Source: Pseudanabaena galeata CCNP1313 (lineage in GTDB: Bacteria; Cyanobacteriota; Cyanobacteriia; Pseudanabaenales; Pseudanabaenaceae). Taken from it: a stretch of 64,000 nt of DNA. Position numbers and translations under genes: made by a program. Below, in pieces: positions 1 to 64,000 of this stretch; the stretch's first letter is position 1, and the number at the start of each line of letters is the position of its first letter. The notes under the pieces were generated by a model, which was not told the DNA's origin, searched no databases, and saw nothing but the letters and a program-made list of their open reading frames with translations. Where the stretch lies: assembly GCF_029910235.1 (NCBI RefSeq), contig NZ_CP112874.1:558001-622000 (forward strand), in the 5' to 3' direction.

Positions 1-105
1 CCCACATCTCGCGACACAAAGGGTGAGATCATTCCAATTGATAACCTTAAGTCTGCGTCCCTTACGGGCTAAAATGCGTTCTACCAGTTGAACTATCCAC
101 CCCAA
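1..105 (-). tRNA. tRNA-like gene with internal insert, cut by window edge
   Basis: On the minus strand the 5' end reads as a tRNA: acceptor strand GGGGTGG, then a D arm with stem GTTC/GAAC. After the D arm comes an extra block (about plus 40-78) with a small CCC-GTAA-GGG hairpin and the string GCAGACTTAAGGTTATC. The latter contains a 7-base loop CTTAAGG that would place anticodon UAA (Leu). The 3' half (T arm and acceptor) would lie beyond position 1, so the gene cannot be completed. The same block recurs in the loci at 228-352 and 494-660. It could be a non-canonical tRNA, a tRNA with a small intervening sequence, or a decaying tRNA. Confidence 0.5.
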
Positions 106-123
106 GATTTGGGATAATTTCAG

Positions 124-179
124 TTCTCAAAATGGCTTTGCCATTTTGAGAAGCAAAACCTACAAGGTTTTGCTTCTCA
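124..179. repeat. two overlapping hairpins
   Basis: TTCTCAAAATGGC-TTT-GCCATTTTGAGAA (124-152) runs directly into a second perfect hairpin with stem GAGAAGCAAAACCT (149-179). The GAGAA arm is shared, so the two folds compete. The AAAATGGC(T)NNGCCATTTT core recurs near 25490 and 34615. Confidence 0.7.
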
Positions 180-227
180 ATCAGTGAAGGTGTAACTACA
201 TTTCCACAGATTGAGATTTTATCCCAA

Positions 228-352
228 TTGACGGAGAGGGACTCGAACCCTCGACACTTGGCGTTTCAGGCGATAACCCTAAATCTGCGACCTTTGCAGG
301 TAAGTGACGAAAAAGGATGTTTTCAATGCTCTACCCACTGAGCTATCCGTCA
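228..352 (-). tRNA. tRNA-like gene, ~125 nt, with enlarged central region
   Basis: Minus strand. The acceptor halves TGACGGA and TCCGTCA pair perfectly, with A as discriminator. The D arm has stem GCTC/GAGC and the T arm GAGGG-TTCGAGT-CCCTC is canonical. Between D arm and T arm lie about 80 nt instead of the usual ~25. They include a CCT-GCAA-AGG mini-hairpin followed by GCAGATTTAGGGTTATC, whose 7-base loop TTTAGGG would give anticodon UAG (Leu). The stem around that loop is poor. The block aligns with the loci at 1-105 and 494-660. No cyanobacterial group I tRNA intron signature is visible. Whether the RNA is processed or charged cannot be told from sequence. Confidence 0.6.
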
Positions 353-361
353 ATGTTTATC

Positions 362-443
362 GAATTTAAATTTTGCCGTAAGCAAAATTTAAAACAAGAG
401 TTTTATCGAATTTGAATTTTGCCTGTAGCAAAATTCAAATTCA
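362..443. repeat. tandem pair of related hairpins
   Basis: The hairpin at 362-393 (left arm AATTTAAATTTTGC) and the one at 409-443 (left arm AATTTGAATTTTGC) are duplicates. The single A-to-G difference in the left arm is matched by T-to-C in the right arm, so pairing is preserved. They lie between two tRNA-like loci. Confidence 0.7.
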
Positions 444-493
444 GAGTTTCAATTTTGGGATAGATGCTACTTGCTACCAAGCAGCATCTGTTT

Positions 494-660
494 GGTGGCA
501 ATAACCCTGAATGCTTCAGCCCATACAGGCAAGTCATTGCATAAAGGAATTCAGCAGTTCGCGAGGCTGCATCTCCTTTCTCAATTGCTATACAACTACA
601 TGATTAGTAACTGTAATGACAATCAGATTCGGTGTTCTACGCGCTTGAACTATGTCGCAC
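494..660 (-). other. third tRNA-like locus, probably a remnant
   Basis: Minus strand. Starts like a tRNA (GTGCGAC, then a D arm with GTTC and GAAC halves) and carries the same insert block near plus 494-540, with GCATTCAGGGTTATTGCC and a CC-TGTAT-GG type mini-hairpin. No T arm (GGTTCRANNCC) and no matching 3' acceptor strand follow, so it is probably a truncated or decayed relative. A 92-codon open frame on the plus strand here is not convincing as a gene. Confidence 0.35.
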
Positions 661-723
661 TACATTTATACTACACGTACTACAAGAATGCAATAGCGAT
701 CGCAAATTTATTTACAACTTCAC

Positions 724-903
724 TTACAACACTCTGCGCTTACAGCTAAAGTCATAAAATTTGCGATTGAAGAACTTAATGGCAGGCATATTCGTAGGAT
801 CGTTATCGACAAGCATTAAACGCACATTATCCTCAATCATGCGCTCAATAATTTTATCGACTAGGCGATCGGCTATAGCGGTTTTCAAATGAGCAAGAGC
901 AAG
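724..903 (-). pseudogene. C-terminal fragment resembling a GNAT acetyltransferase
   Basis: One minus-strand frame stays open to the stop at 724-726. It reads DRLVDKIIERMIEDNVRL, then LVDNDPTNMPAIKFFNRKF. This resembles the C-terminal half of GNAT N-acetyltransferases, where a residue pattern like DNxPAxxFY(E)K precedes the last strand. There is no start codon and no acetyl-CoA-binding loop upstream, because the frame is joined to transposase-derived sequence. Probably a broken gene left by insertion or deletion. Assignment is from residue pattern only. Confidence 0.4.
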
Positions 904-1255
904 GTAAATGATTATGTGGAGGCTGCCAAGTAAAATGTGTAAAGTTTAGAAACTTGATGTGGAGACGATCCTCGAAGAGGATAGCAAAGTGATTAAGAGC
1001 AGGTATCCAATCCCGAATCGGCATTGTCCATTTCTTAGAAATATTCCGCATCGCCAAATAAACGAGCTTGAAAGCTGCCTCATCGGACAGGAAAATCTGT
1101 TGAGATATAATCACTTTACGCATTGGGAAAACCAGTCAAACCATCAACGCAAGCAATCAAAATATCTTTGACTCCACGGTTATGAATTTCGGTGAGTACG
1201 GACAATCAGACTTTGGCTCCCTCATTGGGGGAAATCCACATATCCAGAAATTCCT
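854..1255 (-). pseudogene. IS256-family (mutator-type) transposase remnant
   Basis: Two disconnected pieces of a mutator-type transposase lie on the minus strand. Near 1136-1215 one frame reads LTEIHNRGVKDILIACVDGL, the conserved central block of IS256 transposases. From 1123 down, another frame reads RKVIISQQIFLSDEAAFKL and then NISKKWTMPIRDWIPALNHF, the conserved C-terminus. The stretch between these blocks (normally ~100 residues) is deleted and the frame changes, so the gene is dead. It lies between the tRNA-like cluster and tRNA-Val, a common insertion zone. Confidence 0.75.
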
Positions 1256-1311
1256 TATACTTTTCACTTTGAAAAACAGAATTTGCTTTTGACTGCTTCT
1301 TTATGAAAATA

Positions 1312-1385
1312 TGAACACAAGTGGACTCGAACCACCGACCCCCACGATGTCAACGTGGTACTCTAACCAACTGAGCTATGCGTTC
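1312..1385 (-). tRNA. tRNA-Val(GAC)
   Basis: Complete cloverleaf on the minus strand: acceptor GAACGCA/TGTGTTC, D stem GCTC/GAGT, anticodon stem CCACG/CGTGG around loop TTGACAT (anticodon GAC, valine), T arm GGTGG-TTCGAGT-CCACT, discriminator A. No CCA is encoded. Normal length (74 nt), unlike the tRNA-like loci upstream. Confidence 0.93.
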
Positions 1386-1434
1386 TGACGGATTAATAAT
1401 ATAACATAGTGGAGTTATATTCAACAAAAAATCT

Positions 1435-1692
1435 ATGAAACTAATTTTGTATAGCAAGCAAGGATGCTGCCTCTGTGAAGGTTTGCTGACAAAATTACAA
1501 CAGGTTAAGCAAGTTGCCTTCGAGCTAGAAATTAGGGATATCACCAGTAACCCAGACTGGTTCGATCGCTATCAATACGAAATACCTGTACTGTGTCTGC
1601 TTAACGATCGCCAACAAGAACAGGAATTACCAAGATTTCCGCCGCGATCGCCTGTTGATAAATTAGAAGTATTACTTCAGCGCTATTGCTAA
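1435..1692 (+). CDS. glutaredoxin-like thioredoxin-fold protein (DUF836 type)
   Basis: An 85-residue protein with an N-terminal beta strand (MKLILYSKQGC) running into a C11-x-x-C14 redox motif (CCLC). A helix and a DITSNPDWFDRYQYEIPVL segment follow, with the cis-proline typical of the thioredoxin fold. This matches the small DUF836/glutaredoxin-like family, presumed cytosolic thiol-disulfide proteins of unknown substrate. The ATG at 1435 is the only sensible start. It converges on proA, with stop codons only two bases apart. Confidence 0.75.
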   Translation: MKLILYSKQGCCLCEGLLTKLQQVKQVAFELEIRDITSNPDWFDRYQYEIPVLCLLNDRQQEQELPRFPPRSPVDKLEVLLQRYC

Positions 1693-1694
1693 AT

Positions 1695-3008
1695 TTATGG
1701 TATCCATGAATTTGTCAGCACTTGCTTAGTCGTCGTCAGTGCATAGATATCAATCACCCCCGGATATCTAGAAGCTCCCCGCGTTTTTAAGCTAGACATA
1801 CCCAAAGCAATTTTGGCATTGCCACTATCGTTAGGTTTAGAGCATCGACTAAAGCGACTATGGGCATTGACAAAGATCGTACTGCTATTAACGCGACTCA
1901 CAAAGTGATCTCGTTCAGATAAAGAATCTGTCAGCAATACATCGGCATGACCACTGCTGTACTGATTGATCCATGCGATCGCCTCTTCAGTGTCATTCAC
2001 AATTTTGATAGCGATCGTCTCGTCTAAATAAGCATGTCCCCAAATATCCTCAGACTCGATCGATTGGTCAATGAGAATTTTACTTGGTTTATCTGTTTCC
2101 TCGCTATGGGACTCCTCAAGAAATTGCCGAAAATAGGCGGTGGTCTCAGCACATCCACGCACCACTAAGCCTTGCTTTCTAAGAAGACTAATCCACTCAC
2201 CGAGACTACGATCCATTAAAGAGCGATCAAGCCAAGACCGATGCACAATTACCTTCTCGATCGCATTCACCGCATCAGGATCGCCTTTACGGCTATTCAG
2301 AATAATTTCTTTGGCAAAGTCCAACTTCCCTGAAGCCGCTAAATATAGATAGCAATTGCCCATGGAGACGGGCAGAGCGGAAACTGTCGCCTGTTTACTC
2401 ACCTGCTGCACAAAGCTAGGACGACCATAGGGAATAACTAAACGCAAGTACTTTTCTTGGACAATTAGTTCTTTGAGGGTGACACCCTTGGGGACACAGG
2501 ACATACAGGCTTCAGGGAAATTTCTGGCGACAAGAATTTCCTTCACGATCGCCGCGATCGCTTCTTGGGTATTTGTACCTTCGCTGCCACCCTTGAGAAT
2601 AATCGTATTACCGACCTTAAGACACATCCCTGCCGCAATTAAGCCCAATTGAGGAAAGCCCTCATAGATAAAAGCTACTACACCCAAAGGAACGCGTTGA
2701 TAGCCATTAATCCCCACATGTAGGGTAAGTGGATCAGGCAGATTTGCAAGCTGGGTCAAACATTCGATCGCATTGTTGAGACGTTCGGGAGTCAGTTTTA
2801 GCCACTCTAGTACCAACTCAGGCACAGCCATATCTCGGCTAGCTTCTAAATCCAATGTATTCGCTTCTAAAATCGCGTTTTTATGCTTTTTAATGCTATT
2901 AGCGATTTCTATTAACAACCCATCACGATCTCTAGTAGAGATTTGCATGAGTTGCAGCGCCGCCGCATGGGATTTATAAATGAAGCCTGTAAGGTCTTCT
3001 GGTGACAT
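1695..3008 (-). CDS. proA: glutamate-5-semialdehyde dehydrogenase (gamma-glutamyl phosphate reductase)
   Basis: Second enzyme of proline synthesis: NADPH-dependent reduction of gamma-glutamyl phosphate to glutamate-5-semialdehyde. The 437-residue length and aldehyde-dehydrogenase fold fit ProA. Visible landmarks are RVPLGVVAFIYEGFP (about 105-119), NTIILKGGSE (134-143), and the catalytic cysteine in MGNCYLYLA (C219). The C-terminal half holds the ALDH oligomerisation segments. Some positions differ from textbook ProA (NCYLYL in place of NCHVYV), so it may be a diverged paralogue. The gene 19 bp upstream is on the same strand, so co-transcription is likely. Confidence 0.85.
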   Translation of the reverse strand: MSPEDLTGFIYKSHAAALQLMQISTRDRDGLLIEIANSIKKHKNAILEANTLDLEASRDMAVPELVLEWLKLTPERLNNAIECLTQLANLPDPLTLHVGINGYQRVPLGVVAFIYEGFPQLGLIAAGMCLKVGNTIILKGGSEGTNTQEAIAAIVKEILVARNFPEACMSCVPKGVTLKELIVQEKYLRLVIPYGRPSFVQQVSKQATVSALPVSMGNCYLYLAASGKLDFAKEIILNSRKGDPDAVNAIEKVIVHRSWLDRSLMDRSLGEWISLLRKQGLVVRGCAETTAYFRQFLEESHSEETDKPSKILIDQSIESEDIWGHAYLDETIAIKIVNDTEEAIAWINQYSSGHADVLLTDSLSERDHFVSRVNSSTIFVNAHSRFSRCSKPNDSGNAKIALGMSSLKTRGASRYPGVIDIYALTTTKQVLTNSWIP

Positions 3009-3027
3009 ACTCTGTAATAAATAGTTG

Positions 3028-3444
3028 TTAAAGATCGCGCTGTCGAATCACGAGCAATCGCCATATTAGCAAACCTAAAAGGGTAAACAACAAAATGGCT
3101 AGAGGAATACCTAAAGTTGATTTGAGATTTAGCGCCCAGACAATGACTAAAGCAAAAAACAATAATGAAGCCGCATATATCAAAGCCATTTCTATCCAAG
3201 CTTGCTGGCTATTTCTACGAATAGGTTGCCACTTGCCATTCCATTGCCATGTATGTTGTTGTGACTCAATCCCACCTACCTGCAATAGACTATAGCCGTC
3301 GTTTTCTAGCTGAAATAGCAAAGAACAGCGATCGCATCCAAAAGCATCAGTTAGTGCGATCGGTTTTAGCTTGCCGCGTTTGCGAGGGCAAGGACAGGGG
3401 TAAATTTGCTCTAGATCGATTTTTTGAGGCTTATGAATATGCAC
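3028..3444 (-). CDS. small two-TM membrane protein with N-terminal zinc-ribbon-like segment
   Basis: 138 residues from a GTG start. The N-terminal part has CPCPRKRGK and then CDRC, which could form a rudimentary zinc ribbon. A hydrophilic stretch with WQWNGKWQPIRR follows, then two hydrophobic segments (about residues 86-106 and 112-130). I recognise no named family. It ends 19 bp before proA and is probably in its operon. Confidence 0.6.
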   Translation of the reverse strand: MHIHKPQKIDLEQIYPCPCPRKRGKLKPIALTDAFGCDRCSLLFQLENDGYSLLQVGGIESQQHTWQWNGKWQPIRRNSQQAWIEMALIYAASLLFFALVIVWALNLKSTLGIPLAILLFTLLGLLIWRLLVIRQRDL

Positions 3445-3476
3445 TAGACAAACATGCTCAACAAGGATGCTAAGGG

Positions 3477-3859
3477 TAGGCTCAGAATAGGAATATAGAT
3501 CGGGAGACTAATCAAAATGATTGTATAGCAATCCTAAATCATTTGATAGGAAAGGCAAGGGGCTTAAGCCCCTTGTTTAGCAGCCTTAGATTCTCGGTTT
3601 GGCTACTTTTACTCACTTGCCAGTCAAGCATTTAGTGTTGCGGGGGCAAAGTACCACAAAACTAAATGCTGACAACAATAGCTAATTAAACAAGCTTTTT
3701 CTTGATTTGCGCTCCTAAATAGGTTGTGAGAGTGCGCCCCGAAGGGGCGCACTCTCACAACCTATTTAGGAGCGCTATAGATGTCTATTAAAATTTTGTG
3801 TAGTAATTTACCAAGATTGCTGTATTATTTTATTCGGTGCAAAAAAACACCTAATCCAC
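3477..3859. other. gene-free stretch with hairpins
   Basis: No coding frame. Contains a GC hairpin near 3555-3576 (AAGGGGC-TTAA-GCCCCTT) and the large family-D hairpin at 3709-3775, followed by the leader of tRNA-Leu. The TATAGCAATCCTAAAT string near 3523 also begins the family-D copy at 33570, so an older element end may lie here. Confidence 0.6.
3709..3780. repeat. palindromic element, family D, copy 1
   Basis: A near-perfect hairpin with a stem of about 31-33 bp. The left arm begins GCGCTCCTAAATAGGTTGTG and runs through GAGAGTGCGCCCC, then GAA, then the mirrored arm. It ends at a TATAG string. Relatives are at 14679-14770 and 33570-33664. It lies upstream of tRNA-Leu and is too long and lacks the T-tract of an ordinary terminator. 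Confidence 0.8.
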
Positions 3860-3940
3860 GCGGATGTGGCGGAATTGGTAGACGCGCTAGATTTAGGTTC
3901 TAGTATCTTTGATGTGAGAGTTCGAGTCTCTCCATCCGCA
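3860..3940 (+). tRNA. tRNA-Leu(UAG)
   Basis: Class II tRNA: acceptor GCGGATG/CATCCGC plus discriminator A, D arm with GGTAGAC, anticodon stem CTAGA/TCTAG around TTTAGGT (anticodon TAG), a long variable arm (TATCTTTGATGT region), and T arm GAGAG-TTCGAGT-CTCTC. No CCA is encoded. No intron. Confidence 0.95.
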
Positions 3941-3942
3941 TA

Positions 3943-4020
3943 TATAGCGCTTTGCGCTCAAACCCATAAAAAACTTTAAAATCGTTGCTAAGCAACGATT
4001 TTAAAGTTTTTTATGGGTTT
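3943..4020. repeat. palindromic element, family F, copy 1
   Basis: Starts TATAGCGCTTTGCGCT, then a perfect stem of about 27 bp (AACCCATAAAAAACTTTAAA continuing to ATCGTTGC / GCAACGAT...). Directly follows tRNA-Leu and may serve as its terminator. The sister copy at 4541-4619 has the same outer TATAGCG(G)TTTGCGCT but a different stem. Confidence 0.7.
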
Positions 4021-4032
4021 AGGGCTTCTTTT

Positions 4033-4515
4033 TTATTTAAGCCATTCTTCGAGGCTAGTGGTTAATTTACCTGTAATTTGGGCAGTAAGCTGATCGCGCT
4101 TTTGTTTACGTAGCCATTTTTGAAATTGCTTTTCGTACTCTTCGCTTTCTGACTGGTAAATAACCCATGAATCCAGTGCAATAGCTAATCCCCAAAACAA
4201 TAGAGGATAGATTGCCCAGCCGATTCGACCAGATGTAAAAAGGTTGAGTGCTACTAAAAAAGAATTAACGATCGCGTATTTTAGTACATTTGATTTTAAA
4301 GATTTTCTTTTGTATTTATCAAACTCTAATTGCTCTTTACGAACGGATTGTGTAGATTGCCATTCCTGTACAGATGCTAAAAAATCGGCTTCACTGATGC
4401 CCATATCGGAAGCAATCTCATATACTTGCTGTTTGGTCAGATTTTGACCATTGGTTCTCTTGGCAAGGGCATAACGGAGAATCTGATCGACTTGCTCTTC
4501 TGAATAAGTTTCCAT
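4033..4515 (-). CDS. 2TM-domain protein
   Basis: About 160 residues. The N-terminal half (ETYSEEQVDQILRYALAKR, then LTKQQVYEIASDMGIS) is a short helical/HTH-like region common in front of 2TM domains. The C-terminal half has two hydrophobic segments separated by GRIGWAIYPLLFWGLA and then a charged tail, as in the 2TM family. The ATG at 4515 is preferred over one five codons upstream because GAGGAAA sits just ahead of it. Likely an inner-membrane protein of unknown function. Confidence 0.7.
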   Translation of the reverse strand: METYSEEQVDQILRYALAKRTNGQNLTKQQVYEIASDMGISEADFLASVQEWQSTQSVRKEQLEFDKYKRKSLKSNVLKYAIVNSFLVALNLFTSGRIGWAIYPLLFWGLAIALDSWVIYQSESEEYEKQFQKWLRKQKRDQLTAQITGKLTTSLEEWLK

Positions 4516-4540
4516 ATTTTCCTCAATCACTACAAGGTCT

Positions 4541-4619
4541 TATAGCGGTTTGCGCTGACTTAAAACCCAGAGAAATTTTTAAAAGCGATGCTTAGCGTCG
4601 GTTTTAAAAATTTCTCTGC
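4541..4619. repeat. palindromic element, family F, copy 2
   Basis: Begins TATAGCGGTTTGCGCT, then a stem with AGAGAAATTTTTAAAA pairing with TTTTAAAAATTTCTCT around GCGATGCTTAGCGTCGG. Same outer sequence as 3943-4020 but a different stem. Lies between the 2TM gene and idi (both minus strand). Confidence 0.7.
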
Positions 4620-4642
4620 ACCACTCAAAGAGTTGTTTGTAT

Positions 4643-5185
4643 TTATCCTAGTTCAGTAATGAAGCGATCGCAGCAATCGCGTAGCCAATAGGTATAAAAT
4701 TGTGGAGATTCTCGTATATTAGTTTGTAAAGCCTTTAAATCTATCCATTTCCAATCTTCGGCTTCTTCAGGATTGAGAACAGGCTCGCGATCGCAATATC
4801 CTAGCAGCACATGATCAAACTCATACTCAGTTAGTTCATGATCTAGATTGGCACGATAAACAAAACTAAATAGCTCTTGCAATTCACAGTCAAAGCCCAT
4901 TTCTTCTTGCAGGCGACGATGAGCAGCATCTAATGTCATTTCATTGGGGCGTGGATGACTACAGCAGGTATTTGTCCAAAGTCCTCCTGAATGGTATTTA
5001 TGTTTAGCCCGTCGCTGTAATAAAAGCTGCCCCTGCGAGTTCAGTACAAAAATCGAAAAAGCTCGATGTAGTGAACCATCCCGATGTGCTTGCAATTTTT
5101 CCGCAATCCCAATTTGGCGATCGCTTATATCCACTAAAATAACTTGCTCTTCTAAAAGCGTATTTATCTGCGCTGTTGCACTCAT
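4643..5185 (-). CDS. idi: isopentenyl-diphosphate delta-isomerase, type 1
   Basis: Interconverts isopentenyl and dimethylallyl diphosphate, supplying carotenoid, chlorophyll phytyl and quinone side-chain synthesis in the cytosol. The 180-residue length and Nudix-like fold fit type 1 IDI. Visible are AHRDGSLHRAFSIF (33-46), LLLQRRAKHKYHSGGLWTN (54-72), the catalytic-cysteine block TNTCCSHPRP (C75 aligns with the active-site cysteine), RLQEEMGF (91-98), and the acidic pair in ELTEYEFDHV (117-126). The ATG at 5185 is clear. Many cyanobacteria carry the flavin-dependent type 2 enzyme, so a type 1 enzyme is worth noting. Confidence 0.9.
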   Translation of the reverse strand: MSATAQINTLLEEQVILVDISDRQIGIAEKLQAHRDGSLHRAFSIFVLNSQGQLLLQRRAKHKYHSGGLWTNTCCSHPRPNEMTLDAAHRRLQEEMGFDCELQELFSFVYRANLDHELTEYEFDHVLLGYCDREPVLNPEEAEDWKWIDLKALQTNIRESPQFYTYWLRDCCDRFITELG

Positions 5186-5192
5186 GGTATTT

Positions 5193-5241
5193 ACAAAAAT
5201 AATATTTTAAAAGCCTTGCTTTGCAAGGCTTTTAAAATATT
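5193..5241. repeat. hairpin upstream of idi
   Basis: AATATTTTAAAAGCC-TTGCTTTGCAA-GGCTTTTAAAATATT: a perfect stem of about 20 bp just upstream of the idi start, so it is in the leader or promoter and not at a gene end. Confidence 0.7.
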
Positions 5242-5257
5242 ATCTGTTTTTGCTTAG

Positions 5258-5336
5258 GTCACTTGCATTAAGACAAATCAAACCCCAAAAAGCAAGTGGC
5301 GGCGCTTCGCGCCGCCACTTGCTTTTAAACTCGTGC
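5258..5336. repeat. palindromic element, family C-like (partial copy)
   Basis: GTCACTTGCATTAAGACAAA leads into a stem AAAGCAAGTGGCGGCGC-TTC-GCGCCGCCACTTGCTTT. The flank matches the family C copies at 33457 (TAGTCACTTGTATTAGGACA) and 58778. Lies just upstream of the phasin-like gene. Confidence 0.65.
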
Positions 5337-5387
5337 CAAATATATCGGTTAGAATGTATTACAAAACTACACATTCGCAGGAGTTTT

Positions 5388-5816
5388 ATGGATACCATCG
5401 ACTTAGAAAAGCTTTTTCAACGAGGCTACTATGTCACCCTCGGTGCAACATCATCATTACTTGAGGTAATCCAAGACCCCACCAAACGCGAAGAAAATCT
5501 CAGAAGGTTGGGGCGCAGTTTTGATGAGATTACTCAAGAGCTTGCTGAAAAGGGAGTAGCAACCGAGGCGGAAGCTCGTAGCTATGTGGACAAGTTTATC
5601 GCACAACAGGTAAACAGTTCACCTACAACTAATTCAGAATCAGCAGGTTTAACTACTGTAACCACAACAGCTAAAACTGTTGAGGACAATGCAGTAGATA
5701 GTGTATCGGAGAAGCCTCATCAATCAGTAAAAGCAAGTATGCGTGATGAGATAAAGGAACTCACAGAACAGTTAGCAGGATTACGCTCGGAATTAGAGAA
5801 GTTCCGTTCAAACTAA
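5388..5816 (+). CDS. phasin-like coiled-coil protein
   Basis: About 142 residues starting at the ATG preceded by CAGGAG. The N-terminus (IDLEKLFQRGYYVTLGATSS, then DPTKREENLRRLGRSFDEI) resembles the amphipathic helix of small phasin/poly(3-hydroxyalkanoate)-regulator-type proteins. The middle is Thr/Ser/Val-rich and disordered, and the end is a coiled coil (MRDEIKELTEQLAGLRSELE). Role inferred only by resemblance. A longer frame upstream belongs to the hairpin element and is rejected. Followed by a good terminator. Confidence 0.6.
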   Translation: MDTIDLEKLFQRGYYVTLGATSSLLEVIQDPTKREENLRRLGRSFDEITQELAEKGVATEAEARSYVDKFIAQQVNSSPTTNSESAGLTTVTTTAKTVEDNAVDSVSEKPHQSVKASMRDEIKELTEQLAGLRSELEKFRSN

Positions 5817-5853
5817 AAAGGAAGAGGTGCTTTGAGCGCCTCTTCTCTTTTTT
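5816..5853 (+). terminator. Rho-independent terminator
   Basis: GAAGAGG-TGCTTTGAGCG-CCTCTTC stem with a run of T after it, immediately downstream of the phasin-like gene stop. Confidence 0.85.
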
Positions 5854-5862
5854 TATCAATTA

Positions 5863-5950
5863 AGTAGCTCACCATAATTAAAACCTAAAACCAGAAGCAG
5901 TCCCGCTCGCTACGCGGGCGGGACTGCTTCTGGTTTTAGGCATAGCTACT
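5863..5950. repeat. palindromic element, family E, copy 1
   Basis: Terminal inverted repeats AGTAGCT...AGCTACT enclose AATTAAAACCTAAAACCAGA and a stem (GCAGTCCCGC-TCGCTAC-GCGGGCGGGACTGC). Relatives are at 14781-14880 and 36187-36274, with the same ends and partly different stems. Confidence 0.75.
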
Positions 5951-5977
5951 GAAGATCTCTACAGTTCTCTCACATCA

Positions 5978-6050
5978 AACAGCGATCGCCCCTCACCACC
6001 TATAAACCCGATCTCCTTTACCTTCATCAAACAGCGATCTCAATTACTGT
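5978..6050. repeat. HIP1-type ~54-bp repeat, cluster 1
   Basis: First partial units of the repeat that punctuates the island up to 12.2 kb: ACAGCGATCGCCCCTCACCA, then AACCCGATC, then CATCAAACAGCGATC. Here the units are degenerate. Confidence 0.7.
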
Positions 6051-6055
6051 TTTGT

Positions 6056-6322
6056 CTATGCTTCGTAATGTCCACCGATAGCGATGATGTATATATTTTC
6101 GTCATCAAAGCTATAAACTAGCCGATCTTTGTCAGATATTCGGCGCGAGTAATATCCAGCTAATTCATATTTCAATGCTTCAGGTTTTCCAGTTCCTTGA
6201 GTGGGATCGCCCTTTTGCATTTCTTTGAGAATATTAAACAATTTTTTGTGAATGGGTTTATTAGTTTCTCTCAAATATTCGTATGTTTGCAGAGTATCTT
6301 CATGAAATACGACTGAGCGCAT
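6056..6322 (-). CDS. YoeB/Txe-type mRNA interferase toxin
   Basis: 88 residues. The family pattern is clear: F(H)ED near the N-terminus, NILKEMQKGDPTQGTGKPEAL (about 46-66), then YELAGYYSRRISDKDRLVY (67-85), and the C-terminal ...AIGGHYEA in place of the usual ...CRGHY. YoeB toxins cleave mRNA at the ribosome and are neutralised by a co-expressed antitoxin. The start overlaps the stop of the upstream small gene by 23 bp, the usual antitoxin-toxin arrangement. Confidence 0.85.
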   Translation of the reverse strand: MRSVVFHEDTLQTYEYLRETNKPIHKKLFNILKEMQKGDPTQGTGKPEALKYELAGYYSRRISDKDRLVYSFDDENIYIIAIGGHYEA

Positions 6323-6518
6323 GATGCTTCTGTTTGTGGGTTTCGATTAGTAATTGAATTTGTGTAATTAGCTCTGGATTTTTTAGGATGTAGTCAAAGT
6401 CGAGAGATAGATTTACTTGGCTAGGGTTCAATTTTTTAGAATTATGCTTGAACTGCGTGATCTGTTGCATTAAGCGCGGATTACTCAATACATATTCAGT
6501 TTCTTGGTGTGTATCCAT
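6300..6518 (-). CDS. probable antitoxin partner of the YoeB-type toxin
   Basis: 72 residues, overlapping the toxin start by 23 bp. The N-terminal MDTHQETEYVLSNPRLMQQI and the later DFDYILKNPELITQIQLLIE are two internal copies of a (E/D)YxLxNPxLxxQI motif. That motif resembles the C-terminal toxin-binding end of YefM/Phd antitoxins (AYLLSSPTNAxRL) duplicated. There is no obvious N-terminal DNA-binding domain, so it may not be a full YefM. Function is inferred from position and from the motif. Confidence 0.6.
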   Translation of the reverse strand: MDTHQETEYVLSNPRLMQQITQFKHNSKKLNPSQVNLSLDFDYILKNPELITQIQLLIETHKQKHHALSRIS

Positions 6519-6581
6519 AAGTCTTGGTAAAGTTTATAGTCTACAATTACATTCCTAGCATACCCGATACGTTGTTGGATA

Positions 6582-6816
6582 GCGATCGCACACCTCGCCT
6601 CCATAAATGCAATTGCCTGAATCTCAATATCAAACAGCGATCGCACCCACACCACCCACAAACCCGATCGCCTAAATCTCAACATCAAACAGTGATCGCC
6701 CCTCATCACCCAACACCCGATCGCCTATCTCCTCAAATAAAACAGCGATCGCCCTTCATCACCCATAAAACCGATCGCCTATCTCCTCAAATAAAACAGC
6801 GATCGCCCTCATTTAA
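6582..6816. repeat. HIP1-type ~54-bp repeat, cluster 2
   Basis: Four to five units of a repeat with consensus close to AAACAGCGATCGCCCCTCAT, then CACCCACAAAACCCGATCGC, then CTATTCCTCA. Units vary in spacing and sequence. Short frames on the plus strand (GDRPFITHKTDRLS type) are translated repeat, not a gene. Confidence 0.85.
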
Positions 6817-6828
6817 CTATTTAAAAAA

Positions 6829-7548
6829 TCACTTGATTAAAAATCCCAATTTTTTTCTTGCTTGTGAGTGGTATTCATCTAAACATTCATAAAGAACTTC
6901 AATATCCTCAGATTTTCTTCCTTTTTGGATACATTCTACTAAAGCATTTAGACACTGAACTAAAAGATGTACGGTTGTCGATGGATTATCTTTCTCAGGT
7001 CTATTTGGATCGTAGTGGCTGAGTAAAGTCGTTGCATTTTTAATAGCAGTAGGTTGTCTATGTCTAAGCTCTTCATAAATTGTTGTACTATTCTTCTCGT
7101 ATCTGTGATTAAGTAGCTTGGTTAAGCTTGATTTATAAGCTGTTCGCGATATCCCAGTGTTATAAAAATGAAAGTGTAGTAAGTACCATAATTCAAATGC
7201 TTCATTCGAGTATGCTACATGCATCTCATTGTTGTAAGCAGAAGTTATGGCGGTATTAAACTGTCCTGAAGGGAATGAGTCTCGATCAAAAACACACCAA
7301 ACGTAATTATAGTTCCTCTGATCTTTTATTTCTTTGGCTCTCTCTACTAAGCTCAATGTATTATCGCCTAATCCAATCACATCCAATTGTTCCACAGATA
7401 GATCTGGAATGCGAAAAGCTTGAAAGTAGTTAGGCTCAGTCTTTTTACCTTCACAAATAATCAGAAATGAAGGCAAAATACCCCGTGTGTCAACTGTTCT
7501 CTCTAAGTAACTCTGAACTCTTGCCTCAGTACGTGATCGTTTAGCCAT
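6829..7548 (-). CDS. RloB-family protein (AbiLii-like)
   Basis: 239 residues. The N-terminal basic segment MAKRSRTEARVQSYLERTVD leads into FLIICEGKKTEPNYFQAFR (28-46). This, with VWCVFDRDSF (about 83-92) and AFELWYLLHFHF (about 116-127), is the RloB pattern, a TOPRIM-like fold with conserved E and D residues. RloB proteins occur with RloA-type AAA ATPases in restriction loci and abortive-infection pairs (AbiL). Its start overlaps the ATPase stop by 8 bp, so translation is coupled. The nuclease role is inferred from the fold. Confidence 0.8.
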   Translation of the reverse strand: MAKRSRTEARVQSYLERTVDTRGILPSFLIICEGKKTEPNYFQAFRIPDLSVEQLDVIGLGDNTLSLVERAKEIKDQRNYNYVWCVFDRDSFPSGQFNTAITSAYNNEMHVAYSNEAFELWYLLHFHFYNTGISRTAYKSSLTKLLNHRYEKNSTTIYEELRHRQPTAIKNATTLLSHYDPNRPEKDNPSTTVHLLVQCLNALVECIQKGRKSEDIEVLYECLDEYHSQARKKLGFLIK

Positions 7549-8863
7549 TTGAATTACCTAATAATTTTTGCAAGTTACCGATAAATGGAATAGCACCATA
7601 TTTACCATGAATGTAATTATCCTCAAATGAAGCATCATTTCTTACCTTCTTGAAAGTTTCTTTTTTTGAGTCTTCTTCAATAGGTATTTTATATTCAGCT
7701 AGGGAATAAAGATGAGTAGATCCTTTTTCGTCCTTCTCAGCGAACCAGATTTGATCTCTTCTAAACATTTTGTGGCTTAAGAGGTTCGTATCATGGGTAA
7801 TAAAAACTATTTGAGCATTGTTTGGATTTGTCTCCTTGGAGTTGAAAAGGTCAACGATCGCACAAGTAATCAGAGGATGAATACTAGAATCAAATTCATC
7901 AAAAAATAAAATCCTACCTTTTTTTAAGGTGTCTATTAATAGTCCTGCTAATGCAAATAATCTTTTAGTTCCTTCTGATTCATGGGTATCAAGATCAAAA
8001 AGTTCATAATTCTTGTCGCCGCTTTGATCGTATTTCCAATGAAATGTTGTTATTGAAGTTCTTCTCAAAGAACGTAATTGTATCTCTGTAAGTCTCTCTT
8101 GAAGACCTTTTGAGAATTGAGACAAATCGGGTTCTAGTGTTTCTATCTCAATGTCATTAATCCCTAAATCTAATTTTTTAATCAATTCAACAATTTCATC
8201 TTTGTATAAGCCATCTTCAAAACACTTGACAGTATACCTCCGATTTTGGAGATCATCATTTGGGTCTACTATCGATAAAGATTGAAACCAACGCAATATT
8301 TCTTTAGCAATTTTACCATTCCACTGGGAAACAACAGATAAGAAGAGAGCATTGTCTCTAGTTCTTATCTCAAGTCCTGTCCCTTCACTAAATGGAGCTT
8401 TTACATCAATTTGCTTGTTCTCACGCACAAAAAGCTTTCGTTCTCTCGTAGTTGGAGTGTCAAACAACCACTCAGATACAACTTCTTGAGAAGTAACTTC
8501 AAATCCATATCTGTACTTTCTTTTATTGAGAATAAAAATTATCTCAAAAACGGATGGTTGTTTTTCTGTTTCTGTACTTAATCTAAACGGCTCAGAACGT
8601 ATAGATTCACCTTCTTGGGACTCTTTAGATGAACTAAGTATAAACCAACGCATAAATCGTAGAGCAGCATGGAGATTGCTCTTACCGCTAGCATTTGCTC
8701 CATAAATAACGGCACTTTTTAATAGACTTAACTTTGAATCTACTTCAATAATATTTTCTTGATCTAATTTCTTGTCTTTTGAAACGATTTTTGCTGCGAC
8801 CATACTAAAGTTCGCTTCATCCCTAAAAGACATATAGTTTTCAACATTAAATTCAATTAGCAT
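7541..8863 (-). CDS. AAA-family ATPase, RloA/AbiLi-like
   Basis: 440 residues. An ABC/SMC-like start (MLIEFNVENYMSFRDEANFS) and Walker A GANASGKS (55-62) are followed by the signature-like ESEGTKRL (295-302), Walker B RILFFDEFDSS (317-327) and a switch histidine in FITHDTNLLS. This is the COG1106 layout of putative abortive-infection ATPases. The coupled downstream RloB gene gives an AbiL-like two-gene system, expected to act against phage. Start ATG at 8863. It reads away from a divergent helicase remnant and an HsdR-N-like gene. Confidence 0.85.
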   Translation of the reverse strand: MLIEFNVENYMSFRDEANFSMVAAKIVSKDKKLDQENIIEVDSKLSLLKSAVIYGANASGKSNLHAALRFMRWFILSSSKESQEGESIRSEPFRLSTETEKQPSVFEIIFILNKRKYRYGFEVTSQEVVSEWLFDTPTTRERKLFVRENKQIDVKAPFSEGTGLEIRTRDNALFLSVVSQWNGKIAKEILRWFQSLSIVDPNDDLQNRRYTVKCFEDGLYKDEIVELIKKLDLGINDIEIETLEPDLSQFSKGLQERLTEIQLRSLRRTSITTFHWKYDQSGDKNYELFDLDTHESEGTKRLFALAGLLIDTLKKGRILFFDEFDSSIHPLITCAIVDLFNSKETNPNNAQIVFITHDTNLLSHKMFRRDQIWFAEKDEKGSTHLYSLAEYKIPIEEDSKKETFKKVRNDASFEDNYIHGKYGAIPFIGNLQKLLGNSNG

Positions 8864-8955
8864 ATGATCTCATTCCAGACATGTATTTTTATATTGAAAA
8901 AGCTTTAATTGCGAATTATCCGTAAATATCTCTATTATAACTATATATATGCCTC

Positions 8956-9072
8956 TTTAAGATCGATTTTGTCGTCATCGATGAAATCCAAAACGTCAAA
9001 CAACGCGATCCCAATCCCAACAAAGAATGCAAACGCCGCAAAACCCTTAACTACTACTCTCCGATCGCCTAA
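8956..9072 (+). pseudogene. remnant of a helicase/SNF2-type gene
   Basis: One plus-strand frame reads FKIDFVVIDEIQNVKQRDPN, then KECKRRKTLNYYSP, then a stop created inside a HIP1 repeat unit. The VIDEIQNVKQR block resembles the Walker B/DEAH region of SNF2-like helicases of phage-defence and restriction systems. Nothing else of the gene remains here. Assignment rests on this motif alone. Confidence 0.4.
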
Positions 9073-9095
9073 ATCTCAACATCAAACAGCGATCA
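9058..9095. repeat. HIP1-type repeat, cluster 3 (single unit)
   Basis: CTCCGATCGCCTAAATCTCA, then ACATCAAACAGCGATC. One unit of the island repeat, which also terminates the helicase remnant frame. Confidence 0.7.
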
Positions 9096-9168
9096 TCATT
9101 CACTGAGCCTCAATGTAATTGTTTAGATGTTAAGATCGAAAGTATCGCTAATTTAGCAAGAGATTGAT

Positions 9169-9804
9169 ATGGTTACACTTGCCGCGAAAAATTTAAATTT
9201 TGAAGACGTACAACATCTATTAGGCTTCCATGAGTTTGGAGAGATGGGTGTTTTTTCTGATTATTTGGATTTGGAATCTATTTCTGATTTTGAGCAAACA
9301 GAACTAACCGAGATTTGTACTAATTTTCGGCGGTATCTATTGTCAGGTAGAGTTTCCGAAGGACAAATTAAGTTTCTTGCGCTTGCACCTCTAATGAATT
9401 TGACAGGTTACTATAACCAAGCGATCGAGTTGCTTTTAGAAGAAAATATTCAGCGTATTGATATTCTCGAAGCGGATACTAGCATTACTGGTAGATATGA
9501 TATTTTGGCGGTTAAAAAATCTGGAGTTCCAAATTTAACCAAGCTTTGGGTGCTGATAGTTGAAGCAAAGAGAGCGGGGATTGAACCTTTTACAGGAATT
9601 CCGCAATTATTAACTTATGCTCATGAGTCTTTGCAGTCTCAGTCTTCAGTTTGGGGTTTAGCAACAAATGGTTTGCATTTCCAGTTTATCCGCATCTGTG
9701 CAGGAGAATCACCGATCTATCAGTTATTTCCTTCTTTATCTCTGATCGAGTCTGAGCCTTCTATACAGATTCTTAAAGTTCTTAAAGCTATTTGTAAATC
9801 ATAG
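9169..9804 (+). CDS. type I restriction endonuclease R N-terminal-like protein
   Basis: 211 residues. It has the PD-(D/E)XK-like arrangement seen in HsdR N-terminal domains: SGRVSEGQIKF with a conserved E, SITGRYDILAVKK (the D of the motif), and WVLIVEAKRAG (E-x-K). A GIPQLLTYAHESL and VWGLATNGLHFQFIRI tail follows, as in nuclease domains of restriction enzymes. Cyanobacteria carry many such solitary proteins, and a stand-alone role is unknown. The ATG at 9169 has a GAGA-type ribosome site. It is the only complete plus-strand gene in the island. Confidence 0.7.
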   Translation: MVTLAAKNLNFEDVQHLLGFHEFGEMGVFSDYLDLESISDFEQTELTEICTNFRRYLLSGRVSEGQIKFLALAPLMNLTGYYNQAIELLLEENIQRIDILEADTSITGRYDILAVKKSGVPNLTKLWVLIVEAKRAGIEPFTGIPQLLTYAHESLQSQSSVWGLATNGLHFQFIRICAGESPIYQLFPSLSLIESEPSIQILKVLKAICKS

Positions 9805-9811
9805 GAGTTGC

Positions 9812-10022
9812 ATAGCGATCGCCCCACACCACCCACAAAACCGATCGCCTATTCCTACAACATCAAACAGCGATCGCCCCTCATCACCCATAAAACCCGA
9901 TCGCCTTCTACCTCACATCAAACAGCGATCACCTCCTCAACACCCACAAAATCTGATCGCCTATTCCCTTCAATCAAACAGCGATCGCCACTTATCACCC
10001 ACAAACCAGATTGCCTATCAAT
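9812..10022. repeat. HIP1-type ~54-bp repeat, cluster 4
   Basis: About four units of the island repeat between the HsdR-N-like gene and the first coiled-coil nuclease. A plus-strand open frame across it is repeat-derived. Confidence 0.85.
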
Positions 10023-10031
10023 CAATAAAAA

Positions 10032-10613
10032 TCACCAGACTCTCGGTTGTAAATTTTGACTATTGGCAATAATCACAGAATCTCCTGCGGGTTCGATTAA
10101 AAATAGTCCTTCTTGTGTTGCATATTCATCTGCCTTTTCATCAATTTTTATTCCTGCTACGGCTCCATAAACCTTGTAATTTTTATATTTTGGAAATGCC
10201 TCTTTAAATCTTGCTAATACTTCTAAAAACCTCTTCACATTGCGAATTTCTAAATGTGACTTAACTTCGATCGCTACGATTTCATTACTATTTTCCACCA
10301 GAATATCAATTTCCATTGAGCCTCGATCATCATCACCCTTTACGCGCATAGCGGTGTAATGAACGTCAATTCCCTGTTCTCTAAAAATTCTAGCGGCGGC
10401 AGGTTTGATTAGATTTTCAACAAATTCTGCCCATCGGCTGGTTAGTCCTCCGACTTGTTTGTTAGTTTGTTCAATTTGTTTATTAGTTTGTTCAATAGTC
10501 TTTCGGAGTTCCGCCATTTCTAGTTCGGCTTGGTGCTGATATTCTTGGCGTTGTTGTTCGCTTTCGCGGAAGAGGGCGAAGATGTCGTCTAGAGTGATAG
10601 TGTTATCGGACAT
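10032..10613 (-). CDS. coiled-coil/PD-(D/E)XK nuclease-like protein (DUF3782 type), paralogue 1
   Basis: 193 residues. An N-terminal coiled coil (LFRESEQQRQEYQHQAELEM through the heptads QIEQTNKQIEQTNKQ) is followed by a conserved domain: SRWAEFVENLIKPAAARIF, MEIDILVENSNEIVAIEVKS (motif D...E-x-K), and VYGAVAGIKI. This is a restriction-endonuclease-like fold of unknown target. It is about three-quarters identical to the neighbour at 10831-11388, with one extra QIEQTNK heptad. Both copies are bounded by the HIP1-type repeat. Confidence 0.7.
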   Translation of the reverse strand: MSDNTITLDDIFALFRESEQQRQEYQHQAELEMAELRKTIEQTNKQIEQTNKQVGGLTSRWAEFVENLIKPAAARIFREQGIDVHYTAMRVKGDDDRGSMEIDILVENSNEIVAIEVKSHLEIRNVKRFLEVLARFKEAFPKYKNYKVYGAVAGIKIDEKADEYATQEGLFLIEPAGDSVIIANSQNLQPRVW

Positions 10614-10667
10614 GGTATATATGGGATTAATTGTGGTGTAAGTATTTTAGCAATTAAGATAGGTTTT

Positions 10668-10810
10668 TGTGATCGCCTATTCCCCACATCAAACAGCGAT
10701 CGCCCCTTCACCACCCACAAACCCGATCGCCCATTTCCCCATCAAACAGCGATCGCCCCTTCACCACCCAAAACCCGATCGCCTTTTTCCCACATCAAGC
10801 AGCGATCGCT
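10668..10810. repeat. HIP1-type ~54-bp repeat, cluster 5
   Basis: About three units separating the two paralogous nuclease genes. Units read CATCAAACAGCGATCGCCCC, then TTCACCACCC and ACCCGATCGCC. Confidence 0.85.
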
Positions 10811-10830
10811 ATTTAATAAAAGTACTTGAA

Positions 10831-11388
10831 CTACCAAATTCTTGGTTCAAGAATTTGGCTGTTGGCAATAATGACTGAATCTCCTGCGGGGGCGATTACA
10901 AATAGTCCTTCCTGTGTTGCAAAGAGATCGGATCTTTCATCTATTTTTATTCCTGCTACGGCTCCATAGAGTTTGTAGCTTTGATATTTGGGAAACGCTT
11001 CTTTAAATCGTTCTAATGTTTGCAAAAACCGCTTTATATCTCGGACTTCCAAATGAGATTTCACTTCGATCGCTACGACTTCATTAGTGTTTTCTACAAG
11101 AATATCGATTTCAATGGAACCTTTCTCATCTTGTGCATCAACTCGTAAGGCAGTGTGATGCACGTCTATGCCTTGCTCTTTAAATAATTTTGCGGCGGCA
11201 GGTTTAATTAAGTTCTCTACAAATTCTCCCCATCGACTAGTTAATCCTCCTATTTGTTTGTTGGTTTGGGCAACAATTTTACGAAGATCTGCCATTTCTT
11301 GTTCGGCGATACGCTGATATTCTTGGCGTTGCTGTTCGCTTTCGCGGAATAGTGCATAAATGTCTTGAATCGTAATTTGTTCAGTCAT
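10831..11388 (-). CDS. coiled-coil/PD-(D/E)XK nuclease-like protein (DUF3782 type), paralogue 2
   Basis: 185 residues, same layout as paralogue 1: N-terminal coiled coil (LFRESEQQRQEYQRIAEQEM), then LTSRWGEFVENLIKPAAAKLF, IEIDILVENTNEVVAIEVKS, and C-terminal GDSVIIANSQILEPRIW. The pair is a tandem duplication within the repeat-rich island. Most differences are conservative, so both copies seem maintained. Predicted metal ligands (D and E-x-K) are kept in both. Confidence 0.7.
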   Translation of the reverse strand: MTEQITIQDIYALFRESEQQRQEYQRIAEQEMADLRKIVAQTNKQIGGLTSRWGEFVENLIKPAAAKLFKEQGIDVHHTALRVDAQDEKGSIEIDILVENTNEVVAIEVKSHLEVRDIKRFLQTLERFKEAFPKYQSYKLYGAVAGIKIDERSDLFATQEGLFVIAPAGDSVIIANSQILEPRIW

Positions 11389-11437
11389 GTGTTTTTAATT
11401 GATAGTGCCAATTTAATTTTAACATTTGGGATAAAGC

Positions 11438-11523
11438 TGATCGCCTATTCCCCACCTCAAACAGCGATCGCCCTTTTCATCACCCACAAAACCCGATCGC
11501 CTATTCCCTAATCAAACAGCGAT
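11438..11523. repeat. HIP1-type ~54-bp repeat, cluster 6
   Basis: Roughly two units between nuclease paralogue 2 and the second toxin-antitoxin pair. The last unit runs almost into the toxin stop codon. Confidence 0.8.
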
Positions 11524-11525
11524 TT

Positions 11526-11807
11526 CTAGTAGTGAAAGCGACAGGCAAGAACTCTGATTTTATCGTTTAGGACTTCATAAACTAGACGATGTTCTTGATC
11601 AATACGGCGCGACCAACAGCCAGATAGATCGTGTTTTAGAGCTTCGGGTTGACCTGTACCTTCAAATGGATTACGTTGGACTTCACGAATCAGTTTGATG
11701 ATTTTCAATGCTTTTTTGCGATCATTTTCAATCCACCAAGCTAAGTCTTCAAAGGCATCTGCATCAAATTCCAAGTTTTTCACAGGCTGCTTCCAAAGAG
11801 ATTCCAT
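11526..11807 (-). CDS. YoeB/Txe-type toxin
   Basis: About 93 residues from the ATG of MESLWKQ (a TTG seven codons upstream is possible, as is the later GTG of VKNLEFD). Family features: NLEFDADAFEDLAWWIENDR, LIREVQRNPFEGTGQPEALK, HDLSGCWSRRIDQEHRLVYE, and the C-terminal CRFHY in place of CRGHY. This is a ribosome-dependent mRNA interferase by family. It overlaps the antitoxin gene by about 40 bp and is more canonical than the toxin at 6056. Confidence 0.88.
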   Translation of the reverse strand: MESLWKQPVKNLEFDADAFEDLAWWIENDRKKALKIIKLIREVQRNPFEGTGQPEALKHDLSGCWSRRIDQEHRLVYEVLNDKIRVLACRFHY

Positions 11808-11970
11808 CTTGACGTTTTCTAGCTGCAAGCAGTCTTTCTTTCATAGTTGGACTGCTGAGCAAATAGGCAGTTTCTCTTTCTGCCATTAGTTCTTGCCAAA
11901 AGGCGATGGGAACAACTACGGAGACAGTTTGCCCCTCTGAATCACAGATGTATTGTAATGCGTTAGTCAT
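11764..11970 (-). CDS. YefM/Phd-type antitoxin
   Basis: 68 residues from the ATG of MTNALQY. Segment QTVSVVVPIAFWQELMAERE is followed by AYLLSSPTMKERLLAARKRQ, the toxin-binding helix typical of YefM/Phd partners of YoeB. The N-terminal DNA-binding part is short. It likely represses its own operon together with the toxin. The upstream region contains HIP1-type repeats, not a clear operator. Confidence 0.78.
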   Translation of the reverse strand: MTNALQYICDSEGQTVSVVVPIAFWQELMAERETAYLLSSPTMKERLLAARKRQDGISLEAACEKLGI

Positions 11971-12002
11971 AGCAGCCAATATAACTTACTGGATTAATCA
12001 TA

Positions 12003-12212
12003 ATTATAACTGATCGCCCATCACCACAACAAACCCGATCGCTTATTCCCCACATCAAACAGCGATCGCCCCTCACAACCAATAAAAACTGATCACCTAA
12101 ATCTCAATATCAAACAGCGATCGCCCCTTACAAAAAACTGATCGCCTATTTCTCAAAATCAAACGGCGATCGCCCCCTCATCACCTACAAAAAACGATCA
12201 CCTATTCCCTTA
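12003..12212. repeat. HIP1-type ~54-bp repeat, cluster 7
   Basis: Four degenerate units, the last cluster of the island, upstream of the second toxin-antitoxin pair. Beyond it comes the 139-bp element at 12244-12382. Confidence 0.8.
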
Positions 12213-12243
12213 ATGCTAGGCAGCCATTCTCTCATACTATTGA

Positions 12244-12382
12244 GTAGACCTGTTGGGTAATAACAATTAAAATCGCTAAAAACGTTACACAGAGAAGACC
12301 TCAAGGATTTTTAGATTAAAATCCTTGAAACTCTTACACAGAATAACTTTCGAGTTTTTTGACTTATTACCCAACAAGTCTA
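12244..12382. mobile_element. 139-bp MITE-like element with 19-bp terminal inverted repeats
   Basis: Left end TAGACCTGTTGGGTAATAA, right end (reverse complement) TAGACTTGTTGGGTAATAA: one mismatch in 19. The ends begin with TA, as for TA-duplicating elements. The interior has no reading frame but contains a repeated GAAACTCTTACACAGA/AACGTTACACAGAGA-like string and a CAAGGATTTT...AAAATCCTTG palindrome. Probably a non-autonomous derivative of an IS whose transposase is not in this window. Confidence 0.75.
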
Positions 12383-12441
12383 GTATGTCTTCCAAGTATA
12401 AATTAATGTCTTTGCTATCTACTAGTGAACTATTTACCTAT

Positions 12442-14406
12442 TTATTTATCCAATGACTTGGAAGCTTTATCCATATGCTTAGGACAAGAGTAAAGGATAC
12501 TAGCTGCGCTAACTAAACCTGTATACTCCTTCAACTTTGTTAGTTTCTCTGCTGGTATTGAATTTGCCTGTTTATCAAATTCTTTATTGAGTGCAGTAAT
12601 CAGATCTTTGAAGTTGACACCTTGATCTAAAGCCTTACAAGTTTCTATCTCAACTAAACTGATATAGCTGATACCACCAGTTGCATCATATAGTTCCTTA
12701 TATTGATTACCTTGTCTAACTTCAGTATCAATCTGTTTAGCTCCTGAAGAATAATTAGCACTGGCATTCGGAGAAGCGTTAGCTTTAGGTGTCTCAGCAG
12801 AAGTAGGTGGTTTAGGTGCTTCTATGGGCTTAGGTGATTCTGTAGACTTAGGTGTAAGAGACGGCGAAGTTGTGACTGATGGCGAAGAAACTGTAGAATT
12901 TGTTGCATTACTATCAGGGGTAGGTATTACTTGTGGTCTTGTATAGCTTGAAGAAGAACTGTATTGAGAACCTTGGTTTTGCAAATTTCCAACTAGTGCA
13001 AAAAAACCGATTATTGCTCCGATTACGCCTAAGCTAAGCAGAGTTTTTTGTTTTTTAGAATCTTCTTCTGTTGGCAAATCTTGTTTTTTCTGTGAAAGTT
13101 TTGGTGTTACATCTATGTTTTTGGGTGGCTGATATCCATAATTTGAATTGATTAATTGATGTGATGCTGTAGGTTTTATCGTCTCTGTTGCTAGTGATAG
13201 GTTTTCAGTAGTTGGTTTGGTTGGAGAAATGGACAAGTTTGGTGTAGTTTCTGATGGTGCTTGATTCTCTTGCTTTGGTTCAATTGATTGAGTTGTCTCT
13301 ACAGCTTGCGCTAGTTTTACAGGCGATGCTTCATGCTGAACATCTGGACTAGTGACAATAGTTGAAGCCGTTGACTCAGACTTAGGTTCTGATGCAGTGA
13401 CTATCGTTGAAGAAGAAGCTGAGTCTGGTAGAGAGGCTAAAGGCTCAGTTAATTGTAAATCTGGCTGTGGAGTAGTTACTTGAGTTGGTTCTACAGTTTT
13501 AGATTCATTGGGTGATGGAAGAGCCGCATCTGGTTGGGTAACGATGATCGTCGTTGGTGGTGGAGCCATCGGTTTGAGGCTTTGCAAAGCTGTTAGAGCT
13601 TGTTCAGCATTGCGATATCTTTGGCGGAAGTCATAGCGCACCATCTTGTCGATATATTCCACAAAATCATCACTCACCTGAGCCTTGTGCCGCCAGCTAA
13701 ACTCACCCGTTTCTGCATCTTGCTCAAATCCATAACCATAGGGAGCTTCAGCTGTCAGAGCCTCGATCGCCATACAACCAACTGCATAGATGTCACTCGC
13801 AAAACATGGTCTACCTTGAGTTTGTTCCGCAGGCATATATCCAAGCGTACCGATCGCGATCGTGCCACTCGCCAAACCAACCGCCACATTAGTCTGGTTT
13901 TGCTGCACCTCACGCACTGCACCAAAGTCAATCAGCACAATCTTGTCATTAGCTCGGCGGCGCATGATATTACTAGGTTTTAGATCTCGATGGATAGAAC
14001 CGTGACTATGGACATACGCCAAAATCTCTAATACTTCACGTAGTAAACCTCTAGTCCTTGATTCTGACCATTTGACAGTATGGTTAATCTCATCCGAGAG
14101 CGGATGACCATCAATAAACTCTTGAACTAGGTAAAACTGTCCATTATCTTCAAAATAGGCAATCAGTTTAGGAATACCTGAATGATTAAGATCATCCAAC
14201 TTAGAGGCTTCACGCTCAAACATCTGCCTTGTAATCGCAATATGAGCAGGATCAGTTTGGGTAATTAGTCGCTTGACCACGCATTGAGAACTAGATTGAT
14301 TGCTAAGACGTTTGTGAGTATCATCAGCCAAAAATGTCTCGCCAAAAGCACCAAAGCCAATCTGTTTAACGATCCGAAAGCGATCCATCAGCATTTGATC
14401 AAGCAT
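12442..14406 (-). CDS. serine/threonine protein kinase with C-terminal membrane anchor
   Basis: About 654 residues. The N-terminal kinase domain (first ~280 residues) is complete. Numbering from the GTG five codons upstream, it has the glycine loop GFGAFGET (22-29), the lysine in CVVKRL (K50), HRDLKPSN (H144-N151), DFG (165-167) and a GTLGYMPAEQ activation segment. A long Pro/Ser/Thr-rich linker follows, then one hydrophobic segment (LLSLGVIGAIIGFFALVGNL) and a second disordered Ser/Pro/Thr stretch. The last ~80 residues form a small extracytoplasmic domain with two cysteines (ETCKAL, LYSCPK). The ATG at 14406 was chosen over the upstream GTG. Signal and substrates are unknown. Confidence 0.88.
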   Translation of the reverse strand: MLDQMLMDRFRIVKQIGFGAFGETFLADDTHKRLSNQSSSQCVVKRLITQTDPAHIAITRQMFEREASKLDDLNHSGIPKLIAYFEDNGQFYLVQEFIDGHPLSDEINHTVKWSESRTRGLLREVLEILAYVHSHGSIHRDLKPSNIMRRRANDKIVLIDFGAVREVQQNQTNVAVGLASGTIAIGTLGYMPAEQTQGRPCFASDIYAVGCMAIEALTAEAPYGYGFEQDAETGEFSWRHKAQVSDDFVEYIDKMVRYDFRQRYRNAEQALTALQSLKPMAPPPTTIIVTQPDAALPSPNESKTVEPTQVTTPQPDLQLTEPLASLPDSASSSTIVTASEPKSESTASTIVTSPDVQHEASPVKLAQAVETTQSIEPKQENQAPSETTPNLSISPTKPTTENLSLATETIKPTASHQLINSNYGYQPPKNIDVTPKLSQKKQDLPTEEDSKKQKTLLSLGVIGAIIGFFALVGNLQNQGSQYSSSSSYTRPQVIPTPDSNATNSTVSSPSVTTSPSLTPKSTESPKPIEAPKPPTSAETPKANASPNASANYSSGAKQIDTEVRQGNQYKELYDATGGISYISLVEIETCKALDQGVNFKDLITALNKEFDKQANSIPAEKLTKLKEYTGLVSAASILYSCPKHMDKASKSLDK

Positions 14407-14678
14407 AAAAACCAATCTCACACCATAAAATTTGACTAACTTTAAAAACTAGATGCTTGACTTAAAATACTTCGCAACTAGTTTTTTACTCAGTGGCAAC
14501 CTAGTACATACATACACTTTAAGTATGTTTGGATGTCAGTACGGATAATAAAATATACATTTTAAATATACACTTTATATTTGCGCTATTTTTGCACGAT
14601 TTTTGTAAATCACAAAACAGAAATTGAGGGATTCTCTAACCCTTATTATGATAATCATTGATAAAAAGTGATGCTCTA

Positions 14679-14770
14679 TACATAGCAATCTTCAATGGGT
14701 TGAGAGAGTGCGCCACGAAGGGGCGCACTCTCTCAACCCATTGAAGATCTTCCCAATTAGCAAGATTGCG
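14679..14770. repeat. palindromic element, family D, copy 2
   Basis: ATACATAGCAATC leads into a ~28-bp stem (ATCTTCAATGGGTTGAGAGA through GTGCGCC) with its mirrored arm, then CTTCCCAATTAGCAAGATTG. The inner GAGTGCGCC and loop resemble copies at 3709 and 33570, while the outer stem (TCTTCAATGGG) differs from theirs (CCTAAATAGG). Confidence 0.75.
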
Positions 14771-14780
14771 ATCGCTACTA

Positions 14781-14880
14781 AGTAGCTAGGCATAAGTAAA
14801 CTAAAAACCTAGAAAGCTGAACCGACCGCGTAGCAAGCGGGTCAGCTTCTGGTTTTAGGTTTTAATTATGGTGAGCTACT
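14781..14880. repeat. palindromic element, family E, copy 2
   Basis: AGTAGCT...AGCTACT ends. The stem contains AAAAACCTAGAAAGCTGA and TCAGCTTCTGGTTTTAGGTT around ACCGACCGCGTAGCAAGCGG. One arm matches copy 1 (CTTCTGGTTTTAGG), the other has drifted, so pairing is imperfect here. Its right end reaches to within 4 bp of the oxidoreductase stop. Confidence 0.7.
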
Positions 14881-14883
14881 TAA

Positions 14884-15972
14884 TTAGATCGACAAAGGTA
14901 CATCCATCCATTTTTTTTGTAGGTGAGACTCTTGGGTTAAATCCATGAGCAACTGTGACCAAGCACCTTCGTAAAGACTCGGAGTCATGGGTTGACCTGA
15001 TTGAATTGACTTGACCCAGCGATCGCATATGGACAGCACAGGTGCAAGCCGACCATCAGTATAGGTTTTTGGAAGGTCATATTCAGTCGGAATTGGTAGG
15101 ATTTCCATGTCGGTGCGATCGATTTTGCCTTGTCGCAAACTGAAGCCATGCACATAATCAGCTTGATTGGAACTGCCTAGCACTAAGGTTCCATTTTCAC
15201 CATAAACCGTTAGCCAATGCCCCCGACCGCGATAGGTGACAGTACTGAGAGAAATATTACAGGGAGTTCCATCGGCTAGTTCTAAGAGAATATTACAGGT
15301 ATCATCGGCATCGACGGGACGCATAACACCATCAGTATCGGGGCGTTCAGTAATGCCTGTGCTGAGTTGACCTGAGAGACTTTTGATATCGCCAAATAGC
15401 CAACGTACATAATCAAAGGCATGGGAACCGATCGCACCTAATGCACCACCACCAAAAGCTTTTTGGCTATACCAATTCCAAACCCGATTAGGATCGGCGC
15501 GTCCTTGCACTAGCCAATCAATTTGAATTAGTCTTTTTTTGCCCACATGATTCTGGTCTAATAGATGTTTGAAATATCGCCATTGCGGAACACAACGAAA
15601 TTCAAAATCAGTGGCAGTGATGACTTGAAGTTCTTGAGCAAGACGATAGAGAGCGATCGCCTCTTGAAAATTCATGGTCACAGGCTTTTCTAGCAAAATA
15701 TGCTTGCCCGCTTCGATCGCTGCTTTTGCCTGCTCATAATGAAAACTTGGCGGTGTGGAGATGGTGACAGCTTGGACTTGTGGCAGTGCAAGTAAATCTT
15801 CAAGGCGATCGCAAGCATGGGGAATGTTAAATTTATCAGCTATTTGCTGAGCTTTGAGGCGATCGCGATGATACACCGCCGCAACTTCTGTATCAGGATG
15901 AATTTGTAGAGCAGGAATATGGATAAGCTGTCCAAATCCTGTTCCAATAATGCCAACACCAATTTTTGTCAT
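14884..15972 (-). CDS. Gfo/Idh/MocA-family oxidoreductase
   Basis: 362 residues. An N-terminal Rossmann motif (GVGIIGTGFGQLIHIPALQ) is followed by the EKPV block (LLEKPVTMNFQEA), with its catalytic lysine, and a C-terminal beta-sheet domain (FGGGALGAIGSHAFDYVRWL). These NAD(P)-dependent enzymes act on sugars, inositols or biliverdin-like substrates. The particular substrate cannot be read from sequence. No neighbouring sugar genes. ATG at 15972 is clear. Confidence 0.85.
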   Translation of the reverse strand: MTKIGVGIIGTGFGQLIHIPALQIHPDTEVAAVYHRDRLKAQQIADKFNIPHACDRLEDLLALPQVQAVTISTPPSFHYEQAKAAIEAGKHILLEKPVTMNFQEAIALYRLAQELQVITATDFEFRCVPQWRYFKHLLDQNHVGKKRLIQIDWLVQGRADPNRVWNWYSQKAFGGGALGAIGSHAFDYVRWLFGDIKSLSGQLSTGITERPDTDGVMRPVDADDTCNILLELADGTPCNISLSTVTYRGRGHWLTVYGENGTLVLGSSNQADYVHGFSLRQGKIDRTDMEILPIPTEYDLPKTYTDGRLAPVLSICDRWVKSIQSGQPMTPSLYEGAWSQLLMDLTQESHLQKKWMDVPLSI

Positions 15973-16002
15973 ATTTTTTCTAAGGGTTCAATAAAATCTC
16001 TG

Positions 16003-16080
16003 AGAGATCCCCCTCAATCCCCCTTAAAAAGGGGGAAGAATTAATTCTCCCCCCTTTTTAAGGGGGGCTGGGGGGGATCT
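16003..16080. repeat. inverted repeat of the GATCCCCCTN-AATCCCCCTTAAAAAGGGGG type
   Basis: AGATCCCCCTCAATCCCCC, then TTAAAAAGGGGG; AATTCTCCCCCCTTTTT, then AAGGGGGGCTGGGGGGGATCT. The outer arms AGATCCCCC/GGGGGGATCT pair across 78 bp. This GC-run repeat type is widespread in cyanobacterial intergenic DNA. Lies between two minus-strand genes. Confidence 0.75.
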
Positions 16081-16101
16081 GAATTAATTCTTGAATGGGT
16101 T

Positions 16102-16710
16102 CTAAAACTCTATTCCTGCTTGAGCTTTGACACCTTGCTCTCTAAAAGGATGTTTGACAAGTTCCATTCTCGTTACTAAGTCAGCAACTTCAATTAGTTC
16201 AGGAGGTGCGCCTCGACCAGTGAGAATCACATGGGAATCAGCAGGTTTCTCTTTTAAACCAGCAATTACCGTTTCCACATCAAGATAGCCGAGTTTGAGA
16301 GCAATATTTACCTCGTCTAGCAAAACTAGTTTGTATTCAGGATTTTTGATATAGCCCAGCCCCACTTCCCAAGCTTCTTTAGTTTTGGCAATATCGCGAT
16401 CGCGGTCTTGGGTTTCCCATGTGAAGCCTTCGCCCAAAGCCTGAAAAACGAGTTGATCCTGCCACATTTCAAAAACTTTCTTTTCCGCAGGTTCCCACGC
16501 ACCTTTGATAAATTGGACGATCGCGACTTTATATCCATGCCCTAGCGATCGCAATACCATCCCCAAAGCGGCGGTCGTTTTGCCTTTGCCATCACCAGTG
16601 TTGATAATGATCAGCCCTTTTTCGAGTTTACGCTCTGCGACTCGCTGATGTTGTACCTCTTGGCGGCGTTGCATCTTGGTGCGATGTTGTTCGGCGGTAA
16701 GTTCAGTCAT
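16102..16710 (-). CDS. cobO: cob(I)alamin adenosyltransferase, CobO/BtuR type
   Basis: 202 residues from the ATG preceded by AGGAA (a TTG nine codons upstream is less likely). The P-loop INTGDGKGKTTAALGMVLRS is the family hallmark. Next come VQFIKGAWEPAEKKVF, LVLLDEVNIALKLGYL and VILTGRGAPPELIEVADL. It transfers the adenosyl group of ATP to Co(I) corrinoid in cobalamin salvage and synthesis. The N-terminal extension is basic and helical. No cobalamin riboswitch is recognisable upstream. Confidence 0.92.
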   Translation of the reverse strand: MTELTAEQHRTKMQRRQEVQHQRVAERKLEKGLIIINTGDGKGKTTAALGMVLRSLGHGYKVAIVQFIKGAWEPAEKKVFEMWQDQLVFQALGEGFTWETQDRDRDIAKTKEAWEVGLGYIKNPEYKLVLLDEVNIALKLGYLDVETVIAGLKEKPADSHVILTGRGAPPELIEVADLVTRMELVKHPFREQGVKAQAGIEF

Positions 16711-16792
16711 AAAGGATTCCTGTTGAGCGGCAGTCAAGTATTGAGTTGCTAAAACATTTTATCGCAACCGTCATAATGCTTAGAAAAAATTA

Positions 16793-16848
16793 AACCCAAA
16801 AAAGTTAGGGTCGGTTGCGAAGCAACCGACCCTAACTTTTTTGGGTTT
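16793..16848. repeat. long hairpin in divergent intergenic region
   Basis: AACCCAAAAAAGTTAGGGTC, GGTTGC-GAA-GCAACC, then GACCCTAACTTTTTTGGGTT: perfect ~26-bp stem between divergent cobO and the exchanger gene, hence not simply a terminator. Confidence 0.8.
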
Positions 16849-16886
16849 TGTTGGTATATTTAGCCTTGACGCTACAACGGCTGAAT

Positions 16887-17969
16887 ATGTTTAAAAAAAT
16901 CTTCTCCTATGGTTTGCTTGCGTTTGTACCTATATCGGTCATCGGTCACTTGCTAGGATGGAATTCGACTCTGGTGTTTGTGACCTCCGCGATCGCAATT
17001 TTGCCCTTAGCAGGTTGGCTTAGCACCGCAACTGAGGAAATCTCGGTAGTTTTAGGGCCTTCATGGGGCGGTTTGTTAAATGCGACTTTTGGTAATGCGA
17101 CGGAGCTTATCATTGCGATCGTAGCTCTGAATGCAGGGTTTACTAGCGTGGTTAAAGCTAGCATCACGGGTTCAATCATTGGCAATCTATTACTGGTAAT
17201 GGGCTTGTCCATGTTTTTGGGTGGACTACGTTATAAGGAACAGGAATTTCAGCCAACCATGGCGCGATTAAATGCTTCGGTCATGAATTTGGCTGTAATT
17301 GCAATTTTGTTGCCCACAGCCGCAAATTTTACGACTGTGGGGATTAGTGAAGAAATTTTACAAAAGCTATCGATTTCAGTGGCGATCGTCCTGATTATCG
17401 TCTATTGTCTAACACTTCTATTCTCGATGAAAACCCATGCCTATCTCTATGACGTAGGCAAATCAGAAGCAGATGATGTGGAGGAAGAAGAAGGGCATCC
17501 ACAGGAAATCAATCTTAAATTGTGGATTTCAGTTCTACTGGGAGTAACTTTGTTGGTTGCTTTGGAATCTGAGCTTTTAGTGGGAACTTTAGAAGAGGCA
17601 ACAGCCCAACTCGGCTTAACAGAACTATTTACTGGGGTAATCGTCTTGCCAATTATCGGTAATGCTGCTGAGCATACAACGGCGATTACGGTAGCGATGA
17701 AGAACAAAATGGAACTATCGGTATCGGTTGCCGTGGGTTCGAGTATGCAAATCGCGCTATTTGTTGCTCCGTTGCTGGTGATTATCGGTTGGTTTATGGG
17801 TCAACCTATGGATTTAAATTTTAATCCATTTGAGTTAGTGGCGGTTGCTGTGGCGGTACTGATTGCCAACTCGATTAGTTCTGATGGGCGATCGAATTGG
17901 CTAGAGGGGTCTTTGCTAGTAGCAACATACGCAATTCTAGGCTTTGCATTCTATTTTCAACCAGTCTAA
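16887..17969 (+). CDS. cax: calcium/proton exchanger (CaCA superfamily, CAX)
   Basis: 360 residues with about 11 hydrophobic segments. The two conserved CaCA repeats are plain: GNATELIIAIVAL near residue 75-90 and GNAAEHTTAITVAMKNKMEL near 255-275. Between them is an acidic cytoplasmic loop (KSEADDVEEEEGHP). CAX proteins export Ca2+ from cytoplasm in exchange for H+. The ATG at 16887 starts MFKKIFSYG; an in-frame TTG 39 bp upstream lies within the hairpin and is rejected. A strong hairpin follows the stop. Confidence 0.92.
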   Translation: MFKKIFSYGLLAFVPISVIGHLLGWNSTLVFVTSAIAILPLAGWLSTATEEISVVLGPSWGGLLNATFGNATELIIAIVALNAGFTSVVKASITGSIIGNLLLVMGLSMFLGGLRYKEQEFQPTMARLNASVMNLAVIAILLPTAANFTTVGISEEILQKLSISVAIVLIIVYCLTLLFSMKTHAYLYDVGKSEADDVEEEEGHPQEINLKLWISVLLGVTLLVALESELLVGTLEEATAQLGLTELFTGVIVLPIIGNAAEHTTAITVAMKNKMELSVSVAVGSSMQIALFVAPLLVIIGWFMGQPMDLNFNPFELVAVAVAVLIANSISSDGRSNWLEGSLLVATYAILGFAFYFQPV

Positions 17970-18001
17970 ACAAAAGCGGCGCATTGCGCCGCTTTTGTTT
18001 T
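17969..18001 (+). terminator. terminator of the exchanger gene
   Basis: AACAAAAGCGGCGCA-TTG... hairpin (AAAAGCGGCGC/GCGCCGCTTTT) with T-rich end, which reads in both directions between the convergent exchanger and HNH genes. Confidence 0.85.
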
Positions 18002-18251
18002 AATCGCTATACAATCTCCGAAAGCGTGGATCAAGTTTGGCGCTTTTCTCTCGATTACATTTTGCACAAAGAGTTTGAAGATTACTCAAGTCATTAGCTC
18101 CACCTTGTGCTAGCGGGATAATGTGATCAACTTGTAAGCTTTTAGCAGTAAGGTCAATTTTGTGACAGCTTTGACATTGATAATTATTCCTCTCAAAAAC
18201 ACATTTTCTAGCTTCAGGGGGGATTTTTATGCGCGACGTTTTATCAGTCAT
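18000..18251 (-). CDS. HNH endonuclease domain protein
   Basis: 83 residues, essentially one HNH domain: C26-x-x-C29 (YQCQSCHKI), the DH of LQVDHIIPLAQGG (D42-H43), N58 in DLSNLQTLC, and C62-x-x-C65 (LCAKCNREKS). The four cysteines bind a structural zinc and the HNH residues a catalytic metal. Small solitary HNH proteins may be nicking nucleases, but the target is unknown. Starts at the ATG at 18251. It ends in the terminator shared with the exchanger. Confidence 0.85.
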   Translation of the reverse strand: MTDKTSRIKIPPEARKCVFERNNYQCQSCHKIDLTAKSLQVDHIIPLAQGGANDLSNLQTLCAKCNREKSAKLDPRFRRLYSD

Positions 18252-18278
18252 AGATATAGAATTGGTGATTTATACAAG

Positions 18279-19586
18279 TTAAATTCTAGCTAAGATAACG
18301 TAGTCATCAAGAATATAATAACAATCAAATCTTAAATTAAATAGACTCTTTTTGATTGGAGAAAGATGTTTTTGAAGAGGTAAATTTTCTTTTGCAAATT
18401 CATGAATAAGCATATTCATTTTTCCTCTCTGCATAGTAGAGTCTACTCGTTTATACCAAACCAACTTCAAAGAAAATGAGTCAATAAAGTCTTGAATGAT
18501 TTCAGCTTCGATTTCTTTTGTTTTTCTCTTCTCATCAAACAGAGAAAATAGTTTACTAGCTTGCACAATTAAGATAACATAACCATCCTTAGCAAGATGC
18601 TTTTGAAAAATATCTGAATAGATTTGTGTGGAAGTTGCTCGGCGATCATACTCCCAAAAGAAACAGTGAGAGACAACGATAAAATCAAAAAACTCTACAG
18701 GTAAATTGTCAACTTTTTGTTTGTAGTAATCGAACAAGTTAGAACTATCTAATCTCCAGAAAGTATTACTAGATGGATGATTATCTGAAGTGTATTCTTG
18801 CCAAAATTCTAAACCTATTTTTAAGAATAAATCTTGTTGTTCTAATGCATGATAATTTATATGCATCGAAGTTTCTAATCCACTCTTATGAAGACGTTCA
18901 ATTAAGCCTGCTAGTCCATACAACATCGTTCCATGGCCTGCGGCGACATCTAAAATCTTTAAGTTGTTTTTTAACTTGCCAGAGCGGTAAATTAAAAACC
19001 ATGCAAGATAGCTACAGTAAGTATTATCTAGGAAATACTCTAATAAATATACATATTCAATTAAAGGATAACTGTAATCAGGATCTTTACCTAATTTAAC
19101 TTTTTTAAGTTCTTGATAGGCTAATCGAATTTCATCTGGATGATAGTCACTAAGATTCCTATTTATATAATTTGCTAGCTTAGATTCCAACTCATCAAAA
19201 ACTTCATTGTCAATTCCTGTGAATTGTAAAAATTCAGTATCTCCAGATTCAAATCTAAATTTTGTCTCGTGACAAATAAATTTAACAATCTCAGAATTAA
19301 CTTCAATCGTGTCATTTGCTAACTTTGTTGTAACAGGTAGAGCAACTAAATTTTGACTCTCATGGATTTCTGATACTCGCTTGCGTAAGCCTAGAGTCTC
19401 TTTTTTATAAATATCTAAACTGGAAATCAGTCTTTGATTTTCCAGATATAGAGATTCTAGAATAGAAAGATTAGCATCAGATTTTTGGATTTCCTGAAAT
19501 ATTTTTTCGGCAAGCTTAAACTTTTTCCCCTTTAAAGCAGATGAAAACTGGTAGGAACGCCACCAGCTTTTAAACAAATTAATCAT
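18279..19586 (-). CDS. class I SAM-dependent methyltransferase with N-terminal helical extension
   Basis: 435 residues. The first ~100 are helical (KLAEKIFQEIQKSDANLSIL, a possible coiled coil). Motif I appears as LKILDVAAGHGTMLYGLAGL (about 206-225), and FFDFIVVSHCFFWEYDRRA and KDGYVILIVQASKLFSLF match later Rossmann strands. Substrate unknown. Start and stop of the upstream radical SAM gene overlap (TAATG), so the two are translationally coupled. Base composition is AT-richer than its neighbours, hinting at transfer. Confidence 0.7.
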   Translation of the reverse strand: MINLFKSWWRSYQFSSALKGKKFKLAEKIFQEIQKSDANLSILESLYLENQRLISSLDIYKKETLGLRKRVSEIHESQNLVALPVTTKLANDTIEVNSEIVKFICHETKFRFESGDTEFLQFTGIDNEVFDELESKLANYINRNLSDYHPDEIRLAYQELKKVKLGKDPDYSYPLIEYVYLLEYFLDNTYCSYLAWFLIYRSGKLKNNLKILDVAAGHGTMLYGLAGLIERLHKSGLETSMHINYHALEQQDLFLKIGLEFWQEYTSDNHPSSNTFWRLDSSNLFDYYKQKVDNLPVEFFDFIVVSHCFFWEYDRRATSTQIYSDIFQKHLAKDGYVILIVQASKLFSLFDEKRKTKEIEAEIIQDFIDSFSLKLVWYKRVDSTMQRGKMNMLIHEFAKENLPLQKHLSPIKKSLFNLRFDCYYILDDYVILARI

Positions 19587-20443
19587 TAGTCATACCCAAA
19601 TCCGTTTTTTCCTTCCCTTATGTCTATATTAGGCGAAAAGTTAACCAAATCACACAATTCTTGCTTAAATATCTCATATTGTTCTGCTTCATTGTCATAC
19701 CACCAAGCATATTTAGATTGCAAAGCGATCGCTTCTTCACGGGTACTAGCAACTAACGACTTCTTTTGGTTAGCATGAAAAGGCTGGATGACAATTCTTT
19801 CGGCGATCGCTAATTTTTGTAAAAAGGCTTTCTTCTCTTCAGGTAGTGTGGGTAAAAGTGGGGTGATTGTAACTGAATATTTGGCACTAGAAAGACTATG
19901 TTGAAGCTTACCAAGAGCTTGTAATCTGGCAATAATACTCGGTGACTTTGGTTCAAAGTCTTTTCTTACTGACTCGCTACCTGTAGGAATACTAATATTA
20001 ATTCGTAGGTATTGCAGCTTTTGCAAAATATCAATGTCTCGGACAATCATCGGACTACGGGTCTGAATCACCAGTATTGGCTGAAATTTGGTCATCACCT
20101 CTAAAAGTTGCCGCGTCAGTTTTTGCTTTGACTCAATCGCTTGATATGGGTCAGTAACGCTACTCATATAAATACGAGGCGGAATATCTGGATGTTTTCT
20201 TTTCCATCGAGCTAACTCTAATTCCAATAATTCAACAGCATTTTGTTTGATGATTACCCAGTCACCCCATTCCTTCCTAAGCTTTTGATTTGGGCTAAAG
20301 GCTGCTGCATAGCAATAACTACAGCCATATTGACAGCCTTGATATGGGTTTAAAGTAAAGTCATAAGCATTGATAAATCCGCTTGCCTTGGTGAGCAAAG
20401 ATTTCGCATCTTTAGTGTAAATTGCAGCTTTTCCGAATAGCAT
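19586..20443 (-). CDS. radical SAM protein, SplB-like (COG1533)
   Basis: 285 residues. The radical SAM cluster motif is C37-x3-C41-x2-C44 in NPYQGCQYGCSYCYAAAFSP. Next come MSSVTDPYQAIESKQKLTRQ and ILVIQTRSPMIVRDIDILQ, typical of the spore-photoproduct-lyase-like COG1533 group. The substrate is not predictable. It is coupled to the methyltransferase gene, suggesting that the two act on the same molecule. ATG at 20443, 14 bp from ribD. Confidence 0.85.
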   Translation of the reverse strand: MLFGKAAIYTKDAKSLLTKASGFINAYDFTLNPYQGCQYGCSYCYAAAFSPNQKLRKEWGDWVIIKQNAVELLELELARWKRKHPDIPPRIYMSSVTDPYQAIESKQKLTRQLLEVMTKFQPILVIQTRSPMIVRDIDILQKLQYLRINISIPTGSESVRKDFEPKSPSIIARLQALGKLQHSLSSAKYSVTITPLLPTLPEEKKAFLQKLAIAERIVIQPFHANQKKSLVASTREEAIALQSKYAWWYDNEAEQYEIFKQELCDLVNFSPNIDIREGKNGFGYD

Positions 20444-20457
20444 AGTTGTCTATCACA

Positions 20458-21573
20458 TTAGTTTAGATAGCCAGTAATTAAGAAGTCTGTACCAACTTGT
20501 TGAAACTGCGATCGCTCTAGACTCATCGCGTCAGTCATCATCATTAATCCTAGATCATCAATAGGACTAGGAGCCGTAAATCCCCCGATCAACTTAGGCG
20601 CAATAAAAGCATAAACTTTTTGTACCATCTTAGCCTTAATGGCGGATGCACCTAAACGCCCTCCGCATTCCCATAAAACTGTATTACAACCTCGCTTACC
20701 CAAATCTTGCATCACAAATTCAGGAGATATATCCTCTAGTTCAAGAACTTCAACTTGGCGATCGCGTAGCTTTTGCTTTAATTGAGGATTGATATTAGGT
20801 AGAGTGACTAGCAAAGTTTTTTCAGTGTCTGTAACTTTCCATAAATTCGCTTCATCAGGTAGATCACAACTTTGAGTTACTACTACTCGCAAAGGGGAAT
20901 GTACACTCAATCCATGAGTATTTAAGTGGGGATTATCGAGCCTAACAGTATTGCCACCTGTAATAATTGCATCACATCCCACTCTCAAGTCATGCACTAA
21001 AAGCCGCGCTTCTGCACCAGTAATCCAATAGCTATGCCCAGAAGTCGTCGCGATTTTGCCATCAAGAGTCATCGCGTATTTAAAAATGCCAAAGGGTAAA
21101 TTCGTTTTCATGCGATAGAAGAATGCTTCATTGAGATTCCAGCATTGCTGTTCTAAAATACCTGTAGTAACTTTCACACCTGCCGCCAGCAAGCGATCGC
21201 GACCAGTGCCAGATACTTGTGGATTAGCATCGATCGCACCAATGACCACCTCACCAATTCCTGCTTTGATAATAGCTTCCGAACAAGGCGGCGTGCGTCC
21301 GTAATGATTGCAAGGCTCTAGATTGACATATAAAGTAGCATCTTGTAAATCTTCACCCGTTTGCTGCGCGGCGCGAATTGCAAATATCTCTGCATGAGGT
21401 TCCCCTGCCCTAGGATGGAATCCTTCCCCTAATATCTGTCCATTTCTCACAATTACACTTCCCACCATTGGATTTGGTGCTGTTTGTCCTCGTGCCTTTT
21501 TCGCCAAATCAATACAGCGTTGCATCCAGCGATCGTGCTGCGTGGTTGACTCTTGATCTATGTTTTCTAACAT
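20458..21573 (-). CDS. ribD: bifunctional riboflavin deaminase/reductase
   Basis: 371 residues. The N-terminal deaminase domain shows the zinc motif GEPHAEIFAIRAA and PCNHYGRTPPCSEAI, and the reductase domain starts at KYAMTLDGKIATTSGHSYWI with DAIITGGNTVRLDNP. Catalyses the second and third steps of riboflavin synthesis (deamination of the pyrimidine, then NADPH reduction of the ribosyl group). Full length for RibD. Stands alone, without other rib genes in the window. Confidence 0.95.
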   Translation of the reverse strand: MLENIDQESTTQHDRWMQRCIDLAKKARGQTAPNPMVGSVIVRNGQILGEGFHPRAGEPHAEIFAIRAAQQTGEDLQDATLYVNLEPCNHYGRTPPCSEAIIKAGIGEVVIGAIDANPQVSGTGRDRLLAAGVKVTTGILEQQCWNLNEAFFYRMKTNLPFGIFKYAMTLDGKIATTSGHSYWITGAEARLLVHDLRVGCDAIITGGNTVRLDNPHLNTHGLSVHSPLRVVVTQSCDLPDEANLWKVTDTEKTLLVTLPNINPQLKQKLRDRQVEVLELEDISPEFVMQDLGKRGCNTVLWECGGRLGASAIKAKMVQKVYAFIAPKLIGGFTAPSPIDDLGLMMMTDAMSLERSQFQQVGTDFLITGYLN

Positions 21574-21676
21574 GTAGACTTTATCTGAAAAATTATAAAT
21601 GTATAGTCTGTGCTAAAGCCCCTCCCATTTTACCATTGCACCAACTTCCCCAGATTGTCGAAAAATGCTTGTGATT

Positions 21677-21732
21677 GCCTAAAATAGATTAATCAGTAAC
21701 CCTACAAGTTGCTGGTTAATCTATTTTAGGCA
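21677..21732. repeat. 16-bp inverted repeat upstream of the helicase-like gene
   Basis: GCCTAAAATAGATTAA and TTAATCTATTTTAGGC form a perfect 16-bp stem with a 24-nt loop, ending 8 bp before the ATG at 21741. Could be a leader structure or an operator. Confidence 0.75.
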
Positions 21733-21740
21733 TTGTCATC

Positions 21741-23798
21741 ATGAATTTATGGATTGAGGGTGGTAGTTGGAGTGGCAAGACTGAGCGCCTAGTTCAGAAG
21801 TTTAGTGATTGGGCTGAAACAGATTTTGCTTACCAAGCAAATCCTCAAGCAGCATCGCAAAGAGTTTTAGCTCTCACTGTCGATTCCCAACAACGTCGCC
21901 ACCTTAGCGATCGCCTGATGATTGCTACCCATGGCAGCTATCCCGTCACCGCCATAACTCCCCTTAGTTTTTTTCGTGATGAAGTGCGGTTGTTCTGGAC
22001 ATTGTTAGTTAAGAACCTAGATTTTAAAGCTCAGTTTCCCTTACTTCTGAGAGTTGAGAATGAGCAAGAACTTGCGAATAAGCTCTGGAAAAATCGCATC
22101 GAAACGGGAACTCTGCTAATGGAAGGGGTTGGGCGCGATCGCCTTGTACGTAGATTATTAGATTTGTTTCTATTGGCGGCTTATGGGGGGCGTGAGATCA
22201 CTGAAATTCCTGCAATTTTAAATGCTGGTATCGAGACTAATGTGATCGACAATCTTGAAGATACTGAGAACAACATATTAGAACAATGGCAAGAAATTGG
22301 TGAAGCTTTACTAGAGTGGCGCAAATATTGCTGGGATCGCGGATTGCTTACCTATGGAATCATTACGGATTTGTTTGCTCATTACTTACTTCCCAATCCT
22401 CAATATCAACGGAAACTCAAAGAGAGATTTCGATATATAATTGTTGATCGCGCCGATGAGATGCCAGCGATCGCCTGTGACTTATGCAAGTTTCTGCTTA
22501 AGAATGGGGCGATTGGAATGTTTACTTTTAATCCTGATGGATCGGCAAGGTTGGGATTAGGAGCAGATCCTGAATATTGGCAAGTACTTAAAGCTGAATG
22601 CGAAATCATCAATTTACCCCATGCTGACAATACTTTGGGTGCTAAAGTCTCTGAATCAGTTCTACAAGTCGTCAACGAACCAATTTTACAATTTATTGAA
22701 CCTTACGCTAACATTCATTCCATTGAATCAGTTTCACGGGCTAAGCTATTCCGTAATGTTGCCGAAACGATTGTGGAAGCGATCTCCTCTGGAGCAGTCA
22801 AAGCCAACGAGATCGCAATCATTGCCCCCGGTTTAGATAATATTGCCAATTACGCAATTATTGAAATTCTTCGCAAAAAGAATATTAAGATTACGCCCCT
22901 CGACGATCAACGGCCATTATCCTATTCGGCTCAAGTGCGATCGCTACTAACTCTAATCTCACTGGTCTATCCCAATCTCGGTCAACTGGTTAGCCGAGAT
23001 CACATTGCCGAGATGTTGGTGGTAATTACTGAAGCGATCGATCCAGTGCGGGCTGGAATGCTCGCTGACTATTGCTTTGCTAGACATCCCGAAACTCCGC
23101 AACTCCTAGAAGCTGAAACCTATAATCAATGGAATCGCCTTGGCTATGCAGCCACTCAAGCCTACGAAAAATTACGGCAATGGATAGAACAACAATCGCC
23201 CAAGGATGCTCCATTATTATTTATAGATCGTGCTATTCAGGCTTTCTTTAAACCACGCAAGCTTAATTATGAACATACAGCGACTTTACAATCACTGATT
23301 GAAACTGCTCAGTACTATTGGCAACTGGGATATCGCCTCGATCTAGAAGATGCGGTCATTCTCGAAAATTTTATTCAACTAATTCGGCAAGGTACTGTCA
23401 CGGCAAATCCCTATGCCCCTAATCAACCTGAAGATAGCGTAGTCCTCGCGACAATTATCCAATATCGGATGGCAAGACCAAACCCCGCACATCGTTGGCA
23501 ATTTTGGTTAGATGCTAGTTCTGATCTTTGGTTACAGGGTGGAGCCGCGTCTCTATTTGGTGCGCCGCTTTTTCTTAAGGGTTGGAATGGGGAACGATGG
23601 ACAATCGAGAATCAACGTGATGCCGATATGCAAAGGTTACAGAGATTGCTTAGGGATTTGCTGGATCGCACAGGCGATCGCTTATATCTCTGTCACAGTG
23701 AACTCAGCACTAATGGACAGATCCAAAACGGGGTATTACTTCCACTAATTGAGATTAGCACCACAATCTCTTCCGATGATATTCAAGAAACCATTTAA
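21741..23798 (+). CDS. helicase-fold ATPase resembling AddB/RecB-type recombination proteins
   Basis: 685 residues. A clear P-loop opens the protein (IEGGSWSGKTERLVQKF, 5-21), then a RVLALTVDSQQRRHLSDRL block like motif Ia of UvrD/AddB proteins. FRYIIVDRADEMPAIACDLC is a Walker B-like segment (D-x-A-D-E). An SF1-like second domain follows (NEIAIIAPGLDNIANYAIIE, LLTLISLVYPNLGQL). No C-terminal nuclease domain or Fe-S cysteines are apparent, which would distinguish it from AddB. Annotated variably in cyanobacteria. Probable role in DNA repair by fold only. Confidence 0.65.
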   Translation: MNLWIEGGSWSGKTERLVQKFSDWAETDFAYQANPQAASQRVLALTVDSQQRRHLSDRLMIATHGSYPVTAITPLSFFRDEVRLFWTLLVKNLDFKAQFPLLLRVENEQELANKLWKNRIETGTLLMEGVGRDRLVRRLLDLFLLAAYGGREITEIPAILNAGIETNVIDNLEDTENNILEQWQEIGEALLEWRKYCWDRGLLTYGIITDLFAHYLLPNPQYQRKLKERFRYIIVDRADEMPAIACDLCKFLLKNGAIGMFTFNPDGSARLGLGADPEYWQVLKAECEIINLPHADNTLGAKVSESVLQVVNEPILQFIEPYANIHSIESVSRAKLFRNVAETIVEAISSGAVKANEIAIIAPGLDNIANYAIIEILRKKNIKITPLDDQRPLSYSAQVRSLLTLISLVYPNLGQLVSRDHIAEMLVVITEAIDPVRAGMLADYCFARHPETPQLLEAETYNQWNRLGYAATQAYEKLRQWIEQQSPKDAPLLFIDRAIQAFFKPRKLNYEHTATLQSLIETAQYYWQLGYRLDLEDAVILENFIQLIRQGTVTANPYAPNQPEDSVVLATIIQYRMARPNPAHRWQFWLDASSDLWLQGGAASLFGAPLFLKGWNGERWTIENQRDADMQRLQRLLRDLLDRTGDRLYLCHSELSTNGQIQNGVLLPLIEISTTISSDDIQETI

Positions 23799-23986
23799 GA
23801 ATTACTTGCTGCGATTAAAAGCCAAGCAGGGCAACCACGGGGCGATTGCCCCTACCTAAAAAATTTAGAACCTTGTAAGGGCTGCGCCCCCGTGCCAGCC
23901 CAAGACTTACGCAATTGATGGAAATCCTTTTACCTAACAACAGTTATGATTAGGACTTACTAGAATACAAACTACGGGAGTTATTG
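23799..23986. other. short intergenic region with a cyanobacterial-type repeat
   Basis: CAACCACGGGGCGATTGCCC followed by CTACC, and later GGGCTGCGCCCCCGTGCC, resembles the common dispersed GGGGCGA(T)TGCCCC cyanobacterial repeat. The gdhA ribosome-binding GGGAG precedes the start. No gene. Confidence 0.55.
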
Positions 23987-25270
23987 GTGTCAAAGTCTTT
24001 ATTTGATCAGGCAAGCGAGAGACTAGCCGATGCGATCGCCCATGTGAATATTTCTGAAGATGCGATCGAGCGATTAAAATCTCCGAAAGCAAGTTTGCAG
24101 GTTTCTATTCCAGTGAGAATGGATGATGGAACCTTGAAAGTTTTTCAAGGCTATCGGGTGCGCTACAACGATTTGCGGGGACCAACGAAAGGAGGAATAC
24201 GCTTCCACCCTAATGTAAATATGGATGAAGTAAAGTCCTTAGCATTTTGGATGACATTTAAGTGTGCGGCGGTAAATTTACCTTTTGGCGGCGCAAAGGG
24301 CGGCGTGGCTGTTGATCCAAAGCAGTTATCCAAGTTTGAATTAGAACGCCTTAGTCGTGGCTATATCGATGCGATCGCTGATTTTATCGGTGCAGATGTG
24401 GATATTCCTGCACCTGATGTGCAGACCAATCAGACGATTATGGGATGGATGGTGGATGAATATAGCAATATTCAACGACGGCTTTGTCCTGCCGCGATTA
24501 CGGGCAAGCCGATCGCGATGGGTGGCAGTCTGGGACGCGAAACCGCAACAGGATTGGGAGCTTTTTTTGCGATTGAAACTTTGCTGCCATTGTTGAAAAT
24601 GCAACGTGAAAGGACAACCGTGGCAGTGCAAGGCTTTGGAAATGTAGGTGCAGCGATCGCCGATCTGTTGAGCAAGGCAGGTTACAAAGTTGTGGCGGTC
24701 AGTGATTCTAAAGGAGGAATTTATGCTAAGCAAGGGTTAGATGTGCCGAGCATCATTAGCTATAAAAATTCGGCTCGCAGCTTTCAGGCTGTGTACTGTC
24801 AGGATTCAGTCTGTAATATTGTCGAACATCAAATCATTACCAATGAAGAATTACTCAAACTAGATGTCGATATCCTGATTCCTGCGGCGCTAGAAAATCA
24901 AATCACAGAACATAATGCTCACGAGATCCGCGCTAAATATATTTTCGAGATTGCCAATGGACCAGTCACACCTGCAGCAGATGCAATTTTAGAAAAACGC
25001 GGAATCATGGTATTTCCTGACATTTTAGTGAACGCAGGTGGTGTCACCGTCAGTTATTTTGAATGGGTACAAAATCGTAGTGGCTTGTATTGGACAATCG
25101 AAGAAGTCAACGATCGCCTGAAACACAGCATGATTGCCGAAACCTTGCGGATCTGGAAAATTGCTGACCAAAAACAAGTCTCCATGCGAACCGCAGCCTA
25201 TGTCCATGCCTTGACGCGCCTCAGTGAAGCGATCGATGCTAAAGGAACAAGGGCTTATTACGCCCAATAA
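23987..25270 (+). CDS. gdhA: glutamate dehydrogenase, Glu/Leu/Phe/Val dehydrogenase family
   Basis: About 427 residues from a GTG (a TTG three bases upstream is possible), spaced 6 nt from GGGAG. Conserved segments: GYRVRYNDLRGPTKGGIRFH, the catalytic-lysine block KCAAVNLPFGGAKGGVAVDP, IPAPDVQTNQTIMGWMVDEY, the NAD(P) Rossmann VAVQGFGNVGAAIADLL, and FPDILVNAGGVTVSYFEWVQ. Length and motifs fit hexameric NAD(P)-GDH, which interconverts glutamate and 2-oxoglutarate plus ammonium. Several hairpins follow. Confidence 0.95.
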   Translation: MSKSLFDQASERLADAIAHVNISEDAIERLKSPKASLQVSIPVRMDDGTLKVFQGYRVRYNDLRGPTKGGIRFHPNVNMDEVKSLAFWMTFKCAAVNLPFGGAKGGVAVDPKQLSKFELERLSRGYIDAIADFIGADVDIPAPDVQTNQTIMGWMVDEYSNIQRRLCPAAITGKPIAMGGSLGRETATGLGAFFAIETLLPLLKMQRERTTVAVQGFGNVGAAIADLLSKAGYKVVAVSDSKGGIYAKQGLDVPSIISYKNSARSFQAVYCQDSVCNIVEHQIITNEELLKLDVDILIPAALENQITEHNAHEIRAKYIFEIANGPVTPAADAILEKRGIMVFPDILVNAGGVTVSYFEWVQNRSGLYWTIEEVNDRLKHSMIAETLRIWKIADQKQVSMRTAAYVHALTRLSEAIDAKGTRAYYAQ

Positions 25271-25317
25271 TATCAAAACACGAAATAGCGTAGCCATTTC
25301 GTGTTTTGGTATTATTG
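25265..25317. terminator. hairpin at the end of gdhA
   Basis: CAATAATATCAAAACACGAA, ATAGCGTAGCC, then TTCGTGTTTTGGTATTATTG: a ~20-bp stem starting inside the stop codon region. A plausible terminator although its T-run is weak. Confidence 0.65.
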
Positions 25318-25414
25318 GATTTTGTTTTTAATTCATAAAAGTTTCGCTATACTTTCATGGATTGCTGTAATACTAGAAGAATATCCAATGCTTTGCACTT
25401 GAATCCAAACAAAG

Positions 25415-25457
25415 AAAACGCTTGAAAGCATTGCTTAGCAATGCTTTCAAGCGTTTT
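25415..25457. repeat. perfect hairpin between gdhA and RNase J genes
   Basis: AAAACGCTTGAAAGCATTGC-TTA-GCAATGCTTTCAAGCGTTTT. Perfect 20-bp stem. A second small palindrome, AAAATGGC-TAC-GCCATTTT, follows near 25490. The core TTGAAAG(C/T)xTTGCTT resembles the hairpin at 45943. Confidence 0.8.
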
Positions 25458-25517
25458 TCTGTGGGTCATTTGATCGGCAATTGCTGTAAAATGGCTACGC
25501 CATTTTGTGCATTGGTA

Positions 25518-27416
25518 TTAGACGGTTGCCGCAGTCCGCTTGCGTCTACCAGCACTCGCCGTTGCCGCACCTGTAGTAGTAACTACTTCACTATTCGCAG
25601 TCGTAACGTTACCATTACTTCCATTCTCAATCTTAGGAATCACTTTGCCGCTACCTGCTTTTAAAGTCACACCCAAAGCATTAGGCTTCGCGGCTGGAAC
25701 AGGTGCAGATTGCGTAGAATTTGGAGGTGTTTGTAATAGGAACACGATTACTGGTTTGCTTTGGATTTGTTGGCGCAAGACACGGGTGAGGTCGCGCTCA
25801 AGTTGTCCACGTAAGCCAGTCCAGTCAACTTCTAGAGAACCAACATTACGAGCAAAGTTACCCCAAGAATTGGACAAGGAATTATCGATCGCCTTAGCAA
25901 CTAGAGAAATAATCTGCGAATGTTCCATTGGTAGAACCACACCGCTTAGTTGAATATCAGGGGATGTGGCAAGCTTGCCATCCAGCCCAACGGATACGGC
26001 GATCGAGAAGATGCCTTCACCAGAAATCTGTTGGCGATCGCGCAATACATCACCCTTAACCATGCCATCGCGAGAAGAATCAACTAGTTCAACACCAGAG
26101 GGAACCTTATCGACAATTTTCATGTAGTCTTGGCAAACTTCAACCACATCACCATTTTCGGCAATCACGATATTTTCGCTAGGGATGCCCATTGCTTCCG
26201 CCATCCTTGCATGTTGTCTGAGCATTCTCAATTCACCGTGAGCAGGGAAGAAGAACTTTGGACGTACAAGGGCAAGCATCATCTTATGCTCTTCTTGAGA
26301 TCCATGTCCTGAAACGTGAATACCTTTGTCATTACCATAAATCACATTAGCCCCTAGAGCCATCAAGCGATCAATCGTCCGCACCACAGGAATCGTGTTG
26401 CCAGGAATTGGATTAGCAGAGAAGATTACAGTGTCGCCTTGACGTACTTCCAATTGACGATGGCTGCAAAGGGACATTCTTGTCAATGCTGACATTGGCT
26501 CACCTTGAGAACCAGTAGTCAAAATTAGAATTTGATCGTCACGATAATGACGTAGATTTTGCAAAGGTTGGAACAAGTCGTCGCGGCACTTGATGTAACC
26601 AAGATTACGCGCATGGGCAATGACGTTAAGCATCGATCTGCCAACCACGCCAACTACCCGACCTTGCTTATCAGCGATATCCAAAATCATGTTCACACGA
26701 TGTACAGAAGAGGCAAAGGTGGTGATAATCACTCGACCTTTTGCCATCATGATGTATTTCTCAAGGTTAGGATATACAGCCCTTTCCGAAGGCGTAATTC
26801 CAGGACGTTCAGCATTAGTAGAGTCACTAATCAAAGCCAATACGCCTTTTTCGCCATGTTCCGCAAGACGAGCAAGATCAAAGAATTCGCCATCAACAGG
26901 CGTATGGTCAATTTTGAAATCTCCAGAGTGAATCACCATCCCCGCAGGTGTATTAATGGCGATCGAGAAACTATCGGCGATCGAGTGAGTATTGCGAATG
27001 AATTCTACAAAGAAGTTAGTACCAACACGGACAATGTCGCGGGGCATAACACGGCGGAGTTCGGTACGATTTAGAACACCTGCTTCACGAAGTTTATCTT
27101 CCAGCAAAGCCATTGCTAAGCGAGGACCATAAATAACAGGAATTTCAAATTGCTTCAAATGGAATGAAATTGCACCGATATGATCTTCGTGACCGTGGGT
27201 GACGATCATACCCTTGATCTTATGTTTGTTTTCTCGCAGATAAGTCATATCAGGCAATACGACGTTTACTCCTGGCATCATGTTGTCAGGGAAAGACAAG
27301 CCCCCATCAAGGAGCATGATTTCGTCATTATATTCAAATACCCATGTATTTTTGCCAATTTCATGGAGTCCGCCGAGGGCAATGATTTTGAGTGCTGGTG
27401 CATTAGATGTAGTCAT
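25518..27416 (-). CDS. rnj: ribonuclease J
   Basis: 632 residues. Beta-lactamase fold with the HxHxDH metal motif THGHEDHIGA (H74, H76, D78, H79), ALISDSTNAERPG, the beta-CASP segment VIITTFASSVHRVN, and GHGSQEEHKMMLALVRPKFF. The C-terminal ~80 residues (from ~555) are Ala/Thr/Val-rich and end in basic GRRKRTAATV. This 5'-3' exonuclease/endonuclease matures and degrades RNA. Lies downstream of asd and dapA in the order common in cyanobacteria. Confidence 0.95.
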   Translation of the reverse strand: MTTSNAPALKIIALGGLHEIGKNTWVFEYNDEIMLLDGGLSFPDNMMPGVNVVLPDMTYLRENKHKIKGMIVTHGHEDHIGAISFHLKQFEIPVIYGPRLAMALLEDKLREAGVLNRTELRRVMPRDIVRVGTNFFVEFIRNTHSIADSFSIAINTPAGMVIHSGDFKIDHTPVDGEFFDLARLAEHGEKGVLALISDSTNAERPGITPSERAVYPNLEKYIMMAKGRVIITTFASSVHRVNMILDIADKQGRVVGVVGRSMLNVIAHARNLGYIKCRDDLFQPLQNLRHYRDDQILILTTGSQGEPMSALTRMSLCSHRQLEVRQGDTVIFSANPIPGNTIPVVRTIDRLMALGANVIYGNDKGIHVSGHGSQEEHKMMLALVRPKFFFPAHGELRMLRQHARMAEAMGIPSENIVIAENGDVVEVCQDYMKIVDKVPSGVELVDSSRDGMVKGDVLRDRQQISGEGIFSIAVSVGLDGKLATSPDIQLSGVVLPMEHSQIISLVAKAIDNSLSNSWGNFARNVGSLEVDWTGLRGQLERDLTRVLRQQIQSKPVIVFLLQTPPNSTQSAPVPAAKPNALGVTLKAGSGKVIPKIENGSNGNVTTANSEVVTTTGAATASAGRRKRTAATV

Positions 27417-27621
27417 AAGTTATCTCTTGTGTAAAGTAAAAAGTAAAAGGTAAAAATTGAATATTCTGAATATTCAAGGTGATTCAATTTAATGGGTGAA
27501 GCTAAACTCTGTGGTTATAAGTACTTAGATAGAATGACTAAAAAGGTGTATTCCCCCCAAGTTCATAACTATCAGAAGTAATAAAGCTTTATGTCTCTAA
27601 ATGTGAAGTTGTTAACCGTTG

Positions 27622-28515
27622 CTAGGAAAGAATGCCAACTTCTTGTAGTACAACTTTGAGCTTTGCTTCAAGGTCAGCATTACCAGCAACTAGAGGCGAT
27701 CGCACTACGCCAGTATCTAATCCCAATAAGCGCAAAGCTAACTTGAGAGGAATCGGATTACTAGTTAAAAATAAAGCTTTAAACAAAGGAAAAAGTTGAA
27801 TATGAATTTGCAATGCTTCTTGAACCTTGCCTGCGGCAAAGGATTGCATCATTGTTTGAAGTTGTTTGCCAACTAGATGGGAGGCAACGCTAACTACTCC
27901 CTTTGCACCCACCGCCATTAATGGCAATGTGAGAGAGTCATCGCCTGAATAGATCGCAAAATCGGCTGGTGTGAGGGCGCGAATTTGACTAGCTTGATCT
28001 AAATCACCAGTTGCTTCTTTAATCCCAATAATACTAGGGATCTCAGCTAGTTTGGCAACAGTCTCAGGTTCTAGTTTGCAGCCTGTGCGACTAGGAACAT
28101 TATAGAGAAGAATCGGAAGCTCTGGTGCAGCTTCGGCGATCGCTCGAAAATGTTGATATAAACCTTCTTGCGGAGGCTTGTTGTAATACGGTGTTACTTG
28201 CAGTGTACCATCTAATCCGAGGTGTGCGGCTTTTTGAGTAGCCTCGATCGCTTCAGAAGTGGAATTTGATCCCGTACCTGCCATGATCTTCGCTTTACCA
28301 GCGATCGCCTGCTGTAACACCGAAAACAATTTGTATTCCTCATCCCAACTTAGGGTTGGTGATTCGCCTGTCGTACCGCACACGACAATCGTATCAGTTC
28401 CCGTCTCCACCAAATGCATGGCAAGTTGTTCTGCTTTCGTATAATCGACTTTCCCTTCTCTATCGAAAGGAGTAATCATTGCTGTTAGTAAACGCCCGAA
28501 ATCGATTTCACTCAT
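27622..28515 (-). CDS. dapA: 4-hydroxy-tetrahydrodipicolinate synthase
   Basis: 297 residues. Landmarks: [33 protein letters not shown], the ITPYYNKPP-like [32 protein letters not shown], and the catalytic lysine in [13 protein letters not shown]. Condenses pyruvate with aspartate semialdehyde in lysine and diaminopimelate synthesis. Follows asd, its substrate supplier, on the same strand, with an 80-bp gap. Confidence 0.96.
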
Positions 28516-28595
28516 AGATACTCATAAATAGAAGCTTGCCAACTTAATTTTGCTAGCTAAATAGTGTTTTGCACTGTTTATTGGAGTTTATTAAA

Positions 28596-29612
28596 TTAGA
28601 TGAGAGACTTAGCAATCAGTAATTCGGCGATCTGAACTGCATTTAAGGCAGCTCCTTTCCGAATTTGATCGCCGCATATCCATAATTCCAATCCATTAGG
28701 GTGAGAGACATCTTGACGAATTCGCCCTACCAATACATCATCTTTACCGCTAGCATCAATCGGCATTGGGAAATAATTTTTCGTAAAGTCCTCTACCAAC
28801 TCTACTCCAGATGCTGTAGCCAAAATTTCTCTAGCTTTGTCTGGGTTAAAGGGATGAGCAAACTCTAGATTAATTGCTTCAGAATGCGCTCGCAATACGG
28901 GAACCCGTACACAGGTAGCTGTGATCCGAATATCGTGATCGCCAATAATCTTGCGAGTTTCATTCACCATTTTCATCTCTTCCTCGCAATAGGAATTTTC
29001 TGTCATCGGTGAATTATGGGGGAACAGATTAAACGCAAGCGGATAGGGCAGGATCTCAGGTATAGCAGGCTCACCATTGAGTATTGCTTGAGATTGCACT
29101 TTCACTTCTTCCATTGCTCTTGCCCCTGCACCACTTGCTGACTGGTAAGTGGAGACGACGATGCGTTGGATTGGCTGCACCTGATGCAGGGGATATATGG
29201 CTACGGTCATCAAAATGGTCGTGCAGTTAGGATTGGCAATGATGCCTTTGTGCTGAAGAGCCGCTTCAGGATTGACCTCTGGCACAACTAGCGGTACATC
29301 AGGATGCATCCGAAAAGCACTGGAGTTATCAATGGAAATAGCTCCTGCCTTAGTGGCGATCGGTAACCATTTCTTAGAAATGCTTCCACCTGCGGAAGCA
29401 AGCACAATATCTATATCGTCAAAAGATGACTCAGTAACAGCCTCAATAATTAAATCTTGACCAGCAAAGGAGATCGACTTACCAGCCGATCGCTCTGAAG
29501 CCAAAAGCTTCAACTTACCTAAAGGAAAATTTCTTTCTTCTAGCAAAGCCAGAAGCTCTGTACCCACTGCGCCTGTCGCTCCAAGAATGGCAACGTTATA
29601 TTTCCTACTCAA
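28596..29612 (-). CDS. asd: aspartate-semialdehyde dehydrogenase
   Basis: 338 residues. Rossmann GATGAVGTELLALL, ASAGGSISKKWLP, the catalytic cysteine in GIIANPNCTTILM, SGAGARAMEEV, and RVPVLRAHSEAINLEF are all present. Reduces aspartyl phosphate, feeding lysine, threonine and methionine. The start is an uncommon TTG (MSRKYNVAILG): a strong GGAGG lies 6 nt ahead of it, which decides the start. Confidence 0.96.
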   Translation of the reverse strand: MSRKYNVAILGATGAVGTELLALLEERNFPLGKLKLLASERSAGKSISFAGQDLIIEAVTESSFDDIDIVLASAGGSISKKWLPIATKAGAISIDNSSAFRMHPDVPLVVPEVNPEAALQHKGIIANPNCTTILMTVAIYPLHQVQPIQRIVVSTYQSASGAGARAMEEVKVQSQAILNGEPAIPEILPYPLAFNLFPHNSPMTENSYCEEEMKMVNETRKIIGDHDIRITATCVRVPVLRAHSEAINLEFAHPFNPDKAREILATASGVELVEDFTKNYFPMPIDASGKDDVLVGRIRQDVSHPNGLELWICGDQIRKGAALNAVQIAELLIAKSLI

Positions 29613-29750
29613 TGAACCTCCAAAATAAAAACATCAAATTAGGTGGAAAACTTTTGCTAAGACGATGAAGTGACTTATGTATAGTTTCGTCATTTATGTC
29701 TTGCTTGACTATATATTAACAAACTTTCAGAATATTGCTAATTTTTTTGG

Positions 29751-30023
29751 CTAGGGACCTGTAAAAATTGCATCTTCAACATCTTGGCGACTGAGAGAAT
29801 AGGGAAATGCGCGTTGAATTTCTTTGCCACCATAGGCATCTTGGATATAGCGCACACGGATATCTTCAACATCCATCACGATTTCTGCTTGCCATGACGA
29901 TCGCGTAACACGCCAGACATTAGGATTCGACTGATCTTGGGAACATCCTTGCTCGTCTAGCCATGCTTCCAGCGCAGGCAAGGGATGATTATAGAGTGGG
30001 GTTGTAGGGGAGGGAAGCGCCAT
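29751..30023 (-). CDS. DUF3143 protein
   Basis: About 90 residues from the ATG of MALPSPTTPLYN. Segment HPLPALEAWLDEQGCSQDQS followed by WRVTRSSWQAEIVMDVEDI and IQRAFPYSLSRQDVEDAIFTGP is the conserved DUF3143 pattern of cyanobacteria. Function unknown. A TTG 21 codons upstream would overlap the J-protein gene and is less likely. Often found next to a DnaJ-like gene, as here. Confidence 0.75.
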   Translation of the reverse strand: MALPSPTTPLYNHPLPALEAWLDEQGCSQDQSNPNVWRVTRSSWQAEIVMDVEDIRVRYIQDAYGGKEIQRAFPYSLSRQDVEDAIFTGP

Positions 30024-30067
30024 AGCAGACGAGTTTATAGGAATTGTCAAAGAATTTATGAAATGTT

Positions 30068-30541
30068 TTACGGGAAGTAAGTCCAAAAAACTGATACAGG
30101 TGTGATCGCTTCAGGTAAAAGGCGATCGCCTCTTAGTAGGGCAACTAAAACAACTAGTACTAAACAAGCAACTAGCGTAGCACCAATTAACAAGAGTGAA
30201 AATAGTTCACCACCAGATAATGGTCGATCAGAAGGTAAACCATCATCATCTGCCGTTTGGAGGTTTTTGGGTGTTTGTTTTTGGGATTTTACACCATTAT
30301 CAAAGGTTGCGTACTGAAATCGGGAAAACTGAATACGGCGATCGTAAGCGCTGCGGCGCTCGGCATTACTAAGCGTTGCATAGGCTTCGTTAATTTGGCG
30401 AAAATTTTCAACGGCATCATCTTTAGGCAATTGGGTAGTATCAGGATGATAGAGCTTGCTAAGATCGCGATAAGCCCGACGAATATCGATTTCACTTGCC
30501 CAAGGAGTGACTCCGAGGATGGCGTAATAGGTTTTAGACAT
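30068..30541 (-). CDS. J-domain (DnaJ-like) protein with C-terminal membrane segment
   Basis: 157 residues. The J domain occupies residues 1-68 (YYAILGVTPWASEIDIRRAY, with HPD at LYHPDTTQ). A polar linker and then one TM segment (LFSLLLIGATLVACLVLVVLVALL) follow. No Gly/Phe or zinc-finger regions, so it is a type III J-protein that recruits DnaK at a membrane site. Confidence 0.88.
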   Translation of the reverse strand: MSKTYYAILGVTPWASEIDIRRAYRDLSKLYHPDTTQLPKDDAVENFRQINEAYATLSNAERRSAYDRRIQFSRFQYATFDNGVKSQKQTPKNLQTADDDGLPSDRPLSGGELFSLLLIGATLVACLVLVVLVALLRGDRLLPEAITPVSVFWTYFP

Positions 30542-30594
30542 AGCACTTACAGATATAATCTACAGACAAAGCCTACAAGTAACAGCTACTTTCA

Positions 30595-30659
30595 TTATGA
30601 AACCGATTTCAGGATTTTTAGAACCTTTGGCTCTAAAAATCCTGAAATCGGTTTCATAA
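30595..30659. repeat. ~29-bp stem hairpin in the divergent promoter region of J-protein and cdsA genes
   Basis: TTATGAAACCGATTTCAGGA, then TTTTTAGA / TCTAAAAA and the mirrored TCCTGAAATCGGTTTCATAA, with loop ACCTTTGG. It lies between two divergent genes, so both transcripts start in or beside it. Confidence 0.85.
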
Positions 30660-30688
30660 TTGTTCACCTTCTCAGTTGTGCTATTTTC

Positions 30689-31600
30689 ATGCCTTGGACT
30701 CGCATTATCAGTGCTTTATTAGTTATTCCCCTCGTACTAGCGGCGATCGCCCTAGGTGGATGGGCATTCACAGCCGCATTTGCATTGCTGGTGGTTTTTG
30801 GTGAGATGGAATATTTTGCATTGGTACGAGCCAAGGAAATTGTCCCAGCCAGCAAGATCACGATATTTGTCAGTTTAGCATTGCTGATCGTTTCACAAGT
30901 AAGAGTTGATCTTGCTGATGCAGTAATCCCGATCGCGGGAACATTTATTTGTTTTTATCTGTTGTTTCAGTCACGCATCGCCACGATTTCTGATATTTCC
31001 GCATCGATATTGGGATTGTTTTATGGCGGCTACCTACCTAGCTTTTGGGTGAGGATTCGAGGGCTTGGTGATGGCACAATTTTTGAAGTCAGCGATCGCC
31101 TGCACCAGTTTGATTTCTTTAATCAATTACGCAATATCGATCAGCTTTTGTGGCTGAAAATCACTTTTCCCGTATCCTCTGGGTCCGTTTATGTAGTGAT
31201 GGCCTTTTGCTGTATTTGGGCTTCCGACGTGGGAGCCTATATATTTGGCAAGGTGTTTGGGCGTACCAGACTTTCGGATATTAGTCCCAAGAAAACCGTA
31301 GAAGGGGCGATCGCAGGATTACTATGCTGCTGCATTACGGCGATTATTTGGGCTTTTAGTCTGGGATGGTATGAATGGTGGTTATCGGGTGCAATTTTAG
31401 GTTTATTAATCGGAGTTGCTGGTTTGCTGGGTGATCTGACGGAATCGATGATGAAACGTGATGCTGGGGTCAAAGATTCGGGGCAGATCATGCCAGGGCA
31501 TGGCGGCATTCTTGATCGAGCAGATAGTTATGTGTTTACTGCGCCTTTGGTGTATTACTTCCTGACTTTGATTCTGCCCCTTGTCCATAAAGCTTCCTGA
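30689..31600 (+). CDS. cdsA: phosphatidate cytidylyltransferase
   Basis: 303 residues from the ATG of MPWTRIISALL; the longer open frame upstream crosses the J-protein gene and hairpin and is rejected. Multi-pass membrane protein (about 8 segments). The family signature is at the end: KRDAGVKDSGQIMPGHGGIL then DRADSYVFTAPL, and CIWASDVGAYIFGKVFGRTR precedes it. Makes CDP-diacylglycerol for phosphatidylglycerol synthesis in the thylakoid and plasma membranes. Confidence 0.94.
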   Translation: MPWTRIISALLVIPLVLAAIALGGWAFTAAFALLVVFGEMEYFALVRAKEIVPASKITIFVSLALLIVSQVRVDLADAVIPIAGTFICFYLLFQSRIATISDISASILGLFYGGYLPSFWVRIRGLGDGTIFEVSDRLHQFDFFNQLRNIDQLLWLKITFPVSSGSVYVVMAFCCIWASDVGAYIFGKVFGRTRLSDISPKKTVEGAIAGLLCCCITAIIWAFSLGWYEWWLSGAILGLLIGVAGLLGDLTESMMKRDAGVKDSGQIMPGHGGILDRADSYVFTAPLVYYFLTLILPLVHKAS

Positions 31601-31630
31601 GCATTAACTTTTTTGCTGCTTATTGCTTAA

Positions 31631-31740
31631 CATGAGTTCGATATAGCCCATTAGCGGCGTGCTTCGCACGCCGCTAATGGCAAAAAATGGTAAGAATCGC
31701 CTAGCGATTCTTACCATTTTTCGCTTTCGTCGAACTGATG
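31631..31740 (+). repeat. palindromic element, family A, copy 1
   Basis: Complete copy: left end AGTTCGATATAGCC, hairpin 1 CCATTAGCGGCGTGC-TTC-GCACGCCGCTAATGG (the listed bases run as a single stem), hairpin 2 AAAATGGTAAGAATCGC-CTA-GCGATTCTTACCATTTTT, right end TCGTCGAACT. The ends AGTTCGA/TCGAACT are inverted. Short frames on both strands here are translated repeat. Confidence 0.9.
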
Positions 31741-31742
31741 TT

Positions 31743-31805
31743 TTCTTAATATCCAAGCCCAAGAAGGCGGCGCTTTGCGCCGCCTTCTTGGGCTTGGATA
31801 TTAAG
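31743..31805. repeat. hairpin between cdsA and prepilin peptidase genes
   Basis: CTTAATATCCAAGCCCAAGA, AGGCGGCGC-TTT-GCGCCGCCT, then TCTTGGGCTTGGATATTAAG: ~29-bp perfect stem at the end of the minus-strand peptidase gene (the stop is in its right arm). Acts as a likely terminator. Confidence 0.8.
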
Positions 31806-32628
31806 CTAGTCCAAACCAACCTAGATAAGTTGAAAGAATTGACTTACCAAAAAATAGTGAAATCGCGCCGCCCAAGGCTAAAAATGGTCCAAAGGGAATT
31901 GGCTGTTGTTTGCCTAAATCTTTAGTAAATATGGCAATCATTCCAACAAGAGTACCGATCGCCGAAGCAATCAAAAGTGTCAGCAAAACATTTTGCCATC
32001 CTAACCACATGCCAATCATCGCCGCAAGTTTCGGATCGCCACCACCCATCGCTTCTTTTTGTAGGAAGACTCTACCCACAATTCGCATAATGTCTAACAG
32101 CCATATACCTAGGACGGCTCCGCCGATCCCAAATAGTAACAGGGTGGGAAAAGCGAGGCGATCGCCAGTATTCATAAGAGCTAGACTAATTTGATAAATT
32201 AAACCTAATACCAAACCTGATTGCGTTAAAGAATTAGGCAATGTCATCGTATCAATGTCAATCATGGCAAGTGCTAGCAACCAACTGAGAAAGGCAGCAT
32301 AAAAACACAAAATTATGACTGGTATCGAAGTTCCGAAAGATGAGGCTACACACCAAAACAGAAAAGCAGTAAGTGCTTCGATCGCAGGATAGCGCCATGA
32401 CACAGGTGTATGACAATAACGACATTTTCCTTTGATCAAAAACCAGCCAATAATCGGAATATTATCGCGGGGCGCAAGTTGCCGTAGGCAATGGGGACAA
32501 CGCGATGGCGGATGTAAAATTGATAAACCTGCTGGAACGCGATAAATTACCACGTTTAAGAAGCTACCAATACAGCCTCCAAGAACGATCGCTAAACATT
32601 GTAAAAATAGAGATTCAAGTAATAGCAA
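31801..32628 (-). CDS. pilD: type IV prepilin peptidase (leader peptidase / N-methyltransferase)
   Basis: 275 residues, TTG start (no ATG is close). N-terminal domain with the zinc-type cysteines CPHCLRQL and CRYCHTPVSW, then about 7 TM segments. Catalytic aspartates are in AMIDIDTMTLPNSL and the GxGD-type AMGGGDPKLAAMIG. It cleaves and N-methylates type IV prepilins, which serve motility and DNA uptake in cyanobacteria. The final codons reach into the hairpin shared with cdsA. Confidence 0.92.
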   Translation of the reverse strand: MLLLESLFLQCLAIVLGGCIGSFLNVVIYRVPAGLSILHPPSRCPHCLRQLAPRDNIPIIGWFLIKGKCRYCHTPVSWRYPAIEALTAFLFWCVASSFGTSIPVIILCFYAAFLSWLLALAMIDIDTMTLPNSLTQSGLVLGLIYQISLALMNTGDRLAFPTLLLFGIGGAVLGIWLLDIMRIVGRVFLQKEAMGGGDPKLAAMIGMWLGWQNVLLTLLIASAIGTLVGMIAIFTKDLGKQQPIPFGPFLALGGAISLFFGKSILSTYLGWFGLA

Positions 32629-32642
32629 AGAATTAAGAAAAG

Positions 32643-32706
32643 TTTGTTAAATCAATAATAAATAAAAAAGAGCCAAGCATTGCTTGGCTCTTTTTTATTT
32701 ATTATT
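32643..32706. terminator. bidirectional hairpin terminator
   Basis: TCAATAATAAATAAAAAAGA, GCCAAGCATTGCTTGGC, then TCTTTTTTATTTATTATTGA. Long AT stem with T/A runs on both sides, between two minus-strand genes; it ends the DUF4189 transcript. Confidence 0.85.
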
Positions 32707-32719
32707 GATTTATTGGTGC

Positions 32720-33115
32720 TTATCTAGGTAAACAAATCGTGCGTGTTACTTTGCAATTTACGCCATCATAATCGCGGCAAACTTTGCGAGCAGTGGCTTC
32801 CGCTTGCCTACTTCTAGTTGCCCAAGCAGTCCCTGCTGCACCATTGCTTCCCTCAGCGATGGACATGCAAGCATTACGAGCCCACACCATCACCTCACAA
32901 TCTCCTGGAGCATTTCTACTTTCACATTCACTCAAGGCTCTATTTTCAGCAGCAGCACGAGTTCGATAATTCCAAGAATAGCCTTTGTCTTGAGTTGAAG
33001 GAGAGCGGGCGATCGCTCCAAAGCTCTGAGCTACAGCTTCTAGCGCTCCCACAGAAATTGTGGGGATGATAACAGCCGCCGCGATTGCTAAAGAATTCCA
33101 GAATCTTTTAGACAT
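32720..33115 (-). CDS. DUF4189 exported protein
   Basis: 131 residues from ATG (MSKRFWNSLAIAAAVIIPTI). A signal peptide of ~31 residues ends near ALEAVAQS. The mature part is a DUF4189 domain: FGAIARSPSTQDKGYSWNYR, AAAENRALSECESR, CEVMVWARNACMSIAEG, and a C-terminal cysteine pair (NCKVTRTICLPR). Predicted disulfide-bonded periplasmic protein of unknown function. Confidence 0.85.
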   Translation of the reverse strand: MSKRFWNSLAIAAAVIIPTISVGALEAVAQSFGAIARSPSTQDKGYSWNYRTRAAAENRALSECESRNAPGDCEVMVWARNACMSIAEGSNGAAGTAWATRSRQAEATARKVCRDYDGVNCKVTRTICLPR

Positions 33116-33456
33116 ATACAATCCTCTCTAAACCATTGGTGACTCCCTATATTTTGTATATTACCCCACTAGTCATATTTTTCTTAACTTCGTTTATATA
33201 TTTGTAACACCTAAGGCGAGAATTAAAGCTCGTGAAACCTTTGATTAGAAAGATTTTTAGCTGGTCTTTTAAGCAGGATTTAATTCTCAATAAAGCCATA
33301 AAAATACCCATTATTGAGAATGTACTAAGTTTTATCTGCTTAAGAATAATAAGCTATATAAAAATGTAGGGATTTGGTTTCCAAATCCTCTTTCAAGATG
33401 ACATAGCAACATTATGATCGAATGATCGACCATATTTGTTCTACATAAAATAACTA

Positions 33457-33572
33457 TATAGCTGTAGTCACTTGTATTAGGACAAATCAACACCCAGATA
33501 GTGTGAGGCGGCGCGAAGCGCCGCCTCACACTATCTGGGTTTATGTTCTAACAAGAATGGTGACAGCTATAT
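33457..33572. repeat. palindromic element, family C, copy 1
   Basis: TATAGCTGTAGTCACTTGTA start and GGTGACAGCTATA end (inverted ATAGCTGT/ACAGCTAT). Inner stem CCCAGATAGTGTGAGGCGGC through GCGCG-AAG-CGCGCC. Relatives at 58778-58893 and, partially, 5258-5336. Confidence 0.85.
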
Positions 33573-33664
33573 AGCAATCCTAAATAGGTTGTGAGAGTGC
33601 GCCCCTTCGGGGCGCACTCTCACAACCCTCAAAATCTTACAACTCATTTAGGAGCGCTGTATAT
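33570..33664. repeat. palindromic element, family D, copy 3
   Basis: TATAGCAATCCTAAATAGGT, GTTGTGAGAGTGCGCCCC-TTC-GGGGCGCACTCTCACAAC, then CTCAAAATCTTACAACTCAT and TTAGGAGCGCTGTATA. The right outer arm is interrupted by a 21-nt insert compared with copy 1. Confidence 0.8.
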
Positions 33665-33756
33665 AGCGTTTATTAGTCTAGTGAAGACAGGGTTTGTTGC
33701 CCCGCCTTCGGCGGGGCAACAAACCTTTGTAACTCGCTTGCTTGAAAAACGCTATA
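33663..33756. repeat. palindromic element, family B, copy 1
   Basis: TATAGCGTTT...AAACGCTATA ends, with inner stem GGTTTGTTGCCCCGCC-TTC-GGCGGGGCAACAAACC. The flank TAGTGAAGACAG and right flank CTTGCTTG are shared with the copy at 40272-40370, whose stem differs. Confidence 0.85.
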
Positions 33757-33810
33757 GTGACGGCTATATTAAAATGTGAATGAAAGAATATTTATCCTAG
33801 GAATTAGCAA

Positions 33811-34638
33811 TTGCTCACCAGTACCAAAAATTCATTAGTTAAGCAACTACGATCACTTGGTGAGAGTGCTAAAGATCGCAAAGAACAAGGACTATTTTTA
33901 GTAGAAGGAACTCATGCACTGACAGAGGCGATCACTACAGCTTATCCGCTTTCAATAGTTTGTTGCACCGAAAAATGGATCGCCGCCAATCCTGATTTGT
34001 ATGAACAGATTGCAGGGTCTGAGGAAATCGAAAGATTAGAAATTGTCTCCGAAGAAGTACTTCAAGCGATCGCCACTACCAAAAATCCTGACGGAGCGAT
34101 CGCAGCAGCACTAATGCCATTTTGCACAACATCTCGTGAAATTGCCCAAATCCATAGCTTAGGTTTAGCCTTAGAAACAATTCAAGATCCTGGAAATATT
34201 GGCGCAATCGTGCGATCGGCGGTTGCCGTAGGACTGGACGGTATGTTGGTGAGTAGTGACAGTGTAGATTTGACCAATCCCAAAATTATTCGAGCTACCG
34301 CAGGGCAATGGTTTCGTTGTGCGATGCAAACAACTGCATATATTGCTGAGGATATTCGCAAATTGCAAGCACAGGGGATAAAAGTAATTGCTACATTAGC
34401 TAATGCGCCTAAAACCTATTGGGACTATGACTTTACGCAACCGACTTTGATTTTGCTAGGTAATGAGGGTAATGGGCTATCACCAGAATTAATTGAACTT
34501 GCCGATGAAGCGGTATCAATTCCTCAGAGCGATCGCGTTGAGTCCTTAAATGTGGCTATTTGTGCAGCTCTATTACTCTATGAAGCAAAACGTCAGCGAT
34601 CTTATCCCAAATCACAAAATGGCTACGCCATTTTGTGA
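33811..34638 (+). CDS. TrmH/SpoU-family RNA methyltransferase
   Basis: 275 residues. TTG start preceded by AGGAATT. The three SpoU motifs are present: LALETIQDPGNIGAIVRSAV, TLILLGNEGNGLSPELIELA, and SLNVAICAALLLYEAKRQR, with an N-terminal RNA-binding substrate domain (KNSLVKQLRSLGESAKDRKE). It methylates 2'-O-ribose of rRNA or tRNA (family level only). The last codons are formed by a CACAAAATGGC-TAC-GCCATTTTGTG hairpin (34614-34637). Confidence 0.9.
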   Translation: MLTSTKNSLVKQLRSLGESAKDRKEQGLFLVEGTHALTEAITTAYPLSIVCCTEKWIAANPDLYEQIAGSEEIERLEIVSEEVLQAIATTKNPDGAIAAALMPFCTTSREIAQIHSLGLALETIQDPGNIGAIVRSAVAVGLDGMLVSSDSVDLTNPKIIRATAGQWFRCAMQTTAYIAEDIRKLQAQGIKVIATLANAPKTYWDYDFTQPTLILLGNEGNGLSPELIELADEAVSIPQSDRVESLNVAICAALLLYEAKRQRSYPKSQNGYAIL

Positions 34639-34919
34639 TTTTAAAACTCCTACTGGGTTTGGATTTTAATTACCGAAAGTGTGGCTACACTTTCGATAAT
34701 TGGTATTAGGTCAGCCCAGCTAGGGCAAAATTAGGTTTGGATCATAGTAACGAAATTAGTATTAGTCAAACCAAATCCCAAAATGTAAGTGGCGGCGCAA
34801 AGCGCCGCCACTTACATTTTGGGGCAAAACTTACGTTGCTATATAAATTGCTGCAAAAAGCTCTGTAAACCCAAAAATCGGATTACACTTTTTTTTGAAG
34901 CAGCACATCGGAATTGCGT
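34639..34919. other. intergenic region with palindromic element
   Basis: Contains a hairpin CCCAAAATGTAAGTGGCGGC through GC-AAA-GC (34778-34824; perfect ~22-bp stem) flanked by TATTAGTCAAACCAAAT and ACTTACGTTGCTATATA, resembling family C outer sequences. Hairpin pieces ATTACCGAAAGTG/CACTTTCGATAAT occur near 34670. No gene. Confidence 0.65.
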
Positions 34920-35564
34920 ATGAACCTGAAAAAAATCAACTCACAAGAGTCTTCAATCCCTAATCGCTTAAACTCAGTTCCTTTACAGACCAGCCTAGAT
35001 GAGCATTCGCTATTAATTGCATCTCAATCGGCGATCGAGTTACAAACAAACTTACTCAAAAGTTCGATCGCCTATGCCCAGTCCATAAGTGGCTCCCTCA
35101 TTCTTAAAACTACGCTCAAATACACATTGGAAGTTCTCACCCAATATACTAATGCGGGTGAAGGAAGTATTTTTTTGATTGATGAAGATGGGGAGATTGT
35201 GGAGAGTATATTGGCTCGGAGTCCTGTAACAAAAGATCGCAAAGACTCCGTGATTTCCCAAGTTTTAGATGAGGGTTTAGCTGGCTGGACTTTTCGCCAT
35301 CGACAGATCGGCATCATTTATGATGCGATGACCGATGACCGATGGGTACAGTTGCCCGATCAACCCTATGTCGCTCGTTCAGCTTTGGCAATTCCTTTAA
35401 TCTATGGCATTGAGGCGATCGGGATTATCACGCTGACGCATCCTCAACCGAACCATTTTAATGAAGAGTTCGGCATGATGATGCAATATTGCATGGAAAT
35501 CATTGCGGCAATAGTAGTTAATGCTCAATTACATGCTAAGTACCGTCCTTTAGATTTAGTCTAA
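34920..35564 (+). CDS. GAF-domain protein
   Basis: About 214 residues from ATG (MNLKKINSQES; TTG two codons upstream also possible). A GAF domain spans about 70-205: AEGSIFLIDEDGEIVESILA-type strand, QVLDEGLAGWTFRHRQIGII, WVQLPDQPYVARSALAIPLI and AIGIITLTHPQPNHFNEEFG. No chromophore cysteine or output domain. Likely a regulatory or partner protein binding a small molecule. Converges on the next gene, overlapping by 4 bp. Confidence 0.8.
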   Translation: MNLKKINSQESSIPNRLNSVPLQTSLDEHSLLIASQSAIELQTNLLKSSIAYAQSISGSLILKTTLKYTLEVLTQYTNAGEGSIFLIDEDGEIVESILARSPVTKDRKDSVISQVLDEGLAGWTFRHRQIGIIYDAMTDDRWVQLPDQPYVARSALAIPLIYGIEAIGIITLTHPQPNHFNEEFGMMMQYCMEIIAAIVVNAQLHAKYRPLDLV

Positions 35565-36100
35565 TGGGGAAGAGTTAAGGCTGTGTAAATCGTCCAGCTA
35601 TCCATTAGGAGTAATAAAAGAGTAAACATTAGCAAAATTAGATACATCCAAGGTTGAGCCAGAGGACGCACGTCTCTTGTATCAATTCCTGTGCGCTCTT
35701 CAACCTGTTTGACTAATTGCGTAAAGCCAACTACCCGCATCGGCAACAAATAAGCTTGCTCTGAGTCCTTGCTGACAAAATAATAAACAATGCCACCCTG
35801 CCCAGTAATCCTTGGTTTGAGAGCTTTGATATTTTGCCAAGACAATGACCACCCCTTACGCAATAAATTTGGAAACCAGCGTGGGTAAACCAAACTAATC
35901 CCTTGATCGTCAAGAATAACGCGATCGCTTAGCGCCCCGTACAAAAACACAAACCCGATTACTAAGCCAATACTTAACCATGAGGCAGGAATCGCAGCAT
36001 GGGTAAAGTTGCTCAAAAAGGGCAAAGGAGCAGTGAGCGCGGTATATAACAGTAATAAAGTAATCCGAATCAGTGGTGAAACTTTAAAGACACTACTCAT
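35561..36100 (-). CDS. conserved cyanobacterial membrane protein
   Basis: About 179 residues from ATG (MSSVFKVSPL; a GTG is two codons upstream). Two hydrophobic segments near the N-terminus, a central PH-like soluble domain (VILDDQGISLVYPRWFPNLL, WSLSWQNIKALKPRITGQGG), and a C-terminal TM helix (WMYLILLMFTLLLLLMD). No named family recognised. Confidence 0.65.
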   Translation of the reverse strand: MSSVFKVSPLIRITLLLLYTALTAPLPFLSNFTHAAIPASWLSIGLVIGFVFLYGALSDRVILDDQGISLVYPRWFPNLLRKGWSLSWQNIKALKPRITGQGGIVYYFVSKDSEQAYLLPMRVVGFTQLVKQVEERTGIDTRDVRPLAQPWMYLILLMFTLLLLLMDSWTIYTALTLPH

Positions 36101-36186
36101 ATTCACTAGAGATTTTATGTTTTAGGCGATCGCAATTAACTTAACATTGTTTTTTAGGGGTAATCTGATAAATGATGAATATGATT

Positions 36187-36274
36187 AGTACCTCGGCATA
36201 ATTAAAAACCGAAGCCCAAATATGTACCGCTCGCGCAGCGAGCGGTACATATTTGGAGGTTTAGCCTAGTTACT
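36187..36274. repeat. palindromic element, family E, copy 3
   Basis: AGTACCT...AGTTACT ends and GGCATAATTAAAAACC flank as in copies 1-2. The inner stem CCAAATATGTACCGCTCGC/GCGAGCGGTACATATTTGG differs completely from theirs. Confidence 0.75.
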
Positions 36275-36318
36275 TTAAACATCAAAAACATTTACATACA
36301 GTACGGATGGTGTAAAAC

Positions 36319-36699
36319 GTGGGTTGGCGTGTACGTGGCGTTCGTGGTGCAACAACAGTTGAGGCAAATACATACGAAGCCCTAGAGAGGGCTGTGCTAG
36401 AGCTTATGGAGGAGATCGAGGCACAAAATGATATTGATCCGCGCGAAATAGTAAGTGCTACTTTTTCGGCAACAACAGATATTGATGTGGTCTTTCCTGC
36501 CAAAATCGCCCGATCGCGATCGCAATGGGAAAATGTCCCACTTTTAGATGTGCAGCAAATGTATGTTGAAGGTAGTTTAGAGCGCTGTATCAGAGTATTA
36601 ATTCATGTAAATACACCGCTTGAGCAGCACCAAATCAAACATATTTATTTAAATGGCGCACGTGATTTGCGTCCCGATCTTGTTTACGCTCAAATTTGA
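36319..36699 (+). CDS. aroH: chorismate mutase, AroH type
   Basis: 126 residues with a GTG start (GWRVRGVRGATTVEANTYEA). The Bacillus-type monofunctional AroH pattern is clear: RGATTVE..., LMEEIEAQNDIDPREIVSAT, FSATTDIDVVFPAKIAR, WENVPLLDVQQMYVEGSL, RCIRVLIHVNT, and a C-terminal H-IYLNGARDLRPD. Converts chorismate to prephenate for phenylalanine and tyrosine. Confidence 0.95.
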   Translation: MGWRVRGVRGATTVEANTYEALERAVLELMEEIEAQNDIDPREIVSATFSATTDIDVVFPAKIARSRSQWENVPLLDVQQMYVEGSLERCIRVLIHVNTPLEQHQIKHIYLNGARDLRPDLVYAQI

Positions 36700-36736
36700 G
36701 AAAATAGAGGGAGTGCCAAGCACTCCCTCTATTTTC
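36700..36736 (+). terminator. terminator of aroH
   Basis: GAAAATAGAGGGAGTG-CCAAG-CACTCCCTCTATTTTC: perfect 16-bp stem immediately after the stop codon. Confidence 0.85.
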
Positions 36737-36772
36737 TAGATACAATCAGTTCAAACATAAGATAATAGCCCT

Positions 36773-38812
36773 ATGGTCACAAGAATTTTTCTGTGTAACG
36801 AACAGACTGAGCCAGAGATTCGCGATTTCATTCGTGAAGCGATCGCCGATATCTCCGAGGGGGAGCAGTATATCGTTACGTGGAACTGCGGCAATATTCA
36901 AACGCTCAAGGCGGGCGATCGCGCTTACTTTAAGCGGATTGGTAGTGCCAATCAGGGCTATTTTGCTTCGGGGACAGTGGTTCCTGCGGATCGTGAATAT
37001 CAACTCAAACTGCGATCGGCTCGTTATCGGGAACTGAGTGAAGCCTACGATATTGACTCACAAGCTAATAATTTTCGGGTATGGGTGGCTTGGGATGCCT
37101 GTGTCAACTTTGATGAGCCACTCAGGACAGATTATTTGCGCCAACTGCCACATTTTCAAGGAATGCCCCTTGAGCCACAGAGTGATGCGGGTGTATTTCG
37201 TGAAGAATATGTGCGAATGCTCGATCGCGAGTGGGAACGTCAAACCCAAAAGGCTTTTCGGGCAGGCAAGGGCATTAGTCTGATTGATGTTTACTACCGT
37301 TGGGGATTAGAGGATATTCAACAAGGTTTCCCTCAAGATGCGTTGGAGTCATTTCGGCAAGCGCTGAAACTCAACCCTAATTTTATCAAGGCATATTTGG
37401 GGCTAGGCGATGCCCATGTAAGTTTGCGGGAATATGCCAAAGCGGTGGGAGATTATGGCAAGGCTATTTCCATGCGTCCCGATAAGGCGAGGCTGGCCTA
37501 TTACAAGCGTGGCGAAATTAATTTCTTGTTAGGACAGTTTCAGCAAGCGATGGCGGATTTTCAGGCAGCGATCGCCATTGATCCAAATTATGCCGATGCT
37601 CATTTTTCTCTAGGCAATACCTATTTCAAGCTTAAGAGCTACGAACAGGCGATCGCTGCCTATAGTAAAACCCTTGAGATCAGCCCTGAGCGAGATTTGG
37701 CAGTATTCCGACGAGGACGCTCCCATTATATTCTTAAGGAATTTCCTGAAGCAGTTCGGGACTTTAGCCATGCGATCGAGTTACAGCCAAGCAACGTCGA
37801 TGCCTATTACTATCGCGGCTTAGCTTATTCTCAGCCTGACACTGCCGATGAAACCCTTGCAGGCGATGATTTCCGCAAAGCGATCGTTCTCTATCAAACT
37901 CAGGGTAAACCTGAAAAGGCAAAAAAAGCGAAAGAGTTGTTGGAAACCCTTGCAATTGATTCTCTGCCTAAGGCTAGACCAAGAAGCAGCTATGCGATCG
38001 GCGCTGCTGAAACTGACACCAATGCTGTTGACGATAATCCGCCCGAAATTATTGCTGAAGGGCCGCTAGCTATGTCTACGAGTACCGATAGTAGTGACGA
38101 TCATGATGAAGAGACTAGCAGACTCATTATGGCGACGGAACCAATTTCTAATGAAGTCGCTATCTCTAACGCAGAAGCTGCCATATCTAATTTGACTGAA
38201 GCGATCGAAAAGATTGTTGAGGTCGAGAAGATTGTGGAAAAGGTAGTGGAAGTGGAAAAGATTGTTGAGGTTGAGAAGATTGTAGAAGTCGAAAAAATAG
38301 TTGAGGTTGAGAAATTCGTTGAAGTCGAGAAGGTCGTTGATCGCGTAGTTGAAAAGTTTGTTGATCGTGTCGTTGAGAAAGTTGTTGAAAAACCAATTCC
38401 TTTCTCCATCGAAGATCCTAGCACTGCCGAAAAACTGGCGATGATTTCGGTGATGGCGCAGTATATGCGTGAAGGCTGGATGGTGCGATCGGTAGATAAA
38501 TCCCAAGTTGGATACGATCTTGAATGTACCAAAGATGATCTGAGTGAAGCAGTAGTAATTAAGAGCTTTACCAGCGATCGCGAGTCCTTTGCAATTTCGG
38601 CGATCGAGATTGAAAATGCCCGTAGCAACAAGGATTTTGTATTGTGGGTAGTCAGTGGTGCTGCCGAAAGTCCTGAATTACGCTGTCTGCGCGGACGGGA
38701 ACTATTCGAGCAATTCGACCTCGATCCTCTCGCCTTTGCTGCTAAAGTCCGCCAAGCCGCAGTTCAACTAGAGTTTGCCCCAGTTGCCCTAGAAATGCCA
38801 CAATTTGAGTAG
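36773..38812 (+). CDS. EVE-like / TPR / VEVEK-repeat protein with C-terminal DUF3883-like domain
   Basis: 679 residues. Residues 1-150 look like an EVE/PUA-like fold: YIVTWNCGNIQTLKAGDRAY, FKRIGSANQGYFASGTVV, and NNFRVWVAWDACVNFDEPLR. Six TPRs follow (about 170-390; e.g. YYRWGLEDIQQGFPQDALES, AYLGLGDAHVSLREYAKAVG). Then comes a disordered linker and about ten (K)IVEVEK-type repeats (480-545; DNA about 38205-38400). The last ~115 residues (SVMAQYMREGWMVRSVDKSQ, GYDLECTKDD, VIKSFTSDRESFAISAIEIE, VLWVVSG) resemble the DUF3883/NO VEIN C-terminal domain. The usual catalytic EVK(T) is VIK, so activity is doubtful. Not recognised as a described protein; reading of modified nucleic acid is inference. 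Confidence 0.65.
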   Translation: MVTRIFLCNEQTEPEIRDFIREAIADISEGEQYIVTWNCGNIQTLKAGDRAYFKRIGSANQGYFASGTVVPADREYQLKLRSARYRELSEAYDIDSQANNFRVWVAWDACVNFDEPLRTDYLRQLPHFQGMPLEPQSDAGVFREEYVRMLDREWERQTQKAFRAGKGISLIDVYYRWGLEDIQQGFPQDALESFRQALKLNPNFIKAYLGLGDAHVSLREYAKAVGDYGKAISMRPDKARLAYYKRGEINFLLGQFQQAMADFQAAIAIDPNYADAHFSLGNTYFKLKSYEQAIAAYSKTLEISPERDLAVFRRGRSHYILKEFPEAVRDFSHAIELQPSNVDAYYYRGLAYSQPDTADETLAGDDFRKAIVLYQTQGKPEKAKKAKELLETLAIDSLPKARPRSSYAIGAAETDTNAVDDNPPEIIAEGPLAMSTSTDSSDDHDEETSRLIMATEPISNEVAISNAEAAISNLTEAIEKIVEVEKIVEKVVEVEKIVEVEKIVEVEKIVEVEKFVEVEKVVDRVVEKFVDRVVEKVVEKPIPFSIEDPSTAEKLAMISVMAQYMREGWMVRSVDKSQVGYDLECTKDDLSEAVVIKSFTSDRESFAISAIEIENARSNKDFVLWVVSGAAESPELRCLRGRELFEQFDLDPLAFAAKVRQAAVQLEFAPVALEMPQFE

Positions 38813-38849
38813 CCATTTTGTGTTTTTAAAATCCTTATGGGGTTTGGTT

Positions 38850-40244
38850 TTTAACTAACGCGAACGAGAAGTCCCGCACTCTATCCGTATACAAGGATGA
38901 GTGACGGGATGAAAGTGAGCCAGAAACAAATTGAGCGATTCTCGAATCAATAGAAGTTATCTATGCTATAATTAGCTTATCAGTATTCTACAATCTTGAT
39001 AAATGTATAAGGCGTACAAGTACAGAATCTATCCCACAAGTGAGCAAGAAACCTTGCTTGCAAAGTCTTTTGGCTGTGCGAGATGGTTCTGGAACTATGC
39101 CTTAAACCTATGCCAAGAAACCTATAAAAATACTGTCAAGGGGTTAACTAGAGGGTATATACAAGGCTTACTCCCTGCACTCAAGAAGGAATACGAATGG
39201 TTAACCGAGCCGTATTCTCAATGCTTGCAAGTAGTCGCATTGAATCTATCCACTGCCTACAAAAATTTCTTTGACAAACGGGCAATGCTGCCTAAATTCA
39301 AGTCAAAGCATGGTAAGCAGTCAATTAGTTATCCCCAAAACGTCAAGTTTGACGGTGACAAGATTAGTTTACCTAAGATTGGATTAGTCCACTGTCAGCG
39401 CCATCGTGGCTTTGATGGAACTATTAAAACTGTCACTGTTTCTCGCAATCCCGATGGTAAACATTTTGTTTCCGTCTTGGTTGACGATGGCAAAGGTAAT
39501 CCTGAATTAATGCCAGTGGATAAAGCTATTGGTATTGATGTGGGATTAACCCATTTTGCGATTACCAGTGACGGCTCTAAATTTGATAATCCTAGATTTT
39601 TTATCAAACATCAACGCAACTTAAAGCGTAAACAGCAAAAGCTATCCAAGAAAAAGAAGGGTAGCCAAAACCGTAAAAAAGCAAGATTGGCTGTGGCAAA
39701 AGTTCACTCCAAAATTGCCAGATGTCGCGAAGATTTTCTGCACAAGCTGTCCCGCAAGATAGTAAACGAAAACCAAGTTATTGCAGTAGAAAATCTCAAT
39801 ATCAAGGGCATGGTCAAAAATCATAATCTAGCCAAAGCGATTAGCGATGTTGGCTGGGGTATGTTCTGCACAATGCTCAAATACAAGGCTGAAAGTGAAG
39901 GAAGGCAATATATCGAGATTGATCGATGGTTCCCTAGCTCTAAAACTTGCCATGTATGCCTAAATCGAGTTGATAACCTCACTCTTGATGTTAGGGCATG
40001 GACTTGTAAGCATTGTGGTACTCACCATGACCGTGATGTAAATGCAGCGATAAACATTAGAAATGAAGCCTTGCGGATACTTCGACTCGGCTCAGTACGA
40101 GTTATCTCGTTAGGAACTAGCGAGTCTGCCTGTGGAGGAGATGTAAGTCGATCTGGTAAAACTTCGGTTTTGTTGGACGCTATCCCCGTTGAATCAGGAA
40201 GCCAGCTCTGTACCGCCTAAGCGGTCAGCGTCTGGTAGTTCACT
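38850..40244 (+). mobile_element. IS200/IS605-derived element with tnpB only, copy 1
   Basis: Ends defined by comparison with the copy at 42883-44277: identity starts in TTTAACTAACGCG and stops in GGTAGTTCACT. About 1395 bp, no tnpA. Left end carries hairpin-forming sequence (GCGAACGAGAAGTCCCGCAC...GTGACGGGATG). Right end past the tnpB stop has ACCGCCTAAGCGGT and AGCGTCTGGTAGTTCAC. TTTAA at the left junction in both copies may be the target-adjacent motif. Likely mobilised by a TnpA in trans. Confidence 0.88.
39003..40220 (+). CDS. tnpB: TnpB RNA-guided endonuclease (IS200/IS605)
   Basis: 405 residues. A helix-turn-helix N-terminal (MYKAYKYRIYPTSEQETLLA) and a RuvC nuclease with D179 (AIGIDVGLTHFAITSDG), E263 (QVIAVENLNIKGM) and D343/D345 (THHDRDVNAAINI). 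The zinc finger is C316, C319, C335 and C338. TnpB proteins use the 3' end of their own transcript as guide RNA (omega RNA) to cut DNA next to a target-adjacent motif. An extended -10 (TGCTATAAT at 38964-38972) precedes it. Amino-acid sequence identical to copy 2. Confidence 0.93.
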   Translation: MYKAYKYRIYPTSEQETLLAKSFGCARWFWNYALNLCQETYKNTVKGLTRGYIQGLLPALKKEYEWLTEPYSQCLQVVALNLSTAYKNFFDKRAMLPKFKSKHGKQSISYPQNVKFDGDKISLPKIGLVHCQRHRGFDGTIKTVTVSRNPDGKHFVSVLVDDGKGNPELMPVDKAIGIDVGLTHFAITSDGSKFDNPRFFIKHQRNLKRKQQKLSKKKKGSQNRKKARLAVAKVHSKIARCREDFLHKLSRKIVNENQVIAVENLNIKGMVKNHNLAKAISDVGWGMFCTMLKYKAESEGRQYIEIDRWFPSSKTCHVCLNRVDNLTLDVRAWTCKHCGTHHDRDVNAAINIRNEALRILRLGSVRVISLGTSESACGGDVSRSGKTSVLLDAIPVESGSQLCTA

Positions 40245-40271
40245 TCACTAAATTATCAAAAAGCGATCGCC

Positions 40272-40370
40272 TATAGCGTTTACTCAGTCTGGTGAAGTAC
40301 GGGTTTGTTCCCCCGCCTTCGGCGGGGGGAAACAAACCTTTGTACCTCGCTTGCTTGAAAAACGCTATAT
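40272..40370. repeat. palindromic element, family B, copy 2
   Basis: TATAGCGTTTACTCAGTCTG left, TTGAAAAACGCTATA right. Stem GGTTTGTTCCCCCGCC-TTC-GGCGGGGGGAAACAAACC: the inner stem differs from copy 1 (33663) but is again self-complementary. Confidence 0.85.
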
Positions 40371-40375
40371 CAACG

Positions 40376-40478
40376 TGACGTGAGTTCGATATAGCCATTT
40401 GCGGCGTGCTTCGCACGCCGCAAATGGCGAAAAATGGTAAGAATCGCTTAGCGATTCTTACCATAACGTGAGTTCGGA
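40376..40478 (+). repeat. palindromic element, family A, copy 2 (right end changed)
   Basis: AGTTCGATATAGCC, hairpin CCATTTGCGGCG-TGCTTCGCA-CGCCGCAAATGG, then AAAATGGTAAGAATCGC-TTA-GCGATTCTTACCAT. The usual TTTTTCGC...TCGAACT end is replaced by AACGTGAGTTCGGAAT, the start of another element. Confidence 0.85.
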
Positions 40479-40612
40479 ATAAGCTACAAAATTTTAGGAG
40501 ATAAAACAGTAAAAGCCTCGCTTTGCGAGGCTTTTACTGTTTTATCTCCTAGATAGGGTTCCCTATCTAGGAGATAGTTTGAAATTAACCCGAACTGAGG
40601 TTAATTAACGTC

Positions 40613-40730
40613 ATCAGTTCGACGAAAGCGAAAAATGGTAAGAATCGCTAAGCGATTCTTACCATTTTTCGCCATTAGCGTCGTGCGAAGCACGACGCTA
40701 ATGGCTATATCGAACTCACGTTTAATTAAT
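40613..40730 (-). repeat. palindromic element, family A, copy 3
   Basis: Complete, inverted orientation: CATCAGTTCGACGAAAGCG, AAAAATGGTAAGAATCGC hairpin, then CCATTAGCGTCGTGC-GAA-GCACGACGCTAATGG and GGCTATATCGAACTCACG. Confidence 0.88.
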
Positions 40731-40744
40731 AAATCAGAAAGAAA

Positions 40745-42757
40745 TTAAATCGAACTCACGATTACAAAACCGAGAACACCAATAAAAATGACCAGAGCAT
40801 AGAATTGCGCTTTGCCATTTTCAAAGTACTTCAAGCCTTCGCCAGTAACTACAGTCACAAAACCAGCAAGGTTAACTACACCATCAACGATTTTGGCATC
40901 AACTTCTAGCACTTGACGAGCTAAGCGACGAGAACCAACCACGAAGATCGTGTTGTAAATTTCATCGATGTACCATTTGTTCTTCGAGAGCTTGTAGAGA
41001 GGTTCGATGGATTTGGCGATCGCACTGGGATCGATTTTCTTTTGCAAATACATCAAGATTGCTAGGGAAATCCCAATCAAACCAATACCAACAGAGCTTC
41101 CACCCATTAATAGGAATTCAGGGGTAAAGCCTTCCACAGGAACTTCAGTGATTTTTTCCGATGGTGTGTGGATAAAGTACTCGAAGTAATTACCCAAGGG
41201 CGTACCAACTAAACCGATCGCCATCGAAGGAATTGCCAAGACCATCAAAGGGAAAGTCATGGTGATTGGCGATTCATGGGGCTTACTGGCATGATGATGC
41301 CCATGTCCATCGTCAGCTTGAGCTTCTTTGCCAACTGAGTTTTCAGCTTTAACCATGGCTAAGAGCTGCTTGTCAGTACCGCGAAAATCGCCTTCAAAGG
41401 TGGTGAAGTACATGCGGAACATGTAGAAAGCAGTGATCCCCGCTGTAGCAAAGCCGATCGCCCAAAGAGCAGGGTTAGCTTTGAAAGTAGAGGCAAGAAT
41501 TTCATCCTTTGACCAGAAACCAGCAAAGGGAGGAATACCACTAATCGCCAGAGTACCGATGAAGAAGGTGATCGCCGTGATCGGCATATATTTGCGTAAG
41601 CCACCCATCACCCGCATATCTTGAGCAACATCGGGATCATGTCCCACCACTTCTTCCATGCCGTGAATAACGGAACCAGAACCGAGGAACATCATTGCTT
41701 TGAAGTAAGCATGGGTCATCAGGTGGAATAAGCCAGCGCCGTAAGCGCCAACGCCCATACCCATTACCATGTATCCCAACTGGGATACGGTGGAATAAGC
41801 CAAGCCTTTTTTGATGTCGTTTTGAGTGATGGCGATGCTTGCTCCCAGAAATGCTGTAAAGGCTCCTGTCCAAGCGATCGTATTCATCACCGCAGGAATT
41901 TCTTCAAATACGGGGAACATCCGCGCAATTAGGAATACCCCAGCAGCAACCATCGTCGCCGCATGGATCAAAGCCGAAATTGGTGTAGGACCTTCCATAG
42001 CGTCAGGTAACCACACATGGAGGGGAAATTGGGCAGATTTAGCAGCAGGTCCCATGAAAACGAGAATTGCGAATAGAGTAGCAAGAGCGACACTGATGGC
42101 TCCTGATTCGACTAATTCGCTGAGACGTTCTCCCATTTCTGTGAATTCAAACGTACCAGTTGCCCAATACAGACCAAGCAACCCAAGTAGCAGTCCAAAG
42201 TCACCAACGCGGTTAGTTACAAAGGCTTTTTGGCAAGCATCGGCTGCACCTTTGCGATCGAACCAAAAGCCAATTAGCAAGTAGGAACACATCCCCACGA
42301 GTTCCCAGAAAATATAAATCTGTACCAAGTTGGGGCTAACGACTAAGCCCAGCATGGAGGAGGTGAATAAACTTAGGTAAGCATAGAATCTGACATAGCT
42401 GGGATCATGAGCCATGTAGCCATCGGTGTAAATCTGCACCAAGAAAGCGACGGTGGTGACGATCACTAACATCAGTGCAGTCAGGTGATCGATCACAAAT
42501 CCCATATTCAGATGAAATGCACCTGCTTGCGCCCACTCAAAGGTGTAGAGGTAGGGGTCATGCCCTTGGATCTGACTCCAGAGTAAGTTAATTGCCATCA
42601 CCATTGCGCCGCCTGTGGCGGATACGCTGAGGACAGACCAAAGCGATCGCAATTTGTTGGTAGATTTGTTAAAGGTAATCAGCCCTGTGCCGATAATCAG
42701 TGCTGCAGCAAGTGGCAGCAAGGGAATCAGCCATGCGTATTGATATGCAAAGTCCAT
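40745..42757 (-). CDS. ndhF: NAD(P)H-quinone oxidoreductase subunit 5 (NdhF)
   Basis: 670 residues, polytopic (about 16 TM), full length for cyanobacterial NdhF1. Family blocks: YAWLIPLLPLAAALIIG, MGFVIDHLTALMLVIVTTVA, FWELVGMCSYLLIGFWF, GPAAKSAQFPLHVWLPDAME, GPTPISALIHAATMVAAGVF, and LFHLMTHAYFKAMMFLGSGS. A long acidic/histidine loop (AQADDGHGHHHASKPHES) and the C-terminal lateral helix typical of NdhF are present. Proton-pumping antiporter-like subunit of NDH-1 in thylakoids, for respiration and cyclic electron flow. No ndhD is adjacent, and both flanks carry TnpB elements. Confidence 0.96.
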   Translation of the reverse strand: MDFAYQYAWLIPLLPLAAALIIGTGLITFNKSTNKLRSLWSVLSVSATGGAMVMAINLLWSQIQGHDPYLYTFEWAQAGAFHLNMGFVIDHLTALMLVIVTTVAFLVQIYTDGYMAHDPSYVRFYAYLSLFTSSMLGLVVSPNLVQIYIFWELVGMCSYLLIGFWFDRKGAADACQKAFVTNRVGDFGLLLGLLGLYWATGTFEFTEMGERLSELVESGAISVALATLFAILVFMGPAAKSAQFPLHVWLPDAMEGPTPISALIHAATMVAAGVFLIARMFPVFEEIPAVMNTIAWTGAFTAFLGASIAITQNDIKKGLAYSTVSQLGYMVMGMGVGAYGAGLFHLMTHAYFKAMMFLGSGSVIHGMEEVVGHDPDVAQDMRVMGGLRKYMPITAITFFIGTLAISGIPPFAGFWSKDEILASTFKANPALWAIGFATAGITAFYMFRMYFTTFEGDFRGTDKQLLAMVKAENSVGKEAQADDGHGHHHASKPHESPITMTFPLMVLAIPSMAIGLVGTPLGNYFEYFIHTPSEKITEVPVEGFTPEFLLMGGSSVGIGLIGISLAILMYLQKKIDPSAIAKSIEPLYKLSKNKWYIDEIYNTIFVVGSRRLARQVLEVDAKIVDGVVNLAGFVTVVTGEGLKYFENGKAQFYALVIFIGVLGFVIVSSI

Positions 42758-42882
42758 AGGTCGCGTTTGAACGCAAAGTTTATTGTAGAGACGCTTTTAA
42801 TAGGTTAGTTTACTACAGGGCGTTCAAGAGCGATGTGTTAACCATGAGCATTATTACTTATTAATCTAAAAATTTAGAAAGA

Positions 42883-44277
42883 TTTAACTAACGCGAACGA
42901 GAAGTCCCGCACTCTATCCGTATACAAGGATGAGTGACGGGATGAAAGTGAGCCAGAAACAAATTGAGCGATTCTCGAATCAATAGAAGTTATCTATGCT
43001 ATAATTAGCTTATCAGTATTCTACAATCTTGATAAATGTATAAGGCGTACAAGTACAGAATCTATCCCACAAGTGAGCAAGAAACCTTGCTTGCAAAGTC
43101 TTTTGGCTGTGCGAGATGGTTCTGGAACTATGCCTTAAACCTATGCCAAGAAACCTATAAAAATACTGTCAAGGGGTTAACTAGAGGGTATATACAAGGC
43201 TTACTCCCTGCACTCAAGAAGGAATACGAATGGTTAACCGAGCCGTATTCTCAATGCTTGCAAGTAGTCGCATTGAATCTATCCACTGCCTACAAAAATT
43301 TCTTTGACAAACGGGCAATGCTGCCTAAATTCAAGTCAAAGCATGGTAAGCAGTCAATTAGTTATCCCCAAAACGTCAAGTTTGACGGTGACAAGATTAG
43401 TTTACCTAAGATTGGATTAGTCCACTGTCAGCGCCATCGTGGCTTTGATGGAACTATTAAAACTGTCACTGTTTCTCGCAATCCCGATGGTAAACATTTT
43501 GTTTCCGTCTTGGTTGACGATGGCAAAGGTAATCCTGAATTAATGCCAGTGGATAAAGCTATTGGTATTGATGTGGGATTAACCCATTTTGCGATTACCA
43601 GTGACGGCTCTAAATTTGATAATCCTAGATTTTTTATCAAACATCAACGCAACTTAAAGCGTAAACAGCAAAAGCTATCCAAGAAAAAGAAGGGTAGCCA
43701 AAACCGTAAAAAAGCAAGATTGGCTGTGGCAAAAGTTCACTCCAAAATTGCCAGATGTCGCGAAGATTTTCTGCACAAGCTGTCCCGCAAGATAGTAAAC
43801 GAAAACCAAGTTATTGCAGTAGAAAATCTCAATATCAAGGGCATGGTCAAAAATCATAATCTAGCCAAAGCGATTAGCGATGTTGGCTGGGGTATGTTCT
43901 GCACAATGCTCAAATACAAGGCTGAAAGTGAAGGAAGGCAATATATCGAGATTGATCGATGGTTCCCTAGCTCTAAAACTTGCCATGTATGCCTAAATCG
44001 AGTTGATAACCTCACTCTTGATGTTAGGGCATGGACTTGTAAGCATTGTGGTACTCACCATGACCGTGATGTAAATGCAGCGATAAACATTAGAAATGAA
44101 GCCTTGCGGATACTTCGACTCGGCTCAGTACGAGTTATCTCGTTAGGAACTAGCGAGTCTGCCTGTGGAGGAGATGTAAGTCGATCTGGTAAAACTTCGG
44201 TTTTGTTGGACGCTATCCCCGTTGAATCAGGAAGCCAGCTCTGTACCGCCTAAGCGGTCAGCGTCTGGTAGTTCACT
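42883..44277 (+). mobile_element. IS200/IS605-derived element with tnpB only, copy 2
   Basis: Identical to copy 1 over the compared length. Left flank AGAAAGA|TTTAACTAACGCG, right end ...GGTAGTTCACT then CCTTAAATTC. It lies upstream of ndhF, about 120 bp from its start, and may influence its promoter. The identity of the two copies suggests recent transposition or gene conversion. Confidence 0.88.
43036..44253 (+). CDS. tnpB: TnpB RNA-guided endonuclease, identical copy 2
   Basis: 405 residues, residue-for-residue the same as the protein at 39003-40220, with all RuvC acidic residues and zinc-finger cysteines intact, so likely active. Its guide would be drawn from sequence following the right end (CCTTAAATTCAACC...), different from copy 1 (TCACTAAATTATC...). 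Confidence 0.93.
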   Translation: MYKAYKYRIYPTSEQETLLAKSFGCARWFWNYALNLCQETYKNTVKGLTRGYIQGLLPALKKEYEWLTEPYSQCLQVVALNLSTAYKNFFDKRAMLPKFKSKHGKQSISYPQNVKFDGDKISLPKIGLVHCQRHRGFDGTIKTVTVSRNPDGKHFVSVLVDDGKGNPELMPVDKAIGIDVGLTHFAITSDGSKFDNPRFFIKHQRNLKRKQQKLSKKKKGSQNRKKARLAVAKVHSKIARCREDFLHKLSRKIVNENQVIAVENLNIKGMVKNHNLAKAISDVGWGMFCTMLKYKAESEGRQYIEIDRWFPSSKTCHVCLNRVDNLTLDVRAWTCKHCGTHHDRDVNAAINIRNEALRILRLGSVRVISLGTSESACGGDVSRSGKTSVLLDAIPVESGSQLCTA

Positions 44278-44293
44278 CCTTAAATTCAACCAA

Positions 44294-44382
44294 AAGGTAA
44301 GTGGCGGCGCTTCGCGCTGCCACTTACCTTTACCCAAGAATTAGTGATGCGGCGCTTCGCGCCGCATCACTAATTCTTGGGT
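44294..44382. repeat. two adjacent hairpins, the second overlapping a stop codon
   Basis: AAGGTAAGTGGCGGCGC-TTC-GCGCTGCCACTTACCTT (44294-44330) and ACCCAAGAATTAGTGATGCG followed by GCGC-TTC-GCGC and its mirror (44332-44382). The second holds the stop and last codons of the gene at 44370 and is its likely terminator. Confidence 0.8.
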
Positions 44383-45098
44383 GGGAAGGGAGTATCATTT
44401 GTTTGTAAATTCAACATTTCTCTCTGCACATGCATTCCAATTATTAAGGCATCTCTCAATAGAGAACTATACTGATTAGCCTGATTTTGAATTTCCAATG
44501 ATTGTAAGGTGATCAGATTCTGCTCAATATTGTCAAAAAGCTGACGATCACCACTGAAAAAGACCTGATGCTCTCGCAGAATTTTTTCAGTAGTCAAACC
44601 ACAAATTAGGCTATCCCTAGTTAGTTCTAGGGCTTGCAGGATATCCTCTCGATGATTGAGGTTTGCTGATTGATTACCAACAGACTTTAGGCGATCGCAA
44701 ATATCAACAGCGACAAGTACTTGATTATATTTATCCACTTCATCGAGAAGATGGGATAAACAAGTCATTTTTTTAGATCTTGTCCAAGCGAATAGATTCC
44801 AAACTATAAATAGAACCAATGTAAGCGTAAATATAAAAACAGCAAATCCAACTTGAGCCTGACGATTGTTGATGGGTCTACCAAGATATTGAAAAATCAA
44901 AATACTAATTGGCAAACTAAAAATTGAAATTAAGAATAAAGTGATAGCTTCACTCAGTAGGAAAGGAACTAAATATCTAGGGTTTTTAAATCTAGTAATT
45001 CGATAAGCACTTCCAATGGATAACAGGCTAATTTCTTTTCCTGTGATCCTTTCTAAATCCTGTTCTGTAATTTGCAAATTTCTGATGTCAGGATGCAT
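44370..45098 (-). CDS. conserved membrane protein, unknown
   Basis: 242 residues. Two hydrophobic segments (about 45-70, AITLFLISIFSLPISILIFQ, and 82-107, VGFAVFIFTLTLVLFIVWNL) are followed by a soluble helical domain (LSHLLDEVDKYNQVLVAVDI, LTRDSLICGLTTEKILREHQ, LRDALIIGMHVQREM). No family recognised. It follows the gene at 45120 with a 21-bp gap and is probably co-transcribed. Confidence 0.6.
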   Translation of the reverse strand: MHPDIRNLQITEQDLERITGKEISLLSIGSAYRITRFKNPRYLVPFLLSEAITLFLISIFSLPISILIFQYLGRPINNRQAQVGFAVFIFTLTLVLFIVWNLFAWTRSKKMTCLSHLLDEVDKYNQVLVAVDICDRLKSVGNQSANLNHREDILQALELTRDSLICGLTTEKILREHQVFFSGDRQLFDNIEQNLITLQSLEIQNQANQYSSLLRDALIIGMHVQREMLNLQTNDTPFPPKN

Positions 45099-45119
45099 AG
45101 TTGTTAGAGAAACTCAGAT

Positions 45120-45836
45120 TTATTGAAAAAACAAGTGCCTAATGGAATTCCAGACCGATAGATAGAAATTGCCTTCGCGAGGACGAAACAGGTCGAATTT
45201 AGAGCCAAAAGACCCAAAAAATGGTCTGAGCGTCCAAGCCATCTGACTACCAACAAAAGCATAAAGTCCCAGCCAGAACTTTAAAATTGATATCCGAACT
45301 TTGCGATTTTTGTCAATGGCTGTATCTTCTATCATCAACTCTTTATCTGAGGCAATGGTTTCCACCTTTGGCAGCAAAACTTGATAAAGAAAGTAAACTC
45401 CAATAATTCCTGTTAATGTGAATATAGCAACATTTAACAACAGAAAAAAGGAATAATTATCCGTTGTAATCAAGAAGAACAAGGTGACTGGCGCAAAGCC
45501 AAATAGTAAAGTACTGGTAATCGTCACGGCACAAAGCAAAATAGCCGCATATTGACTCAGACGAGTTTTTGCACCGAAGTAAACATTAAAGAAATAGAGT
45601 GCAGGCAGGCAAATTGCCAAGGTGATTAGAAATAGAAACGGTAGTTTAGCTGCGGATGACAAAACCTGCATCCAAGAGCTAACTGCACCAATTAGTCCAC
45701 CATAAATTGCTAAAAATATAGAACTACAGACCAACAAACCAAATATTTTGGTGTTGATCTTAATGCCATCATAGATTTCTTGAATAAACTGATCGCGATC
45801 GCTAAGTAACTCAATAAGAACTGAAAAAAACGGCAT
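45120..45836 (-). CDS. polytopic membrane protein, Yip1-like / 'actin-binding WH2' annotated type
   Basis: 238 residues, about 5-6 TM segments between residues 25 and 160 (e.g. LPFLFLITLAICLPALYFFN, LCAVTITSTLLFGFAPVTLF). The N-terminal (LLSDRDQFIQEIYDGIKINT) and the C-terminal soluble helix match a family of cyanobacterial membrane proteins sometimes labelled actin-binding WH2, a label without functional basis here. Probably in an operon with the gene downstream. Confidence 0.6.
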   Translation of the reverse strand: MPFFSVLIELLSDRDQFIQEIYDGIKINTKIFGLLVCSSIFLAIYGGLIGAVSSWMQVLSSAAKLPFLFLITLAICLPALYFFNVYFGAKTRLSQYAAILLCAVTITSTLLFGFAPVTLFFLITTDNYSFFLLLNVAIFTLTGIIGVYFLYQVLLPKVETIASDKELMIEDTAIDKNRKVRISILKFWLGLYAFVGSQMAWTLRPFFGSFGSKFDLFRPREGNFYLSVWNSIRHLFFQ

Positions 45837-45942
45837 AATTTTTTGGGGATGAAGTTAAACTTGCTAACTTTGGACATGTTTAATAAATAAAAAGTTCCTT
45901 GCTTCATGCAGCCTATCTTATAGCAATTACTGATCAAACAAG

Positions 45943-45999
45943 CCACAAGAAAAACATTGAAAGTGTTGCTTTGCAACACTTTCAATGTTTTTCTTGTGG
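45943..45999. terminator. 25-bp stem hairpin at the end of the mannosidase gene
   Basis: CCACAAGAAAAACATTGAAA, GTGTTGC-TTT-GCAACAC, then TTTCAATGTTTTTCTTGTGG. Directly follows the mannosidase stop, so a probable terminator. Confidence 0.75.
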
Positions 46000-46000
46000 T

Positions 46001-49000
46001 TCATTTGGTGATACAGAAAAAAGTTTTAATTTCGTATGGTTTAAATGTGATTGTAAAGTAGTTTAAAGTAGTTTTATCTCGTGAAATTATAGTATTCCTC
46101 TTTTCCATTAAATTGCATTCCCAAATCTTATCTGTTTGCAAAAGTAGATCTGAAATCTCAATATTGGTTTCAGTGGGTTTACCATGGGACTCATAAAATC
46201 GCATAATCCAACCTGACTGATCTTGCGATCGCTTAAAAGCCGAGAGAATGATGTTTGGAGCAGAAACTTGCAAAAAGCTTTGTTGGCTTGCTTGAATTGG
46301 TGAACTTTGGAGAACCAGTGGATTATTCAATTCCTGAGCAAGTTGAACAATATTTGCTTCGCGCCAATCTCCTTGGTGAGGAACTAGTCGATAAGTAAAT
46401 TCGTGCTTGCCGCGATCGCTATTTGGAGTCGGCCAGCTAGGGCTACGCAGCAACGTAAGCCTCAGACAGTCGGGCTTAGCGTCATATCCATACTTACTAT
46501 CATTGAGAATGCTTAAACCCAAACCAAAAGGGTATTCTCCCGACGAAAGCGGGAGAATACCCTTTTGGTTTGGGGAAAATGCAATATCTGCCCAATATTG
46601 AGCAGGAACTTCCCATTTAGCTTTGGCTACAGATGTTTCACCTAAAGTACTACGCTGGATCGTTCCCATTGGGATTTCGTAAGTTGCGTAGGTTGATTGC
46701 CAATTTACAGGAAAAGCAACTTTGACTAAAGTATATTCCTCTTGCCAATCAACCCAATTTTGTACGGTAATAAATGCTTCAAAGGCAGTTAGTTGAATCT
46801 CTTGGATAAAGGTTGAATTACGGAATTTCTGAATAATGCGTAAGGATACTAGTAAACTACAATTTTCAACGATCTCAATTGATTCAAGGGTTGCAGATTC
46901 TAATTTTTTGTTTTCGTAATCTGGATCAATATTCCATGCATCCCAATATTGTCCTTTGTCTTCAAAAAACTGCAATTCACTAGCTGATCTGAGTATTGAC
47001 CTTTGCGATCGCTTATCAAATATTTGCGCGATCGCCCCAGTCTTGAGATCAATCTCTACTTGAAGATATTGATTTTCTAGATAGTATTTATCACTGTCAG
47101 AATCAATCTTCAAAAATGCATCAGTCTCAGTGATGCCAGATTCAAGCTCAGTAAATCCAAAACTAGGAATATTTTCTAACCAGCACAAGGAATTATCTGG
47201 CATTCTAATGAGTTGAGATCGCTGCCAGTTAAGGAAATTCCATGCTTGCAGATTTGTGCTTTCTAAAATTGTGTGAGGGAGAAGGTGATCGCAGATTTCC
47301 CTTACTTCAGTCCAAGTGCGATCGGCATCAGCAAATACTTCTGGAATCGATGTCCCTGGCAAAATATCATGAAATTGATTGAGTAATAATCCTTGCCATG
47401 CTTGTTCTAATTGAGCTTGAGGATAGGTAATTTTATTGACTAGAGAAGCGATCGCGCTATATTTTTCGGCATTACCTAGGAGAACTTCCACTTGACGATT
47501 TTGCTTCTTCTGATCGGCTTTAGTAGTAAAAGTGCCGCGATGAAACTCTAGATACAGTTCATCTTGCCAAACTGGTAAATCTGTGGGTAGTTTTGCTTTC
47601 ACCCCTAACAGAAAATCTTCTAATGTGCTAGGTTGCATCTTAAAAAAGATTGGCGAATCAGCCCACTTACGTCCTAGGTTGAGCATATCTGCAGTTGGTC
47701 CTCCACCATGATCGCCAACTCCATAGAGCCATGCAGTTTCGGGGATATCGTGTTTTTCTTCTTGGTTGGCAAGATATTTAGCGATCGCGACAGGTTCCAA
47801 TCCCTGACCAATTTCGTTACTAAAATAAGTGAAAATTTGACTTCCATCCACGCCTTCCCACCAAAAGATTTGATGAGGGAATTTGTTGGTATCATTCCAC
47901 AAAAGCTTTTGGGTAACGAATGCTTCAAAACCACTTTTTAAAAGGATTTGTGGCATTTGCCAATGAAAGCCAAAGGTGTCAGGTAACCACGCAATTTTGA
48001 CTTCTTGATTAAATTTCTCTCGAAAATATTCCTGCCCATAGAGAATCTGCCTGATTAAAGACTCTCCACTCGGCAAATTCCCATCAGGTTCTACCCACAT
48101 CCCACCAATGAGTTCCCATTTACCATCTGCCACTGCTGTTTGAATACGAGTAAATAATTCAGGATATTCCTGCTCCATCCATTGATAGGAAACAGCCGTA
48201 CTCTGATTAAAAATTAGCTCTGGATACTGCTCTTGCAAATTCAATGCTGACGTAAAAGTACGCTGCATCGCATTTTTAGTTTCAGCGATCGCCCATAACC
48301 AAGCCACATCGATATGTGAATTACCAAGAATATAGATTTGGCGTTGTTTGAGAAATTCGCTATATTGCAAAAGTGGTTCGCGAATTTCGGCTAGTTTCTC
48401 GAAGAAGCGATCGCTTGCGATCGCTTCACACAAGTCAAATAAAGCAATTAAATTCCTAGTAGCAGTTTCTAATGGTTGTAAATCCATTTGATGTTTAGTA
48501 AAAGCTGGAATATAGGTTTGGAGAACCTCTAATTCAGTAGCAAACTGATCTGGGTCACAGGCTTGATCAGGATACTCAAAAACTAGTTCTGAAAGCTGTA
48601 AAGCGCCAATATCATGCTTAGGACTATTAAGCTTGATCTCTAGAGTAAATTCATCACTAGGTTTGGCATGATCAGTTAATAAAATTCGACATTTCTGATC
48701 AAACAAATCACCTTCTTGGACTTTTTGATTGTTAACCCATATCTCACAAATATCTGCCCACCAAATTAGATTTAAGCGAATAGTTGCACCTACTGTTGAT
48801 AATCCTGCATAATTTTCTGGAACTAGCCAAATTTGTCTTAAACAAATATTTTCTTCCCTTTGCAAGAAAGATAGCATTGGTTTATTTTGCTTAGAATTTA
48901 CCGTTGCTAAATCCTCCCAAACTTCTTGTTTATTTTGTCTTTGCCAATTACCGAGTATTGATAAATGCGATCGCAATTTTAATTTACTAATAACTTGAGA

Positions 49001-49024
49001 TAAATTTTCTACTAGAGTAGTCAC
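46001..49024 (-). CDS. alpha-mannosidase, glycoside hydrolase family 38
   Basis: 1007 residues. GTG start with AGGAG upstream. A GH38 catalytic domain lies at about 225-520: zinc ligands H237 and D239 in GNSHIDVAWLWAIAETKNA, the nucleophile D349 in IAWLPDTFGFHWQMPQ, and further blocks LYGVGDHGGGPTADM, LLLNQFHDILPGTSI. A beta-sandwich C-terminal domain follows (KYYLENQYLQVEIDLKTGAI). It likely hydrolyses alpha-mannosyl oligosaccharides, possibly exopolysaccharide or storage glycans. An in-frame palindrome (46518-46574) adds about 19 residues at ~817-835, ahead of LSILNDSKYGYDA. Confidence 0.93.
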   Translation of the reverse strand: MTTLVENLSQVISKLKLRSHLSILGNWQRQNKQEVWEDLATVNSKQNKPMLSFLQREENICLRQIWLVPENYAGLSTVGATIRLNLIWWADICEIWVNNQKVQEGDLFDQKCRILLTDHAKPSDEFTLEIKLNSPKHDIGALQLSELVFEYPDQACDPDQFATELEVLQTYIPAFTKHQMDLQPLETATRNLIALFDLCEAIASDRFFEKLAEIREPLLQYSEFLKQRQIYILGNSHIDVAWLWAIAETKNAMQRTFTSALNLQEQYPELIFNQSTAVSYQWMEQEYPELFTRIQTAVADGKWELIGGMWVEPDGNLPSGESLIRQILYGQEYFREKFNQEVKIAWLPDTFGFHWQMPQILLKSGFEAFVTQKLLWNDTNKFPHQIFWWEGVDGSQIFTYFSNEIGQGLEPVAIAKYLANQEEKHDIPETAWLYGVGDHGGGPTADMLNLGRKWADSPIFFKMQPSTLEDFLLGVKAKLPTDLPVWQDELYLEFHRGTFTTKADQKKQNRQVEVLLGNAEKYSAIASLVNKITYPQAQLEQAWQGLLLNQFHDILPGTSIPEVFADADRTWTEVREICDHLLPHTILESTNLQAWNFLNWQRSQLIRMPDNSLCWLENIPSFGFTELESGITETDAFLKIDSDSDKYYLENQYLQVEIDLKTGAIAQIFDKRSQRSILRSASELQFFEDKGQYWDAWNIDPDYENKKLESATLESIEIVENCSLLVSLRIIQKFRNSTFIQEIQLTAFEAFITVQNWVDWQEEYTLVKVAFPVNWQSTYATYEIPMGTIQRSTLGETSVAKAKWEVPAQYWADIAFSPNQKGILPLSSGEYPFGLGLSILNDSKYGYDAKPDCLRLTLLRSPSWPTPNSDRGKHEFTYRLVPHQGDWREANIVQLAQELNNPLVLQSSPIQASQQSFLQVSAPNIILSAFKRSQDQSGWIMRFYESHGKPTETNIEISDLLLQTDKIWECNLMEKRNTIISRDKTTLNYFTITFKPYEIKTFFCITK
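46518..46574. repeat. 57-bp perfect hairpin inside the alpha-mannosidase gene
   Basis: Left arm CCCAAACCAAAAGGGTATTC continuing to TCCCG, loop ACGAAAG, then CGGGAGAATACCCTTTTGGT ending TTGGG: a 25-bp perfect stem. Length 57 keeps the frame and encodes PNQKGILPLSSGEYPFGLG in the C-terminal domain. Confidence 0.9.
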
Positions 49025-49051
49025 CGTATAAACTCCTATTTTCCATGAGAT

Positions 49052-49384
49052 CTAGCCAACCGCAAAATCAGTATACTTGCGTAGGTTAGGTGGATCAAAA
49101 GCAAGAACAATATTTTCTTTAGGAACACCTAATTCCACTAATTGATTTGCGATGCCAATTTCTGTTCCATCCTGCTGAATCCAAATTTTGCCATCAATAA
49201 TGTCAAGATGAAGAACAACACCATAGACTCGTTTAGATGCTCGCCAGCCAACATAAATAAGTTGGTAATGGTCTCGTTCAGTATCAAAAATAGTTTGAGC
49301 TTGAATACGTTGATCCCACGCAAGACTAGCTCTTTCTATTAATAGATTTTGAATGTATTGACGGTATTGGGTAATGGTATCCAT
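49052..49384 (-). CDS. xisI: XisI-family protein
   Basis: 110 residues. The family signature is visible from the start: MDTITQYRQYIQNLL, then IFDTERDHYQLIYVGWRAS, YGVVLHLDIIDGKIWIQQDG and AFDPPNLRKYTDFAVG. XisI was named as a controlling factor for fdxN element excision in Nostoc. Solitary xisHI pairs are common in cyanobacteria without such an element, and their role is unknown. Overlaps the XisH gene by 46 bp, so expression is coupled. Confidence 0.9.
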   Translation of the reverse strand: MDTITQYRQYIQNLLIERASLAWDQRIQAQTIFDTERDHYQLIYVGWRASKRVYGVVLHLDIIDGKIWIQQDGTEIGIANQLVELGVPKENIVLAFDPPNLRKYTDFAVG

Positions 49385-49788
49385 TTGGCAATAGTCTCCT
49401 GATCAATGTCGTAGGTAATTAGATAAACAGTGTTTTGTTGCATAAGCTCTTGTACTAATGTAGTGTCAAAAAATTTGTCATATAGGTTGTCTGGAACAGC
49501 TAGGTATAAAATACGGTCTGGTTCAATTTTTTGGAGTGCTAGGCGATAGGTGATAAATTGTCCTAACGCTCCATAAAATTCAGATATTTTTGATGGACTT
49601 AAAAAGCTTTTGATTTCTATCGCAATTTTAGTCTCTCCTTGTTCAGCAGCAATGATTTTTTCTGCTCCCAAATCAATGGCGAGATCAAAGCTATCTGCTT
49701 GCAATGCATAAGGATCGTGAGTTATTTGCCAGTTTTCTTTCTGTAAAGCAGTTTTTACAATTTGATGGAATAGATCACGGGCTGACAT
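49339..49788 (-). CDS. xisH: XisH-family protein (endonuclease-like fold)
   Basis: 149 residues. Starts with ARDLFHQIVKTALQKENW and contains LAIDLGAEKIIAAEQGETKI and IAIEIKSFLSPSKISEFYGA (D...E-x-K), the PD-(D/E)XK-like XisH pattern, ending YLITYDIDQETIAKWIPLP. Paired with XisI in the usual order. Confidence 0.9.
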   Translation of the reverse strand: MSARDLFHQIVKTALQKENWQITHDPYALQADSFDLAIDLGAEKIIAAEQGETKIAIEIKSFLSPSKISEFYGALGQFITYRLALQKIEPDRILYLAVPDNLYDKFFDTTLVQELMQQNTVYLITYDIDQETIAKWIPLPNTVNTFKIY

Positions 49789-49832
49789 AAATTTGCTCCT
49801 ATATATTTTATTTTATCCCATGTTGTTAGAAA

Positions 49833-51092
49833 TTAGATTGAGTGATTGCTTATACCCTGTGCAGCGATCCATGCTGTAGTCCAAGCATTTTGAAAATTAA
49901 AACCACCCGTCACACCATCAATATCTAATATCTCTCCTGCAAAAAATAAACCTGAGCAAATCTTACTTTCCATCGTCTGAAAGTTAACATCTTGCAAGCG
50001 AATACCGCCACAAGTGACAAACTCTTCTTTAAATACACCTTTACCCGCGATCGCATATTCACTAGCGGTTAATACATTTACAATTTGCTGAATTGCTTTA
50101 TTAGAAATATCTGCCCAGCGTTTCTCTAATTCCACTTCTGCTTTATCTAGCAAATATTCCCATAAACGTAGCGAGATCTCAACGGGACAATAATTAGAGA
50201 TAAACTTTTTCGGCTGATCGTTTTTTGCATTTAAGAGAATTTGCTTCACTGCTTCTACTTTGAGCGTCGGAATCCAATTAACAGCTAATTTGGCTTGATA
50301 GTTACAATCGTGTAATTCTCGCGCAGCCCATGCCGACAACTTCAAAACGGCGGGTCCACTCAATCCCCAATGCGTAATTAACAAGGCTCCCGATTGTTCT
50401 AATTGATTGCGAGACTTTTTCTTCTCATTACTAGGATTTGAAGTTAGAAGCTTAACTGTGGCGGGATTTATGCTTACGCCTGCGAGTTCATGTAGTTTAG
50501 AATCCTTGATATTAAAGGTGAAAAGTGAAGGTACAGGAGGCTCTAGTTCATGACCTAGCGATCGCGCGATCGCATAACCAGATGGGCTGCTACCTGTAGC
50601 TAATAATAGGCGATCGCAAACTAGATTTTCACCATTTTTAAGAATCACATCAAATTTGCTGTCGCCGAGATGCTCAATCTTCTGCACTAAAACATTATTG
50701 CGAAGAAAAACACCAGCTTTTTTAGCCGCAAACATCAAAGCTTCCACAATCGTTTCTGAATCATCAGTAACAGGAAACATACGACCATCAGATTCTGTTT
50801 TTAACTTTACGCCTTCGGCATTAAACCAGCGCACTACATCCAATGGTTGAAAGCGAGAAAATGCACCCCGCAAAGCTTTGCCGCCTCTGGGATAGTTTTG
50901 TACTAATTGTGAAGGTTCAAAACAGTGATGCGTAACATTGCACCTTCCTCCACCTGAAATTCGCACCTTCGCAAGCGGTTGTCGTCCTGCCTCTAATAAA
51001 GTTACCCGCGTATGTGGTGCTTGCGCTGCATGAATTGCCCCAAAGAAACCTGCTGCCCCGCCACCAATTACTACAACTTCTGTACTTGCCAT
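49833..51092 (-). CDS. HI0933/aminoacetone-oxidase-type flavoprotein
   Basis: 419 residues. FAD-binding GxGxxG at the start (EVVVIGGGAAGFFGAIHAAQ) and the second conserved block (AKVRISGGGRCNVTHHCFEP), typical of the HI0933-like NAD(P)/FAD oxidoreductase family. The C-terminal ends with GLFFAGEILDIDGVTGGFNF and ATGSSPSGYAIARSLGHELE lies in the middle. Substrate unknown. Stand-alone gene between xisH and a small exported-protein gene. Confidence 0.88.
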   Translation of the reverse strand: MASTEVVVIGGGAAGFFGAIHAAQAPHTRVTLLEAGRQPLAKVRISGGGRCNVTHHCFEPSQLVQNYPRGGKALRGAFSRFQPLDVVRWFNAEGVKLKTESDGRMFPVTDDSETIVEALMFAAKKAGVFLRNNVLVQKIEHLGDSKFDVILKNGENLVCDRLLLATGSSPSGYAIARSLGHELEPPVPSLFTFNIKDSKLHELAGVSINPATVKLLTSNPSNEKKKSRNQLEQSGALLITHWGLSGPAVLKLSAWAARELHDCNYQAKLAVNWIPTLKVEAVKQILLNAKNDQPKKFISNYCPVEISLRLWEYLLDKAEVELEKRWADISNKAIQQIVNVLTASEYAIAGKGVFKEEFVTCGGIRLQDVNFQTMESKICSGLFFAGEILDIDGVTGGFNFQNAWTTAWIAAQGISNHSI

Positions 51093-51135
51093 GCTTAATT
51101 CCTAATAAGATAGGCAGTGCATAGCACTGCCTATC

Positions 51136-51447
51136 TTAGATTTTACCATTTCGACAAGATTGAAAAATATTGATTACTTCTTGAGGTACTTGCTTAGTTT
51201 CTCTGGCGGCGGTGTCAATTTTGAGAAAATCAGCAAAGGTATATTGCGATCGCAGTTTGTCTAAACTACAAGTACAGAATTCTTTACTATTGGTAAATTC
51301 ACAACCTTTCATAAAAGTTTTGATTACCTCTTGGGGATATTCAAACTTCTCTTGTTTAACGGGTTGACTCTCCTCAGCCCACGACATAGAGATTCCACTA
51401 CTAGCTAGGACAAGTGTACTGAGAGATAGGACTAGATGATGACGCAT
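51136..51447 (-). CDS. small exported protein with a cysteine-rich core
   Basis: 103 residues. Signal peptide to about residue 24 (LVLSLSTLVLASSGISMSWA). The mature part has C-x(8)-C-x-C (MKGCEFTNSKEFCTCSLDKL), TFADFLKIDTAARETKQVPQ, and one late cysteine (FQSCRNGKI). Resembles small periplasmic proteins of unknown function. A short palindrome (AGGCAGTGCATAGCACTGCCT) precedes the downstream gene. Confidence 0.7.
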   Translation of the reverse strand: MRHHLVLSLSTLVLASSGISMSWAEESQPVKQEKFEYPQEVIKTFMKGCEFTNSKEFCTCSLDKLRSQYTFADFLKIDTAARETKQVPQEVINIFQSCRNGKI

Positions 51448-51658
51448 ATTTCACTTGAATGGTAATTTCGGTTACGCGCTAGGACTCTGATTTTATAATA
51501 AGCGCTACCTAAAACCCACAAATTGCAAAGGACATTTTGTACCAATTCTAAGTTTTATAGGGTGGAGATGACCATATTTCTATCATCAGGATGACTGCAT
51601 TGATTGCGGTTTCGTGACAACATCTAATATGGATACTCTGTTTTGCCTGAGCGTTTGA

Positions 51659-52741
51659 ATGAAATCTCCTGACCGTTTACTAATTGTTGATGATGTGCCA
51701 GACAACCTATTTCTTGTTCGCACAATTCTCGAAGATGAGGGATATGAGATCATCACATCATCAAATGGTCATGACGCTTTGAAGATTATTGAGTCAGAGC
51801 CACCAGACTTGGTTTTGCTGGATGTAATGATGCCCCTGATGGATGGCTACGAGGTTACACGCCGTATGAGGGGCATGAAGGATCTGCCCTTTATTCCGAT
51901 TTTGCTAATTACAGCTTACGATCGCGCTAATGCGGTCAAAGGCTTAGATCTTGGTGCAGATGAATTTATTCGTAAGCCTATTGAGGCTGATGAGCTACTG
52001 GCAAGGGTGCGATCGCTACTGCGTTTAAAACATAGTATTGCCGAGCGCGATCGCATTGATCGCCAGAGACAGGATTTTGTCTCACGCTTGACCCATGATC
52101 TGAGAACACCGTTAGTGGCGGCGGATCGGATGTTGGGGCTTTTGCAAGATGGGGTATTGGGAGAGATATCGCCAGAAATTCGTGAAGCGTTAACGATTAT
52201 GGGGCGCAGCAATCATAATTTGCTGGAGATGGTCAATAAGCTTTTAGATGTCTACCGTTATGAATCGGGCAGTAAAACCATTAATTTACAGCCGCTAGAC
52301 TTAAAAGAATTGCTCAATCAAGTGGTGCAAGAACTTAAACCGATCGCTATTTCTAAAAATTTAGAACTTACTGCTGAGCTTGATGATATTGCCACGGTTA
52401 AAGGCGATCGCCTAGAACTACTGCGCGTATTTAATAATTTGATTGGTAATGCCCTTAAATTTACCGAATCTGGCAGCGTCCATGTTAGCTTAAAATTAGA
52501 GGAATCCGAGGCAATTATGGCGATCGCCGATACTGGTGCAGGGATTTCACTAGATGAGCAACCATTTTTGTTCCAAAGATTTCGCCAAGGCAACCATCAA
52601 AAACAAGGTAGTGGTTTAGGTTTATATCTATCGCACTATATTATCAATGCCCATAATGGCAAAATCTTAGTCAAATCTCCTAACCTAGACTCTCAAAAAG
52701 GTTCTACATTCTTTGTGCATTTGCCAACCATTACGTCATGA
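51659..52741 (+). CDS. hybrid response regulator/histidine kinase
   Basis: 360 residues. The receiver domain (1-120) has acidic pocket D11/D12, phospho-acceptor D55 in DLVLLDVMMPLMDGYEV, and K in FIRKPIEADELL. HisKA follows with H146 (DFVSRLTHDLRTPLVAADRM), then HATPase with N-box VFNNLIGNALKFTESGSV, GAGISLDEQPFLFQRF and GSGLGLYLSHYIINAH. No sensor domain or TM helix, so it must receive its signal through the receiver domain or a partner. Stop overlaps the next start (ATGA), so the downstream gene is coupled to it. Confidence 0.93.
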   Translation: MKSPDRLLIVDDVPDNLFLVRTILEDEGYEIITSSNGHDALKIIESEPPDLVLLDVMMPLMDGYEVTRRMRGMKDLPFIPILLITAYDRANAVKGLDLGADEFIRKPIEADELLARVRSLLRLKHSIAERDRIDRQRQDFVSRLTHDLRTPLVAADRMLGLLQDGVLGEISPEIREALTIMGRSNHNLLEMVNKLLDVYRYESGSKTINLQPLDLKELLNQVVQELKPIAISKNLELTAELDDIATVKGDRLELLRVFNNLIGNALKFTESGSVHVSLKLEESEAIMAIADTGAGISLDEQPFLFQRFRQGNHQKQGSGLGLYLSHYIINAHNGKILVKSPNLDSQKGSTFFVHLPTITS

Positions 52742-53304
52742 GTACCCTTCAACTTCATTATGATACGCTCCTCAGTCATTGCAGTAACCCGCTCGAAGCG
52801 ATCGCCCTCTTGCGAGAATATCGTCCTTATTTTGAGCTAATTCCTAGCTTACGTCGTCCCAGTGATAGCTTAATTTCCATTCCATTCCCTGTCGTCCAGC
52901 TTACTAGCCCCAACTTAACCCAAAGTCATGTGCAGTTGGAATGTGATCTTGCTTTGATCATGTGTGACCCTGACTGGAAAGTAAAAACTGGTCAAGAAAT
53001 TTTTGTGTTTATCCATCGTCCTAATGAAGACTTTTCGGCTCTCTTAAAACGTTGGCGACAAGTAGAAGTCACCCTCGGTGAAGAATATTACTGGCTATTA
53101 CCTTGGAAGCATCGCAGTATTATTAGCGATCGCGGTGAATATCATTATCCTCTCTTTGTCACGCTTGATTATTCACCAGCCCGCATTGCTAAGGGTTTAG
53201 CAGGTGCATCATTACCCCATGTTAGAGCTTTGACTCCAGAAATTGATCCTCCACCTGACATGGAAGAAAATCAACAAGATCAAATTTACGATTCAACTAG
53301 TTAG
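52738..53304 (+). CDS. conserved cyanobacterial protein coupled to the hybrid kinase
   Basis: 188 residues. No named family recognised. Contains HYDTLLSHCSNPLEAIALLR, FPVVQLTSPNLTQSHVQLEC, LALIMCDPDWKVKTGQEIFV and ALLKRWRQVEVTLGEEYYWL. Possibly a globular alpha/beta protein without membrane helices. Overlaps the kinase gene by 4 bp, suggesting joint expression and a functional link, though what link is not known. Confidence 0.6.
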   Translation: MSTLQLHYDTLLSHCSNPLEAIALLREYRPYFELIPSLRRPSDSLISIPFPVVQLTSPNLTQSHVQLECDLALIMCDPDWKVKTGQEIFVFIHRPNEDFSALLKRWRQVEVTLGEEYYWLLPWKHRSIISDRGEYHYPLFVTLDYSPARIAKGLAGASLPHVRALTPEIDPPPDMEENQQDQIYDSTS

Positions 53305-53405
53305 AAAATGCGACTTACCTTGTGCAGTATTATCCAAAGGGCTGTAGGATGTTTACTACAGACAGGACTACGAGCCTTCTGTAGTAGTTTTACTAGAGCA
53401 AATCA

Positions 53406-54059
53406 ATGGCTTCCCAACTGCGCGTATATGTTCCACCCCATCCCATTATTCGGCATTGGCTCACGATCGCAAGGGAGAAACATACTCCAGTTCCCCTGTT
53501 TCGGACGGCAATGGTTGAAATGGGTAAATGGCTAACCTATGAGGCAGTTCGCGAATTTTTACCTGTACAAGAAGTAAATGTCGAAACTCCCTTAGCAAAT
53601 GCCTCAGGACAATTGATCGATGGTTCCATTCCTCTAGCCATTGTACCAATTTTACGAGCAGGGTTATCCATGCTCGAAGGTTGTCAAAACCTATTACCAA
53701 CAGCAAATATCTATCACCTTGGTTTAGTGCGGAATGAAGAAACCCTTGAGGCTAGTTGTTATCTCAATCGTTTGCCAGAGAGACTTGAACCACAGACACG
53801 TATTTTCATCGTCGAGCCGATGATGGCTACGGGTGGCTCGATTATTACCACGCTGAAAATATTAACTGACAGAGGAGCCGATACCTCCTTGATTCGGATT
53901 ATTAATGCTCTCTGCGCTCCTCCAGCACTGCAACTAATCAATCAACAATTTCCTGACGTACAAATTTATTCAGGTTGCATTGATGAAGTTGTGAATGAGA
54001 AAGGATGGATTGTCCCTGGATTAGGAGATGCAGGCGATCGCTCCTTTGGCACTGAGTAA
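53406..54059 (+). CDS. upp: uracil phosphoribosyltransferase
   Basis: 217 residues. Conserved blocks LRVYVPPHPIIRHWLTIARE, VPILRAGLSMLEGCQNLLPT, and the PRPP loop VEPMMATGGSIITTLKILTD. The C-terminus (IVPGLGDAGDRSFGTE) binds uracil. Converts uracil plus PRPP to UMP in pyrimidine salvage. The ATG at 53406 is the standard UPRT start. No adjacent uracil transporter. Confidence 0.95.
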   Translation: MASQLRVYVPPHPIIRHWLTIAREKHTPVPLFRTAMVEMGKWLTYEAVREFLPVQEVNVETPLANASGQLIDGSIPLAIVPILRAGLSMLEGCQNLLPTANIYHLGLVRNEETLEASCYLNRLPERLEPQTRIFIVEPMMATGGSIITTLKILTDRGADTSLIRIINALCAPPALQLINQQFPDVQIYSGCIDEVVNEKGWIVPGLGDAGDRSFGTE

Positions 54060-54185
54060 GTTACGCATCGCGTTAAAGAAAATATCAAGTCAACCTGTTG
54101 AAACAAGCTGAAGCTTTTAGACCGCAATTTATTGTAGGGCTGGTTTTATAATCGATCTAGCTCTCACACAGGAGACCATAAATCT

Positions 54186-54767
54186 ATGAGTGCATTAACC
54201 TTAACCCTCGATCCCGTAGTCCAAGTTTCTAGAGAACAGTTTTATCAAATATGTGCCAACAATCCTGATCTGCAACTAGAGCGTAATGCTAGTGGAGAAC
54301 TCGTAATTATGTCGCCAACAGGCAGTGAAACCAGTTCTTGGAACTCAGATTTAACTACCGATCTCAATATTTGGAATCGGCAAAATCTTACTGGAAAGGT
54401 TTTTGACTCTTCAGGGGGTTTTTCGTTACCCAATGGGGCTGATCGATCCCCCGATGCTGCATGGATTCCTATCGAAAAATGGAATGCCTTTACCCCAGAA
54501 CAGCGCAAAAAATTTCTGCCTATATGTCCAGACTTCGCACTGGAGCTTCTTTCTCCCAGTGATTCATGGCTTAAGGGACAACTAAAGATGCAAGAATATA
54601 TGGATAACGGCTGTCGGTTGGGCTGGCTAATCGATCCCGAAAATAAGCGCGTTGCCATTTATCGCATCGGTCAGCCAGTAGAAGTCCTCGAAACGCCATC
54701 CAATCTTTCGGGTGAAGATGTCTTACAAGGATTTATGCTCAACCTAGAAAATATTTGGTCAAGCTAA
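54186..54767 (+). CDS. Uma2-family (DUF820) putative endonuclease
   Basis: 193 residues. Conserved Uma2 pattern: VSREQFYQICANNPDLQLER, GELVIMSPTGSETSSWNSDL, SLPNGADRSPDAAWIPIEKW and FALELLSPSDSWLKGQLKMQ, which carries the PD-(D/E)XK-like D/E/K, ending YMDNGCRLGWLIDPENKRVA. Uma2 genes are numerous in cyanobacteria, with unknown biological role. Terminator follows directly. Confidence 0.9.
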   Translation: MSALTLTLDPVVQVSREQFYQICANNPDLQLERNASGELVIMSPTGSETSSWNSDLTTDLNIWNRQNLTGKVFDSSGGFSLPNGADRSPDAAWIPIEKWNAFTPEQRKKFLPICPDFALELLSPSDSWLKGQLKMQEYMDNGCRLGWLIDPENKRVAIYRIGQPVEVLETPSNLSGEDVLQGFMLNLENIWSS

Positions 54768-54802
54768 AAAGGAAGCCTCGCATTGCGAGACTTCCTTTTT
54801 AA
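54766..54802. terminator. bidirectional terminator between convergent genes
   Basis: AAAAAGGAAGCCTCGC-ATT-GCGAGACTTCCTTTTT, with A/T runs on both sides, shared by the Uma2 and the thioredoxin-reductase-like genes. Confidence 0.88.
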
Positions 54803-55803
54803 ACTTTAACTGGAACTTTGATATTCTCTTCCCATTTACGTGGTGGACTAGCTCGACGAATATTTCTCCAGATTTGGGTTGCTGCTAGAGTGCCATCAGC
54901 TACAGCGATCGACACCTGATTTAACCCTTTCTTTAAATCACCTAGGGCAAAAATGCGATCGTGGCTAGTCTTGCACATATCATTAGTGACCAGATTCTGA
55001 CCATCCCATTCCAAACCTTCAATACCCTTGAGGTAGTGATTAAAGTAGGTCGAACCCATACCAACTAAACCAGTAGTTGCTTCCACAATTGTGCCATCGG
55101 TTAGTTCCACGCCACTTAGTTGATGGTTTTCACCGTGAAATTTAGCGATCGGGGCTTCATACAATGGATAGCCATGCTCTGCTAACTTCTGTTTGGTCTT
55201 ATCACTCACTTCACATAAACCATGAGTCAAAACAGAAATGTAAGGAGTAAACCAGTTCAACACAAAGGCAGCACCAATTTGTCCTTCTGTATTTGCAATC
55301 AGAACCGCCTTTTGATCCCACATATCAAAACCATCACAGATCATGCAGACGTGAAGCGTATAACCTGCATAATCATAGACATTCTGCATGTCTTCCAATT
55401 GTGGCAAATTGTCTATGATTCCCGAAGCTGCAATCACATACTTACTGCGAAATATAGGATAAATACTATTAGTCTTACCGACTTTTACTTTCACCGCAAA
55501 GGTTTCGCCTTCATCGGTTACTTCTTCTACATAGCCACGTAAATGATCGGCTCCCCAATCTAAGGATGTTTTCGTTCCATGATTTAAAATGTCGCGTCCG
55601 GGGGTGTGCGGATCGAGTCCGACATAGTTACGCAAGTCTTGCATCCATAGCGATCGCCCTTTACCTTTTTCGATAACTAGGCACTTGAGTCCATAGCGAG
55701 CTAAATAGATCGCCGCCGATAAGCCGCCCATACCACCACCAACGACAATCGCATCGTAGAGCGTATCAAGGCGTTCATTTAGATTTTTGCTAGAAAGTTT
55801 CAT
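54799..55803 (-). CDS. thioredoxin-reductase-like FAD/NAD(P) flavoprotein
   Basis: About 334 residues from the ATG preceded by GGGGTGG. FAD motif YDAIVVGGGMGGLSAAIYLA near residue 20 and GRDILNHGTKTSLDWGADHL. A redox pair C153-M-I-C156 (TLHVCMICDGFDMW) lies where classical NTR has CAxC. This resembles the non-canonical thioredoxin-reductase-like proteins reported in cyanobacteria, whose electron donor is not certain. Convergent with Uma2, upstream of peroxiredoxin. Confidence 0.7.
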   Translation of the reverse strand: MKLSSKNLNERLDTLYDAIVVGGGMGGLSAAIYLARYGLKCLVIEKGKGRSLWMQDLRNYVGLDPHTPGRDILNHGTKTSLDWGADHLRGYVEEVTDEGETFAVKVKVGKTNSIYPIFRSKYVIAASGIIDNLPQLEDMQNVYDYAGYTLHVCMICDGFDMWDQKAVLIANTEGQIGAAFVLNWFTPYISVLTHGLCEVSDKTKQKLAEHGYPLYEAPIAKFHGENHQLSGVELTDGTIVEATTGLVGMGSTYFNHYLKGIEGLEWDGQNLVTNDMCKTSHDRIFALGDLKKGLNQVSIAVADGTLAATQIWRNIRRASPPRKWEENIKVPVKV

Positions 55804-55828
55804 AGCCACCCCATTAAGTTAAGTACGC

Positions 55829-55868
55829 AAGGATAGCTATTCTCGCATTATTGAGAATAGCTATTCTT
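55829..55868. repeat. hairpin between the TrxR-like and peroxiredoxin genes
   Basis: GATAGCTATTCTC-GCATT-ATTGAGAATAGCTATTC: a near-perfect AT stem in the intergenic region between two minus-strand genes. Likely terminator for the peroxiredoxin transcript. Confidence 0.7.
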
Positions 55869-55873
55869 AAAAA

Positions 55874-56446
55874 TTAGCCAACAAATGCTAAACGTGGTGC
55901 AGATACGCCTGTAGACTCAGAACCTTTGAGGTAAGCCAACATAGTGTCAGCATCAGAGACTTCAAAAGGATCGGTAGGACAGTTGTCAGAGAAACCAGGT
56001 TCTACGAAGATTTTTTCGATCTTACTATCATTAACCAACATCGAATAGCGCCAAGAACGAAGTCCAAAGCCGATATTAGACTTATCAACTAGCATTCCCA
56101 TCTTGCGAGTAAATTCGCCAGCACCATCGGGCAACAAGAATACATTCTTAGCACCGACTTCTTTGCCCCATTTGAACATAACGAAAGCATCGTTAACAGA
56201 TACACAGATAACTGCATCAACACCTAATCCCTTGAACTCTTCGTAAAGTTCTTCATAACGAGGCAAGTGATTAGATGAACAGGTAGGAGTGAATGCACCG
56301 GGTAGGGAGAAAACTACAACTTTCTTACCAGCAAATAGATCTTGAGTAGTTTTGTCTTCCCAACGATAAGGGTTAGGTCCTTCTACGGACTCATCGCGTA
56401 CACGAGTTTTAAAAACAACGTTTGGTACGGTTTCGATAGCTGCCAT
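55874..56446 (-). CDS. peroxiredoxin, Prx5/type II-like
   Basis: 190 residues. Peroxidatic cysteine C56 in [20 protein letters not shown], then [20 protein letters not shown] and [20 protein letters not shown]. Reduces H2O2 and organic peroxides using thiol donors. C-terminal extension RLAFVG is short, without a glutaredoxin domain. Transcribed divergently from the Fur/PerR gene, sharing the 7-1-7 palindrome at 56483, so peroxide control is likely. Confidence 0.92.
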
Positions 56447-56482
56447 ATTTTTCTCTGGATTTGATACTTATCTGAACAAATC

Positions 56483-56497
56483 TAAGAATAATTCTTA
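56483..56497. promoter_or_regulatory. 7-1-7 palindrome, candidate PerR/Fur box
   Basis: TAAGAAT-A-ATTCTTA is a perfect 7-1-7 inverted repeat, the geometry of PerR/Fur operators. It lies 37 bp upstream of the peroxiredoxin start and 219 bp ahead of the preferred Fur start (about 85 bp from the alternative GTG at 56581). Confidence 0.6.
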
Positions 56498-56715
56498 TTT
56501 ACAAATTAGTCAATAGCCATAATTACTTAATACTTATAAAAAGTTTAATAAACTTGTAGTTCTTAGATAGAAATGATATAGTGACAATCCAAGTAATTAA
56601 GCAGACTCGTCGCTTAAAGAAATTTTTAAAAGCCGATCACCAAATTTTCAAAGCTGCAAATCAAGCCCATAAGGACTTGATCAGAAAATTCGGCGAGAAT
56701 CAGGAGGAAGTTTAT

Positions 56716-57135
56716 ATGCAGAAACAAGCGGATCGGGTTGTCCAAATCTTAAAATCCAAAGGGTTGCGGGTCACGCCCCAGCGTTTTGCTGTTTATGCAA
56801 ATTTACTCGATCGCCAAGATCATCCAACCGCAGAGCAAATTTTGAGTGATCTCAATCAAAATGCACCTACTTCTTCTCAAGCAACAGTTTATCTCTCGCT
56901 TCAGACCCTACGTGATGCGGGCTTAGTACGTGAGGTATTACTAGAGCAGGGGGTTTGTCGTTATGATGCCAATGTGGAGCCTCATCACCACTTTCGTTGT
57001 AGCTGTTGTGGTGAAATCGAGGACATTGCTTGGAATGCCTTTGAAGGATTAGGTTTTAAGCAAATCCGCACAGGTTTAAAAGTCAATAGCTATGAAGTCA
57101 CTGTCAGTGGTATTTGCGATCGCTGCCAAGACTAA
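56716..57135 (+). CDS. Fur/PerR-family metalloregulator
   Basis: 139 residues from the ATG with a strong AGGAGGAA eight bases upstream; a GTG 45 codons earlier gives a longer form without a comparable ribosome site. N-terminal winged helix (QADRVVQILKSKGLRVTPQR, QILSDLNQNAPTSSQATVYL), metal motif VEPHHHFRCSCCGEIEDI, and C-terminal CDRCQD. The CxxC pairs bind structural zinc, the histidines sense metal or peroxide. It lies divergent to a peroxiredoxin, the usual PerR arrangement. Confidence 0.88.
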   Translation: MQKQADRVVQILKSKGLRVTPQRFAVYANLLDRQDHPTAEQILSDLNQNAPTSSQATVYLSLQTLRDAGLVREVLLEQGVCRYDANVEPHHHFRCSCCGEIEDIAWNAFEGLGFKQIRTGLKVNSYEVTVSGICDRCQD

Positions 57136-57142
57136 AAAAATG

Positions 57143-57250
57143 TAAGTTCGACGAAAGCGAAAAATGGTAAGAATCGCTAAGCGATTCTTACCATTTTTCG
57201 CCATTTGCGTCGTGCTTTGCACGACGCAAATGGCTGTATCGAACTCACGT
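57143..57250 (-). repeat. palindromic element, family A, copy 4
   Basis: Complete, inverted: AAGTTCGACGAAAGCG, AAAAATGGTAAGAATCGC hairpin, CCATTTGCGTCG-TGCTTTGCA-CGACGCAAATGG, then GGCTGTATCGAACTCACG. Immediately downstream of the Fur gene. Confidence 0.9.
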
Positions 57251-57290
57251 TAAAAAAAGGATTGAGGTTAATTCCTCAATCCTTTTTTTA
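57250..57290. terminator. terminator between Fur and the DUF948-like gene
   Basis: TAAAAAAAGGATTGAGG-TTAA-TTCCTCAATCCTTTTTTTA: stem with T run, ends both convergent genes. Confidence 0.88.
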
Positions 57291-57824
57291 GTCTTCTTCT
57301 GATGTCAAATCTCCCATAAAACCCTCAGATCTCATTTCATCAGGCGTAACTCGCTGTTCTTGGTTAGGTAGATCTTCACTTTCATCTAACTCTTCAGACG
57401 GTAAATTACCAGAGCGTAAATTTTCTTGATACAACTCTGAAGGCGATCGCTTTTTGCGGCGGGGACGACCAAGGGATTGCAACCCAGCTTTAAAGCCAGC
57501 AAATGCACTTCTGGTAGCGATGGTCGCATTAGAAGCACCTTGACGTACTCCTTTAATTCCATCATTTACTTGCTTGACTGCCTCACCAGCACTTTTTGCC
57601 CCTTGATTGAGTTCATCACTTAGCTCGCTTAATTCTAGTCCTGTCATCCTAATTGCTTCAAGTGTTGCAGGCAACTCCCGCGTTAAGGTATCCGCCAAAC
57701 GAATAATGCTATTGGCTGCTTTTGCCAATTCCTGAAAAGCAGGAATAGCTGTCAGCAAAAGAATCGTCAGACAAACGACTACTAATAAAAATGACAAACC
57801 CAGCAGAAAGATCGCTTCTGACAT
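57288..57824 (-). CDS. DUF948-like membrane-anchored coiled-coil protein
   Basis: 178 residues. One N-terminal TM (FLLGLSFLLVVVCLTILLLT), then helical repeats (LAKAANSIIRLADTLTRELP, GLELSELSDELNQGAKSAGE) and a basic/acidic tail (GRPRRKKRSP, ESEDLPNQEQ). Resembles DUF948 proteins of unknown function. Last of a three-gene cluster with the YtxH protein and the protein at 58212, all with N-terminal TM plus helical tails. Confidence 0.7.
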   Translation of the reverse strand: MSEAIFLLGLSFLLVVVCLTILLLTAIPAFQELAKAANSIIRLADTLTRELPATLEAIRMTGLELSELSDELNQGAKSAGEAVKQVNDGIKGVRQGASNATIATRSAFAGFKAGLQSLGRPRRKKRSPSELYQENLRSGNLPSEELDESEDLPNQEQRVTPDEMRSEGFMGDLTSEED

Positions 57825-57868
57825 AATTTCCTATATGTACTTACTCTTTCACAGACTTTTTTAGAGAC

Positions 57869-58231
57869 TTATTCTTCATCGACAATAGAGCTTTCATCTT
57901 CAATGAGTGAATTACTTGCTGAAGAACCACCCATTGTGAGTGCTAATTCCTCTTGGAGCCTACGACTAGCCTCTTGTCCTGTAGCGATCGCTTCCTGTAA
58001 GCGGACTAGTGCTTCGTCGATAGTACGTTGCGCTTGCTCAGTAAAGCGATCCGCTTGATACTGTACATTAGAACCTAATTCTTCGGCTAGTTGGGGTAGA
58101 TCTTGAGCCGATCGCTTCAAAACTTGACGAGTTTCTTTGCCCGATCGCGGCGCGAACAGAATACCTACTGCTGCACCAATCGCTGTACCTACCATTAATC
58201 CACCAAAAAACTTACCTGCGCCGTTTGACAT
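57869..58231 (-). CDS. YtxH-family protein
   Basis: 120 residues. The YtxH signature is at the start: GGLMVGTAIGAAVGILFAPR followed by SGKETRQVLKRSAQDL. The rest is helical with KRSAQ-, FTEQAQRTIDEALVRLQEAI and an acidic C-terminus. Gly-rich TM plus amphipathic helix, probably membrane-associated; general stress or envelope function unproven. Overlaps the upstream gene by about 20 bp. Confidence 0.8.
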   Translation of the reverse strand: MSNGAGKFFGGLMVGTAIGAAVGILFAPRSGKETRQVLKRSAQDLPQLAEELGSNVQYQADRFTEQAQRTIDEALVRLQEAIATGQEASRRLQEELALTMGGSSASNSLIEDESSIVDEE

Positions 58232-58631
58232 TATGCTTGCTCCCTGACGACTTGCTGCCTGACGACTTTTTATTTGAATTGACAGTTGTTTTATTTAGAG
58301 TGTTTGCCACACCTTTCGATGCGCTTTTCCGCGACTGTTGCCAGCGACTCCCTAAAAAGGATACACCACGTACAAGTACAGACAGCAATTTACGAGTTTT
58401 CTCTAATTGGCTTTGCAATATCTGATATTGCTTTCGCGCTGAACCCACACCGCCACGAGTAACTTTAATACCAGGGGTAGATCCCTGTAAGCCATTTTCA
58501 CAAGCTTCTGTCCATCCATCTACGGTTTTTACTGTCGCTTCGAGCGCGTTGCGGAGTAGCCAGACTTGCCATGAAGCCCACAGCAGCCCTGCACTAAGTA
58601 TTAACTGTATGGCGATCGCAATCCAAATCAT
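58212..58631 (-). CDS. membrane-anchored basic protein, unknown
   Basis: 139 residues. One N-terminal TM (IWIAIAIQLILSAGLLWASW), a helical middle (LRNALEATVKTVDGWTEACE, QYQILQSQLEKTRKLLSVLV), and a Ser/Lys-rich C-terminal tail (SNKKSSGSKSSGSKHNVKRR). First gene of the three-gene cluster. No named family recognised. Confidence 0.6.
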   Translation of the reverse strand: MIWIAIAIQLILSAGLLWASWQVWLLRNALEATVKTVDGWTEACENGLQGSTPGIKVTRGGVGSARKQYQILQSQLEKTRKLLSVLVRGVSFLGSRWQQSRKSASKGVANTLNKTTVNSNKKSSGSKSSGSKHNVKRRR

Positions 58632-59049
58632 TGTTTTTTAGCAAGGAATCATAGAATTTTTAAGATTTGTAATGTCGAGAGAAAAGTAACACATGCTTCA
58701 TTTTTCTCTAGTTCACACTTAAACATTGATAAAAGTTTTCACTGTTATGACAATCCTAATTCATTCCTGATCTTAAATATAGCTGTAGTCATTTGTATTA
58801 GGACAAGCCAAAACCCAAGAAGCAAGTGGCTGCACGAATTCCCGCCACTTGCTTCTTGGGTTTTGTGTCTTGACAAGAGTTTCTATAGCTATAGTTTGGA
58901 AGAGATCCTGATGATTGCCCCATCACAATTTATGCAAAAAACATCGTGACAGAATATGTCAGCAAAAGCCATGAATCCAAAAAAGGAACTCAAAATTTAT
59001 TAAACTCGTCTCACAATATATAAATAAGTTATATTGGCAATTGATTGAG
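58632..59049. other. divergent intergenic region with family C element
   Basis: Contains family C copy 2 (58778-58893). Apart from that, AT-rich DNA and no gene. AAATAAGTTATATTGGCAATTG lies just before the FHA gene. Confidence 0.6.
58778..58893. repeat. palindromic element, family C, copy 2
   Basis: TATAGCTGTAGTCATTTGTA, stem AAACCCAAGAAGCAAGTGGC / GCCACTTGCTTCTTGGGTTT with loop region TGCACGAATTCCC, end TTTCTATAGCTATA. Outer sequence shared with 33457, inner stem different. Confidence 0.82.
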
Positions 59050-59766
59050 ATGCACACAACAAAGTTGTCTAATAGTTCAGTGACACTTCTACACCCACAC
59101 CCCTATCTGATCGTTCATGCAGATGAGGGGCAGCAAATGATTCCACTTACAAACGCAGATTTCTGGACAATTGGGAGGGGTTACGACAACTCAATTGTAC
59201 TTACAGATAAATGGGTTTCACGCTACCACGCCACATTGCAAATCGTGGGCGCGTCCAAAAATGATGGCTTTGAATCCTCTATGAAAGGAGATCCCAAGGC
59301 TCGTAATACTAACAACGAGTCTGGCAGCTTCTACCTAGTCGATTTTGGCAGCCGCAATGGTTCCTTCATGCGTGGACAAAGGATCACCTTTCCCATTTTG
59401 TTAAAAAGTGGCGATCGCATGACCATCGGCAAAACAGATATAGACTTTTTCTCGCCCCACAAACGCGAACCACATCGCCCTACTACTGAGCATATGCGCC
59501 TATTTCAGCAGCCCACGGCTCCTGTTTCTCGCACTACGCTTACCCCTTCTGAAGAGCGAGTTTTTTGGCAAGTTGTCCAAGGCTTTACTAATAAAGAAAT
59601 TGGCAAACGTCTACAAATCAGTCCAAGGACGGTGCAGACTCACCTCAGCAGCATTATGACTAAGCTGAATCTGGAGAATCGTTCACAGATTGTGCGCTAT
59701 GCCTTTGAGCAAAGTTATCGTCCTAGTGGTGATACCGCTGACAACACGGATGGCAGTAGTAATTAA
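59050..59766 (+). CDS. FHA-domain / LuxR-type HTH protein
   Basis: About 238 residues. The FHA domain spans about 20-135 (DFWTIGRGYDNSIVLTDKWV, SRYHATLQIV, FLYLVDFGSRNGSFMRGQRI-type), with G-R, S-R-Y-H and N-G residues for phosphothreonine binding. The LuxR/GerE HTH occupies the end: LTPSEERVFWQVVQGFTNKE, IGKRLQISPRTVQTHLSSIM, LNLENRSQIVRYAFEQ. Suggests a phosphorylation-controlled transcription factor, possibly downstream of a Ser/Thr kinase such as that at 12442. ATG at 59050, with a TTG just upstream also possible. Confidence 0.9.
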   Translation: MHTTKLSNSSVTLLHPHPYLIVHADEGQQMIPLTNADFWTIGRGYDNSIVLTDKWVSRYHATLQIVGASKNDGFESSMKGDPKARNTNNESGSFYLVDFGSRNGSFMRGQRITFPILLKSGDRMTIGKTDIDFFSPHKREPHRPTTEHMRLFQQPTAPVSRTTLTPSEERVFWQVVQGFTNKEIGKRLQISPRTVQTHLSSIMTKLNLENRSQIVRYAFEQSYRPSGDTADNTDGSSN

Positions 59767-60127
59767 ACCTGAGACAAACCTAAGAAAAAGGCAATGTGAA
59801 ACATTGTCTTTTTCTCAAAATAAGCCTTATACCAATTCACAAAAGTGTGACCGCACTTTTGTGAATTACACATCAATCTGAATCGCGGTTTTAAAAATAA
59901 AAAATGGTTAGGAATGAAAATTAATTAACTTGTGCAATTAAAACCAAAATTTGTTGTGGCGGGCTTCGCCCGCCACAACAAATTTTGGTTTTAATTAATT
60001 TTTATTCCTTACGCCGTTTTATGTTTTGGCACTAAATATTAAGAAAGCCCTTTCAGGTTACTTTCTTGAGCTTTTTTTGTGCCTAAAATATATATATCAG
60101 CGTTATTTTATCCAAACCCATTAAAAC
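59767..60127. other. intergenic region with hairpins
   Basis: Holds the FHA-gene terminator (59783-59814), a CACAAAAGTGTG/CACTTTTGTGAA palindrome near 59839-59867 and a ~28-bp stem hairpin (AATTAAAACCAAAATTTGTT, GTGGCGGGC-TTC-GCCCGCCAC and mirror, 59936-60000). No gene seen. Confidence 0.65.
59783..59814 (+). terminator. terminator of the FHA-LuxR gene
   Basis: GAAAAAGGCAATG-TGAAA-CATTGTCTTTTTC, about 15 bp downstream of the stop. Confidence 0.75.
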
Positions 60128-60253
60128 ATGCTCGATCTCAAAGTAATTCTGCCGATCTTGACCATCTTGTTTACAGTTAGTTGTTTGTTCTTCGGCACTC
60201 GTAATGGCTTTTACGACACCGATAAATATCATGGCAATGGATCTGCTCATTAA
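60128..60253 (+). CDS. 41-residue single-TM protein
   Basis: The frame from ATG at 60128 encodes a short hydrophobic helix (LKVILPILTILFTVSCLFFG, residues 4-23) followed by a hydrophilic tail (TRNGFYDTDKYHGNGSAH). The topology and size are those of small subunits of thylakoid complexes. I do not recognise the family with certainty. A strong terminator follows at once, which supports a real gene. A G(T)RNGFYDTD(K)YHGNGSAH-type tail could be used to search. Confidence 0.65.
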   Translation: MLDLKVILPILTILFTVSCLFFGTRNGFYDTDKYHGNGSAH

Positions 60254-60288
60254 AAAATAAAGCGGCGCATCGCGCCGCTTTATTTTTT
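60252..60288 (+). terminator. terminator of the 41-residue protein gene
   Basis: AAAATAAAGCGGCGC-ATC-GCGCCGCTTTATTTTTT: strong stem and T run starting in the stop codon. Confidence 0.9.
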
Positions 60289-60329
60289 GTTTGTGTATAA
60301 AAATATGCGATCAATATGTTAGGCTAGAC

Positions 60330-60607
60330 TGTCTAAAAGCTAACACCTTCAAGAAATGTGGCGATCGCCATACAATGTACTCAGAGACTACTGAGAAACG
60401 GAAACCGCCTATGCAGTCGGGCTATCTAAAAACTAAGTTAAGTATTTACTTTTTTAGATAAGTGGCGAAATTCCAGCAATGGGAACAACTAGGAATGCCC
60501 AATCGTGAGGTTGGGAAGCTCGCACGGTAAAGCCTAAATTCAACAATTTGGCATTTAGTGTCGGGTTTATGTCACGTACACCTCAAAACACGTTTAAAGT
60601 TTTTATC
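60330..60607 (+). other. rpsO leader with structured sequence, possible IS-end remnant
   Basis: Between the 41-residue gene and rpsO. It holds GTGGCGATCGCC, ACTCAG...CTGAGAAACGG, TTTTTAGAT/ATCTAAAAA stems and CCCAATCGTGAGGTTGGG followed by AAGCTCGCACGG. One frame ends GMPNREVGKLAR-stop (codons to 60529), like the C-terminal end of some TnpB proteins, so it may be an IS-end remnant. It could equally be a ribosomal-protein leader bound by S15 or an unrelated ncRNA. Confidence 0.35.
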
Positions 60608-60877
60608 ATGGCACTTTTGCAAGAACGCAAACTAGAAATCTTCTCCGAATATCAAAAGCACCCTACAGACACTGGCTCCTCAGATGTTCAAGTTGCATTA
60701 TTGACCGAGCGCGTCACCCAGTTGACTACCCACCTCAAGCTACACCCTAAAGATTTTTCATCTCGCCGTAGTTTGCTCAAGATCATTGGTCAACGTAAGC
60801 GTTTACTCGCCTATGTTCGTAGTCAAGATCGCGCTCATTACAAACAGCTAATCCAAAGCCTAGGTGTAAGAGGCTAG
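60608..60877 (+). CDS. rpsO: 30S ribosomal protein S15
   Basis: 89 residues from ATG (MALLQERKLEIFSEYQ). Complete S15: DTGSSDVQVALLTERVTQLT, HLKLHPKDFSSRRSLLKIIG, QRKRLLAYVRSQDRAHYKQL. It binds 16S rRNA early in 30S assembly. A longer in-frame start 60 bp upstream is rejected. Followed by a PAM68-type gene, a pairing common in cyanobacteria. Confidence 0.96.
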   Translation: MALLQERKLEIFSEYQKHPTDTGSSDVQVALLTERVTQLTTHLKLHPKDFSSRRSLLKIIGQRKRLLAYVRSQDRAHYKQLIQSLGVRG

Positions 60878-60951
60878 ACTTTAAAGTTTAGGAGCGACTT
60901 GCTTCGCACTGTCAAAAGGTGAAAAGAAGAAGCTAGAGTTAAGGAGCAACA

Positions 60952-61434
60952 GTGAGTAAACCGACCACAGAACGTATTCCTTTTGAGCCAAATAATCGCA
61001 ATAAGAAAGTAAAAGAGGCTAAAAAGCCTCAACCTACTCCTCCTATAGTTGCGAAAAAAAGTAGTGTCACACCCTCATCAAATGTCAAACGTGGTAATTC
61101 TCTAGGCATACCTGATGAGGTGAATCGTCGCATAATTCGACGCGCCGCTCTGTTCTGTGGTATTCCCACAGGCTTGGGGCTAACAACATTTATTGTTAGT
61201 TACTTTCTTGTGAGCAGACACATAGTAGATTTACCAACTTCAGCAGTTGTTTTACTCAGTATGTTGTTTCTAGGAATTGGAGTTGTGGGACTCAGCTACG
61301 GAGCTATCTCTGCGTCTTGGGATGAAGGACGGATTGGTAGTTGGTGGGGCAGCGCAGAATTCAAGAAAAATTTTGGCTACTTATCTGAAGCTTGGAAAGC
61401 CCAGAAACAAATAGTCAAAACCAATAAAAAATAA
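60952..61434 (+). CDS. PAM68-family (DUF3464) photosystem II assembly protein
   Basis: 160 residues, GTG start with AAGGAG. The N-terminal third is basic and disordered (KKVKEAKKPQPTPPIVAKKS). Two TM helices follow (ALFCGIPTGLGLTTFIVSYF and AVVLLSMLFLGIGVVGLSYG) and the conserved C-terminus GAISASWDEGRIGSWWGSAE. PAM68 proteins assist early photosystem II assembly in thylakoids and ribosome-linked insertion is proposed. Co-transcribed with rpsO is likely. Confidence 0.93.
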   Translation: MSKPTTERIPFEPNNRNKKVKEAKKPQPTPPIVAKKSSVTPSSNVKRGNSLGIPDEVNRRIIRRAALFCGIPTGLGLTTFIVSYFLVSRHIVDLPTSAVVLLSMLFLGIGVVGLSYGAISASWDEGRIGSWWGSAEFKKNFGYLSEAWKAQKQIVKTNKK

Positions 61435-61450
61435 AAACAAAGTAAAACCA

Positions 61451-61491
61451 AAATAAAAAAGAGACTCGCTGTGCGAGTCTCTTTTTTATTT
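61451..61491. terminator. bidirectional terminator
   Basis: AAATAAAAAAGAGACTCGC-TGT-GCGAGTCTCTTTTTTATTT, between the convergent PAM68 and V4R genes. Confidence 0.9.
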
Positions 61492-62142
61492 AAGTACTCG
61501 CTGCAAAATTGTCTCGTGGGTTAAACCTTCGGCAAGAAATGAATCAACGATTTGGAGCCTTTCGGGTAAGCCAATGATATAGGTATTACCAGTAGCACCT
61601 AACGACTCGCAGGTTGTTTGGACTGCTAATAATTCACGACCTGTTAGGCGTGTAAAGAATGAAGTGAGAATCCCCGCCTCTAAATAGCCTGTTGGTAATG
61701 TGTTGCCAGTGATGGCTCGCACATATGGAGAGTTGTAGGTATTAATTAGAATAAAACCTTGGGCTTGATATTGAGGGTCGAATTCAAATTTGCCCCAGCC
61801 ATGGGTTTGCCAACATTCCTTTAAACTTTGAATAAAGGTAATCATATCCATTTCGGCAAGTGACAGTGAATAATATTCTTCAAGCGACTCGGTAAAGCGG
61901 GTATAGAAGTTTTTTCCCCACCACTTGCCACAGTTAAATAGAACCAATCTTGATGCTTGACCAGTTTCTTTGGCTAGCCCCGCATAAAGCGACGAGATTA
62001 ATGTTTCAGGAACTGCTATCAAGCGATCGCCACGTCGATTTTCTAGCAGCCCAATTTCTAGATCCCCTTTGACGTAGGAGTTATAGTCAAAAAAGTTAGA
62101 AGGGATGCGATTTTCCTTGATGAGATCGGCGACAGAAATCAT
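61486..62142 (-). CDS. V4R-domain protein
   Basis: 218 residues. A V4R (4-vinyl-reductase-like) fold: LVLFNCGKWWGKNFYTRFTE, CWQTHGWGKFEFDPQYQAQG, FILINTYNSPYVRAITGNTL, and the C-terminal TTCESLGATGNTYIIGLPER. It is one of two V4R genes in a row with phycobilisome-like and ferredoxin-like genes. The group resembles the photosystem II assembly (PAP) operon slr0144-slr0152 of Synechocystis by content. Ligand unknown; tetrapyrroles are the suspected partner of the fold. Confidence 0.82.
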   Translation of the reverse strand: MISVADLIKENRIPSNFFDYNSYVKGDLEIGLLENRRGDRLIAVPETLISSLYAGLAKETGQASRLVLFNCGKWWGKNFYTRFTESLEEYYSLSLAEMDMITFIQSLKECWQTHGWGKFEFDPQYQAQGFILINTYNSPYVRAITGNTLPTGYLEAGILTSFFTRLTGRELLAVQTTCESLGATGNTYIIGLPERLQIVDSFLAEGLTHETILQRVLK

Positions 62143-62154
62143 AGTGGTTTGTCT

Positions 62155-62616
62155 CTAGTAGATGAGTGTAACTTGTGCAGCAGTAATCAAAGGCTGGATC
62201 AGAGCAAGTTGCGGGGGGCTAAACTGTTGGCGCAATCCTTGGTTTAGTAATTTATAGAGAGTTTCATTGAGGCGGCGCATATCACGCATAGACATGATCC
62301 CTTCCAACCAATTAAGCAATCTTTGCTTTAAAAAATTTTCATCGTTAAGTAGCATTGCCATGGAGCTATAGCGCAACACAAGAATTAAATTTTTAATTCC
62401 AGTTTCCAAATCTGCATCGGTTACATTTGGTAACTCGGCGGGGACTTGGTCAGCGACAGCTTGCAAAAGGTCAATTTCACGATCGCGAATTAGTTTATAC
62501 AGCTTTAGGCGATCAGGCAATGAACTAATGTAACTTTCCATTAGCCCTAACTCATCGGTCGCAAGATAGCGATCTTGGGCTTGGTTAATTAGTTCTTGAA
62601 TCTTCGGCATCATCAT
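62155..62616 (-). CDS. phycobilisome-like (globin-fold) protein
   Basis: 153 residues. A divergent member of the phycobilisome alpha/beta fold: IQELINQAQDRYLATDELGL, SYISSLPDRLKLYKLIRDRE, LILVLRYSSMAMLLNDENF, LNETLYKLLNQGLRQ and LALIQPLITAAQVTLIY. No bilin-attachment cysteine is present anywhere in the protein, so it does not carry a chromophore in the usual way. Three alternative ATGs at the start. Twelve bases separate it from the next V4R gene. Confidence 0.78.
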   Translation of the reverse strand: MMMPKIQELINQAQDRYLATDELGLMESYISSLPDRLKLYKLIRDREIDLLQAVADQVPAELPNVTDADLETGIKNLILVLRYSSMAMLLNDENFLKQRLLNWLEGIMSMRDMRRLNETLYKLLNQGLRQQFSPPQLALIQPLITAAQVTLIY

Positions 62617-62631
62617 AGTTCTTATATCGCT

Positions 62632-62910
62632 TTAGAAGAATTTAGAAATATCATCAAGAAAGTCTTCAAGGGTTTCATTGCTTTCATCAATAGGGGTACT
62701 GATGGGTTTGACTTCTACTGATGTAGAAGCAATCTCAGGAATCCCTGTCCAAGAAATTGCCCGAAAATACTCTCTAACGGACATTAAAAAGCTCAGTGCT
62801 GGAGCGCTTTTACCGTTATTGCTGGATACAGGGGCGATCGCACGATTGTCCCAATTTACACTTTGCCAAAAACTACGTAATGGCTGTAACTGCCAATCTG
62901 AGCTACTCAT
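62632..62910 (-). CDS. small protein of the V4R operon
   Basis: 92 residues. The N-terminal LQPLRSFWQSVNWDNR and the central LSFLMSVREYFRAISWTGIP contain several aromatic residues; the end is acidic (ETLEDFLDDISKFF). No named family recognised. Overlaps the upstream V4R stop (ATGA), so translation is coupled. May correspond to one of the small unknown genes of the PAP operon. Confidence 0.7.
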   Translation of the reverse strand: MSSSDWQLQPLRSFWQSVNWDNRAIAPVSSNNGKSAPALSFLMSVREYFRAISWTGIPEIASTSVEVKPISTPIDESNETLEDFLDDISKFF

Positions 62911-63587
62911 TTCAGGAACTCTCCATTTCGCAAACGTCCTTCGATGTCACGAGTCGTCGCCCCTTCATTCAGCCAGAAAGAAGCTGCATCAATGCGATTT
63001 TTGCCGCCGAGCAGGAATTTACAGTAATTTTCGCCCATCGAATAGCATTGAATCTCAATGCACTCTAGCTCTTTATTAACTAAGTGCGTAAAGAAACCTG
63101 AAAACAAACCTGCATATAGGTGACAAACAGGTTTGCCAACATCGCCAAGGCTACGAGCCACCGCCGAGTCAAACACACTAATGAACATAAAGCCTTGTTT
63201 GCGATCGCTCATATCTACTTGCCAGCGCCCCCAACCCTGTGATGTAAAGGGCCACCACCAAGTTTCTAGCAAGAAAGGCAAATTAGTTTGACGAATACTC
63301 CGACCAAAATCACGTTCAAACCATTTTGTAAAAAACAATGCATCTTGCAACCCCCATTCGCAACCGATCGAATACATGACAGCAGCCGAAGCTTCTCCCA
63401 CTTCATCTTCCAATCCTTCCTGTAGCCCAATGATAAAATCTTCGCTGGTAAGAATATTTCGAGAGCCATTCCAGTCTTCGATGATGCCCTTCTCAAGGTC
63501 AGGTTGAAAAAAATCTTGCAGACTATAGTGATTATTTTTTCTTTTCGCTCTGGTTGCGCTATTTGGACGGTCTACAGCAACAGTCAT
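62907..63587 (-). CDS. V4R-domain protein (second)
   Basis: 226 residues. YSLQDFFQPDLEKGIIEDW and EASAAVMYSIGCEWGLQDAL, then the typical WWWPFTSQGWGRWQVDMSDR, FMFISVFDSAVARSLGDVGK, PVCHLYAGLFSGFFTHLVNK and IQCYSMGENYCKFLLGG (V4R end with Cys). Paralogue of the downstream gene at 61486; several extra cysteines in the C-terminal part could bind a metal or a cofactor. Promoter region 63588-63723 separates it from the ferredoxin gene. Confidence 0.82.
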   Translation of the reverse strand: MTVAVDRPNSATRAKRKNNHYSLQDFFQPDLEKGIIEDWNGSRNILTSEDFIIGLQEGLEDEVGEASAAVMYSIGCEWGLQDALFFTKWFERDFGRSIRQTNLPFLLETWWWPFTSQGWGRWQVDMSDRKQGFMFISVFDSAVARSLGDVGKPVCHLYAGLFSGFFTHLVNKELECIEIQCYSMGENYCKFLLGGKNRIDAASFWLNEGATTRDIEGRLRNGEFLK

Positions 63588-63723
63588 AAGTAAATACTCC
63601 TATCCAAAAAAATTATTGAATTCAAAGCTAGTCTTGAGAATATGCAACTGATAAACATATAGATTAGAAACTGGCTTTCGGCTTTAATCCAGCTATTTAT
63701 CTATAGGCTATTAATCTAATTTT

Positions 63724-64000
63724 CTACTCAAAGACATCGGCTCTTTTCGTGTTTGCCAATTGTTCACCCACACTGAAATTGGTATTTTCTAGTTGACGAA
63801 CAACTGATCGCGTAATTAATTGTCCAACTTCAACTAATGTCTGACCAGTAATCGGGCTAAGCAATGGTTTTTCGCAACGTCGTCCAATTAAAGCTTCGAT
63901 ATCTTGAATTGATTGAACATACATACCGACTGGTAGTTCAACGACAATGCCCTCGCCCATAACTTTGGCTTGACAAGCAAGTCTAGAGTTAGGTTTGCAA
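63724..64000 (-). CDS. [2Fe-2S] ferredoxin-like protein, partial at window edge
   Basis: At least 91 residues, continuing beyond 64000. The minus-strand frame opens with CKPNSRLACQAKVMGEGIVV, the third cluster-cysteine region (C-x7-C) of plant-type [2Fe-2S] ferredoxins. The rest is a non-ferredoxin tail (SIQDIEALIGRRCEKPLLSP, GQTLVEVGQLITRSVVRQLE). The upstream part with the other two cysteines must lie outside. Resembles the slr0148-type ferredoxin of the PAP operon by position and size. Confidence 0.75.
   Translation of the reverse strand, partial: CKPNSRLACQAKVMGEGIVVELPVGMYVQSIQDIEALIGRRCEKPLLSPITGQTLVEVGQLITRSVVRQLENTNFSVGEQLANTKRADVFE

Follow-up and report, generated by a model that had tools for sequence, protein, structure and literature searches.

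Arm-to-arm copying as the probable basis of a perfect coding palindrome in a Pseudanabaena GH38 alpha-mannosidase gene

How a long, perfect palindrome can persist inside a reading frame, and what keeps its two arms complementary, is the question raised by a locus in a 64,000-nucleotide stretch of a 5.84-Mb genome (G000:C1:558001-622000; hereafter the window, to which positions refer unless prefixed with C1). A single open reading frame (ORF) of 1007 residues with a GTG start spans 46001..49024 on the minus strand and encodes a GH38 alpha-mannosidase, with matches to the GH38 N, middle, C and C2 domains (Pfam PF01074, PF09261, PF07748 and PF17677). Inside this ORF and in its frame lie, in the coding direction and likewise on the minus strand, a first arm of 25 nt (46550..46574), a 7-nt loop (46543..46549) and a second arm of 25 nt (46518..46542), the two arms being 100% complementary. 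The initial annotation, which had reported a perfect in-frame inverted repeat at 46518-46574, was accurate in this respect, and the peptide SPNQKGILPLSSGEYPFGLG is encoded at the position that it had named. The RNA fold of the palindrome was calculated at -47.3 kcal/mol, compared with -14.9 kcal/mol for dinucleotide shuffles (z -12.5). A predicted structure of the protein had a mean pLDDT of 45.8 and was left unused.

The 57 nt had been taken for an added segment. The site does carry surplus, in-frame sequence, but the net gain is smaller than the palindrome itself: the segment bounded by the conserved W and YGYD measures 99 nt in G000 against 51 nt in the six rows from other genera, which leaves 48 nt (16 residues) rather than the full 57 nt. 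Solved structures of Ams1-type mannosidases showed a gap of about 16 residues at the same place (two alignments, among 19 matches). Orthologues were searched for in 26 genomes of the genus, here comprising Pseudanabaena and close relatives among its named members, and the GH38 gene was found, complete or partial, in 24 of them; the palindrome site was readable at 21 same-genus loci, G000 included, and at six loci from other genera. Within the genus, the W-to-YGYD stretch ranged from 51 to 99 nt over the 21 loci, and an AGAG...CTCT base was common to the short and long forms of the loop. A strong hairpin was present in nine of the 21 genomes (G000, G012, G005, G017, G008, G020, G010, G019 and G014), with folding z values of -4.6 to -8.9 against letter shuffles; its occurrence in nine separate genomes led us to reject an assembly artefact. 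One further genome, G024, has a decayed hairpin (z -2.9), and the other 11 have no long hairpin (z -2.4 to +1.2), nor was a hairpin found at this site in G013, a 22nd genome outside this set. In a gene tree built with the palindrome segment removed, and in which the G010 row spans only about half of the gene, the carriers are found at three separate positions, with weak support for several inner branches, which is compatible with a single old gain and later losses as well as with repeated gains. The G010 locus (L008) has an in-frame TAA in its GH38 gene, which reflects either a broken gene or a sequence error, this genome being metagenome-derived.

Were the peptide itself under selection, for instance as a functional surface loop, the palindrome would be a by-product. 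G024 lends this reading some support, in that it retains a similar peptide (SPNQEGSLSPSTVENSLDFG) although its palindrome has largely decayed, which indicates that peptide and palindrome can separate. The same genome goes part of the way towards what the initial annotation had named as evidence against its own proposal, namely orthologues with the same residues and no palindrome. However, the 11 same-genus genomes without a long hairpin and the six rows from other genera have a shorter loop of other sequence. Moreover, the arms are aligned such that second codon positions in one pair with third positions in the other; paired changes in the stem therefore alter the protein, and selection on the peptide alone would not maintain 25 perfect pairs. 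We thus regard a selected peptide as a very remote prospect and infer that the segment has no function of its own at the protein level.

The stems at the GH38 site differ between species yet remain paired. Between G000 and G012, two paired positions differ (pairs 8 and 14), each changed on both sides, and one of them is a transversion pair (A-T versus C-G); CCAAACCAAAAGGGTATTCTCCC in G000 corresponds to CCAAACCCAAAGGATATTCTCCC in G012 and G005, and the opposite arm differs to match at both places. Between G010 and G019, one matched pair differs (T-A versus G-C), also a transversion pair, so that one of the three compensated pairs involves the gene with the TAA elsewhere in its frame. As read from the letters, the consequences for the protein are Gln/Pro together with Phe/Leu, and Gly/Asp together with a silent partner. 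The loop of G000 matches that of G012 and G005 at five of seven letters when inverted and at two of seven directly (chance 0.013 per comparison, the two comparisons sharing G000). One-sided transitions, read by hand at the stem base in G012 and G005, at one pair in G008 and G017, and at the base in G008 and in G010, are all of the G-U kind in the mRNA sense, as selection on RNA would produce. Taken by itself, the evidence from this site is thin: within close groups only three pairs are compensated, and the loop is not exactly inverted.

The rest of the genome offers many more hairpins, and the suggestion that the coding palindrome has a long, perfect stem like those of the intergenic hairpins of G000 was upheld. 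Across 1.2 Mb of G000, 783 hairpins with perfect arms of at least 12 nt were found, and 681 with arms of at least 14 nt. Nearly all are extragenic: of the 783, 12 are located well within ORFs of 200 residues or more, some of them uncertain as genes, and within the first 400 kb, 10 of 245 lie inside ORFs of at least 100 residues. Two order-3 Markov copies of the 861 kb of ORF DNA contained two hairpins and one, respectively, all with 12-nt arms. With a minimum arm length of 12 nt, the window contains 0.69 hairpins per kb, and 18 loci surrounding the GH38 gene in relatives range from 0 to 0.93 per kb. Samples of 50 kb gave 0.26 per kb for a Pseudanabaena plasmid and 0.04 per kb for each of three others, from E. 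coli K-12, a Trichormus plasmid and a Nostoc plasmid. Two same-genus loci (L046 and L049; 12.8 and 10.8 kb) had no hairpin of this size, against up to 0.93 per kb in others, and the trait may therefore vary among species. By intergenic class, densities were 3.71 per kb between convergent genes, 2.41 per kb between tandem genes and 2.07 per kb between divergent genes. Transcription termination as the sole role was rejected, since divergent gene pairs, too, have many hairpins between them, even though the density peaks between convergent pairs.

For a comparison of orthologous hairpins, 1.2 Mb of G000 were set against 1.18 Mb of G012, about a fifth of each genome. Seventy-nine such hairpins were found, 37 of equal length, of which 36 were used; the 42 pairs of unequal length and one pair below 55% identity did not enter the counts of changes. 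Among the unequal pairs that were viewed, some have nested or extra hairpins and some have apparent matched indels, which were not counted. The 36 hairpins comprise 694 base pairs, among which 28 two-sided, compensated changes of unpolarised direction were recorded, whereas 1.66 were expected at the flank divergence of 8.5% (Poisson 1e-24); one-sided or broken pairs were as numerous (30). The reverse comparison, starting from G012, gave 29 two-sided changes against 2.47 expected and 25 broken pairs, over 38 hairpins and 710 pairs. Both directions together cover 43 distinct hairpins, 18 of them with at least one two-sided change. Eight of the 28 two-sided changes adjoin another. They occur in convergent, tandem and divergent regions alike, the last with six in five hairpins. 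Of 18 loops of 3 nt, seven are the same in the two genomes, seven are exactly inverted (6e-9 at a chance of 1/64) and four are otherwise different, the figures for the reverse comparison being nine, four and six of 19. Among 30 loops of at least 3 nt, 17 are closer to the direct form and 12 to the inverted form, with one tie. Within three pairs of the stem end lie 22 of 29 one-sided changes and one of 28 two-sided changes, a skew that is predicted both by copying between arms and by selection on RNA. The hairpin directly past the end of the GH38 gene (45943..45999) retains a 15-bp perfect core in its G012 orthologue, with one-sided changes closer to the base. Hairpins are not all kept, as seen at 51106-51138, where the G000 copy is perfect and the G005 orthologue has no perfect arm of 6 nt.

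Considering these comparisons together, we conclude that arm-to-arm copying at the DNA level would be the main cause of the paired changes, and that the 57 nt in the GH38 gene are probably a coding inverted repeat kept palindromic by such copying (template switching, also termed 'quasipalindrome correction'). In the proposed mechanism, a strand would fold into a hairpin during replication and the polymerase would take one arm as the template for the other, such that a mutation in a single arm would either be lost or come to be present in both arms, with occasional inversion of the loop. Hundreds of inverted repeats throughout the genome would be subject to this copying, and at the GH38 locus the enzyme would tolerate a peptide that follows the DNA. 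Two results are those expected of template switching, namely two-sided changes well above chance, at the GH38 site as two pairs between G000 and G012 and one between G010 and G019, and inversion of the spacer across the genome.

The paired changes could instead be compensatory mutations passing through G-U intermediates, with the hairpin kept by selection at the RNA level, for example through ribosome pausing or decay of the GH38 mRNA. This reading, which we hold to be improbable, draws on the very stable calculated fold, the folding scores of the nine carriers, the hand-read one-sided transitions at the GH38 site and the enrichment of transitions among the 28 two-sided changes relative to the flanks (Fisher p 0.047). 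It predicts mainly transitions and no loop inversion, yet transversion pairs account for seven of the 28 two-sided changes and for two of the three compensated pairs in the gene, and inverted loops were found; both observations point to arm copying. Mismatches oriented by transcription were G-U in four cases, A-C in four and other in 12, and this lack of a G-U bias, together with the transversion pairs, favours copying of DNA over selection on RNA structure. The presence of two-sided changes between divergent genes, and the absence or decay of the hairpin in 12 same-genus genomes, also argue against it. A known RNA family was rejected, all Rfam matches in the region falling below the gathering scores. 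Some selection at the RNA level may possibly operate alongside arm copying, given the excess of transitions.

Arm-to-arm copying might also proceed by recombination between the arms, through gene conversion or cruciform resolution, which overlaps the preferred explanation as another form of it. The same two-sided changes and loop flips would be expected, and the counts separate neither form from the other. Arms of 15-30 nt are, however, short for RecA-type exchange, and we consider recombination unlikely and infer that template switching during replication is the most likely form of the copying. A missing palindrome nuclease was considered as a reason for the richness in hairpins and was rejected: all but one of 29 genomes searched gave an SbcD match, 27 of them above the cut-off, and all but one of 20 gave an ExoVII match, with G000 positive for both. 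The C-terminal family of E. coli ExoI was matched in none of 20 genomes, but among 14 controls it was matched only in E. coli, so that no special loss is indicated.

A different origin would be insertion, in frame, of a mobile palindromic element of the MITE, REP or Rickettsia type, with the different stems representing independent insertions or swaps at a hot spot. The genome, with its hundreds of hairpins, does contain a true multi-copy family with fixed flanks. Members of this 71-bp family consist of TAGGACAT, a 26-bp stem, a 3-nt loop and GATTTGTC, and are dispersed, with examples at G000:C1:485842 (L061) and G000:C1:705368 (L072) and on four plasmids of Pseudanabaena sp. ABRG5-3. In 1.2 Mb, 54 rows had the expected length, and a selection on flanks and on the initial six letters of one arm yielded 40 copies; two with fewer than 15 of 26 positions paired, a criterion that bears on pairing itself, were dropped, as they resembled an indel shift and a chance match, leaving 38. 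These gave 107 two-sided against 15 one-sided cells, with a mean of 20.8 and a maximum of 33 in shuffles, the cells not being independent events since the copies share ancestry; all 40 copies gave 122 two-sided and 30 one-sided cells and 13 changed on both sides and unpaired. Perfect stems are present in 26 of the 38 copies, and the changes comprise 19 transversion and 11 transition pair types. The loop reads TTC in 15 copies, GAA in 11, TTT in eight, AAA in three and otherwise in one, and thus occurs in both orientations within the same flanks.

The GH38 element lacks the dispersed copies with common end motifs that characterize REP/RAYT or MITE elements and that this separate family possesses. 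Rickettsia palindromic elements are described, in the passages concerned, as in-frame elements about 150 bp long that form ten multi-copy families and encode a conserved peptide (PMC10969869), and REPs as repeated and tagged, some of them inside genes (PMC3733652). The GH38 palindrome resembles both in being palindromic and within a gene, but at 57 nt it is single-copy and varies in sequence by species, with no family of copies sharing a peptide. The initial comparison with Rickettsia could not be sustained, as the stem has no second copy in G000 (next match at E 0.57) and differs by species at one and the same site. Against about 1500 other hairpins from the parts of G000 and G012 that were read, its own orthologue aside, the best scores were 25 and 24 and the maximum for 20 shuffled stems was 23, so that nothing stood clearly above shuffles. 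The stems of G000 and of G012 and G005 are, furthermore, plainly one and the same, with few paired changes. Those of G017, G008 and G020, of G010 and G019, and of G014 are so unlike that separate origins are possible, and the carriers are scattered on the tree; even so, we judge an inserted mobile element to be improbable as well. A translational bypass (hop/byp) element, which the ribosome skips and which is thereby free of constraint on frame and stops, was likewise rejected on reading-frame grounds, as in all 21 same-genus loci both flanks appear in one frame and the intervening segment is free of stops.

Arm copying of the kind preferred here has precedents. In genes of S. cerevisiae, template switching between the arms of inverted repeats has been described to homogenize arms, invert spacers and change amino acids (PMC8604942). 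The present case is similar in that inverted repeats lie in coding DNA, arms are homogenized, loops inverted and amino acids altered. In yeast, however, the arms tabulated for spacer inversions measure 10-16 bp and the events are recent ones among strains; the GH38 stem has 25 bp, its paired changes separate species, and the bacterial genome around it contains hundreds of long stems. In the evolution of RNA genes, compensated changes and loop inversions have been explained as one mutation event by template switching (PMC8794818, in the relevant passages); that system concerns structural RNA under selection for its fold, while ours comprises a protein gene and intergenic hairpins. For nematomorph mitochondria, perfect inverted repeats were reported in translated genes, and template switching from arm to arm was discussed as their possible origin (PMC6649704), although both arms there encode conserved protein and the repeats reach 284 bp, compared with a variable surplus segment in a bacterial gene. 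That bacterial genomes have an excess of palindromes has long been recognized (PMC4060949). Prokaryote surveys describe palindromes as over-represented in most bacterial phyla, with an extreme coding excess in some genera including Cyanobacterium, and cite template switching as a possible source; they are repeat counts and, in the passages concerned, include neither orthologue comparison nor Pseudanabaena (PMC4060949, PMC10434271). No report of concerted hairpin evolution in Pseudanabaena was found in the literature searched by titles, openings of abstracts and passages. Arm copying as a process is known already; the new elements are how densely it occurs in this genus and the case of a coding stem that drifts in step across species.

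Hundreds of replicate hairpins, including one in a protein gene, constitute a natural system for reading template switching from sequence comparison. In palindromic DNA, paired covariation alone is no proof of a selected RNA structure, nor is covariation of residues proof of a protein contact, and the GH38 segment would be coding sequence steered by DNA copying rather than by selection on the protein. More speculatively, arm copying in this Pseudanabaena lineage might be so frequent that inverted repeats are self-perfecting, and perhaps self-lengthening without a transposase: they would seed from short chance palindromes, such as the AGAG...CTCT base of the GH38 loop, grow, drift while staying perfect, flip their loops and at times colonize reading frames. 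We put this forward tentatively, as an idea with some chance of being right; if true, such repeats would impose linked amino acid changes that mimic structural coevolution.

Some further inverted repeats were noted. One of them, outside the window at G000:C1:1301509-1301545, is a perfect inverted repeat of 14 bp in coding sequence for IHKVRINPGLYVF, in a gene that looks like ispG; in G012 the orthologue specifies identical residues but has only part of the pairing, the palindrome differing by synonymous changes. Also outside it, two ORFs contain in-frame palindromes of the CCCCTCTCCC type, with peptides such as PSPSGRG (G000:C1:758303-758361 and 1401648-1401710); they look like one repeat family, and no orthologue of these ORFs was found within the portion of G012 that was read. 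At G000:C1:1171358, the matching place on G012 contig C6 is longer, with other long hairpins nested in the outer one. Within the window, two long hairpins directly follow a TnpB-like ORF at 43036-44253, which is 62% identical to annotated cyanobacterial TnpB proteins, and a long inverted repeat at 40378-40721 has arms of 87 nt that are 95% complementary and 170 nt apart.
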